A DNA stretch of 37,206 nucleotides. Source: Bacillota bacterium. GTDB lineage: Bacteria; Sysuimicrobiota; Sysuimicrobiia; Sysuimicrobiales; Segetimicrobiaceae. The notes under the pieces are model-generated. The model did not search any database. It was not told the origin of the DNA and worked only from the letters and a program-made list of their open reading frames with translations. Numbering within the stretch: the stretch's first letter is position 1; each line of letters starts with the position of its first letter. Where the stretch lies: positions 1 through 37,206 of the forward strand of contig JAJPJL010000135.1 of assembly GCA_021324255.1 (NCBI GenBank), given 5' to 3'. The position numbers were made by a program, and so were the translations under genes. Shown here piece after piece: positions 1-37,206 of this stretch.

Positions 1-1272
1 CACCCGGTCAGGGCGCTCCTCGGCCTCGCCGTCTTTCTCGCCGCGATGGCCCTCGTGATCGGACGGCCCCGGGGGCTCAACGAGGCCTGGCCGGCGGTCG
101 GGGGCGCCGGCGGGCTCGCCGCGCTCGGCCTGCTCACGCCTGCCGACCTGCTCGCCGTCGCGCGCGAGACGGGCGGCGTCTTGCTGTTCCTCCTCGGCAT
201 GATGGTCGTCTCCGCCGCGCTGGAGCTCGCTGGCGTGTTCGCGTGGGCGGCGTCGTACGCGGCGCGGGCCAGCGGCCGCAGCCGGCGCCGCCTCCTCGTC
301 AACGTCTTTGTGCTCGGCGCGGCGGTGACCGCCGCGCTGTCGCTCGACGTGACGGTCATCATCGTCACGCCGCTCGTCTACGCGACGGTGACGGCGCTCG
401 GAGTGGATCCCCTGCCCTACTTGTACGCCTGCACGTTCGTGGCCAACACCGGCTCACTGGTGTTCCCGATGAGCAACCTGACGAATTTGCTCGTGACCGA
501 CCGCCTCGGCCTACCGTTCTGGCGGTTCACGCTGGCGATGGCGTTGCCCAACGCGGCGGCGGTCGCGATGAACGTCGCCGTCTTCGCGTGGATCTTCCGC
601 GGCCACCTCGCGGGATCTCTCCCGGCGGCGCCCCCGGAGGCTGCGCCGGCCCGCACGCCGTTCTTCCGCGGGGCCGCCGCGGTGCTGGCCCTGGCGTTGC
701 TGGGGCTGTTCGCGGCGGGCCTTGCCGGGCGCCCGCTCTGGCCCGTCGCGCTCGCGGCCGCCGCGGCGACGGCCGGCGTCGCCGCCGCGACCGGGGGCGC
801 CTCGCTCCCCGCGCTCGCCCGGGGCATCTCGTGGTCGCTGTTCCCGTTCGTGTGGGGCATGGGCGCCATCGTGCGGGGCATCGAGCATGCCGGCCTCACG
901 GCGGGGTTCGCGCGGATCGTCCTGAGCGGTCACGCCTCACCGGCCGCGCGTCTCGTAACGGCCGGCGGGATCGCCGCCGCCGGCGCGAATGTGTTCAACA
1001 ACATTCCGATGACGCTCCTCATGCTCGGCATCCTGCCGCTGGCGCCCCGTGGCGGCGTCATGGCGCTCGCCGCCGCCACGCTGATCGGCGTCAACATCGG
1101 TCCCGCGCTCACGACCGCCGGGTCGCTTGCCACGATCCTCTGGCTCGCGGCCGTCCGCCGCCGGGGTGTCGAGGTGCCCGCGCTGGAGTATCTCCGGATC
1201 GGCGCCGTCACGGTCCCGCTCGTGCTGGCGGCGGCGCTCGCGGCGCTCGTCCTGGAAGGAGGCCTAAGATGA
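1..1272 (+). CDS. ArsB/SLC13-type ion permease (5' end outside window)
   Basis: Polytopic inner-membrane permease of the ion transporter superfamily that contains ArsB arsenite efflux and SLC13 carriers. The frame is open from base 1 and the first codons already read as a membrane helix (ALLGLAVFLAAMALVIG) before RPRGLN, a block usually near the N terminus of ArsB-like proteins. The ATG at 46 is therefore probably internal and the true start lies left of the window. Visible family blocks are LLFLLGMMVVSAALE, the SLDVTVIIVTPLVYA helix, and FVANTGSLVFPMSNLTNLL, whose small and polar residues line the substrate path. A second half repeats the layout (FNNIPMTLLML, GVNIGPALTTAGS). Its stop overlaps the start of the next gene (ATGA), so the two are translationally coupled. 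ArsB-like is an inference from motif layout; a Na+/dicarboxylate or other anion carrier is possible. Confidence 0.8.
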   Translation, partial: HPVRALLGLAVFLAAMALVIGRPRGLNEAWPAVGGAGGLAALGLLTPADLLAVARETGGVLLFLLGMMVVSAALELAGVFAWAASYAARASGRSRRRLLVNVFVLGAAVTAALSLDVTVIIVTPLVYATVTALGVDPLPYLYACTFVANTGSLVFPMSNLTNLLVTDRLGLPFWRFTLAMALPNAAAVAMNVAVFAWIFRGHLAGSLPAAPPEAAPARTPFFRGAAAVLALALLGLFAAGLAGRPLWPVALAAAAATAGVAAATGGASLPALARGISWSLFPFVWGMGAIVRGIEHAGLTAGFARIVLSGHASPAARLVTAGGIAAAGANVFNNIPMTLLMLGILPLAPRGGVMALAAATLIGVNIGPALTTAGSLATILWLAAVRRRGVEVPALEYLRIGAVTVPLVLAAALAALVLEGGLR

Positions 1273-1808
1273 GACGCGTGCTGGTCGCGGTGAGCGGGGC
1301 GGTGGTGGAGCGGTTCCTCGATCGCGTGCTCGCCCGGCTCGCCTGGGGCGACACGGAATTGTGTCTCCTGCACGTCGTGGACACGCGGCCCCTCAAGGAG
1401 TACGGGCTCGCGGCCGGCGGCCTAGCCGGGCGCGCCGCCGAGGCCGAGCACCGGCTCCGGCACATGAGCGCGCTCGGCGCAGAGGCCGGTCAGCGTATGC
1501 TCGCCGATGCCGAGGCGCTGGCCGCGCCGCGCCTCCCGTCCGGGACCACGATCCGCCGCCTCCAGCGCACCGGCATTCCGGAACACGAGATCATCGCCGC
1601 GTCATACGAGGTCCAGGCCGGCTTGGTCGCGCTCGGGGCCGCCGAGGGAGGTCCCCCGCCGCCGCCCAAGCATGGCCCCCCGCCGCCCAAGCATGGCCCG
1701 CCGCCCAAGTTTCCGCGGCGGCACCTCAGCCCAACCGTGCGCTTCGTCGTCGACCACGCGCCGTGCGACGTGCTGTTGCTCTACCCCGACGGCTCCGTCG
1801 CCGGCTGA
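1269..1808 (+). CDS. UspA-family stress protein with Pro-Lys-His-Gly repeat
   Basis: Universal stress protein-like cytoplasmic protein of 179 residues. It opens with the typical first strand (MRRVLVAVSG), has LCLLHVVD after the first helix, and ends with the family's last helix and strand (VRFVVDHAPCDVLLLYP). Usp proteins that bind ATP carry G-x2-G-x9-G-S/T in the loop before the last helix. Here only the first part (LGAAEGG) is present, and residues 129-147 are instead a low-complexity stretch made of PPPPKHG units, encoded by a 21-bp tandem repeat. ATP binding in the usual way is therefore doubtful. The ATG overlaps the stop of the upstream permease, so it may act with that transporter, as Usp domains do in several carrier operons. 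Fold assignment is good; function is unknown. Confidence 0.82.
   Translation: MRRVLVAVSGAVVERFLDRVLARLAWGDTELCLLHVVDTRPLKEYGLAAGGLAGRAAEAEHRLRHMSALGAEAGQRMLADAEALAAPRLPSGTTIRRLQRTGIPEHEIIAASYEVQAGLVALGAAEGGPPPPPKHGPPPPKHGPPPKFPRRHLSPTVRFVVDHAPCDVLLLYPDGSVAG
1653..1709 (+). repeat. 21-bp in-frame tandem repeat (PPPPKHG)
   Basis: Two adjacent copies of a 21-base unit, 1656-1676 and 1677-1697, differ only at one third-codon base. A 12-base partial copy follows (1698-1709). Each full unit encodes Pro-Pro-Pro-Pro-Lys-His-Gly. The repeat sits in the nucleotide-loop region of the Usp gene and keeps the frame, so copy-number change by slippage would lengthen or shorten the loop without a frameshift. 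Confidence 0.9.
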
Positions 1809-1949
1809 GTCCGCGACGGCCGGCTCAACCGAGGAGCGTCTATGGCCCGCGGGTCGAGGCTCATGTCGCGCCGCCCCGCTGACGGTGAGCGTGGTGCGCG
1901 CAGGCTCCGGGCCGAAGCTTCATGCGGGGGTCAGGGAGTGCAGGCCGGA
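1809..1949. other. Convergent intergenic gap, no gene seen
   Basis: 141 bases between the converging usp and J-domain genes. I see no convincing coding frame and no long stem followed by T residues. Confidence 0.5.
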
Positions 1950-2381
1950 CTATCGCCTCCCGAGCGCGGTCACCTGGCTCCAGATCCTGAGGAGCACGCC
2001 GACCATCACGACGAGATCGGCCAGGCTCAAGACGGGGTTCTCCAGCAGCCTCGCGAGCGTCATGCCGGCCGCGACGACCGCCGCGGACAGCATGATCTTT
2101 TGCAGAAACGCCGCGACACGGTCGACCCCGGCGCCGCCGGCCGGCGCGCCCTGCGGGGAACCCCGCGCACGCGCGCGATCGTAGGCGGCGCGGAGATCCG
2201 CATCGCCGAGGACGGTGTACGCCTCGTTGATGAGCTTCGCCCGCTCCTCGTCGCCGCCGAGATCGGGGTGCGCGCCCATCTCGCCCATGAGCGTGCGGTA
2301 CGCCTTTTTGACCATGTCCTGCGAGGCGCGCGGGTGCACCTGCAGGACCTCATAGTAGTCGACCTCCGGCCGAAATCGCAT
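1950..2381 (-). CDS. J-domain protein with C-terminal membrane segments
   Basis: Small DnaJ-like co-chaperone of 143 residues. The N-terminal J domain (about residues 6-65) shows DYYEVLQVHPRAS, the KKAYRTLM helix, the diagnostic HPD tripeptide (AHPDLGG), and INEAYTVLGDADLRAAYD. After a Gly/Ala/Pro-rich linker come two hydrophobic stretches (about LSAAVVAAGMTLARLL and LADLVVMVGVLLRIW). These would anchor the J domain at the membrane, facing the cytoplasm to stimulate DnaK. It lacks the zinc-finger and client-binding parts of DnaJ, so it is a type III J protein. The ATG at 2381 fits J proteins that begin a few residues before DYYEVL. It lies 41 bases downstream of the RAM-domain gene on the same strand. 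Its client and partner are unknown. Confidence 0.85.
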   Translation of the reverse strand: MRFRPEVDYYEVLQVHPRASQDMVKKAYRTLMGEMGAHPDLGGDEERAKLINEAYTVLGDADLRAAYDRARARGSPQGAPAGGAGVDRVAAFLQKIMLSAAVVAAGMTLARLLENPVLSLADLVVMVGVLLRIWSQVTALGRR

Positions 2382-2422
2382 CGCCGCGCCACGATTGTAA
2401 CACGCGCCGCGCGGCGACCCGC

Positions 2423-2737
2423 CTACGCTCTCGGTCCCTGCCCGCCCGCCGCCGGATCGTCCTCCAGTCCGACGGAGAACGACCGCTCGAGCAACGACTG
2501 CGGGTACGCCCGGAACGCAAGGTGCGTGTTGGTCCGGACGATCCCCGGGATCTCCACCATGGCGCCGGTCACCGTGTCCGCGAGGTCTTGATAGTCCTTG
2601 AGGCGCAGCACGGCGATGATGTCCCACTCGCCCGTTACGGAGTAGACCTCGGCCACGCCGGACACCTCGGCGAGACGGCGCGCGACCTCCTGCGTGCGGC
2701 GGCGCTCGGTCTGGATCATGACAAAGGCCGTGAACAT
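2423..2737 (-). CDS. Lrp/AsnC-type RAM domain protein (no DNA-binding domain)
   Basis: A 104-residue protein formed almost wholly of the regulation-of-amino-acid-metabolism (RAM) ligand-binding domain found at the C terminus of Lrp/AsnC regulators. Features are AFVMIQTERRRTQEVARRLAE, GVAEVYSVTGEWDIIAVLRLKD, and IPGIVRTNTHLAFRAYP. The helix-turn-helix that normally precedes it is absent. Such stand-alone RAM proteins form oligomers that bind amino acids or pair with full-length regulators. The start at 2737 follows a strong GGGGAGGAG site 4 to 5 bases upstream. It is the likely first gene of a two-gene unit with the J-domain protein, 66 bases after glpD. Ligand unknown. Confidence 0.85.
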   Translation of the reverse strand: MFTAFVMIQTERRRTQEVARRLAEVSGVAEVYSVTGEWDIIAVLRLKDYQDLADTVTGAMVEIPGIVRTNTHLAFRAYPQSLLERSFSVGLEDDPAAGGQGPRA

Positions 2738-2804
2738 CGTTGCTCCTCCCCGCCTCCCACGCGCGCCGCGCCCCGCCGGCCCGGCGCGCAGCAACCCAGG
2801 CGCG

Positions 2805-4556
2805 TCATTCGGCGCGCCGGGTGCGCTCCTCCTGTGAAGGCCGCGCCGCAGACGCCGCTTCGCGGGGACCGGCGACGCGCGGAATGCCAGGAACGGCGAG
2901 CGACGCCGCGACGGCCGCGTACTCCCGGACCGCCCGATGTTCTGCCTCGGCGGACCATCCCAGCTCTTCCGCCATCAGCCGGGCCACGCGGGGCGCGACC
3001 TCCACCCCGTGTCCCGGTAGCACATGCGCGAGGCGCGTGCGCCGGAGCAACACATCGGCCACGGTCAACGCCATCTCGTCCCGCGCCGCGGCGACGACCT
3101 CCGCGGCAACGTGCGGCTGACCCGGTGCGAGCGGCTCGGCGAGCACGCGGCGGTCCGCGATCGCCTCGAGGAGCCCGCGACACCGCGTCCCATAGGCTCG
3201 GACGAGGTGCACCATCGTGGGCCGCGGCAAGCCCGCCCGCCGCCCCTCGCGCCACACCTCCCGGCCCACCGCGGCGGACGCGGGGGCGCCGTCGAGCGGG
3301 AGACCGCGGGTCGGAGAGGCGGTGCCGGCGCGGAGTCCCAACGCTTCGTTCACGGCGTCCTCGGCCATCTTGCGGTAGCTCGTCAACTTGCCGCCTACGA
3401 TGGTCACAAAACCCGGCCCGGTCCGGACGACCTCGTGGCGGCGCGACAGGCGCGCGCTGGATCGATCCGGGGATGCGCTGACCAGCGGCCGCAGTCCGGC
3501 GTACACCCCGAGCACGGCGTCCCGGCGCAGCGGCGCGTCCAAAAACCTGGATGCGTGGTCGAGCAGGTAGTCGACCTCGCCGCCGTCGACGGCGGGCGCG
3601 CCCGGCGGACCGTCCCACGCCGTGTCCGTCGTTCCGACCAACACCGCGCCCTGCCAGGGCACAACAAACGCCAGGCGGCCGTCGTCCGTCTCCGGGAGCA
3701 CGAATGCGGCGCGTCGCACCGGCAGGCGATCCGCGCGAACGACGAGGTGAACGCCCTTGGCCCGGCGCAGGCGGAAGCCGGGGGGCGCGATCAACCCGGC
3801 CACGGCATCGGCCCAGACACCCGTTGCGTTGACCACGACGCGCGCCCTGACGATGAGGCGTGCGCCCGTCACGCGGTCGGTCACCTTCGCCCCGGTCACC
3901 CGCCCGCCGTCGACGACGAACCCCTCGACCGATGCGTAGTTGCACACCACGGCCCCGCGTGAGACCGCGGTGCGGAGTACGGTGATGGTCAGCCGCGCGT
4001 CGTCCGCGACCGCGTCATAGTAGAGGTAGGCGGAGCGTAGCCCCCGGCGGCGCATCGGCGGGACCAGCAGGACCGCCGCGTCCTCGCTGAGCCCGCGGTG
4101 ACGCGGCAGCCCGCGGGCAGGTCCGGCGGCTGCGAGGCGATCGTACGCCCACAAGCCGCATCGAAGCCCGAGCGGCAGCCACGGCTCAAGCAGGCCGGGG
4201 AGCCGAAGCCCAAGCGGCCGCCGGGCTCCCTCGTACAGCGGAAGCACAAACGGCAAGGGGCGAACGAGGTGCGGCGCATTGCGCAGAAGACGCCCCCGCT
4301 CCACGAGATCTTCGCGAACCAGGCGGATATCGAGCATGGGAAGATACCGGAGGCCGCCGTGTACGAGCTTGGTCGACCGGCTGCTGGTACCCTCGGCAAA
4401 GTCGGACCGCTCGACGAGGGCCACCGACAGCCCCCGCGCGGCGGCATCCAGCGCCACCCCCGCACCGGTGATGCCGCCCCCCACCACGAGCACGTCGAAG
4501 GTGCGGGCGCCGAGCGCGGCGAGCCGCTCCGCGCGCGACGCGGGCGCCCGCCCCAC
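2805..4556 (-). CDS. glpD: FAD-dependent glycerol-3-phosphate dehydrogenase
   Basis: Oxidises sn-glycerol 3-phosphate to dihydroxyacetone phosphate and passes electrons to membrane quinone. Of 583 residues, the N-terminal FAD-binding Rossmann motif is GGGITGAG at 26-33. It is followed by the GlpD hallmarks EGTSSRSTKLVHGGLRYL and the conserved blocks VYAGLRPLV and IVGGKLTSYRKMAEDAV. The C-terminal helical domain (about 450-583) is the usual DAO_C cap. I place the start at GTG 4556, one base after the upstream DUF488 stop (TAACGTG). This gives about 20 residues before FDVLVVGGG, as in other GlpD proteins; the frame stays open further upstream but reads through DUF488. No glycerol kinase or facilitator is next to it. 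Confidence 0.92.
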   Translation of the reverse strand: MGRAPASRAERLAALGARTFDVLVVGGGITGAGVALDAAARGLSVALVERSDFAEGTSSRSTKLVHGGLRYLPMLDIRLVREDLVERGRLLRNAPHLVRPLPFVLPLYEGARRPLGLRLPGLLEPWLPLGLRCGLWAYDRLAAAGPARGLPRHRGLSEDAAVLLVPPMRRRGLRSAYLYYDAVADDARLTITVLRTAVSRGAVVCNYASVEGFVVDGGRVTGAKVTDRVTGARLIVRARVVVNATGVWADAVAGLIAPPGFRLRRAKGVHLVVRADRLPVRRAAFVLPETDDGRLAFVVPWQGAVLVGTTDTAWDGPPGAPAVDGGEVDYLLDHASRFLDAPLRRDAVLGVYAGLRPLVSASPDRSSARLSRRHEVVRTGPGFVTIVGGKLTSYRKMAEDAVNEALGLRAGTASPTRGLPLDGAPASAAVGREVWREGRRAGLPRPTMVHLVRAYGTRCRGLLEAIADRRVLAEPLAPGQPHVAAEVVAAARDEMALTVADVLLRRTRLAHVLPGHGVEVAPRVARLMAEELGWSAEAEHRAVREYAAVAASLAVPGIPRVAGPREAASAARPSQEERTRRAE

Positions 4557-4557
4557 G

Positions 4558-5058
4558 TTATCGCGACCGTCTCGATGCGGACGGCCGGCCGGGAGCCCGT
4601 TCGCGCGCCGGTCGAGCCGAACCACGTGAAGCGCGCGAGCGCCGCTTCGGCGGAGCGCCGCCCGTCCCGGGCGCGGGCGCGACGGAGGCCATCTCCAGGA
4701 GCGCCTCCCGGACCAGGACCGCTTGGTTGTGCTCGGGATCGCGTGCGCCATAGACCAGCGTGAGCCGCCCGCCGCGCGCGTACGCGCACAGATCCCGAAG
4801 CAGCCCCGTCTTGGACGCGAGCTCCAGGCGGTAGCGCCGCCGGAACTCATCCCATCGCGCCGGATCGTGACCGAACCACTTCCGCAGGCCGGGACTCGGT
4901 CCGAGATCGGGCAGCCATGCCACGATGCGAAGGCGGTCCTTGCTCACGCCCCGCGGCCACAGCCGGTCAACGAGAACCCGCGGCCCATCGTCGGCGGCCG
5001 GCGGATCGTACGCCCGCCGCGCCGTGATCACCAACCGTGTCTGGCGCGATCCTGCCAT
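4558..5058 (-). CDS. DUF488 family protein
   Basis: A 166-residue protein whose first 115 or so residues match the DUF488 family. Features are RAYDPPAADDGPRVLVDRLWPRGVSKD, the DLGPSPGLRKWFGHDPARWDEFRRRY block, and the late strand TLVYGARDPEHNQAVLVREAL. The family has no firmly established biochemical role. The C-terminal 45 residues are basic and Ala/Pro/Arg rich with no recognisable fold, and make it longer than usual. The ATG at 5058 has GGAG about 10 bases upstream; a GTG three codons earlier is an alternative. It lies directly upstream of glpD with one base between stop and start, so the two are probably cotranscribed. Confidence 0.82.
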   Translation of the reverse strand: MAGSRQTRLVITARRAYDPPAADDGPRVLVDRLWPRGVSKDRLRIVAWLPDLGPSPGLRKWFGHDPARWDEFRRRYRLELASKTGLLRDLCAYARGGRLTLVYGARDPEHNQAVLVREALLEMASVAPAPGTGGAPPKRRSRASRGSARPARERAPGRPSASRRSR

Positions 5059-5248
5059 GGCGATCACACTCCGTACCGCCGGTTCCCCTGGACGGGAGGC
5101 GCTCTGTCGTCGCTCCGCTCGGGCTTGCGTGATGCTGTACCCCGCGTTTACCGGGGGAAGAGGGTTCTCCTGCGCGGCCATGGAACCCGGGGAGCGATTC
5201 TCGCGCCGGGAGTGCCGGTGCGACCACGCAAGCGAGGGGGAACCGATC

Positions 5249-6409
5249 ATGCGGGAGAGTCTCTCCGAAGCCCGGCACGCGCGCGCGCTCGCGCGGGTGA
5301 CGCGCCGGCGATTTCTCGCCTGGGCCGGCGCAGCCGGACTTGGGCTCGCGGCCGGATCACGGTTCGGCGATCGCGCCGGCGCCGCGACGCCGGGGGGATC
5401 GATGTCCATCGCGGAGCTCACGGCGGCCGCCAAGAAGGAAGGCCTGCAGTTGCACGCCTACGGGATGCCGCCCGACTGGGCGAACTGGGAGGGCATCTTT
5501 GCCGGCTTCAAGACGAAGTACGGCGTGACCTCGATCTACAAACCCGAGGGGGACCTCAGCTCCGCCCAGGAACTGCAGAAGTTCGAGGCGGAAAAGGCTC
5601 ACCCGATCGGTGACATCGGCGATGTCGGATTTCAGTGGGGTCCGGTGGCGGTACAGCGCGGCATCGTACAGGCGTACAAGACCGCGCACTGGAGCGCGAT
5701 CGGGGACACCCTCAAAGACCCCAACGGGTACTGGGTCGCCGAGTACTCCGGCGTGATGTCGTTTGCGGTCAACACGGCCCGCGTGAAGAAGCCGCCGCAG
5801 ACCTGGCACGACCTGCTCGATCCCGCCTTCAAGAACATGGTGACGATCGACCAGGATCCGCGTCAGGCGTTCGACGCGTTTGCGGCGGTCGTGTCGGCCG
5901 CGTACGCGAACGGCGGAAGCATCACGAACGTCGAGCCGGGCATCGAGTACTTCGCCAAGCTCAAGAAGGCCGGCAACTTCATCCCCGTCAAGGCGGAGCT
6001 GGCGTCGATGCAGACCGGCGAAGCGGGCGTCGCGATCCGCTGGACGTTTCTCAACCTCGCCGACCGCGACGCCGTCAAGCAGAAGGGCGGTCCCGCCTAC
6101 GAGGTGGTGATTCCGTCCGACGGGTCCGTCGCCTCGCCGTACGTCTCCGTGATCAACAAATGGGCGCCGCACCCGAACACGGCCAAGCTCTTCCAGGAGT
6201 ATTTGTTCAGCGACGAGGGCCAGCTCGGCCTGCTCCAGGGGTATGCCGTGCCGGTGCGGATGAAGCAGCTCACGGTGCCGGCCGATCTTGCGGCGAAGCT
6301 GCCGCCGGCCTCGGCATTTTCCAAGGTCGTCTACCTCACCGACCTCAAGGCGCTCGCCGCGGCGCAGGCGGTCGTCAAGGATCAGTGGGGACCGAAGGTC
6401 ATGGGATAG
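5249..6409 (+). CDS. ABC importer substrate-binding protein, Tat-exported
   Basis: Extracytoplasmic solute-binding protein (386 residues) of the PotD/Fe-binding-like group that pairs with two membrane permeases and a PotA-type ATPase. The N terminus is a twin-arginine signal: RRRFLAWAGAAGLGLAAGS, ending at an Ala-Gly-Ala region near residue 45. The mature part has family blocks such as AAAKKEGLQLHAYG, GDIGDVGFQWGPVAVQRG, PPQTWHDLLDPAFKN and NTAKLFQEYLFSDEGQ. ATG 5249 is preceded by GAGGGGG at good spacing. The next four genes complete the importer and then add a glutamine-synthetase-like ligase and a dehydrogenase, suggesting an amine, polyamine or amino compound as ligand. Related proteins bind 2-aminoethylphosphonate or ferric iron, so the substrate is open. 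Confidence 0.85.
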   Translation: MRESLSEARHARALARVTRRRFLAWAGAAGLGLAAGSRFGDRAGAATPGGSMSIAELTAAAKKEGLQLHAYGMPPDWANWEGIFAGFKTKYGVTSIYKPEGDLSSAQELQKFEAEKAHPIGDIGDVGFQWGPVAVQRGIVQAYKTAHWSAIGDTLKDPNGYWVAEYSGVMSFAVNTARVKKPPQTWHDLLDPAFKNMVTIDQDPRQAFDAFAAVVSAAYANGGSITNVEPGIEYFAKLKKAGNFIPVKAELASMQTGEAGVAIRWTFLNLADRDAVKQKGGPAYEVVIPSDGSVASPYVSVINKWAPHPNTAKLFQEYLFSDEGQLGLLQGYAVPVRMKQLTVPADLAAKLPPASAFSKVVYLTDLKALAAAQAVVKDQWGPKVMG

Positions 6410-6420
6410 GTCCCCGGCAA

Positions 6421-6452
6421 GCGGGGCGGGCCTCACCGCGGCCCGCCCCCGC
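6421..6452 (+). terminator. Hairpin between binding-protein and permease genes
   Basis: GCGGGGCGGGCC (6421-6432) pairs with GGCCCGCCCCCGC (6440-6452) with one bulged base and a 7-base loop. No T tract follows. Hairpins here in importer operons commonly protect or partly terminate the transcript so that binding protein exceeds permease. That role is inferred. Confidence 0.5.
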
Positions 6453-6512
6453 AACCGCTCTCGCGTTGAGCGCCGTTTGTTTGGACCCGGGCGGCTCCCT
6501 GCCGGGCCGGCG

Positions 6513-7415
6513 ATGAACACGGTTGCGATCCGCCGTCCCGGGATGCACGCCGCGCGCCGGGGGCAGGTCATGCGCCTGTTCGGCACGGCGGCGGGACTCG
6601 CGCCGTTTGCCGTGTTCGTCACGCTGTTTCTCATCCTCCCCGTCGCTCAGATGGTCGCCGGCGCCTTTGCCTCGCCGGGCGGCGGCGCGGGATTGGACAA
6701 TTTCCGGCGGGCGCTCGCGCCACAGTATCTCGAGGCGTTTCGCACCAGCGTGGCCCTGTCCGTCGAGACCGCGCTCGTGGGGGCGGTCGCCGGCACGGCG
6801 GTCGCCTACGCCGTTGCGCAGGGCGAGCTGCGCCACCGGCGGACCCTGGTCATCACGTTCTGCACGGTGACGAGCAACTTCGCGGGCGTGCCGCTCGCCT
6901 TTGCGTTCATCACGACGCTGGGGGTCGTGGGGTGGGTGACCGTCGCGTTCCAGGCGGTCTTTCACGTCAGCCTGTACAACGACCTCGGCTTCACCATCTA
7001 CTCGTACCTCGGGCTCGTGTTGGTGTACACCTACTTCCAGCTACCGCTCATGGTGTTGCTTGCGGTGCCGGCCTGCGCCGCGCTGCGCCGCGAGTGGCAG
7101 GAAGCCGCGCGCAACCTCGGCGCCGGGGCGTGGCGGTTCTGGCGGGACATCGGCGTCCCGGTGCTCGCGCCGCCGCTGATCGGCGCCACAGCCCTGCTGT
7201 TCGCCAACGCGTTCGGCGCCTACGCGACCGCGTACAGCCTGAGCAGCGGGGCGATCAACCTCGTGCCGCTCCGCATCGGCACGCTGATCAACGGGGACGT
7301 CTCGTTCGACGCCGGGCTCGCCAACGCGCTCGGCGTGGGGATGACCGTGGTCATCGCGGCCGCCATCCTCGTCTACCAGGCCGCAAACCGGCGCGCGCGG
7401 CGGTGGATGCGGTGA
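6513..7415 (+). CDS. ABC importer permease 1 (PotB-like)
   Basis: Inner-membrane permease of 300 residues with about six hydrophobic helices. It begins with a cytoplasmic basic stretch, then GLAPFAVFVTLFLILPVAQMV. The binding-protein-dependent permease loop that docks on the ATPase (EAA motif) is visible as EWQEAARNLGAGAWRFWRDIGVPVLAPPL around residues 195-220. The ATG at 6513 follows the intergenic hairpin; an internal ATG at 6570 is a possible alternative start. The stop overlaps the start of permease 2 (GTGA). It transports the same unknown ligand as the binding protein before it. Confidence 0.88.
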   Translation: MNTVAIRRPGMHAARRGQVMRLFGTAAGLAPFAVFVTLFLILPVAQMVAGAFASPGGGAGLDNFRRALAPQYLEAFRTSVALSVETALVGAVAGTAVAYAVAQGELRHRRTLVITFCTVTSNFAGVPLAFAFITTLGVVGWVTVAFQAVFHVSLYNDLGFTIYSYLGLVLVYTYFQLPLMVLLAVPACAALRREWQEAARNLGAGAWRFWRDIGVPVLAPPLIGATALLFANAFGAYATAYSLSSGAINLVPLRIGTLINGDVSFDAGLANALGVGMTVVIAAAILVYQAANRRARRWMR

Positions 7416-8185
7416 TCCAGCGCCTCGTCGTTGCGCTGTTCTTCCTCTACCTCCTCCTGCCGCTCAGCGGCATCCTCGGGTTCACGCTGCTCGACGGCGG
7501 CCGCCTGACGCTCGCGCACTACCGTCAGTCGCTCGGGGATGGCGAGTTTGGCGCCTACATGGCGCATTCGCTCGTCCTCGCCGCCGGCACGGTCGTGCTC
7601 GGCGTGTCGCTCATGACGTTCACGACGTTTTGGGTGCACACGCGGGCGCGCGCGCTCAAACCGCTGCTCGAGCTGACGGCGTTCCTCCCCTTCGTCGTGC
7701 CGGCCGTGACGCTCGCCCTCGGGCTGATCCAGCTCTACTCGCATCCGCCCCTGGCGCTCACCGGGACGGCCGCGCTGCTCGTGCTCGCCTACACGGTGCT
7801 CACGCTGCCGTTCGCGTACCGCGCGGTCGAAAACGGGCTCGCGGCCGTCGACAGCCGCACGTTGAGCGAAGCGGCGCAGAGCCTGGGCGCGGGGTGGTGG
7901 CGGCGGTTCCTCACCGTGATCGTCCCCAATCTGTGGCCGGGCATTACGAGCGCCGCGCTCCTCGGGTTTGCGCTCGTCATGGGGGAGTTTACGCTCGCCC
8001 TGTTCCTCGTCGGCTCGGCGTATGAGACCTACCCCTTGTACCTCAACCAGGTGTGGCGCACGGACCCCAAGTACGGCGCGGCCTTGGCCGTCCTGTCGTT
8101 TCTCATCACCTGGGCGTCGTCCGTCGCCATCCTGTGGGCAAGCCGCCGGGCGCCCGGCCAGATGCAGGGCGCGGCGCTGCGATAG
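7412..8185 (+). CDS. ABC importer permease 2 (PotC-like)
   Basis: Second inner-membrane permease (257 residues), pairing with permease 1. Helices include LVVALFFLYLLLPLSGILGF, LELTAFLPFVVPAVTLALGLI, and LLGFALVMGEFTLALFLVG. The EAA coupling loop reads TLSEAAQSLGAGWWRRFLTVIVPNLWPGI. I chose GTG 7412, whose last two bases overlap the TGA of permease 1; a GTG three codons earlier (7403) is equally in frame. The ATPase gene starts two bases after its stop. Confidence 0.88.
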   Translation: MIQRLVVALFFLYLLLPLSGILGFTLLDGGRLTLAHYRQSLGDGEFGAYMAHSLVLAAGTVVLGVSLMTFTTFWVHTRARALKPLLELTAFLPFVVPAVTLALGLIQLYSHPPLALTGTAALLVLAYTVLTLPFAYRAVENGLAAVDSRTLSEAAQSLGAGWWRRFLTVIVPNLWPGITSAALLGFALVMGEFTLALFLVGSAYETYPLYLNQVWRTDPKYGAALAVLSFLITWASSVAILWASRRAPGQMQGAALR

Positions 8186-8187
8186 CC

Positions 8188-9279
8188 ATGGCCTTTCTCG
8201 AGCTGGAAGGTCTGTGCAAGACGTTCGGGCACGCCGCGGCGCTGTCGGACGTCACGCTCTCCGTCGAGCGCGGCGAGCTCGTGTCGCTGCTCGGGCCGAG
8301 CGGATGCGGCAAGACGACCACGCTGCGCATCGTCGCCGGCTTCGAGACGCCCGACCGCGGACGCGTGCTCCTCGACGGCCGCGATCTCACCGGCGTGTCC
8401 CCGGAACGCCGCGGCTTCGGGATGGTGTTTCAGCAGTACAGTCTCTTTCCGAACATGACCGCCGCCCAGAACATCGGGTACGGTCTCCGGGTCGCCCGCC
8501 GGCCATCGCAGGAAGTGCGGCGCCGCGTCGGCGAGCTGCTGGAGCTCATCGGGCTCCCCGATGCGGGCGGGCGGTATCCGCACTAGCTCTCGGGCGGCAT
8601 GCAGCAACGGGTCGCCCTGGCCCGAGCGCTCGCGATCGAGCCGCGGATTTTGCTCCTGGACGAACCGCTGTCCGCGCTGGACGCCAAGGTGCGCGTGACC
8701 CTGCGGAACGAGATCCGCCGGATCCAAACGCGCCTCGGGATCACGGCGTTGTACGTGACGCATGATCAGGAGGAGGCCCTCTCCCTCTCGGACCGCGTCG
8801 TCGTCATGTCCCGCGGCCGCATCGAGCAGGTCGGGCCTCCCGAAGAGGTGTACGGCGAGCCCAAGACCGAATTTACCGCGAGCTTCATCGGCTCGATGAA
8901 CAGGCTCGCCGGCGTCGTCGGGGCGGACGGGACGCTCGCCTATCGCGGGCGGACCCTGCGCTTGCCGCCCGGCGCGGCGGTCCCGGCGGGCCGGGCCGCG
9001 ACGCTCGTCGTGCGGCCCGAAGCGATCACGCTGACGGTAGACGGCGGCCCGCCGCCGTGCGGGCGCGCCAACGTGCTCGCGGGCACGCTGGTGACGCGGA
9101 CGTTTCTCGGCCCCGTCGTCCGTCTCATCGTCGACGTGGAGGGTGAGTACCTCAGCGTGGACGTGTCCGGAGCAGGACGCCGCGCCTATCCGCAAGGGGG
9201 GCGCGTGTGGCTGTCGTTCGATCCCGGGGCCGCCATCGTGATGGGCCCCAGCGCCGCAACGGAGGACGGTGGCTCATGA
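8188..9279 (+). pseudogene. PotA-like ABC importer ATPase interrupted by an in-frame TAG
   Basis: Reads as one 363-codon frame apart from one stop. The first part carries Walker A GPSGCGKTTT (residues 36-45) and the Q-loop FQQYSLFPNMT. Codon 133 (8584-8586) is TAG where relatives have Gln, giving YPH[19 protein letters not shown]. The frame then continues intact with Walker B ([12 protein letters not shown]), the H-switch ([10 protein letters not shown]) and a C-terminal TOBE-like regulatory domain. A single C-to-T change (CAG to TAG) explains it. The second half has no frameshift or other stop, so the mutation is recent, a sequencing error, or bypassed. Its end overlaps the next gene (ATGA). 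A fragment starting at ATG 8599 would lack Walker A and could not hydrolyse ATP alone. Confidence 0.85.
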
Positions 9280-10658
9280 CGCGCTCCGCGCCCGGCCGGC
9301 TCTCGCTCGACGACCTCCGGCGGGAGGTGGCCCAGGGCGGCATCGATACCGTGATCGCCGCGATGGTCGATATGCAGGGCCGGCTCATGGGAAAGCGGGT
9401 CACCGGCGGGTTCTTCGTCGACGAGGTCGCGGGGGACGGCGTGCACGCCTGCAGCTACCTGCTCGGTTGCGACGTGGAGATGGAGCCGCTGCCCGGGTAT
9501 CGCCTCACGAGCTGGGGCACAGGCTACCACGATTTCCACCTCCGGCCCGATCTCTCCACGCTGCGCCGGATCCCGTGGCTGGAGCGGACCGCGCTCGTCT
9601 TGTGCGACGTCTGCGACGACGCCGGCGCGCCCGTCCCCGAATCCCCCCGCCAACTGCTGCAGGCGCAGGTGGCGCGGGCCGAGCAGGCCGGCGTGCTGCC
9701 GATGATGGCGTCGGAGCTCGAGTTCTACCTCTTCCGCGACACCTACGAGCGCGCGCGCGAGAAGCACTACCACGACCTGGCGCCGTACGGTCAGTACGCC
9801 GAGGACTACCACATCCTGCAGGGGACCAGGGAGGAGTGGCTGATCCGGCAGATCCGCAATCACGCGGTCGCCGCGGACGTACCCGTGGAGTTCAGCAAGG
9901 GGGAATGGGGCCCGGGGCAGCACGAGATCAACCTGCGCTACGCGCCGCCCGTGGACATGGCGGACCGCCACACGCTGCTGAAGCAGGCGGTCAAGGAGAT
10001 CGCCGCTGCGAACGGCGTCGCCGTGACCTTCATGGCGAAGTGGCGCGCGGACGTCGCCGGCTCGTCCTGTCACGTGCACAGCAGCCTGTGGGACCGGGCG
10101 GGAACGCGGAACCTCTTTCACCGGGCGGGGGCGGACGGCGCGGACATGCCGGATCTATTCCGCCACTACCTGGGCGGCCAGATCGAAGGCGCCCGGCAGC
10201 TCGCGTACTTCTTTGCCCCGTACGTCAACTCGTACAAGCGCTACGTCGCCGGCACCTTTGCGCCGGTGTTCGCGGTCTGGAGCCGCGACAACCGCACCTG
10301 CGGCTTCCGGGTGATCGGGGACGGCGGCAGCCTGCGCGTGGAGAATCGGATTCCGGGCGCGGACGTCAACCCATACCTGGCGTTCGCGGCGATGATTGCC
10401 GCGGGACTATGGGGCATCGAGCGCCGCGTCGAGCCGCCGCCGAGGGTCGACGGCGACGCCTACCGCGTCGAGGGCCTTCGGCGCGTGCCGGAGACGCTGC
10501 GGGAGGCTCTGGACGAGCTCGCGCGCAGCGAGATCGCGCGCGCGGCGTTCGGAGACCGGGTGGTGGAGCACTACCTCCACACGGGACGCCTCGAACAGCA
10601 GGCCTACGATCGCGCGGTGACGTGCTGGGAGCTTGCACGCAATTTCGAGCGCATCTAA
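9276..10658 (+). CDS. Glutamine-synthetase-family amine/amino-acid ligase (PuuA-like)
   Basis: ATP-dependent ligase of the glutamine synthetase superfamily (460 residues), likely joining glutamate to an amine or ammonia. The N-terminal beta-grasp part has [20 protein letters not shown], and [20 protein letters not shown] follows. The catalytic domain shows [13 protein letters not shown] and [15 protein letters not shown] with metal-binding Glu residues. It continues with [11 protein letters not shown] (substrate/metal His), then [12 protein letters not shown] and [25 protein letters not shown], the ATP and glutamate site. The DMQGR and GADVNPY versions are closer to gamma-glutamylputrescine synthetase than to housekeeping GlnA, and no adenylylation region is evident. 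ATG 9276 overlaps the ATPase stop. The context with a polyamine-type importer supports gamma-glutamylation of an imported amine, but this is inferred. Confidence 0.85.
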
Positions 10659-10742
10659 CGCCGCGCCTTCGATGGTCGGCGAGGGGAGACGGGCCGGCCG
10701 TGTCGGGGTGCTCCGGCGCCGGTCCCGCCGAGGAGGTCTTGG

Positions 10743-11510
10743 ATGAGGCTGCATGACAAGGTGGCGCTGATCACCGGCGCGGGCGGCAGCATGGGCCGGC
10801 TCGCGTCCGTCGTGTTCGCGCGGGAGGGGGCGCGGATCATCGCCGCCGACGTCGCCGAGCCCGCGCTGGACGCCACGGTCGCCGAGATCACGCGGCGCGG
10901 CGGGCGCGCGATCGCCGTGCGCGCCGACGTCGCCAACGAAGCGCAGGTGGAGCACGCGGTGCGCCTCGGCGTCCGCGAGTTCGGTCGCCTGGACGTGCTG
11001 TACAACAACGCGGGCATCTTTCCCGAGCGCGACGGGTCCGTGGTCGACATCGACGAGGCCGTATGGGATCAGGTCATGGCCGTCAACGTCAAAGGCATCT
11101 TCTTCTGCTGCAAGCACGGCATCCCGCAGCTGCTGCGGGCCGGCGGAGGATCGATCATCAACGTGGCGTCGTTCGTCGCGCTCGTCGGGTGCACCGTGCC
11201 GCAGGACGCGTACACGGCGAGCAAGGGCGCCGTGATCGCGCTGACCAAGTCGCTCGCCGTCCAGTTCGGCCCGAAGCAGATCCGCACGAACGCGATCGCG
11301 CCGGGCCCGATCGAGACGCCGCTGTTGACCTCATGGTTGCTCAACAATCCCGAGGCGAAGCAGCGGCGTCTCGACCGCATTCCGATGGGGCGGTTCGGCC
11401 GGCCGGAGGACATCGTCAATCTGGCCCTCTACCTCGCGTCGGACGAAGCCAGCTGGGTCAACGGGAGCGTCCTCGTCGCGGACGGCGGGATCACGTCGAA
11501 CTACTTCTGA
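10743..11510 (+). CDS. Short-chain dehydrogenase/reductase (FabG-like fold)
   Basis: Classical SDR of 255 residues, cytoplasmic, NAD(P)-dependent. The cofactor loop is TGAGGSMG (11-18), followed by LYNNAGIF (NNAG at 88-91). The catalytic residues are Ser143, Tyr157 and Lys161 (YTASK). The C-terminal end has RFGRPEDIVNLALYLASDEASWVNGSVLVADGG, as in FabG-like enzymes. In the Rossmann strand the Asp in AADV (about residue 36) favours NAD over NADP. A GAGGAGG site lies just before ATG 10743. It comes 84 bases after the ligase on the same strand, so it may oxidise an alcohol or carbonyl intermediate of the same pathway. The precise substrate cannot be read from sequence. Confidence 0.88.
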   Translation: MRLHDKVALITGAGGSMGRLASVVFAREGARIIAADVAEPALDATVAEITRRGGRAIAVRADVANEAQVEHAVRLGVREFGRLDVLYNNAGIFPERDGSVVDIDEAVWDQVMAVNVKGIFFCCKHGIPQLLRAGGGSIINVASFVALVGCTVPQDAYTASKGAVIALTKSLAVQFGPKQIRTNAIAPGPIETPLLTSWLLNNPEAKQRRLDRIPMGRFGRPEDIVNLALYLASDEASWVNGSVLVADGGITSNYF

Positions 11511-11530
11511 CCCGCATTCTCGAGGCGCGG

Positions 11531-11545
11531 CCGGCGTCATGCCGG
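11531..11545 (+). terminator. Possible hairpin after the dehydrogenase gene
   Basis: CCGGC-gtcat-GCCGG, a perfect five-base stem with a five-base loop about 20 bases after the stop, inside longer imperfect GC pairing. No T run follows, so a terminator role is tentative. Confidence 0.3.
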
Positions 11546-11654
11546 ACGGGCCGCCCCGCGCTCCCGTCGAGGGATATCGCGGCGTCAGCCGGAGGCGGCC
11601 CGCGCCGCCGGAGGGGTCGCGGCGATCGCCCCCGGGCCGCCGGCGGCGCGTACG

Positions 11655-11685
11655 TTCGACCGCGCGATACCGCGCGTGCTACAAT
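11655..11685 (+). promoter_or_regulatory. Candidate promoter for the N-acetyltransferase gene
   Basis: A TTCGAC-like -35 (11655-11660) and TACAAT -10 (11680-11685) with a 19-base spacer. Transcription would start near 11692, giving a leader of about 80 bases that holds a strong hairpin and an AGGAGGTGA site. The -10 is good (one mismatch), the -35 weak and the spacer long. Confidence 0.5.
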
Positions 11686-11698
11686 CTTCGTGGGCCGG

Positions 11699-11727
11699 GA
11701 CGCCCTCGGAGACACTCCGGGGGCGTC
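11699..11727 (+). other. 12-bp leader hairpin upstream of arsN1
   Basis: GACGCCCTCGGA (11699-11710) pairs with TCCGGGGGCGTC (11716-11727) through 12 consecutive pairs, one of them G-U, around a GACAC loop. It begins only about 7 bases after the predicted transcription start and lies 30 or so bases before the ribosome-binding site. No T run follows, so a simple terminator is unlikely. It could stabilise the mRNA or be part of a regulatory leader. Confidence 0.6.
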
Positions 11728-11770
11728 GCGCTGTCCGGCGCACGTGAACCGCCGTGTAGGAGGTGACCGG

Positions 11771-12280
11771 ATGCACGCCCGCTCCGCCACGCCCGCAGAT
11801 GCGGCCGCCATCGCGGCGATTTACAATCAGGGAATCGAAGACCGGGTGGCCACATTCGAAACGCGGGTACGCACGCCCGAGGACGTGGCGGGCTGGTTCG
11901 ACGGCCGGCATCCGATTGTCGTCGTCGAGGATGGGGGCGCGGTCGTCGCGTTTGCATCCACGTCCTCCTATCGCGCGCGGGAGTGCTACGCCGGGATCGC
12001 CGAGTTCTCGGTGTACGTGGCGCGCCACAGCCGGGGCCGCGGCGCGGGGCGCGCCGCCATGCTGGCGCTGATCGGCGCGGCCGAGCGCGCAGGGCTGTGG
12101 AAGCTCGTGTCCCGCGTCTTTCCAGAAAACACGGCGAGCCTCGCCCTGTTGCGCGGCCTCGGGTTCCGGGAGGTGGGCACGTACCACAAGCACGCACGGC
12201 TCGACGGCGTGTGGAAGGACGTCGTGATCGTGGAGCGTCTGCTTCCCGCGAACCTCGCGCCGGACGCGCGTTCCGCCTAG
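11771..12280 (+). CDS. arsN1: ArsN1-type N-acetyltransferase (GNAT)
   Basis: GNAT-fold acetyl-CoA-dependent N-acetyltransferase (169 residues) of the phosphinothricin/arsinothricin acetyltransferase group, detoxifying the amino group of glutamate-like antibiotics. Family hallmarks are AIAAIYNQGIEDRVATFETR at the N terminus, AEFSVYVARHSRGRGAGRAAM with the acetyl-CoA loop RGRGAG, and WKLVSRVFPENTASLALLRGLGF. The C-terminal part is YHKHARLDGVWKDVVIVERLL. These blocks fit ArsN1 family A better than Pat/Bar, as I recall the family. A perfect AGGAGGTGA lies four bases before ATG 11771. Preceded by its own promoter and a leader hairpin. An ArsB-like permease sits at the left edge of the window, about 10 kb away. 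Confidence 0.83.
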   Translation: MHARSATPADAAAIAAIYNQGIEDRVATFETRVRTPEDVAGWFDGRHPIVVVEDGGAVVAFASTSSYRARECYAGIAEFSVYVARHSRGRGAGRAAMLALIGAAERAGLWKLVSRVFPENTASLALLRGLGFREVGTYHKHARLDGVWKDVVIVERLLPANLAPDARSA

Positions 12281-12294
12281 GGCCGCGGGCCGGC

Positions 12295-13914
12295 CTACCT
12301 CAATCCGTACGCTGCCACGGTGTGCCCGGCGCCGACGTAGACGTGCCCCGCGGCGATCGCCGGGGTGATGAACTGGTGCGCGCTCCCCAGCAGGTCCGGA
12401 CCGGATGACGCGTATACGTCCGCGCCCGTGACGGCGTTGAGCGCGTGCAGCACGCCCTCCGCGCTGTCGACCACCCACACGAGCCCGCCGGATGCGCCGG
12501 CGCTCGACACGGCGGGCGCGCCCGCGTTGCTCATCGATCCGCTGCACCACGCCACGTCGAATCCCGCGCCCCCGGCGGCCCCGAGCTTGAGCGCGGCAAC
12601 GCCGCCGGTGCCCCGGCACGGCGCGGGCTGGGGACCGCGGCCCGGGACCACGACGAACCGGCCCGCGGATCCGCCGTCCCAGTACGCCGCGGCGGAAAAC
12701 ACCTCCGGCCGCCCGCCGCGGCAGGAGCCAAAGACGCAGCGGCTGTACACCCCCTCACCCGTCACGCCGTCGCCCTTGGAAAGGCCGCCCATGTCGTCGG
12801 CGTTGATCAGGTAGCCGACGCCCTGCTTGCCAGCGATGAAGATGAGGTGCGGCACCGGACCGGGTTGCGGCGGGAGCAGGAGCGGGGCCGCCGAGCCGAG
12901 GTCGACGTCGCCCGCATTCAGCGCGACGAAGTTGCTCGGCACGAAGTAGTCCCGCGTCGCGCGCGAGAAGCGCAGCGCCGGCTCCGTCTGGAGCCGGAGC
13001 ACCGCGTTGCCGAAGTCCACGGCGCCGCCAGACTCGCTGTTGCCGGTCGAGACGTAGAGGTTGCCCGCGGCGTCGATCGAAACGCCCCCGGCCGCCCAGA
13101 TCGCGCCCATGCGCTGCGTGGGCACGGCGAACGACTGCTGGTGCCCGGGATCGCCCACCGGGACGCCGATCACCCACCCGTGATACTGCCCGCAGTCGCC
13201 GAAGTAGCCGCCGAAGGGGACGTAGAGCACGCCGTGGGCCAGCCCGAGCGCGGCGCGCTGCTGCTGCGCGGCCGGCGCAAACTGCCGGCCGTCCGACGCT
13301 GGGGGCGCGATCGTCACGGGCCAGCCCGGGCGCATCCGGCCGCTCGCCAGGTCGAGCGCCGCGGCCTTGTACACTTTCGTCCGCCCGCCGTCCGGGGTCG
13401 TGAGCCCGACCAGGTACAGCGTGGAGGATGCGCGGTCGATGACCGGCGTGCTCGTGATGCCGACCGGATCGATGTTGCCGCACGGCAACGACGCGCGCGG
13501 CACCGGTGAGCCCACGGACACCGGGCCCCACACGACCCGGCCGGTGGCGGCGTCGAGCGCGTAGACGAGATCCCGCTCCGTCACGGTGTAAATCATCGTG
13601 CGCGTCGCGCCGCCCGCGGCCACGCCCGAAACGACGAGCGGCTCGGCGTAGATCTCCCCCTCGACCGAGGCCGTCCAGAGCTTCCCAAACCTCCCCGCGC
13701 GGACGGTGTCCGGCGTGAGGGTCGGCTCATTGGCGTCCCATCCGGTGCGGGCGAAGTCGCCGTGGAACGTCAGGACGTCCGCGCCCGCGGGTGCGGGCGC
13801 CGGCGCCGCGGCGGGGGCAGAAACGCCGGTCGCGGCCAGCAGGAACACGCCCGCGCACATGGTATGCCACAGCGATCCGAGGCTGCGCGCTCGGATGGCC
13901 GGCCGCGTCGTCAT
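12295..13914 (-). CDS. Secreted PQQ-type beta-propeller repeat protein
   Basis: Exported protein of 539 residues. A basic N terminus leads to a hydrophobic signal (about residues 19-38, CAGVFLLAATGVSAPAAAPA), followed by an Ala/Pro-rich linker. The rest shows repeated propeller blades of the PQQ/quinoprotein type: LTFHGDFARTGWDANEPTL, YTVTERDLVYALDAATGRVVW, GGVSIDAAGNLYVSTGN, and VWVVDSAEGVLHALNAVTGADVYA near the end. Several Cys (CGNIDP, CGQYHG, CVFGSCRGG, CRGTGG, WCSGS) suggest disulfides outside the cytoplasm. I do not see the catalytic Asp/Cys-Cys set of quinoprotein alcohol dehydrogenases, so cofactor binding is unproven. ATG 13914 has a GGAGGTG site. It converges with arsN1 and diverges from the YihY-like gene. 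Confidence 0.8.
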   Translation of the reverse strand: MTTRPAIRARSLGSLWHTMCAGVFLLAATGVSAPAAAPAPAPAGADVLTFHGDFARTGWDANEPTLTPDTVRAGRFGKLWTASVEGEIYAEPLVVSGVAAGGATRTMIYTVTERDLVYALDAATGRVVWGPVSVGSPVPRASLPCGNIDPVGITSTPVIDRASSTLYLVGLTTPDGGRTKVYKAAALDLASGRMRPGWPVTIAPPASDGRQFAPAAQQQRAALGLAHGVLYVPFGGYFGDCGQYHGWVIGVPVGDPGHQQSFAVPTQRMGAIWAAGGVSIDAAGNLYVSTGNSESGGAVDFGNAVLRLQTEPALRFSRATRDYFVPSNFVALNAGDVDLGSAAPLLLPPQPGPVPHLIFIAGKQGVGYLINADDMGGLSKGDGVTGEGVYSRCVFGSCRGGRPEVFSAAAYWDGGSAGRFVVVPGRGPQPAPCRGTGGVAALKLGAAGGAGFDVAWCSGSMSNAGAPAVSSAGASGGLVWVVDSAEGVLHALNAVTGADVYASSGPDLLGSAHQFITPAIAAGHVYVGAGHTVAAYGLR

Positions 13915-13973
13915 GGAGCACCTCCGGGTGCGGCGCGGCACGGGACCGGCCGCGGGGAATATTTGACCCAACG

Positions 13974-14909
13974 ATGCTGCGCCATCGGATCGCCAACCCG
14001 TACGAGCTCGCGGCTAGGACGCCGCCCCGTCTTCGACGCGCGGCGACGGCGGCCGTCCGCGCGATCGCCGGGTTGTGGTACCACGGCGACCTGTTTTCGG
14101 CTGCGGCCATCAGCTTTTACGCGCTGTTCTCGCTCCTGCCGCTCCTGATTCTGTTCGCGGTCTTCATCAACGTCGCGTTCCCGCACGCCCACCCCGACCG
14201 GATCATCTCGCGGCTGGTGGGCGGCGCCCAGCATCCCGACATCCTGCTGCGTACCGTGCAGGACGCCTACGGCCATCGGGCGTCGCTCGGGTGGTTCGGC
14301 AGCGTGACCCTGATCGTCGCGGCGACCGGCGTGTTCGGGGCCATCCAGGTGGCCCTGGATCGCGTCTTCGAATGCCACGGCCGTCTCCTGCCGGCCCGGT
14401 TCGCCGTGGGCGTCCTGATGATGGTCGGCTCGCTGCTGATCTTCATCAGCGTGATGGTCTCCACCGTGCTGACCCTGCGCTTGTTGAGGCAAGCCGGGCT
14501 GGCGCCGATCCTCGGGATTCCGCTGGACCCCCGGCACGGCGGCGGACGCATCCTCGCGCTGTTCCCCGTCGTGGCGCAGTTCGGCATCTTTTGGGTCGGC
14601 TACCGATTTTTACCCAACGTCTCCGTCCGCTGGAGCGAGGCGTGGCCGGGCGCCGTGATCGCGACCGTGCTCTGGCAGGCCACCAGCTACGTGCTCGGCC
14701 TGTACATCGGCCGCGTAGCGGACTACACGGCTCTCTACCAGTCACTCGGCGTGGTCGTGGCGCTGCTGGCATGGATCTATGCCCTGGCCTGCACCTTTTT
14801 GTTCGGCGCGGAGTTCGTCGCGGCATACGCGCCGAGGCGGCCCGTCCCCGCGCGCCTGCGAAACGCCGGGATCCCTCTGCCCGGGCAGGGACGCCCGCGT
14901 CCCCGGTGA
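13974..14909 (+). CDS. YihY/BrkB-family inner-membrane protein
   Basis: Integral membrane protein (311 residues) with about six hydrophobic helices, matching the YihY (UPF0761) family. The N-terminal block DLFSAAAISFYALFSLLPLLILFAVF is highly characteristic. It continues with SLGWFGSVTLIVAATGVFGAIQVALDRVFE, RWSEAWPGAVIATVLWQATSYVLGLYI, and YQSLGVVVALLAWIYALACTFLFGAEF. Members were once called RNase BN, which is not supported; their role is unknown. Start ATG 13974 is 59 bases from the divergent propeller gene. The amidase gene follows 45 bases downstream and may share the transcript. Confidence 0.9.
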   Translation: MLRHRIANPYELAARTPPRLRRAATAAVRAIAGLWYHGDLFSAAAISFYALFSLLPLLILFAVFINVAFPHAHPDRIISRLVGGAQHPDILLRTVQDAYGHRASLGWFGSVTLIVAATGVFGAIQVALDRVFECHGRLLPARFAVGVLMMVGSLLIFISVMVSTVLTLRLLRQAGLAPILGIPLDPRHGGGRILALFPVVAQFGIFWVGYRFLPNVSVRWSEAWPGAVIATVLWQATSYVLGLYIGRVADYTALYQSLGVVVALLAWIYALACTFLFGAEFVAAYAPRRPVPARLRNAGIPLPGQGRPRPR

Positions 14910-14954
14910 ACTACCCCACCGCGGCGGCGGCTCGCGCCCCGCAGGGAGGCGTTC

Positions 14955-15770
14955 ATGCGTATCGCGCTGTGCCAGCAGGTTTCATCGCCCCGGAAGGAAG
15001 AGAACCTCGAGACCGCCCGGCTCGCGATTCGGGAGGCGAAACGCCGGGGCGCCGACCTGGCGCTGCTCCCGGAAGTGTTCATGGCGTTCATCGCGCCCGA
15101 GAGCCCGGTGGCGGCCGCCCAGGTCGCCGAACCGATCGACGGGCCCTTTGTATCCGCGCTCGCCGCGGAAGCGCGGCGGCATCACCTCTATGTCGGTTGC
15201 GGCGTGTACGAGAGCGCTCCGGACGAGCGCACGCGCGCCTACAACACCGCCGTGCTCCTCGGGCCGGACGGCGATCTCGCGCTCGCCTACCGCAAGACGC
15301 ATCTCTACGACGCCTTTGGATATCGTGAGTCGGACCGGATCGTCCCCGGCGCCGAACCCCCGGGGGTCGTCCGCACCCCGCTCGGGACGCTGGGGCTGCT
15401 CGTGTGCTACGAGTTGCGCTTCCCGGAGCTCGCGCGCGCCGTGGCGGTCGCGGGGGGCGACGTGCTGTTGCTGCCGGCTGCGTGGGTGGCGGGACCGCTC
15501 AAGGAGCATCACTGGACGACGCTGCTCGCGGCGCGGGCGATCGAAAACACGATCTTCGTCGCCGCGGCGGACCAGGTGGGGACGATCTGCGCCGGCCGCA
15601 GCCGGCTCCTCGACCCGATGGGCGTGACGCTGGCCGACGCGGGCGAAGAGGCCTGCGTGGTGACGGCCGAGGTGGATCTCGCGCGGATCGCGCGCGTGCG
15701 CGAAAAGCTGCCGTCGCTCCGGCACCGCCGGCAGGAGCTCTACGCGCCGCGGGAGGCCGCGCGGCGATAA
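14955..15770 (+). CDS. Carbon-nitrogen hydrolase (nitrilase superfamily amidase)
   Basis: Cytoplasmic amidohydrolase of 271 residues. The Glu-Lys-Cys triad is complete: Glu40 in LALLPEVFM, Lys114 in YRKTHLYD, and Cys151 in LVCYELRFPE. The pattern of YRKTHLYDAFGYRESD and the CYELRFPE nucleophile block resemble omega-amidase/Nit and predicted deaminated-glutathione amidases. The C-terminal VTAEVDLARIARVREKLPSLRHRR is also typical. Exact substrate (deaminated glutathione, omega-amide of 2-oxo acids, or other amide) cannot be fixed. GGGAGG precedes ATG 14955. A bidirectional hairpin separates it from the convergent aminotransferase. Confidence 0.9.
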   Translation: MRIALCQQVSSPRKEENLETARLAIREAKRRGADLALLPEVFMAFIAPESPVAAAQVAEPIDGPFVSALAAEARRHHLYVGCGVYESAPDERTRAYNTAVLLGPDGDLALAYRKTHLYDAFGYRESDRIVPGAEPPGVVRTPLGTLGLLVCYELRFPELARAVAVAGGDVLLLPAAWVAGPLKEHHWTTLLAARAIENTIFVAAADQVGTICAGRSRLLDPMGVTLADAGEEACVVTAEVDLARIARVREKLPSLRHRRQELYAPREAARR

Positions 15771-15779
15771 GACGTCGGA

Positions 15780-15799
15780 GGGGCGCCGCGCGGCGCCCC
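15780..15799. terminator. Bidirectional GC palindrome between convergent genes
   Basis: GGGGCGCCGCGCGGCGCCCC is a perfect 20-base palindrome (8-bp stem plus GCGC loop) located between the amidase stop and the aminotransferase stop. It is placed to stop transcription from both sides, although no clear T tract flanks it. Confidence 0.6.
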
Positions 15800-15823
15800 C
15801 CAACACAATCGCAACCCGGCAGC

Positions 15824-16780
15824 CTATCCCCGCGCCGCGGCCTTGACCCCGCCGTAGACCGGCGTCAGCCACCGCCGGTACTGCGCGACCCGTCCCTCGG
15901 CCACACCGAAGTACGTTTCCTGCAGCCGGTGAGTCACCGGTCCCGGCTTCCCCGTCCCCACGGGGTAGTGGTCGACCGAATTGATCGGGGTGATCTCCGC
16001 GCCGGTGCCGCAGAAGAACGCCTCGTCGGCGATGTACAGCTCCGTGCGATCGATCTCGCGCTCCTGCACCGGCATCTTCAGGACGTCGCGGGCCAGCTCC
16101 AGGATGGTCTCGCGGGTAATCGACTCCAGGATGTTGGACGTGATCGGCGGGGTGACGAGGACCCCATCCCGGACCATGGCGAAGCACGCCCCCGGTCCCT
16201 CCGAGACCTTGCCGCGCTCGTTCAACAGGATCGGCTGCCCCGTATACCCGTTGAGGCGCGCTTCCACGGAGGCCAGCCGGGCCTGATGGTAGTTCGCGCC
16301 GGCTTTGACGCGCGGCGGAACGTTGGTATCCGCGATGCGCGTCCACGTGCTGATGCAGGTGTCCACGCCGGCCGTGACCTCCTCGCCGTGCGGCGAGAGT
16401 CGCGGCAGGATGAACCCCCCGATCCGGGCCTCCGCCGGGGGAAACGTACGCCCCTCGCCCTCGCCGACGTACAGGCTCAGGCGAAACCACACGGGCCCCT
16501 CGTAACGGTTGGCGCGCAGGACCTCGACCTGGGCGCGCGTCAGCTCCTCCGGCGACCACGGGATCGCCATGCGCATGATCTTCGCGGAGTTGCGAAGACG
16601 CCTGAGATGCTCGTCGTTTCGAAAGATGTAGAGCTCGCGCTCGTCGCTGTTCCAGTACGCGCGCACGCCTTCGAACACGTTGGCGCCGCGGAGCACGGTC
16701 GCCGTGGACACGTGCACCGTCGCCCGCTCCCAGGGCACGATTTCACCGTCGAACCACACCCACTCCGGATGTCCGGACAT
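15824..16780 (-). CDS. ilvE: Branched-chain amino acid aminotransferase (class IV)
   Basis: Pyridoxal-phosphate transaminase of 318 residues converting branched-chain 2-oxo acids and amino acids. N-terminal VWFDGEIVPWERATVHVSTATVLRGANVFEGVRAYW is the family signature. The PLP lysine is Lys159 in RVKAGANYHQARLASVEA. Later blocks are GKVSEGPGACFAMVRDGVLVTPPITSNILESITR and ADEAFFCGTGAEITPI, where PLP phosphate is bound. ATG 16780 gives the canonical N terminus MSGHPEWVWFDG. The 188 bases upstream, between it and ligD, are non-coding. D-amino acid aminotransferase is a less likely alternative because the long C-terminal GTGAEITPI form is typical of IlvE. Confidence 0.92.
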   Translation of the reverse strand: MSGHPEWVWFDGEIVPWERATVHVSTATVLRGANVFEGVRAYWNSDERELYIFRNDEHLRRLRNSAKIMRMAIPWSPEELTRAQVEVLRANRYEGPVWFRLSLYVGEGEGRTFPPAEARIGGFILPRLSPHGEEVTAGVDTCISTWTRIADTNVPPRVKAGANYHQARLASVEARLNGYTGQPILLNERGKVSEGPGACFAMVRDGVLVTPPITSNILESITRETILELARDVLKMPVQEREIDRTELYIADEAFFCGTGAEITPINSVDHYPVGTGKPGPVTHRLQETYFGVAEGRVAQYRRWLTPVYGGVKAAARG

Positions 16781-16856
16781 CGCTGGCACGCTCCTCCGCG
16801 GGAGATGACGGCCCGAGGGCCGCCCGTATCGGTTCCTTCGCCTTGCTCCGAACGAT

Positions 16857-16933
16857 TCCTCGTCCGTGCGCGCGTCGTCGCGACGCCGTCGCAGCCGCCC
16901 TTCGTGATGAAGACCCATCCTCGTCCGTGCGCG
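16857..16933. repeat. 16-bp direct repeat in the ilvE-ligD gap
   Basis: TCCTCGTCCGTGCGCG occurs at 16857-16872 and again at 16918-16933; both copies are followed within a few bases by TCGCGAC. The gap 16781-16968 has no gene. A small CGGCCC-GA-GGGCCG hairpin lies at 16809-16822. The purpose of the repeat is unknown. Confidence 0.7.
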
Positions 16934-16968
16934 TGGTCGCGACCGCGCGCCGTGCCGTCGCCGCGGGA

Positions 16969-19821
16969 TCAGCGGCGCCTGGACCGCGCCGTCCCCGGCG
17001 CGGCGCCGGCGAGATGCTGGGGCGTCTCGAGAATGCCGGCCCAGAGGTCGCCGACACGCTCCAGACGGTCGAACACCGTGGCCGGCGTCCACGAGAGCGG
17101 ATCCACGCCGGCCCGCAGCTCGTCCCACGTGACCGGTACGCTGACCGTCGCCTCGGGCACCGGCCGTAGGCTGTACACGCTCGCGAGCGTCTTGCCGCGC
17201 ACGTTTTGATTGTAGTCGACAAAGACCTTCCCGCGACGTTCCTCCACCGCCCAGGCGGTGGTCAGCTCCTCCGGATGCCCGCGGACCAGCCATTCGGCGA
17301 GCGTCTTCGCGAACGCGTGCGTCTGCGCGTACGTGTACTCGCGCGCGAGGGGCACGAAGACGTGAACGCCCGTTTTGCCCGACGTCTTGACGAACGACCG
17401 CAGGCCGAGCGACGAGAGCGCCTCCTCCACCCACAGCGCGGCCCGGCGCGCGGCGTCAAAGCCTCGCCGCGTGTAGTCGGGGTCGAGCTCGCCGTGGCGG
17501 CGCACGGGCCGCGCGCCCTCCGGATAGATGAACGGGTCGATGTCGAAGACCACGTAATCCGGGTAGTTGAGCACGCTCTGCTCCAGCGTCTCTTCCGACC
17601 CCGCAAACACGGCGGCCCCGCGCTCGCCGCCCGCGCCGCGGATGGGCGTGGTGCGCGAGAACCACGCGTGCATCTCGATGCACCCGAGCTGGGCCAGCCA
17701 CAGCAGCGTGGCCTCGTCCCCCCCGACCACGGTCTCGATATCCCGCCGTCCCTGGTCCGACCAGATGCGCATTCGGCGGGCAAACGGCGGCGCGTCGGGC
17801 ACGTCCTTTTGAAAGAACGCCTCGCCGTCGATCCCGTCTGGAAACCGCCGGAGCGACAGCGGCCGATCGCGCAGGTGCGGCAGCACGTACGGGGCGACGC
17901 GCCGATAGTACTCGACGACGTCACCCTTCGTGATGCCGGCCCCAGGAAAGAACACCTTGTCGAGGTTGGTGAAGGCCAAGCCGGCCGGCGCTTCCGGCGC
18001 CGGGGCCGCCCCGAGGCGGCCGGCCCCGCCTCGCGACAGCCGCGGCTGGCGCGCCCCGCGCGCTGGCGCCGGGGGTGCGGCCTCGGGTTCGCTGCCGTGA
18101 CCCGCAGCCTCCGGCTCCCGTCCCACCTCGTCCCCGGACGCCGCCACCGCCGCGGCGCGGGAGACGAGCACGTCCTGCGCCGGCACGTCGTCCCGCACGC
18201 GCACGAATACCGGGAATCGCAGCACGCCGTCGGGAGTCCACCCGCCGTACGCCACCTCCACGACGACCTCGGGGCGCACCCACGTCGGCGGGGCGAGCGG
18301 CCGCGGGCGCGGCGTAAACGGCGAGGTCGCCACGACGAGCGGGTCCAGCCGGCGGCGCAGGGCCCGGACGTCCGCGTCGCTCAACCCCCCGCCGACCTGC
18401 CCCACCGGGACCAGATGACCGGTCTCGGGGTCGTACTGGCCGAGCACGAGCGCGCCGAAGGACCGGGCGCGCTGGCCCTTTCCGCGCGTGAAGCCGCCGA
18501 CGACCGCCTCGACGGTGTCGCGCGCCTTCACCTTCTGCCAGTCCGGGCTCCGCACGCCGGGCCGGTACGGGCTCGCGGCCCGCTTGGCGACGATGCCCTC
18601 CAGCCCGTGCTCGCGCGCGGCGGCGAACAACGCCAGGCCCCGTTCCGCGACGGTGTCGGTTCTGAGGAGGCCCGCCGGCAACTCGAGCGCGTCCAAGATC
18701 CGGCGGCGTTCCGCCAGCGGGGCTTGCCGGAGATCGCGCCCGTCGAGGTACAGGCAGTCGAAGACCGCGTAGACCACGCTGATCCGGCGCGACGCGTCGC
18801 CGTCCGGCGCCGAGGGATCCACGTGCAGCCGGCGTTGGAGCCGCGCAAAGCTGGCGCGGCCCTGCTCGTCCGGCGCGATGATCTCGCCGTCGAGCACGGC
18901 GCTCCGGACCTCCAGCCGCGATACGGCGTCGACGATCTCGGGGAACTGTGCGTTGAGCCGGCGCCGCGTGCGGCTGAGCAGGCCGACCTCCTGCAGCGCC
19001 CCCTGCCGGCGGACGTACGCGAGGGCCCGCACACCGTCCCACTTCACCTCGAAGAGCCAGCCGGTCCGATCGAACGGGGCGTCGACGCTCTGGGCGAGCA
19101 TCGGCGCGAACGGCGCCGGAAAGGGATCCGCGCCCTCCTCTCCGGCCGCGGCCTTGCGCCGCCCGCGGCCGCGGCCGGTCTTGGCGGCCCGCCCCCGACG
19201 CGACGTCGCGGGGCCGGCCGCCTCGGGCGGCACCGCGGGGTGCCACCGCTGCCCGGCGTCGGACGCGATCTCCTCCATGGTCCGGCCGCTCTTCACGGAC
19301 CGCGTGCCCACCGGCGAATATCCGGTGACAACGAACTGGTCTTTGCCCTTGAAGAGCAGCCAATCGCGGCCCTCGTTGCGCTTCGTCCGCACGAAGTGGA
19401 ACTCGCCGCGCAGTTTCTCCCCGCGGCAGTCGAGCGTGAGCTTGCCGGCCTTGAACGCCTCGACCGGGTCGCCCTCCCGGCAGGTGTAGGTGCCGCGGTC
19501 CCACAGCAGCACGGTCCCCGCGCCGTAGTTCCCGGGCGGGATCACGCCCTCGAAGTCTCCGTACTCCAGCGGATGGTCCTCGACCAGCACCGCGAGCCGT
19601 TTGTCTTGCGGGTCAAGCGACGGCCCCTTGGGCACGGCCCAGGAGCGAAACACGCCTTCCATCTCGAGCCGCAGATCCCAGTGGCGTCGCGTGGCGTCGT
19701 GCTCCTGCACGACGAAACGGTGGCCGGCGCCGCGCGCGCGCCGGCGGGCGCCCGGTGGGGCGCCGCGAGGCTCGGGCGTGCGGTCGAACCGGCGCTTGCG
19801 TTCGTACTCCTTAAGCCCCAT
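16969..19821 (-). CDS. ligD: Multifunctional DNA ligase D (PE-LIG-POL)
   Basis: ATP-dependent end-joining enzyme of 950 residues for double-strand break repair with Ku. The order is phosphoesterase, ligase, polymerase, as in Pseudomonas and unlike mycobacteria. The PE part (about 30-180) has RFVVQEHDATRRHWDLRLEMEG and GVIPPGNYGAGTVLLWDRG. A basic linker follows. The ligase has nucleotidyl Lys260 in EVKWDGVRALAYV, then SAVLDGEIIA and GIVAKRAASPYRPG. Around 550-615 is an Ala/Pro/Glu-rich linker. The primase-like POL (about 617-935) has TNLDKVFFPGAGITKGDVVEYY and metal-binding VVFDIDP (about 758). It ends with VFVDYNQNVRGKTLASVYSLRP. The start MGLKEYERKRRFDRTPEP is standard for LigD. It overlaps the DUF72 gene by 11 bases. 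No Ku gene is in the window. Confidence 0.95.
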   Translation of the reverse strand: MGLKEYERKRRFDRTPEPRGAPPGARRRARGAGHRFVVQEHDATRRHWDLRLEMEGVFRSWAVPKGPSLDPQDKRLAVLVEDHPLEYGDFEGVIPPGNYGAGTVLLWDRGTYTCREGDPVEAFKAGKLTLDCRGEKLRGEFHFVRTKRNEGRDWLLFKGKDQFVVTGYSPVGTRSVKSGRTMEEIASDAGQRWHPAVPPEAAGPATSRRGRAAKTGRGRGRRKAAAGEEGADPFPAPFAPMLAQSVDAPFDRTGWLFEVKWDGVRALAYVRRQGALQEVGLLSRTRRRLNAQFPEIVDAVSRLEVRSAVLDGEIIAPDEQGRASFARLQRRLHVDPSAPDGDASRRISVVYAVFDCLYLDGRDLRQAPLAERRRILDALELPAGLLRTDTVAERGLALFAAAREHGLEGIVAKRAASPYRPGVRSPDWQKVKARDTVEAVVGGFTRGKGQRARSFGALVLGQYDPETGHLVPVGQVGGGLSDADVRALRRRLDPLVVATSPFTPRPRPLAPPTWVRPEVVVEVAYGGWTPDGVLRFPVFVRVRDDVPAQDVLVSRAAAVAASGDEVGREPEAAGHGSEPEAAPPAPARGARQPRLSRGGAGRLGAAPAPEAPAGLAFTNLDKVFFPGAGITKGDVVEYYRRVAPYVLPHLRDRPLSLRRFPDGIDGEAFFQKDVPDAPPFARRMRIWSDQGRRDIETVVGGDEATLLWLAQLGCIEMHAWFSRTTPIRGAGGERGAAVFAGSEETLEQSVLNYPDYVVFDIDPFIYPEGARPVRRHGELDPDYTRRGFDAARRAALWVEEALSSLGLRSFVKTSGKTGVHVFVPLAREYTYAQTHAFAKTLAEWLVRGHPEELTTAWAVEERRGKVFVDYNQNVRGKTLASVYSLRPVPEATVSVPVTWDELRAGVDPLSWTPATVFDRLERVGDLWAGILETPQHLAGAAPGTARSRRR

Positions 19822-20578
19822 CGACGAGCTCCATCAGGCGGCGCGCGTAGCCGACGGCTTCCGGCCCGGTCTCGTGCGTGAAGTAGCAGAACGCGGGGCG
19901 CAGGCCGGCCTGCTCGCGCAGGTGCCGCGCCCACGCCTGGAGCCGGTCGTCGTCGTAGCGCAGCCGGTGCAACCGGTAGTAGCCCCATGCCGCCGTGTGC
20001 ACGAGGGGCTCGCATCCGTTCTCATCCTCGGCGATGCACATGGCAACCCGGTGCGCGCGCAGCAACGCGTACGTCGCCTCGTCGTGCCAGCTGGCGTGGC
20101 GAAACTCGATCGCCGCGTACGGCAGCGGGGGCAACGCGACGAGGAATCGCTCCAGCACCCCGAGGTCGCGGCGGAAGGAGGGGGGCAGCTGGAACAGCAC
20201 CGGCCCGAGCCGATCCCCGAGCTCGCCGGTCCGCTCGGCCAGCCACCGCAGATCGTCGTCCACATCGCGCAGGCGTTTCTGGTGCGTGATGCGCCGGTGC
20301 GCCTTGATCGCGAAGCGAAACGCCGGCGGCGTCTGCGCGTGCCACGCCGCGAGCATCGCCGACGTGGGCATGCGGTAGAACGACACGTTGATCTCCACGG
20401 TCGGCAGCGCGGCCGCGTAGTGGGACAGCAGGCGATCGTTGGGCAGATCCGGCGGGTAGAAACCGCCCTTCCACTCCGCAAACGCGAACCCCGAGGTCCC
20501 GGCGAGGACGCGGCCGCCGCTCCCATCCCCCGGGGCCGCCCGGGCGTGGCTCGTGTCGGCGTGCTGCGCGTCCGGCAT
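19811..20578 (-). CDS. DUF72 family protein (YecE-like TIM barrel)
   Basis: A 255-residue protein of the DUF72/COG1801 family. Signatures are VLAGTSGFAFAEWKGGFYPP, PTVEINVSFYRMPT, PPAFRFAIKAHRRITHQKRL, PVLFQLPPSFRRDLGVLERFL, AIEFRHASW, and YYRLHRL near the end. The fold is a TIM barrel with a conserved acidic pocket; no reaction is firmly assigned. Two adjacent ATG codons (20581 and 20578) follow GGAGGCGC; the second has better spacing. The stop lies inside the start of ligD, so these two genes are translationally coupled, hinting at a shared role in DNA-damage response or only at operon economy. Confidence 0.88.
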   Translation of the reverse strand: MPDAQHADTSHARAAPGDGSGGRVLAGTSGFAFAEWKGGFYPPDLPNDRLLSHYAAALPTVEINVSFYRMPTSAMLAAWHAQTPPAFRFAIKAHRRITHQKRLRDVDDDLRWLAERTGELGDRLGPVLFQLPPSFRRDLGVLERFLVALPPLPYAAIEFRHASWHDEATYALLRAHRVAMCIAEDENGCEPLVHTAAWGYYRLHRLRYDDDRLQAWARHLREQAGLRPAFCYFTHETGPEAVGYARRLMELVDGA

Positions 20579-20618
20579 CATGCGCCTCCGACGGTCCACC
20601 CGCGCGGCATGCCGGCGC

Positions 20619-21470
20619 CTACCCCTCCGTCCGCAGCAGCAGGCCCAACTCGCGCGCGGTGGCCATCACCCGCGCGAACACCGCCACGGCGATCGCGAGC
20701 AGCGCGACGTTCGTCGCGGCCGCCCACCCGACGTGGCCCCAGGGAAGCGGGCCGCCGGCGAGGACGGTCCGCATCCCCTCGAAGGCGTGCGTGGTGGGCA
20801 GCATCCAGGCGATGCGCTGGATCGCCCGGGGCAGCACGGCCACCGGATAGAACACCGCGGAGAGCGGTTGAAACAGAAACGGAATGGCCCAGGCCAGCGC
20901 TTCGGCGCCGTGGCCGTAGCGCAGGATCAGCGCCGTGGTGATGATACCCATGCTCCAGGCGGCGACGATGAGGTTGAGCACGAGCGGCAGGAGCGCGACG
21001 CTGTAGTGGAAGATGTTGAAGGCGTACAACGCGAGCGCGAGGACGGCCAGCAGCGTGCCAATGATCGCGATCTTCATCACGCCGAGCAACATCGTGGCGG
21101 AGAGAAACTCGACCGTGCTGATCGGCGTCACGAAGACGTTCACGAGGTTGCGCGACCAGACGTCCTCGAGAAACGACACCGAGATCGCCTGCTGGACCCG
21201 GAAGAAGATGTCCCACAGGATCATGCCGCCGAGCAGGAACGCCACGGCGGCGCCGGCGCCGCCGCGGAGCTGGCGCACGTAGACGCTGAGAAAGCCCCAG
21301 ACGAGCAGATCCATCACCGGCCAGTACACGATCTCCAGCGATCGGATGAGGCTCCGCCGGTACAAATAGAGCTGACGCTGGAGCAGGGCGAGGATCCGGC
21401 CCGCGCTCACGCCGGGGACATCCCTCGTCCCGGCCCGGCGCGGCGCGCCGATCGTGCCTACGCGCCCCAC
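20619..21470 (-). CDS. ABC-2 type exporter permease
   Basis: Membrane component (283 residues) of an ABC-2 exporter with about six helices. Visible are EIVYWPVMDLLVWGFLSVYV, AVAFLLGGMILWDIFFRVQQ, the intracellular helix SFLEDVWSRNLVNVFVTPIST, and FLFQPLSAVFYPVAVLPRAIQRIAWMLPTTHAFEGMR, a common ABC-2 motif. The GTG at 21470 overlaps the ATPase gene by 13 bases and has GAGGAGG 10 bases before it. A second GTG at 21410 is possible and would remove the basic N-terminal 20 residues. It forms a two-gene exporter with the preceding ATPase. Substrate unknown; drug or glycolipid are family possibilities. Confidence 0.88.
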   Translation of the reverse strand: MGRVGTIGAPRRAGTRDVPGVSAGRILALLQRQLYLYRRSLIRSLEIVYWPVMDLLVWGFLSVYVRQLRGGAGAAVAFLLGGMILWDIFFRVQQAISVSFLEDVWSRNLVNVFVTPISTVEFLSATMLLGVMKIAIIGTLLAVLALALYAFNIFHYSVALLPLVLNLIVAAWSMGIITTALILRYGHGAEALAWAIPFLFQPLSAVFYPVAVLPRAIQRIAWMLPTTHAFEGMRTVLAGGPLPWGHVGWAAATNVALLAIAVAVFARVMATARELGLLLRTEG

Positions 21471-22216
21471 GCGGCCGGCGCCTCCTCGCGCGCGACGTCG
21501 AGAAACATGTGCTCGAGCGTGTCGCGCTCGAACCGGCGCAGGACATCGCCCGGCGCGCCGTCGGCAAGCAGGCGGCCGCGGTGCAGAAACAGGATCCGGT
21601 CGCTGAGCCGCTCCACTTCCTGCATGTTGTGCGAGGTGTAGAAGAGCGTCATGCCGCGCTCGTCGCGAATCTCCTTGAGCGCCTGCCTGACCCGTTCCGC
21701 GCCGTCGGGGTCCAGGCTGGCGGTCGGCTCGTCCAGGAACAGCACCTCGGGATCGTTGAGGAGCGCCTTGACCAGCCCGAGCCGCGTCCCTTCCCCGGAG
21801 GACAGACGTCCCGCCGCGCGGTTGCGCAGGTGCGCGAGGCCGAACCGCTGGAGCAGCGCGTCGATGCGCTCCCCGGGACGCGTGACGCCGTAGAGGCGGG
21901 CGAACACCGCGAGATTTTCGCCGACCGTCAGGTTGCCCGGCAGCGAGACGTACGGCGAGGTGAAATTGACGCGCGCCAGGATGCGCCGGCGGGCCTCCGG
22001 CATCGGCAGGCCCAGGATCTCCACGCGCCCGCGCGTCGGCTTGAGCAGCCCGAGCAGCATCCCGAGCGTGGTGGTCTTGCCCGCCCCGTTGGGTCCCAGG
22101 AATCCCACGATCTCGCCGCGTTCCACGGCAAACGACAGATCCTCCACGACGGCCGGCGCGCCGTAGTGCTTCGTCAGGCGCTGGGCGAGGATCGCGGGAC
22201 CGATCGGCAGGGTCAC
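21458..22216 (-). CDS. ABC exporter ATPase, probable leaderless start
   Basis: Cytoplasmic ATPase (252 residues) energising the ABC-2 permease that follows. Walker A is GPNGAGKTTT (41-50), the signature region is RLSSGEGTRLGLVKALL, Walker B is VLFLDEPTASLDPDG, and the H-switch is YTSHNMQEVERLSD. The signature reads LSSGE rather than LSGGQ, still within family variation. I start it at GTG 22216 because a perfect TATAAT lies at 22228-22223, six bases before it. Transcription would therefore begin at or next to the GTG, with no room for a Shine-Dalgarno. Any upstream in-frame start would lie inside or before the promoter. Confidence 0.9.
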   Translation of the reverse strand: MTLPIGPAILAQRLTKHYGAPAVVEDLSFAVERGEIVGFLGPNGAGKTTTLGMLLGLLKPTRGRVEILGLPMPEARRRILARVNFTSPYVSLPGNLTVGENLAVFARLYGVTRPGERIDALLQRFGLAHLRNRAAGRLSSGEGTRLGLVKALLNDPEVLFLDEPTASLDPDGAERVRQALKEIRDERGMTLFYTSHNMQEVERLSDRILFLHRGRLLADGAPGDVLRRFERDTLEHMFLDVAREEAPAAWGA

Positions 22217-22222
22217 GGCAGC

Positions 22223-22228
22223 ATTATA
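22223..22228 (-). promoter_or_regulatory. Perfect -10 box at the leaderless ABC-exporter start
   Basis: TATAAT read on the minus strand, ending seven bases before the first base of the GTG. The expected transcription start coincides with the start codon. No strong -35 match stands at 17 bases. Confidence 0.6.
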
Positions 22229-22279
22229 CACTGTCCATGCGGGCCGCCCGTCGACCTTCCGCGCGCCCGCATTTGCCCG

Positions 22280-22285
22280 TATAAT
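22280..22285 (+). promoter_or_regulatory. Perfect -10 box for the OpuC-type operon
   Basis: TATAAT at 22280-22285, with only a poor -35 (TTCCGC, 22257-22262) at 17 bases. Transcription would start near 22292. It is back to back with the minus-strand TATAAT at 22228, the two start regions being about 70 bases apart. An ATG at 22284 lies inside this box and cannot be the operon's start codon. Confidence 0.55.
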
Positions 22286-22391
22286 GGGGAAATCGTACGC
22301 TAGGGGCGACGTTATGCACATTGCCGGCGACGGGCAGCCAGCGCCGGCACGGCCAGCAGCTTACCACGGCGTAGACTGGAGCGCCCCGCCC

Positions 22392-23408
22392 ATGATCGGC
22401 CTGGACGGCGTGGCCATGATCGCGTTTCGCAATGTCTCCAAACGGTACGCGCACGGGGCGCGGGCGGCCGTCGACGGCGTGTCGTTCGACGTGCGGGCGG
22501 GCAGCCTGTGCATGATCGTCGGGACGTCCGGGTCGGGCAAGACGACCCTGCTTCGCATCGTCAACCGCCTGATCGAGCCCACCGGCGGCGAGCTGCTCAT
22601 CAACGGACGCAACGTCCTGCGGGAAGACCCGATCGCCCTGCGCCGCCGCATCGGGTACGTGATCCAGCAGGTGGGGCTGTTTCCCCACATGACGGTGGCG
22701 GAGAACGTGCGCGTGACCGCGGAGATCGCAGGATGGACGCGCCGCCGGCTCGAGGGCCGTGCGGACGAGCTGTTGACGCTCGTGGGGCTCGCCCCCGCCG
22801 AGTACCGGCACCGGTATCCGCGACAGCTGTCCGGCGGAGAGCAGCAACGGGTCGGCATCGCGCGGGCGCTGGCGGCCGATCCTGAGATCTTGCTGATGGA
22901 TGAGCCGTTCGGGGCCCTCGACGCCATCACGCGCGACCGCATGCAGCAGGAACTCCTCCGGATCCAGCGGAGCCTGCGCAAGACGATCCTGTTCGTGACG
23001 CACGACGTGGAAGAGGCGCTGCGGCTCGGCGACCAGATCGTTGTGCTCTCGGGCGGCCGGCTCGTGCAAACCGGCAGCCCGGTCGAGCTGCTCGCCCATC
23101 CCGCCGACGACTTCGTCCGCCAGCTCGTCGGCGCCGACAGCGCCGTGCGCCAACTGGAGCACCTGCCGGTGTCGGCCGCGCTCGACCCGCACGTGACCTG
23201 GGCGGCCGCGCCGGGGGACGGCCTGCGCGTGCTCCCGGACAGCACCCTGCTCGACGCCATGCTGCGGCTGCTCGACACCGGCGCGCGCGCCCTCGCCGTC
23301 CAGCCGCCGGCCTCGTCCGCGCCGGTCGGCTACGTGACGCCGGCCAGCATCATCCGCCTGATCGCGCCCGGGCGCGGCGGGCCCGCGGCGCGCGCGGGAC
23401 ACCGGTGA
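22392..23408 (+). CDS. opuCA: Glycine betaine/choline-type ABC importer ATPase (OpuCA-like)
   Basis: ATPase of about 338 residues for an osmoprotectant or quaternary amine importer. MIAFRNVSKRYAHGARAAVDGVSF opens the nucleotide-binding domain. Walker A is GTSGSGKTT (44-52), the Q-loop region YVIQQVGLFPHMTVAENV, the signature LSGGEQQRVGIARAL, Walker B ILLMDEPFGALDAITR, and the H-switch FVTHDVEEALRLGD. The C-terminal 100 residues hold a CBS-like remnant (DSTLLDAMLRLLDTGARALAV). Start choice is uncertain. ATG 22392 has GGAG 10 bases before it, ATG 22416 gives the most canonical N terminus, and ATG 22314 has AGGGGCGA closer to the predicted transcription start. Two permeases and a binding protein follow. 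Confidence 0.9.
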   Translation: MIGLDGVAMIAFRNVSKRYAHGARAAVDGVSFDVRAGSLCMIVGTSGSGKTTLLRIVNRLIEPTGGELLINGRNVLREDPIALRRRIGYVIQQVGLFPHMTVAENVRVTAEIAGWTRRRLEGRADELLTLVGLAPAEYRHRYPRQLSGGEQQRVGIARALAADPEILLMDEPFGALDAITRDRMQQELLRIQRSLRKTILFVTHDVEEALRLGDQIVVLSGGRLVQTGSPVELLAHPADDFVRQLVGADSAVRQLEHLPVSAALDPHVTWAAAPGDGLRVLPDSTLLDAMLRLLDTGARALAVQPPASSAPVGYVTPASIIRLIAPGRGGPAARAGHR

Positions 23409-23414
23409 GCCGGC

Positions 23415-24071
23415 GTGCACTTCCTGCTTGACCCCGCCAACTACGCGCTCACCGATCCGTCGAGCGTGCCGAACCTCTTGCTGCAGCACCTCGCCATCGT
23501 CGGCACCAGCATGGCGATCGCGATCCCGGTCGCCGTGCCCGTGGGCGTCGCGATCGCGCGCTACCGGCGGTTCTACCTGCCCGTGATTACCGCGGCGGGG
23601 CTCCTGTACACGATCCCCGGCCTGGCGCTGCTCGCGCTGCTGGTGCCGGTGACCGGGCTCGATGCAACGACGGCGATCATCCCGCTCGTCCTCTACGCGC
23701 AACTGGTGCTGATCCGCAACACCGCCGCGGCGATCGACGCCGTGGACCCGGTCCTCGTCGAGACGGGATACGCGATGGGGATGACGCGCGCGCAGGTGCT
23801 GCGCCGGGTGGTGGCGCCGCTGGCGCTGCCGCTCGTGGTTGCGGGCCTGCGGGTGGCGACGGTCACCACGATCGGCATCGCCTCCCTCGCGTCGCTCGTC
23901 GGCGCCGGCGGCCTCGGCGATCTCATCTTCTCCAGCCTGCAGAACACCAACTACGACGAGGTGCTCGGCGGGGCCATCACGATCGCGGCGCTGGCCGTGA
24001 CCGTCGATCTCCTGCTGCTCGCCGTGCAGCGGGCGCTCAACCGGGGCCGCCTGCCGGTGACCGTGTCATGA
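23415..24071 (+). CDS. OpuC-type permease 1
   Basis: Inner-membrane permease of 218 residues starting at GTG, six bases after the ATPase stop. Helices include LLLQHLAIVGTSMAIAIPVAVPVGVAIA and LLYTIPGLALLALLVPVTGL. The coupling loop is ETGYAMGMTRAQVLRRVVAPLALPLVVAGLRVATV, followed by GIASLASLVGAGGLGDLIFSSL, the signature of OpuCB/OpuCD and ProW-type permeases. The YTIPGLALLALLVP helix is typical of osmoprotectant rather than amino acid systems. It works with the second permease as a heterodimer. Confidence 0.9.
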   Translation: MHFLLDPANYALTDPSSVPNLLLQHLAIVGTSMAIAIPVAVPVGVAIARYRRFYLPVITAAGLLYTIPGLALLALLVPVTGLDATTAIIPLVLYAQLVLIRNTAAAIDAVDPVLVETGYAMGMTRAQVLRRVVAPLALPLVVAGLRVATVTTIGIASLASLVGAGGLGDLIFSSLQNTNYDEVLGGAITIAALAVTVDLLLLAVQRALNRGRLPVTVS

Positions 24072-24117
24072 GAAAGCACCGGGGGACGGCGCAGGCGGCG
24101 GAGGGCGGGAGGGGTTG

Positions 24118-24780
24118 ATGCTGGCGCGCCTCGCGGCGTTCGTCGCCGATCCGGCGAACACGTTTCCGGCGCACACGGCGGAGTACGTAGCCCTCTCTGC
24201 GGCCGCCGGGACGCTCGCCGTGCTCGCCGGGACCGTGCTGGGCGTGGTGGTGGCGCGGCGTCCGGTCCTCGCGTTCGTCGCCATCAACGGGAGCGGGCTC
24301 ATGCGGGCGATCCCCGTGATCGCGTTCCTGGCGTTCGCGATCCCCTACCTCGGCTTGGGCTTCCTGCCGTCCTTGATCGCGCTCGCCGTGCTCGGCGTGC
24401 CGCCCGTGCTGCTCAACACGTGCACCGGCATCCGGGGCATCGATCCCGCGACGATCGACGCCGCGCGCGGCTGCGGCATGACGCGGTGGCAGATCGCCCG
24501 CCGCGTGCAGCTCCCGCTCGTCCTGCCGGTCGTCGCGGCGGGCGCCCGCACGGCGGTGGTGCAGATTGTGGCGACGGCGACGCTCGCCGCGTTCATCGGC
24601 GCGGGCGGCTACGGCGACTACATCCTCTCGGGGCTGTACCAGGTCGACGTCACGCAGATCCTGGCGGGAGCGATCCCCGTCACGTTGTTGGCCATCGTCG
24701 CGGAGATCGCGCTCGGCCGCCTGCAGCACGTCCTGACGCCTGCGGGGCTACGGACGCGGGGAGGTGAAACGCGCCCATAA
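24118..24780 (+). CDS. OpuC-type permease 2
   Basis: Second permease (220 residues). Features are SGLMRAIPVIAFLAFAIPYLGLGFLPSLIALAVLGVPPVLLNT and the coupling loop DAARGCGMTRWQIARRVQLPLVLPVVAAGARTAVV. It ends with LAAFIGAGGYGDYILSGL, parallel to permease 1. ATG 24118 has GGGAGGGG five bases upstream; a TTG one codon earlier is possible. The 46 bases before it contain no gene. Confidence 0.9.
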   Translation: MLARLAAFVADPANTFPAHTAEYVALSAAAGTLAVLAGTVLGVVVARRPVLAFVAINGSGLMRAIPVIAFLAFAIPYLGLGFLPSLIALAVLGVPPVLLNTCTGIRGIDPATIDAARGCGMTRWQIARRVQLPLVLPVVAAGARTAVVQIVATATLAAFIGAGGYGDYILSGLYQVDVTQILAGAIPVTLLAIVAEIALGRLQHVLTPAGLRTRGGETRP

Positions 24781-24848
24781 CGCCTCGCCACCCGCGACCG
24801 ATCGCTGCACGCGAACCGACGCCTGCGTATCTGAAGGAGGGGAGATCG

Positions 24849-25760
24849 ATGGAACGACACGGATGGGGGCGCCGCTGCCTCGCGGCGTGCGCCGTCATTG
24901 GGCTGGCCCTGGTCCTCGCCGCCGCCGGGCCGCGCGCCGCGGCGGACGCCGCGGCGATGACGCATCTCGTAGTCGGCGGGAAGCTGGACACGGAGGCGCA
25001 GCTGCTCACCAAGATGTATGTGCTCCTGCTGCGCCACGCCGGCTTCGACGTCACCGAGAAGGCGAAGCTCGGCACGAACGACATCGTCTTCAACGCGATC
25101 ACGAGCGGGCAGATCGATCTCTACCCGGAGTTTACGGCGACGGGGCTCGCCCGCCTGGGCCTCAAGAGCACGCATAACGACCGGCAGGACTACGCCGCCG
25201 TCAAGTCCGGCTTCGAACGACGATACCGCATCACCTGGCTCGACATGGCGCCGCTCAACGATACCTACGGCATCTGCTCCACGCAGGCGCGGGCGGGCCA
25301 GCTCCACGCCACGAAGGTCTCGGACCTCGCGCCGGCGGCGCCGTCGCTCACGGTCGCCACCCCGCCGGACGGCAAGACGGATCCCAACGTGCTGCCCGGG
25401 CTCAAGGGCGCGTACGGCTTCACGTTCGGCAAGGTCACCGTCCTCGATGAGGCGCTGACCTTCGCGGCGGTGCAGCAGGGCCGGGCCGACGTCAACGTGT
25501 GCTACACCACCCAGGCCTTGATCCCCAAGAACCGCTTCGTGCTGCTCGACGACGATCACCATCTGTTCCCCATCTACCATCCGGCCCCGATCGTCCGCGA
25601 CGCCTCGCTGCAAAAGGCGCCGGGGATTGCCACCGCGCTGAACCCCCTCGCCCCCAAGTTGACCACCACCGTCAGCCAGCAGCTCCAGCTGCAGGTCGTC
25701 AACGGCAAGTCCGTCACGCAGGCCGCGACGGATTGGTTGAAGAGCGTGGGGCTCCTGTAA
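24849..25760 (+). CDS. OpuCC/OsmF-like substrate-binding protein
   Basis: Exported binding protein (303 residues). A Sec signal spans about residues 8-34 (RCLAACAVIGLALVLAAAGPRAAADA), with no clear lipobox Cys. The mature part shows LVVGGKLDTEAQLLTKMYVLLLRHAGF, LGTNDIVFNAITSGQIDLYPEFTATGL, and LGLKST, the glycine betaine/choline family layout. It continues with MAPLNDTYGICSTQARA, VTVLDEALTFAAVQQGRADVNVCYTTQALI and LQVVNGKSVTQAATDWLKSVGLL. Its C-terminal domain resembles OsmF more than high-affinity OpuAC, so the ligand (betaine, choline, carnitine) is open. GAAGGAGGGGAG precedes ATG 24849. It is the last gene of the operon, before the hairpin at 25777. Confidence 0.9.
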   Translation: MERHGWGRRCLAACAVIGLALVLAAAGPRAAADAAAMTHLVVGGKLDTEAQLLTKMYVLLLRHAGFDVTEKAKLGTNDIVFNAITSGQIDLYPEFTATGLARLGLKSTHNDRQDYAAVKSGFERRYRITWLDMAPLNDTYGICSTQARAGQLHATKVSDLAPAAPSLTVATPPDGKTDPNVLPGLKGAYGFTFGKVTVLDEALTFAAVQQGRADVNVCYTTQALIPKNRFVLLDDDHHLFPIYHPAPIVRDASLQKAPGIATALNPLAPKLTTTVSQQLQLQVVNGKSVTQAATDWLKSVGLL

Positions 25761-25776
25761 CCCGCGCGTGCCGTCC

Positions 25777-25814
25777 AGCCGGGCCCGGGCCTCACGCGTC
25801 GCTCGGGCCCGGCT
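25777..25814 (+). terminator. 14-bp stem hairpin after the OpuC operon
   Basis: Bases 25777-25790 pair with 25801-25814 over 14 positions with a single G-U pair, around a 10-base loop. It lies 17 bases after the binding-protein stop and before the aminotransferase leader. No T run follows; a terminator or transcript-end stabiliser is likely. Confidence 0.6.
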
Positions 25815-25890
25815 CAAACGATCGAAGGAGGCCGTCTGCCCCTCACCGAAGCCGCGAGGTACCGCAGCATCGAATCGCGGGAGGCGTCGC

Positions 25891-27006
25891 ATGACGGACG
25901 ACATTACGCTGCACATTCCCGGGCCGATTCCCGTGGAGCCGGACGTGCTCGCGGCCATGGCGCAACAGGTCCGGCAGCACTACGGCGGCGACTGGGTGGG
26001 GTACTACCAGGCCTTCACCGAGCGGCTCCGCCGCATCTTTGCCACGGGCGGCGCCGTGTATCCGCTCCCCGCGTCGGGAAGCGGCGGCGTGGAAGCGATG
26101 ATGAGCACCCTCATCGGCAACGGCGGGCGCGTGGGCGTGATCGCCAACGGGTTTTTCGGCGACCGGGTGCTCCAGATCGCCCGCGCCCATTCCGCGCAGG
26201 CCGAGGCGCTCGAGCTGCCCTGGAACCGTCCGGCCGACCCGGGCGAGGTCCGGACCTGGCTGCGCCGCACCCGCGTGTCGGTGCTCGGCGTCGTGCACAG
26301 CGATACGTCAACGGGGGTGATCAACCCCGTGGCGGAGATCGCCGCGGCCGCGCGCGAGGAGGGCGTCGCCGTGGCGGTGGACGCGGTCTCGTCGCTGGCA
26401 GGGATGCCCGTCGAGACCGACGCGTGGGGATTGGCAGCGGTCTCGACCGCGTCGCAAAAGTGCCTCGAAGCGCCGCCGGGCCTGGCGCCGGTCGCCGTGA
26501 CCGCGGCCGGATGGGAGCTGATCGACCGGCAGCCCGAACCGGCGCGGGGATGGTATCTCAATCTCCGCACGTGGCGCGAGTACGAGCATGCCTGGCCGCA
26601 CCATCCGTATCCGGTGACCCTCGCAACCAACAACATCTTCGCGCTCGATCGGGCGCTGGAGCGGATCCTGGCCGAGGGCTTGGAGGCGAGGTTCGCGCGG
26701 CACCGCGCGGCGCAACAGGTGTTGCGCCGCGGCCTGGAGCGCCTGGGGTTCACGGTCCTGGCCGATGCCCGCTGGGCGTCCCCGACCATCACCGTGGCGT
26801 ACCCGCCCTCGGGCACCAGTCCCGATCAGATCGTGCAGGGACTGCGGTCGCGCCACGGCATCGCCATCGCCGGCGGCCTCACGCAGCTCGCCGGCAAGGT
26901 GATCCGGGTCGGCCACCTCGGCACGCAGGCGTACCCTGAGAAGATGCAGCGGGTGGTGGACGCGCTGGAGGCCTGCCTCAAGGAGCTGAGCGCCGCTCGA
27001 GCGTAG
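25891..27006 (+). CDS. Class V aminotransferase (serine-pyruvate/alanine-glyoxylate type)
   Basis: PLP-dependent transaminase of 371 residues, fold type I class V. HIPGPIPVEPDVLAAMAQQVRQHYG opens the protein. VYPLPASGSGGVEAMMSTLIGNGGRVGVI binds PLP, and VVHSDTSTGVINPVAEIAAAAREEGVAVAVDAVSSLAGMPV contains the PLP Asp and the conserved SSLAG loop. Lys190 in STASQKCLEAPPGLAPVAV is the Schiff-base lysine, and the C-terminal half ends in IRVGHLG. The family covers serine-glyoxylate, alanine-glyoxylate and 2-aminoethylphosphonate-pyruvate enzymes, so the donor is open. A GGGAGGCG site precedes ATG 25891. A second SD-like GAAGGAGG at 25823 has no start codon after it. Confidence 0.9.
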   Translation: MTDDITLHIPGPIPVEPDVLAAMAQQVRQHYGGDWVGYYQAFTERLRRIFATGGAVYPLPASGSGGVEAMMSTLIGNGGRVGVIANGFFGDRVLQIARAHSAQAEALELPWNRPADPGEVRTWLRRTRVSVLGVVHSDTSTGVINPVAEIAAAAREEGVAVAVDAVSSLAGMPVETDAWGLAAVSTASQKCLEAPPGLAPVAVTAAGWELIDRQPEPARGWYLNLRTWREYEHAWPHHPYPVTLATNNIFALDRALERILAEGLEARFARHRAAQQVLRRGLERLGFTVLADARWASPTITVAYPPSGTSPDQIVQGLRSRHGIAIAGGLTQLAGKVIRVGHLGTQAYPEKMQRVVDALEACLKELSAARA

Positions 27007-27300
27007 CGCGTCATTGCCGAATTCCGGCGAGGAGTCGAGCCGGCCGGACCTGCCTTCCGCTCCTGGGCCCGCGGCGTGAGCCGGAACGCGACCGACGCCT
27101 CCCCGATGCCGGGTCATCGCTTCGTCCGCCGTGCAATCGAACCTGCAGAGGCATGCGTGCAGCACCGCGGGCGTACGCCGCGCCACCCGGCGGCGCCGGC
27201 GTAGGCCATCCCCGCGCCAACCGCGCCCGGCATCGTCACCCCGCCCGGACCCCGTCCATTTGACGGGCGCGCGCTCGTTGGGCTACCATTAGCGTAGCGT
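27007..27300. other. 294-base intergenic gap with an imperfect hairpin and a promoter
   Basis: No gene recognised. TACGCCG (27175-27181) can pair with CGGCGTA (27198-27204) around an inner CGCC/GGCG stem with an asymmetric bulge, a possible terminator of the aminotransferase transcript. The MarR promoter lies at the right end. Confidence 0.4.
27260..27289 (+). promoter_or_regulatory. Promoter of the marR-exporter operon
   Basis: TTGACG (27260-27265) and TACCAT (27284-27289) separated by 18 bases. Predicted transcription start is near 27296, only about five bases before the ATG, so the mRNA would have almost no leader. Confidence 0.6.
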
Positions 27301-27305
27301 ATGGT
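27285..27305 (+). promoter_or_regulatory. Candidate MarR operator
   Basis: ACCAT (27285-27289) and ATGGT (27301-27305) are inverted around an 11-base spacer that includes TAGCGTAGCG. They cover the -10 box and the start codon. MarR proteins usually bind palindromes at their own promoter, which makes this a likely autoregulatory site. Confidence 0.4.
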
Positions 27306-27837
27306 TAGTGCCACGAATCATTCGCGCCACAAATCGAACGGCGGCGGGGGCTCCCGCGCGAGAGGCCTCGGCCGCCCCGAGCGCGCGTCCCCGGACGCGC
27401 GGACGTGCGCCGCCCGTCTCGTCGAGGTGGCGCCGCTCGTCGTGCGCTTCATCCGCGCGCAAATGCGCGCACAGATGCCCGGGCTGACCATGGCGCAGTT
27501 CCGCGCCATGTCGTACCTGTACCGCCGCCCCGGGTGCTCGCTGCGCGCGCTGGCGGGGCATCTCGGCGTCACACCGCCGACCGGGTCCGCGCTCGTCGAA
27601 CGGCTCGTGGCGCGGGGCGTCGCCACCCGGACACCCAACGCGGCCAACCGGCGCGAGGTGGCGCTCGAGCTCACCGCCGCGGGGCGGGCGCGGTACGAGG
27701 CGGCGACCGAGGCGGCGCGCCGGCGGACGACGAGGGTGCTGGCGGCCCTCCCGGACCCCGTGGTCCGCCGGCTGACCCTGGATCTGCTCGAGCTTGGCGC
27801 GGCGTTTGCGGCCGCGGAGGCGGCTCCCGAGCGATGA
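27301..27837 (+). CDS. MarR-family transcriptional regulator
   Basis: Winged-helix regulator of 178 residues. A basic, low-complexity N-terminal 35 residues precedes the dimer helix (LVEVAPLVVRFIRAQMRAQ). LTMAQFRAMSYLYRRPGCSLRALAGHLGVTPPTGSALVERLVARGVATRTPNAANRREVALELTAAG is the DNA-binding domain; residues NRREV mark the wing. The C-terminal helices complete the dimer interface. ATG 27301 is almost at the predicted transcription start. The stop overlaps the exporter ATPase start (ATGA), so this protein probably controls the exporter in response to a drug or metabolite. Confidence 0.88.
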   Translation: MVSATNHSRHKSNGGGGSRARGLGRPERASPDARTCAARLVEVAPLVVRFIRAQMRAQMPGLTMAQFRAMSYLYRRPGCSLRALAGHLGVTPPTGSALVERLVARGVATRTPNAANRREVALELTAAGRARYEAATEAARRRTTRVLAALPDPVVRRLTLDLLELGAAFAAAEAAPER

Positions 27838-28691
27838 CCGCGAGACACGACGGAGCGGCGGCGGGCGGTGCGGGCGCCACCGCCGGGATCGCCCGGGCCG
27901 CGGCGATCCGCACCGAAGGACTCACGCGGCGTTTCCGCGAGCTGGTGGCCGTGGACCGCGTCTCGTTCGAAGTCCGCGCGGGCGAGATCTTCGGGCTCCT
28001 CGGTCCGAACGGCGCCGGCAAGAGCACGATGATCAAGATGCTGACCACCCTGCTGCCGCCGACGGGCGGCCGCGCCCGCGTCGCCGGGTTCGACGTCGCG
28101 CGCGAGCCCACCCAGGTGCGCCGCCATATCGGCTACGTCCCGCAGGCGTTGTCCGCCGACGGCGCCCTCTCCGGCTACGAGAACCTGCTCGTCTCCTCCA
28201 AGCTCTACGGGCTGGCGCGCCGGGAGCGCCGGCGGCGTATCACGGACGCGCTGGAACTCGTCGGCCTGGCCGGCGCGGCGCACCAGCTCGTCCGGCACTA
28301 CTCCGGGGGCATGATCCGCAGGCTGGAAGTCGCGCAGGCGATGCTGCACCGGCCGGCCGTCCTGTTCATGGACGAGCCCACGGTCGGCCTCGATCCGGTG
28401 GCCCGCCGCGCCGTCTGGGAACATGTCCGGCGTCTGCGCGAGATGTGGGGCACCACCATCCTCCTCACCACGCACTACATGGACGAGGCCGACGATCTGG
28501 CCGATCGCGTCGCCGTGATGCACCAGGGCCGTGTGGCCGCGGTGGACGCGCCGGCCGAACTCAAGAGGGCGGCGGGGCAAGGCGCCACGCTGGACGATGT
28601 CTTCGCGCACTTCACCGGCGCCGCCATCGAAACCGGAGGGACCTATCGTGACGTCCTACGCGCCCGCCGCACCGCGCGGCGTCTCTCGTAG
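27834..28691 (+). CDS. Drug-exporter-type ABC ATPase (DrrA-like)
   Basis: ATPase of 285 residues. After an Ala/Gly-rich N-terminal 20 residues comes the domain: Walker A GPNGAGKSTM (57-66), IGYVPQALSADGALSGYENL, the signature YSGGMIRRLEVAQAML, Walker B VLFMDEPTVGLDPVARR, and H-switch LTTHYMDEADDLAD. The C-terminal GATLDDVFAHFTG block is typical of daunorubicin-resistance-like ATPases. It is coupled to the MarR gene by ATGA and overlaps the permease gene by 44 bases. The exported compound is not known. Confidence 0.9.
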   Translation: MTARHDGAAAGGAGATAGIARAAAIRTEGLTRRFRELVAVDRVSFEVRAGEIFGLLGPNGAGKSTMIKMLTTLLPPTGGRARVAGFDVAREPTQVRRHIGYVPQALSADGALSGYENLLVSSKLYGLARRERRRRITDALELVGLAGAAHQLVRHYSGGMIRRLEVAQAMLHRPAVLFMDEPTVGLDPVARRAVWEHVRRLREMWGTTILLTTHYMDEADDLADRVAVMHQGRVAAVDAPAELKRAAGQGATLDDVFAHFTGAAIETGGTYRDVLRARRTARRLS

Positions 28692-29472
28692 CCCCCGCGG
28701 CGCCGCGGTCTTCCTCGGCCAGGTGGCCGCCGTGGCCGACGCCGAAATCCGCAAGCTGCGGCACGACCCGCTCGAGCTCGTGATGCGGGCGGTCCAGCCC
28801 ACGCTGTGGCTGGTCGTGTTCGGTCAGGTCATGTCGCGGCTGCGCGGCGTGCCCACCGGGCATCTCCGGTACCTCGACTTCATGGCGCCCGGGATCCTGG
28901 CGCAGAGCGTGCTCTTCATCGCCATCTTCTACGGCGTCTCGGCGATCCGCGAGCGCGACCTCGGCGTGCTGAACAAGTACCTGGTGAGCCCGATCTCGCG
29001 CACGGCGCTGGTGCTCGGCAAGGCGCTGTCCGCCGGCGCGCGGGCGCTCTCGCAGGCTGTCGTCGTCTATGGGCTCGCCCTGTTGCTTGGGATCCGCGCC
29101 GTGTGGCACCCGTGGAACGTGGCGGGCGTTCTGGTGCTGATCCTCATGGGGTCCGCGGTGTTCTCGACGCTGTCACTCGCCATCGCGTGTCTCGTCAAGA
29201 CCCACGAGCGCGTGATGGGCATGGGGCAGGTCATGACGATGCCGTTGTTCTTTGCGAGCAACGCGATCTACCCGGTGGTCCTGATGCCGGCGTGGCTCCG
29301 CGCAATCGCCTCGCTCAACCCGCTGACGTACGAGGTCGACGCCCTGCGCGCGCTGATGGTGCAGGGCGGCACGAGCACCATCGGCCTCGGGGTCGACTTC
29401 GCGGTGCTCCTCGGGTTCGTGACGGCGCTCGTCACGATCGTGACGCGCCTGTATCCGCGGCTCGTGGTCTGA
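28648..29472 (+). CDS. DrrB-like ABC-2 exporter permease
   Basis: Membrane partner (274 residues) of the ATPase. GTG 28648 follows GGAGGG and lies inside the ATPase gene. Signature blocks are IRKLRHDPLELVMRAVQPTLWLVVFGQVM, LDFMAPGILAQSVLFIAIFYG, and LGVLNKYLVSPISRTALVLGKALS (the ABC-2 intracellular helix). FFASNAIYPVVLMPAWLRAIASLNPLTYEVDALR follows, close to DrrB and NodJ. About six membrane helices. It converges with threonine synthase, 12 bases away. Confidence 0.92.
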   Translation: MTSYAPAAPRGVSRSPRGAAVFLGQVAAVADAEIRKLRHDPLELVMRAVQPTLWLVVFGQVMSRLRGVPTGHLRYLDFMAPGILAQSVLFIAIFYGVSAIRERDLGVLNKYLVSPISRTALVLGKALSAGARALSQAVVVYGLALLLGIRAVWHPWNVAGVLVLILMGSAVFSTLSLAIACLVKTHERVMGMGQVMTMPLFFASNAIYPVVLMPAWLRAIASLNPLTYEVDALRALMVQGGTSTIGLGVDFAVLLGFVTALVTIVTRLYPRLVV

Positions 29473-29484
29473 GGCCGAGACCGT

Positions 29485-30714
29485 CTACCTCGCGACCGCC
29501 TCGTCGCCGAGCGCGCGTCGCACGGCCTCACGGTCATCGGGAACGTCGATCACCGGGCGCGCCGGCGCGAGGTACCGCGGCGCCTTGAGGCCGGATCCGG
29601 TCACGAGCACGACGACCCGGTCGCTCGATCGGACCAACCCGGCGACCCGGGCGGGCCGGAGTCCGGCGAACGCGGCGGCCCCTGCGGGCTCCGCCAGCAC
29701 GCCACCCCTGGTCGCGAGCGTGCGCACCGCGTCCGTGATCTCCGCGTCCGACACGGCCACGAACCCGCCCCCAGAGCGGCGGACGTCGCGCACCGCCGTG
29801 GCCGCGCACACGGGCGCCTCCACGGCGATGCCGTCCGCGAACGTGGACGCGCGCGCGGCCGTCACGGGGAGCCGCGTCTCCCAGGCCCGCTTCACGGGCT
29901 GGCATCCTTCGGCCTGCACGCCGACGAGCCGCGGCATCCGCGTGGCCGCGCCGCACGCAACGAGCTCCCGAAACCCCTTCGCCATCGCGCTCAGCGTCAC
30001 GCCGTCCCCGACCGGAACCACCACCACGTCCGGCACGGCGCGTCCGAGCTGCTCCCAGATCTCGAGCGCCACCGTCTTCTTCGCCTCCGCGGCATACGGG
30101 TTCACGCCGGTGTTGCGGCTGCACCACCCGAACGCCGCGGCGGCCCACTCCGACAACCGGAACGCCTCGCGGTATCCGCCGCGCACCTTGAGGACCGTCG
30201 CGCCCGCGGCGAGCATGAAGCCCAGCTTCGCCTCCGCCACGCCTGCGGGGACGAAGACGACGGCGCGCTTCCCGGCCGCGGCCGCGCCCACGGCGAGCGA
30301 CACGGCCACGTTGCCCGTCGACGCGCAGCTCACGGTTGCGATGCCGCGATTGAGCGCGTCCTGGAGCACGAGCGCGGTCGCCCGGTCCTTGTTGGATCCG
30401 GTGGGGCCGCGGGTCTCGTCCTTGAGCCACAGGCTCGCGATCCCGGCGGCGGCGCGCAGCGCGGGCAGCCCGAGCAGCGGAGTGTCCCCCACGGGAAGCG
30501 GGTAGCGCACGACCCCGGGATCCAGCGGGAGCAGCCCGCGGTACCGCCAGAGCCCGCGCCGCGGGTCGGCGGGTTCGGGTACGGCGTCGGGGGCGTACGC
30601 GTACTCGAGCTCGACGCAGCCGCCGTCCGCGGCGCGCATCGCCGCGTCGACGTCCGTGAACCGGCGCGTGGTGCCGTCGGCGTAGACGACGCTTGCCGCG
30701 ATCGCGCGCCCCAT
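29485..30714 (-). CDS. thrC: Threonine synthase-like PLP enzyme
   Basis: Fold-type II PLP enzyme of 409 residues that normally turns O-phosphohomoserine into threonine. RYRGLLPLDP and PVGDTPLLGLP precede the PLP lysine Lys109 in GPTGSNKDRATALV. CASTGNVAVSLAVGAAAAGKRAVVFVPAG is the phosphate-binding loop, and VVPVGDGVTLSAMAKGF and VLVTGSGLK complete the active-site layout. It ends a seven-gene operon of hydrolases, five bases after the M20 stop. Its place there raises the possibility that it acts on an amino acid released by those enzymes, like the PLP lyase YgeX beside YgeY in E. coli. A normal ThrC role is equally compatible with the sequence. Confidence 0.88.
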   Translation of the reverse strand: MGRAIAASVVYADGTTRRFTDVDAAMRAADGGCVELEYAYAPDAVPEPADPRRGLWRYRGLLPLDPGVVRYPLPVGDTPLLGLPALRAAAGIASLWLKDETRGPTGSNKDRATALVLQDALNRGIATVSCASTGNVAVSLAVGAAAAGKRAVVFVPAGVAEAKLGFMLAAGATVLKVRGGYREAFRLSEWAAAAFGWCSRNTGVNPYAAEAKKTVALEIWEQLGRAVPDVVVVPVGDGVTLSAMAKGFRELVACGAATRMPRLVGVQAEGCQPVKRAWETRLPVTAARASTFADGIAVEAPVCAATAVRDVRRSGGGFVAVSDAEITDAVRTLATRGGVLAEPAGAAAFAGLRPARVAGLVRSSDRVVVLVTGSGLKAPRYLAPARPVIDVPDDREAVRRALGDEAVAR

Positions 30715-30719
30715 CGGCC

Positions 30720-31904
30720 CTACCGGGGACCCGGTCCCCCGAGGAGGCGGGCGGCGATCGCGGCGTAGGCCCGGGCGGCCGACGCCAGCTCCGCCACCTC
30801 CACGTACTCGTCGGTGCGGTGCGCGGCATCCTCGCGGCCGGGTCCAAAGCCGATCGTGGGGATCCCGAGCCGTCCGGCCGTCGCGCTGCCGTTGGTGCAG
30901 AACGCGTACTGCGTGAGCTCGGGCCGCAGGCCCGCCTGCGCGATCCCCGCGCACGCCGCCTGCACGATGTCTGCCGCGTCGTCGAAGAACCACGCCGCCG
31001 CGAAGTTCGGCGCCGTGACACGCTGTCCGGCGTACGTCGTAAAGTCGTCCGTCGCGATGACGGCCCGGCCCGCAGCACCACTGCCGGCGAGCGCCCGGGT
31101 CATGGCGTGCCGCACCGGCCCGAGCACATCGTCCTCCGTCTCTCCGGGGAGCGTCCGCCGGTCGTACGTCGCCGCACAGCGGTCCGGGACGACCGAAAGC
31201 GCCGGATACGGCTCCGACTTCACGTCCGTGAGCACCAAGATGCCGTCGCCGAGCGCAGGATGCCGCGGCGGCGCGATCACGCGGAGCGCCCGCGCGACGT
31301 CCACCATCGCCTCCGCCGCGTTGATCCCCAGATCGGGACGGGAGGAGTGGGTCGCCCGGCCCGTCACATCGATCCGGATCTCCGCCCGGCCACGCTGGCC
31401 GCGGGCCAGCCGGAGGGAAGTCGGCTCGCAGATGATGACGTGGGTGGGACGGACCTGCTCGGCGACGTGCGCGAGCGCGGGGCCTTCCACGAGCTCCTCC
31501 GCCACGCTGGCGCACACGATCACGCGGCCGCGCTGGAGCGCCCCTCGAAGCGCCGACACGCCGTAGACGGCGGCCGCCAGCGGCCCTTTCATATCGGCGG
31601 CCCCGCGTCCGTAGAGCCGCCCGCCGACCCGCGCCCCCCGGGGATCGTGCGTCCACGCCGCAGGGTCGCTCACGCCGACGGTATCCATGTGCGCGTCCAG
31701 CAGCACGCACGGTCCGGGACCGGCGTCGATGGTGCCGGTCACGTTGCCCCAGTCATCGACCTTGACGTCGAAGCCGAGCCGCGCCATCTCGCAGCGCACG
31801 ATGCGCGCCACGTCGCCCTCGTGGCCCGAAGGGCTCGGGGCGCGCACCAGCCGGAGCGCAAACGCCGCCACGGCGTCCGCCGCGGGGGACGGGGCGGCCG
31901 TCAT
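30720..31904 (-). CDS. M20-family metal-dependent amidohydrolase (YgeY/ArgE-like)
   Basis: Di-zinc hydrolase of 394 residues cleaving an N-acyl or N-carbamoyl bond. Ligands are visible: His72 and Asp74 in LLDAHMDTVG, Asp104 in GRGAADMKGPLA, Glu136-Glu137 in VAEELVEG, and the C-terminal His in DAAHRTDEYVEV. The lid domain spans about 180-290 (RAEIRIDVTGRATHSSRPDLGINA). YgeY, succinyl-diaminopimelate desuccinylase and acetylornithine deacetylase are the closest types. ATG 31904 overlaps the upstream stop (ATGA). Next to a hydantoinase it could act as the carbamoylase or acylase that frees the amino acid; this is inference. Confidence 0.9.
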   Translation of the reverse strand: MTAAPSPAADAVAAFALRLVRAPSPSGHEGDVARIVRCEMARLGFDVKVDDWGNVTGTIDAGPGPCVLLDAHMDTVGVSDPAAWTHDPRGARVGGRLYGRGAADMKGPLAAAVYGVSALRGALQRGRVIVCASVAEELVEGPALAHVAEQVRPTHVIICEPTSLRLARGQRGRAEIRIDVTGRATHSSRPDLGINAAEAMVDVARALRVIAPPRHPALGDGILVLTDVKSEPYPALSVVPDRCAATYDRRTLPGETEDDVLGPVRHAMTRALAGSGAAGRAVIATDDFTTYAGQRVTAPNFAAAWFFDDAADIVQAACAGIAQAGLRPELTQYAFCTNGSATAGRLGIPTIGFGPGREDAAHRTDEYVEVAELASAARAYAAIAARLLGGPGPR

Positions 31905-33532
31905 GCGCCTCCTCCGGTCGGGCGCGCTTCGCGCGCAACGCCGCCCGGCAGCGATCCGGTCGGCGCGTTCCGCCGCCAGACCGGCTGTCCGGCCACCCAC
32001 ACCCCGATCACGCCCGCGGGCGGCCGCGCGGGATCCTCGTAGGTGGCGAGGTCGACGTACGCGGCCGGGTCGAGCACGACGAGATCGGCGCGCAGACCCG
32101 GACGGATCCGTCCGCGATCGCTGAGTCCGATCCGGTCGGCGGCGCGGGCCGTCAGGCGCGCAACGGCTTCGTCGGCCGGGATGAGCCGCTCGCGGAGCGC
32201 GTAGCGGCCGAGCACGCGCGCGGCCGTGCCGTACAGACGCGGGTGCGGGCGGCCGCCGAAGATGCCGTCAGACCCGACGAGGTGCAGCGGATGACGCACG
32301 ATGGCGCGCACGGTCTCCTCCGACGCATAGTGGTCGATCATCGTCGCGTCCAAGCCGGTGTCGCTCAAGAGCTCGATCACCGCGTCCCACGGATCGCGCC
32401 CGCGGCACTCTGCGATGGCCGCCAGCGAGAGGCCGATGTCCGCCGTCCGAGGGGCGGCGGCGTGCGACACGATGATCGCTGCCGGGCCGCACGCCCCGTA
32501 GATGTTCTCCCATCCCGGCAGACCGCGCGCCACGTCGCGGGCGATCGCCGCGCGCGACCCCGGATCGCGAAGGCGGGCCAGCGTCGCCCGGGGGCCGCCT
32601 TCCTGCGCCCACGGCGGCAGCAGGGCCGCGAGCAGCGTGCTCCCCGCGCCGTACGGATATTGATCGAACGTGACGTCGATCTCCAGGCGCGCGCGGTCGA
32701 GCGAGGCCAGCAGCGGCTCGACCAGGTCCGGGCGGCCGATCACCTTGAGGTGCGACAGGTGCAGCGCGGCGCCCGACCGGCGCGCGACGTCGATCATCTC
32801 TCCGACCGCCTCCAAGACCCCGACCCCTTCGTTGCGGACGTGCGGGACGATGGGGACGCCGTAGCGCGCCGCTTCTTCCGCGAGCGCCGCCAGCTCGTCC
32901 GTCGCCGCAAACGCCCCCGGCATGTAGATGAGGCCGAATGATACGGCCCGCGCGCCGCTCTCGAGCCCGATGCGGACCTGCCGCCGCATCTCGGCGAGTT
33001 CCGGAGGCGTCGGCGGTCTCCGCGAGGGGCCCATCACGAAGTCGCGGACGGCGTTGTGCCCGACCGACGGGACGAGCATCGTCGCCGCTCCCGCGGCCTG
33101 GAGCGCGTCCAGGTATTCCGGGATCGACGACCACGGCCACTCCGGCGGACCGGCGCCCTCCAGGGCCTGCAGGTACGCGCGCCGGTCCCTCCATCGAGCC
33201 CGGTCGACGGGCGCCGGGGCGAGGCCGTCCGGATTGATGAGCTCCGTCGTGAACCCCTGCGCGACTTTCGGCGCGAGGCGCGGGTCGCGAAACGGCTCGA
33301 GCGCGGAGTGCGCGTGAAGATCGACGAATCCCGGGCATACCATCAGGTTCCGCGCGTCGACCGTCTCCCGGGCGGCGGGCGCACCCAGCGAGGGCTCGAC
33401 TGCGGCGATCCGCCCGCCCCGCACGCCGACATCGGCGACGACCGGCGCGGCGTCGCCGGGGTACACGCGGCCGCCGCCGATCACCAGGTCGAACGCCGCG
33501 GCGGCGCCCTCGGCGGCGTTACGGCAGCGCAT
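31901..33532 (-). CDS. D-aminoacylase-like amidohydrolase
   Basis: TIM-barrel amidohydrolase of 543 residues, closest in layout to N-acyl-D-amino-acid deacylases. VVADVGVRGGRIAAVEP starts the small beta domain, followed by His73-x-His75 in GFVDLHAHS. PIVPHVRNEG and LHLSHLKV give later His ligands, and LVGSDG the catalytic Asp. The usual D-aminoacylase loop NCG with its zinc-bridging Cys is replaced here by INPDGLAPAPV, so the metal site or specificity differs. ADLVVLDPAAYVDLATYEDPARPPAGV is the typical C terminus. It overlaps hydantoinase by 14 bases and the M20 gene by four. Confidence 0.88.
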   Translation of the reverse strand: MRCRNAAEGAAAAFDLVIGGGRVYPGDAAPVVADVGVRGGRIAAVEPSLGAPAARETVDARNLMVCPGFVDLHAHSALEPFRDPRLAPKVAQGFTTELINPDGLAPAPVDRARWRDRRAYLQALEGAGPPEWPWSSIPEYLDALQAAGAATMLVPSVGHNAVRDFVMGPSRRPPTPPELAEMRRQVRIGLESGARAVSFGLIYMPGAFAATDELAALAEEAARYGVPIVPHVRNEGVGVLEAVGEMIDVARRSGAALHLSHLKVIGRPDLVEPLLASLDRARLEIDVTFDQYPYGAGSTLLAALLPPWAQEGGPRATLARLRDPGSRAAIARDVARGLPGWENIYGACGPAAIIVSHAAAPRTADIGLSLAAIAECRGRDPWDAVIELLSDTGLDATMIDHYASEETVRAIVRHPLHLVGSDGIFGGRPHPRLYGTAARVLGRYALRERLIPADEAVARLTARAADRIGLSDRGRIRPGLRADLVVLDPAAYVDLATYEDPARPPAGVIGVWVAGQPVWRRNAPTGSLPGGVAREARPTGGGA

Positions 33533-34916
33533 CCGCCCGCACCCCCTTCCGCGGGATCCGGCGGCCGTACCCGCGGGGGGCGCGCACGTCCGCGCCGTCG
33601 TACGCGACCTCGCCGCGAAGCACCGTGGCCGCGACCCGGCCGTGGACCTCCATCCCGTCGAACGGCGAATACCCCGCCGCGCTCCGCACACGTCCGTCCT
33701 CGATTCTCGCGCGGGCCGACGGGTCGTACACGACCAGATCGGCGTCGCCGCCCTCGACGATCGTTCCCTTGCGCGGAAACAGCCCGAAGGCGCGCGCCGG
33801 ATTTTCGGCGCAGATCCGCGCGACGTCGGCGGGGCCGAGGCGACCGGCGCCCACGCCGTACGTGTACACGAGCGGCAACAGCGTCTCGGTCCCGGGGATG
33901 CCGGGCGCGACGCGGGTGAAGTCTCCATAGTCGGTACGCTGGCGCAGCGTGTAGCCGCAGTGGTCGCTCGCCACGGTCTGGAGATGCCGCGCCTCGAGCG
34001 CCTCCCACAGCGCACGCCGGTCCTCCCCCGACCGGAGCGGCGGCGTGTGGATGAATCGCACCGCCCGCTCGGTGTCGTAGACGGAGGCGTCCGCTACGAG
34101 GAAGTGCGGGCAGGTCTCCCCGACGGCCGGGACCCCTTCCGCCCGCGCGCGCGCGACGAGGCGCGCGGATTCGGCGACGGACAGGTGCACGAGGTAGACC
34201 GGGCACCGCGTCGTCCGCGCAAACAACAGCATTCGTTGCACGGCCTCCAACTCCGCAAGCGCCGGCCGCGCCCGCCCGTGATACGCGAACCCCACGTGCC
34301 CCAAGCGGGCGAACCGCGCTCGGCTCCCCTCGACCAGCGCATCGTTCTCGCAGTGGACCATCACGATCCATCCGGCCGTCCTGGCAGCCTCCATGAGCGA
34401 CACGATCGTATCGTCATCGCAGTAAAATCCGGACGGACGATACGTGGTGTAGACCTTGGCGCTCGTAAAGCCCCGCTCCGTGAGGGCCGCCAATTCCGCG
34501 AGCTGACCGCCGGCGACATCCGTCACGATGACGTGGAGCGAATAGTCGGCGCGGCTCCGCGCCGCCTCGTCCAGCCGGGCATCGACCGCGGCCGACAGCC
34601 GTTCCCCGGCGTGTTGGTGCGCAAAGTCGATGAACGTGGTCACGCCCCCCGACAGCGCGGCCGCGCTCCCCGTGTCGAAGTCGTCCGCGGTGCGATGCGG
34701 CGCCGAGACGAGCGCAAAGTGGAGGTGCGGGTCGATGACGCCGGGAAACACGAGCGCCCCGTCCGCGTCAAGCACCGGCTCGCCCTGCGATGCGAGATCC
34801 GGACCCAGTTCGACGATGCGCCCGTCCCGGCAACGGATATGAGCCCGCCGCGCGCCCGCGGCCGTGACGACCGTCCCGCCGCGAACCAGGAGCGCGCCGG
34901 CCGGTCCCTCAGACAT
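33519..34916 (-). CDS. Dihydropyrimidinase/hydantoinase-type amidohydrolase
   Basis: Cyclic-amide hydrolase of 465 residues opening hydantoins, dihydropyrimidines or allantoin to N-carbamoyl acids. The di-zinc site is complete: His64-x-His66 in GVIDPHLHF, Lys154 in TSAKVYTTYR (the carboxylated lysine), His188 in VHCEND, His244 in VHLSVAES, and Asp318 in ASDHCGY. GETCPHFLVADASVYD and FGLFPRKGTIVEGGDADLVVYDP are characteristic of the D-hydantoinase/dihydropyrimidinase group. ATG 34916 overlaps the ATPase stop by eight bases. The stereo-loop residues do not allow me to choose between hydantoinase, dihydropyrimidinase and allantoinase. Confidence 0.92.
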   Translation of the reverse strand: MSEGPAGALLVRGGTVVTAAGARRAHIRCRDGRIVELGPDLASQGEPVLDADGALVFPGVIDPHLHFALVSAPHRTADDFDTGSAAALSGGVTTFIDFAHQHAGERLSAAVDARLDEAARSRADYSLHVIVTDVAGGQLAELAALTERGFTSAKVYTTYRPSGFYCDDDTIVSLMEAARTAGWIVMVHCENDALVEGSRARFARLGHVGFAYHGRARPALAELEAVQRMLLFARTTRCPVYLVHLSVAESARLVARARAEGVPAVGETCPHFLVADASVYDTERAVRFIHTPPLRSGEDRRALWEALEARHLQTVASDHCGYTLRQRTDYGDFTRVAPGIPGTETLLPLVYTYGVGAGRLGPADVARICAENPARAFGLFPRKGTIVEGGDADLVVYDPSARARIEDGRVRSAAGYSPFDGMEVHGRVAATVLRGEVAYDGADVRAPRGYGRRIPRKGVRADALP

Positions 34917-35808
34917 CGCCCGCCTCCTGCGGCGGATGCGCGGCGCCGGCTTCGAGCCTGCCGGCGGGGGGCCCATCCCGCGCGGCGAGCGCCGCGCGCA
35001 TCGCATCGACGAGCTCGTCCACCGTGAGCGCATCTCCGCGGACGCCGTTCCTCGCCCACGCGTGCGCCAGGCGGGTCGCCTGCGGCGGTTTCACAAACGT
35101 CTCAGCGAGCACGTCGGGGCGCGAAAACACCTCGCGCGCGGCGCCGTCCATCAAGATCCGGCCGCCGCGCAGGGCGACGACGCGTTCCGCGTACGCGGCG
35201 ACGATCGGCATCTCGTGCGTGACGATGACGATCGTGTGGCCGCGCTCCACGCGCAGGCGGACGAGGAAATCCATCACGTCGATCGACTGGCGGTAGTCCT
35301 GCCCCGTCGTCGGCTCGTCCACGACGATGACCTGCGGTCTCACGGCGAGCGTCGCGGCGATCGCCACGCGCTGCCGGAGACCCTTCGAGAGAAAGAACGG
35401 ATGCTCTCCGAAGAGGTCGGGGTGGAGGCCGGTCACGGCGGCGACCTCGCGGATGATCGCGTCTCGTTCCGCCTCCGGCACGCCGAGGTTCTTGGGCCCG
35501 TAGCCGATCTCGTCGTATACGCGCGCGTTGAAGAGTTGATGGTCGGGGTTCTGGAACACGTAGCCGATCCGCCGGACCAGATCCTTCATCACGCCCTTGG
35601 ACGCCGTGTCGATCCCGTCGACGACGACGCGCCCGCGCGTGGGGCGGAGCAGCCCCGCGAGGCACTTCGAGAGCGTGGTCTTGCCCGATCCGTTCTGACC
35701 GATGAGCGCGACGAACTCGCCGCGGGTGATCTCGAGCGTCACCCCGTCCAGGGCTCGCGTGCCGTCGGGATAGGAAAACGTCGCGTCCTCCACGCGCACC
35801 AGGGTCAT
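34909..35808 (-). CDS. ECF transporter ATPase (EcfA type, second)
   Basis: ATP-hydrolysing subunit of an energy-coupling-factor importer (299 residues). Walker A is GQNGSGKTT (37-45), with FQNPDHQLFNARVYDEIGYGPKNLG, the Q-loop block typical of EcfA. The signature reads LSKGLRQRVAIAA (LSKGL instead of LSGGQ), and Walker B is VIVVDEPTTGQD with H-switch VTHEMPIVA. The C-terminal 60 residues are a tail rich in Ala, Arg and Pro. ATG 35808 overlaps the other EcfA stop (ATGA). It forms a heterodimer with the ATPase encoded just upstream. Confidence 0.9.
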   Translation of the reverse strand: MTLVRVEDATFSYPDGTRALDGVTLEITRGEFVALIGQNGSGKTTLSKCLAGLLRPTRGRVVVDGIDTASKGVMKDLVRRIGYVFQNPDHQLFNARVYDEIGYGPKNLGVPEAERDAIIREVAAVTGLHPDLFGEHPFFLSKGLRQRVAIAATLAVRPQVIVVDEPTTGQDYRQSIDVMDFLVRLRVERGHTIVIVTHEMPIVAAYAERVVALRGGRILMDGAAREVFSRPDVLAETFVKPPQATRLAHAWARNGVRGDALTVDELVDAMRAALAARDGPPAGRLEAGAAHPPQEAGDV

Positions 35809-36665
35809 GCTCCGGCACCTCGAAGCAGGGCGTCGCCGGCGCGGATACCCTCCTCGTCCGTGAGGGGAAGCGGGCCGCGGTACAGGCCGTGCGCCCGCAG
35901 CCGGGCAAAGACCTGGGTCACCTGCGGCGGGTAGACGCCCGAGCGCTCGAGGAACTCCGGGTCCTCCAGGAACTCCCGCGGCGCGGCGGCCCGCTCGATC
36001 CGGCCGCCTCGGATGAGGACGATGCGGTCGGCCAGCGCGGCGAACGCCTCGAGGTTGTGCTCGATCACGATGAGCGTCAACCGCCGCCGCCGCCGCAGCT
36101 CGGCGCAGATCTCGACGATGAGATCCTTGCCCAGCGGGTCGACCATGGAGGTCGGCTCGTCGAGGATCAGAATCTCCGGGTCCATCGCGAGCACCGACGC
36201 GATGGCGACCCGCTGCTTTTGGCCGCCCGAGATGTCATACGGCGGCTTGTCCAGGAGGTCCGAGATCATCGTGAGTTCACTGGCCCGCCGAATACGGTGC
36301 TCGATCTCGGATTCCGGGACGCCGATGTTTTCCAGCCCGAACAGGATCTCCTCTTCGACCGTCAGCGACGTAAACTGGGCCTCCGGATCGCTGAAGACAT
36401 AGCCGACCTGCTTGGCGAGGAGCGCCGCCTCCTTTCGCTGCACCTCCTCGCCGAACACGCGGACCACGCCCGCCCGCCGTCCCGGGAACGAGTGGGGAAT
36501 GAGGCCCTTGATGGCCATCGCCAGCGTCGTCTTGCCCGCCTCGTTGGGACCGGCAATCAACGTGAACTCGCCGGCGGGGATCGTCAGGCTGATGTCGCAC
36601 ACGGCGGGGCGCGCCGCAAGATGATAGGTCCACGAGAGGCGATCGACCTCGACGGCCGGATTCAT
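35805..36665 (-). CDS. ECF transporter ATPase (EcfA type, first)
   Basis: Partner ATPase of 286 residues. Walker A is GPNEAGKTT (39-47), with Glu where Gly or Ser is usual, though GxxxxGKT is kept. YVFSDPEAQFTSLTVEEEILFGLENIGV is the EcfA Q-loop block, followed by signature DISGGQKQRVAIASVLAM, Walker B ILILDEPTSMVDPLGK and H-switch VIEHNLEAFA. The C terminus carries PPQVTQVFARL, a segment common in these subunits. ATG 36665 overlaps the EcfT stop by four bases (ATGA). Paralogous with the downstream ATPase but with its own canonical signature. Confidence 0.92.
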   Translation of the reverse strand: MNPAVEVDRLSWTYHLAARPAVCDISLTIPAGEFTLIAGPNEAGKTTLAMAIKGLIPHSFPGRRAGVVRVFGEEVQRKEAALLAKQVGYVFSDPEAQFTSLTVEEEILFGLENIGVPESEIEHRIRRASELTMISDLLDKPPYDISGGQKQRVAIASVLAMDPEILILDEPTSMVDPLGKDLIVEICAELRRRRRLTLIVIEHNLEAFAALADRIVLIRGGRIERAAAPREFLEDPEFLERSGVYPPQVTQVFARLRAHGLYRGPLPLTDEEGIRAGDALLRGAGA

Positions 36666-37206
36666 CGCAACCCGATCGTCCGGAGCGCGGCCCCGTGCAG
36701 CGGCGAGAGTTGGTCGGAGAACACCCCCATGACCTTCCCCAGCACGACGGCAACCACGAACGCGGCGGCGAGGCCGGCGCTGAGCGCCCGGTCCCGGCGC
36801 TCCACGGGGTACCGGCGCCGAAGGTAGTCCGTCCGCGGCCCGCCCCCGGCCGGGCGCCCGGACAGCGTGTACCCTCGAGCGAACAGCGCGTTGGAGATCT
36901 CGTCCGCGCGCCTCAGCGCCACGGCGAACAGCGGCACGGTGTACATCGTATAGAGCTTCGCCTTTTCGCCCACCGACATCGACTCCAGATCGAGCCCGCG
37001 GGCCTGCTCCGCTTCCCGGATCGTCCGGAAGTCCTCCATGAACATCCCGGCGCTGCGCAGCGAGAGCGCCGCCACGTAGCTGACGGCAAACGGGATCCGG
37101 AGCGAGCGCAGCGCGACGAGGGTGTCGCGCTCGCGGTTCGTGGAGAAGTAGAGGATCGCGCCGAAGAGCATCGCGACGAGCCGGCAGTAGCTGACGAACG
37201 CCCACC
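36662..37206 (-). CDS. ECF transporter transmembrane scaffold EcfT (5' end outside window)
   Basis: Membrane component that couples two EcfA ATPases to an S subunit. The frame is open to the right edge and reads WAFVSYCRLVAMLFGAILYF, a membrane helix, so the ATG at 37171 is probably internal and the gene starts beyond the window. It carries the two Ala-Arg-Gly coupling motifs, EAEQARGLD and ALFARGYTL, which dock the ATPases. A final helix, LAAAFVVAVVLGKVMGVF, lies near the C terminus. No substrate-specific S gene is visible in the window, so the vitamin, base or other ligand is unassigned; it may be encoded upstream. Confidence 0.88.
   Translation of the reverse strand, partial: WAFVSYCRLVAMLFGAILYFSTNRERDTLVALRSLRIPFAVSYVAALSLRSAGMFMEDFRTIREAEQARGLDLESMSVGEKAKLYTMYTVPLFAVALRRADEISNALFARGYTLSGRPAGGGPRTDYLRRRYPVERRDRALSAGLAAAFVVAVVLGKVMGVFSDQLSPLHGAALRTIGLR

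Follow-up and report, generated by a model that had tools for sequence, protein, structure and literature searches.

A predicted ECF importer with a new S-component family encoded beside hydantoin-ring enzymes

An operon for ECF transporter components and hydrolytic enzymes

The window (the whole stretch of 37,206 nucleotides analyzed here) is contig C18 of a 142-contig assembly from a soil bacterium that is 94.85% complete. It contains seven ORFs on the minus strand that run from the gene for EcfT to the gene for a PLP enzyme, all of which are present as previously listed (Table 1). The EcfT and EcfA genes overlap by 4 bases, as do those for EcfA and EcfA', followed by overlaps of 8 bases between EcfA' and the hydantoinase, 14 bases between the hydantoinase and the PF07969 enzyme, and 4 bases between the latter and the M20 hydrolase, and then by a gap of 5 bases in front of the PLP enzyme gene. 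These junctions agree exactly with the preliminary description of this DNA. Using Pfam and NCBIfam, we also confirmed the protein families of the operon and, thus, the joint occurrence of an ECF module, a hydantoinase, a D-aminoacylase-like enzyme, and an M20 hydrolase in one gene set, while the term "fused" that had been applied to the transporter does not hold because the genes are separate and merely overlap at their ends.

Table 1. Features of the operon and its upstream region
Feature	Position	Strand	Remarks
EcfT	36662..37206, open at contig end	-	3' two thirds of gene; PF02361 4.9e-17
EcfA, first ATPase	35805..36665	-	TIGR04520 2.9e-70
EcfA', second ATPase	34909..35808	-	TIGR04521 3.6e-75
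HyuA-type cyclic D-hydantoinase/dihydropyrimidinase	33519..34916	-	TIGR02033 408 bits
UacY-like, D-aminoacylase family	31901..33532	-	PF07969
YgeY-family M20 hydrolase	30720..31904	-	NF009555 364 bits
PLP fold-type II enzyme, ThrC-like paralogue	29485..30714	-	PF00291
S component, 211 aa	L009:480-1115; 37598-38233 in joined coordinates	-	beyond window
GntR/FCD regulator, divergent from S	L009:1245-1931	+	beyond window

The window stops at the contig end inside ecfT, and the operon is truncated at that point. The last 88 bases of C18 are identical to the first 88 bases of contig C112, the only contig to match this end at that length. In the joined sequence, ecfT extends 301 bases into C112 (L009:3-389) and encodes a protein of 281 aa. 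The join is backed by a second genus (G005; L014/L051), in which the S, T, and A genes are contiguous and in the same order. The assembly of G001 breaks at the identical point (L016), as would be expected for two close relatives in one co-assembly. Extending the contig to the right, as had been proposed when the S subunit was missing from view, placed the S gene upstream on C112, 90 bp from ecfT. The second genus has the same eight genes in the same order (S-T-A-A-HyuA-UacY-YgeY-PLP) with 71-87% protein identity; because this order recurs, the operon is more than a chance arrangement.

EcfT contains two A-R-G coupling motifs (EQARGLD and LFARGYT). The Walker A motif (GPNEAGKTT), signature (ISGGQ), and Walker B motif (LILDEP) of EcfA are intact, as are Walker A (GQNGSGKTT) and Walker B (VVDEP) of EcfA', and both ATPases score under the equivalog cut-offs of TIGR04520 and TIGR04521, respectively. 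EcfT and two ECF ATPases are, hence, encoded in one operon, as in dedicated (group I) ECF transporters.

Several other features of this genome were noted. The window's genome (G000), G001, and G005 share an AT-rich element, GTAGTATGTAGTATATCA (GTAGAATGTAGTATATCA in L051), in the interval that separates the GntR and S genes (L009:1028-1260 and the same stretch in L050 and L051). This element is a candidate promoter or operator; a scan of the region between these two genes detected no perfect palindromes in the window lineage. On contig C49 (L030:7968-12422), a second ECF operon with the order S-T-A-A ends in a gene for an ArgE/DapE-family M20 hydrolase with a 4-base overlap, and another ThrC-like PLP enzyme is encoded about 3 kb away; this may represent a further ECF importer that works with an N-acyl amino acid hydrolase. 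Finally, positions 22392-27006 of the window hold glycine-betaine-type ABC importer-like genes followed by a gene for a class-V aminotransferase whose relatives include pyridoxamine-pyruvate and 2-aminoethylphosphonate transaminases (233 and 200 bits, respectively, both below cut-off).

The S component and its hydantoin-enzyme neighbors

The S protein passed no curated family cut-off in Pfam or NCBIfam; against the Pfam ECF S model PF12822, it scored 24.3 bits, under the cut-off of 30.7. A profile of 18 S relatives matched no PDB sequence, and neither NCBIfam nor the PDB sequences linked the protein to a vitamin or metal S family. We compared an AlphaFold2 model, generated from the 18-sequence alignment (pLDDT 77, pTM 0.74), with solved structures using VIA-align. 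The top 20 rows were all ECF S components with Z scores from 15.7 to 9.7. The best match was 4huq (Z 15.7, 161 residues, rmsd 2.5), further matches included S components for folate, thiamin, biotin, pantothenate, riboflavin, and metals, and the highest-scoring protein outside this group was Lnt with a Z score of 8.2. With Foldseek alone, E-values did not fall below 0.034, and its best rows were likewise ECF S components. The model thus supports that the protein has the six-helix fold of S components. Two other identities suggested by family searches were rejected: MASE1, a Pfam match that is below cut-off in the window member, is ruled out by the structure comparison and the S-T-A-A context, and the NCBIfam match to the EspC histidine kinase (27 bits versus a cut-off of 1200) is noise.

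In a search covering one genome per species, we identified 21 loci with this S family, mostly in Anaerolineae/Chloroflexota, with three from the window's order and one from a haloarchaeon (Halocatena marina); the plasmid and viral collections contained no relative. We counted as hydantoin-ring enzymes cyclic hydantoinases, ATP-dependent HyuA/HyuB (PF01968, PF02538), and Asp/Glu/hydantoin racemases (PF01177). Based on this definition, the ECF gene set adjoins hydantoin-ring enzymes in all 17 loci with downstream sequence, and the nearest such gene lies within about 310 bp in 15 of the 17. These 17 loci span Chloroflexota, the window's own order, and a haloarchaeon, and differ in gene order and enzyme types.

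For comparison, we surveyed 248 genomes of the Anaerolineae, the class of genome G065, with a profile and identified a sister S clade with about 50% identity and its own T, A, and A' proteins, and none of its seven loci has hydantoin enzymes alongside. Fisher's test of 17/17 versus 0/7 gives about 3e-6, a hand-calculated value uncorrected for relatedness. Stretches of 264 kb from the same class, examined as a control, contain one hydantoin-enzyme gene. The hydantoin-linked S proteins separate from the sister S proteins with 100/100 support and differ conspicuously in the loop after helix 1, which reads GF-VSAFWPGQA in the former and GFGVNFFWPAIA in the latter. The preliminary description had listed two observations that would count against it, namely, homologous loci in related genomes lacking the ECF genes and an S subunit of a known vitamin type with no link to the hydrolases. 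Neither was found: among 43 genomes of the window's order, hydantoinases with at least 49% identity are confined to the four S-bearing genomes, and the S subunit located upstream belongs to no known vitamin family.

These data bear on the explanation that the importer serves a vitamin or metal and is adjacent to the hydrolases by accident. Characterized ECF importers carry vitamins and metals, and the S protein matches known S folds. Nevertheless, we consider this explanation very improbable, because the hydantoin link is complete across phyla and persists through varied gene orders and enzyme types, while it is absent from the sister clade, and because of the lack of a vitamin or metal family match described above.

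We note that the sister loci (L110-L116) have their own T-A-A genes and no common enzyme neighbors, and that the S protein of L110 has no Pfam or NCBIfam match. Separately, L066 (68-9772) has two importers in one place, with genes for carbamoyltransferases, carbamate kinase, and a Bmp/PnrA-type ABC importer immediately upstream of the hydantoin ECF locus.

The enzymes and the reductive uric acid pathway

Li et al. elucidated this pathway in 2025 (PMC12507026; comment PMC12990295). XdhD reduces uric acid to yanthine, which is reduced again and opened by YgfK or UacX with SsnA to yield ureidomethyl-hydantoin (PMC12507026). HyuA opens this compound to 2,3-diureidopropionate, the ureido groups are removed by YgeY together with YgeW or, in C. 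difficile, with UacY, a relative of D-aminoacylase, and cleavage by the PLP enzyme YgeX then yields pyruvate (PMC12507026). The sequence HyuA - UacY or YgeW - YgeY - YgeX was reconstituted in vitro, and the Chloroflexota version of the pathway uses a luciferase-family reductase (PMC12507026).

Judged by their sequences, the window enzymes match the lower half of this pathway in its UacY version at the family level, i.e., HyuA, YgeY, a UacY/YgeW-type enzyme, and a PLP enzyme are clustered. The hydantoinase conserves the metal ligands of HyuA (HxH, Lys, His, His, and Asp). The M20 protein passes the YgeY cut-off of 321 bits and keeps the catalytic residues. In the PF07969 enzyme, HxH, two further His, and the Asp are retained, but all four members compared have another Asp in place of the Cys that serves as a metal ligand in D-aminoacylase. 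The E. coli ygeX-ygeY-hyuA set, initially regarded as partly parallel, represents the same pathway (PMC12507026).

The PLP enzyme had been designated threonine synthase (thrC). Its scores against threonine synthase models (248.7 with a cut-off of 303 and 165.8 with a cut-off of 167.1) are under every ThrC cut-off, and a separate ThrC-like copy is encoded beside homoserine-pathway genes on a different contig (L035), supporting that the operon protein is a paralogue. The lysine region reads GSNKDRA in the operon type and GSFKDRG in the L035 copy. With 26% identity over 141 residues to E. coli YgeX, the enzyme is nearer to threonine synthases and was not identified as YgeX (diaminopropionate ammonia-lyase); we propose that it acts as a diaminopropionate-type ammonia lyase in the YgeX slot. 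Independently, a PLP-fold family of 486-511 aa (PF00291 4.4e-11, no NCBIfam match) is recurrent beside the hydantoin importer in other genomes (L015:5165-6664, L052:6678-8213, L065:16440-17906, and L066:8312-9772) and is a candidate YgeX replacement.

The identity of the hydantoinase is relevant to the explanation that the importer carries allantoin (5-ureidohydantoin) and that the operon serves allantoin use. Allantoin is a hydantoin that is common in soil, and the HyuA family is close to allantoinase. However, the hydantoinase passes the D-hydantoinase cut-off (408 versus 393 bits) and scores far under those for allantoinase (253 versus 358 for AllB, and 261 versus 631), no allantoate-specific gene was recognized, and the PLP lyase would be superfluous after allantoate. 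We therefore regard allantoin as an improbable substrate.

The upper half of the pathway lies beside the same importer in two relatives. L052 has YgfK-like, SsnA, and Xdh genes, together with HyuA, UacY-like, and PLP genes that are 56-62% identical to those of the window. L061/L015 (G023) has SsnA, a luciferase-family reductase, Xdh, YgeY, HyuA, two carbamoyltransferases, and carbamate kinase. The window's genome, G001, and G005 contain no SsnA orthologue (best matches 166-215 bits versus 414 in G023), no YgfK in a search that had no positive control among these genomes, and no orthologous Xdh (44% versus 74% between L052 and G023). The complete set of SsnA, XdhD, and a yanthine reductase was, thus, not recovered from these three genomes, in which the search for the reductase covered YgfK. 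Because this lineage lacks SsnA, YgfK, and an orthologous Xdh, its operon would start from externally supplied hydantoin or 5-(ureidomethyl)hydantoin (UMH).

Alternatively, the importer may carry uric acid or an intact purine (xanthine or yanthine), with the operon as the lower half of a complete reductive urate pathway whose upper half is encoded elsewhere. The gene content of L052 and L061 is in agreement with this possibility, as is the fact that the pathway begins at uric acid (PMC12507026). Still, we find it rather unlikely: the window genome and two S-bearing members of its family lack the upper-half genes, and the S family is linked to SsnA in just 2 of 17 loci but to hydantoin enzymes in all. 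We also considered the co-occurrence of S and SsnA at the genome level (13 of 18, two of them below cut-off) as support for urate, and rejected it. SsnA is present in 205 of the 248 Anaerolineae genomes (83%) with or without S, and because it is frequent regardless of S, the co-occurrence is uninformative. The SsnA neighborhoods of those genomes include a luciferase-family reductase and Xdh in several cases and S in none. As an observation in its own right, the frequency of this marker of reductive uric acid breakdown suggests that the reductive urate pathway or a related one may occur almost universally in this class.

Proposed function and comparison with known systems

Our best explanation of the locus as a whole, which on balance we favor, is that it encodes an ECF importer with a new S family for a hydantoin-ring ureide, most probably UMH or a closely related compound, along with enzymes for its degradation. 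That the importer takes up a hydantoin-type ureide is the part we hold with most confidence and consider likely, whereas UMH in particular is a tentative assignment. In the proposed scheme, the S component would bind the hydantoin and ATP hydrolysis by EcfTAA' would drive uptake. Ring opening by HyuA would give a bis-ureido acid, which in the case of UMH would be 2,3-diureidopropionate. The UacY-like enzyme would then hydrolyze the 2-ureido (N-carbamoyl) group, and YgeY would remove the second ureido group. The PLP enzyme would then eliminate ammonia from the freed diamino acid to yield a keto acid (pyruvate), and the divergent GntR/FCD protein could exert substrate-dependent control of the operon. 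The gene content, order, and overlaps, the family assignments, the conserved catalytic residues, and the neighborhoods of the S clade are observed and the S fold is predicted, whereas we infer the transported molecule, the direction of transport, the order of the reactions, and the PLP product.

Several relatives have ATP-dependent HyuA/HyuB and a racemase as neighbors, which suit general 5-substituted hydantoins better than UMH and count against UMH. Further points against our favored explanation are that the window lineage would depend on UMH from outside, that the PLP enzyme is distant from YgeX, that the UacY-like enzyme has the Asp described above, and that the S protein scores below the Pfam cut-off. 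In L053-L056, L060, and L062, these neighbors resemble amino-acid hydantoin utilization, and a D-hydantoinase with a D-aminoacylase relative follows the same logic. Accordingly, the importer might carry general 5-substituted hydantoins, derived from D/L-amino acids or damaged nucleobases, from which the operon makes free D- or L-amino acids. This is the less likely reading in our estimation, though one that deserves attention, since two ureido/amide hydrolases plus a lyase in one operon point more to a compound carrying two ureido groups than to a mono-hydantoin, and YgeY and the PLP enzyme would be left with no clear role.

The original proposal that a cyclic ureide is imported by an ECF transporter, opened, deblocked, and passed to amino-acid metabolism fits the S component found here, its non-vitamin type, and its hydantoin neighbors, from which we infer the transport step. 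Its suggestion of an undescribed nutrient-salvage system stands in part: the enzyme half is known biochemistry (PMC12507026), and the novelty lies in the S family and in the consistency with which it accompanies hydantoin enzymes. More speculatively, the S family could be dedicated to hydantoin ureides across Chloroflexota, the window's phylum, and haloarchaea, with the window lineage scavenging UMH or related ureides shed by others, such that the two halves of reductive purine breakdown are split between species and the importer supplies carbon and nitrogen in bulk instead of a micronutrient.

ECF importers have been studied as transporters of micronutrients (vitamins and metals), and an S family tied to hydantoins would broaden their substrates to nitrogen-rich ureides used as food. 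It would also provide a candidate for the uptake step that feeds the lower half of the newly elucidated pathway, which is relevant to uric acid turnover, and yields a short list of testable proteins. In the open literature searched, we found no paper that ties ECF importers to hydantoins or uric acid.

Among known systems, dedicated ECF transporters have S, T, A, and A' genes in one operon, as in the window, and the predicted S fold matches those of HmpT, FolT, ThiT, BioY, PanT, RibU, and NikM; the window system differs in that its S family is above no curated cut-off and in its predicted ligand, a hydantoin ureide as opposed to a vitamin or metal. HtsTUV (TCDB 3.A.1.31), named as an ECF-like system (PMC3654945), is of the ECF type like the window importer and may or may not represent the same family. 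Hydantoin permeases of the Mhp1 type (NCS1 family) have the same predicted job, uptake of 5-substituted hydantoins for hydantoin-using enzymes, but Mhp1 is a sodium-coupled secondary transporter (PMC4195764) with an unrelated fold and energy source.

The C. difficile cluster (XdhD-UacX-SsnA-HyuA-UacY-YgeY-YgeX; PMC12507026) has HyuA, a PF07969 enzyme, YgeY, and a PALP-family PLP enzyme in common with the window, i.e., the half leading from UMH to pyruvate, with the UacY-like enzyme assigned by its PF07969 family and matched to C. difficile UacY at that level. In contrast to that cluster, XdhD, UacX/YgfK, and SsnA are neither in the window operon nor recognizable in its genome, a ThrC-like paralogue replaces the YgeX orthologue, and the ECF importer replaces the urate permease. 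E. coli, with ygeW-ygeX-ygeY-hyuA-yqeA and ygfK-ssnA-xdhD, has clustered homologues of YgeY (34% identity) and HyuA (35%), but uses a carbamoyltransferase and carbamate kinase, has YgeX as its PLP enzyme, and has no ECF genes in the cluster. The relative G023 (L015) combines the E. coli-like carbamoyltransferase/kinase version with the same ECF importer as the window.
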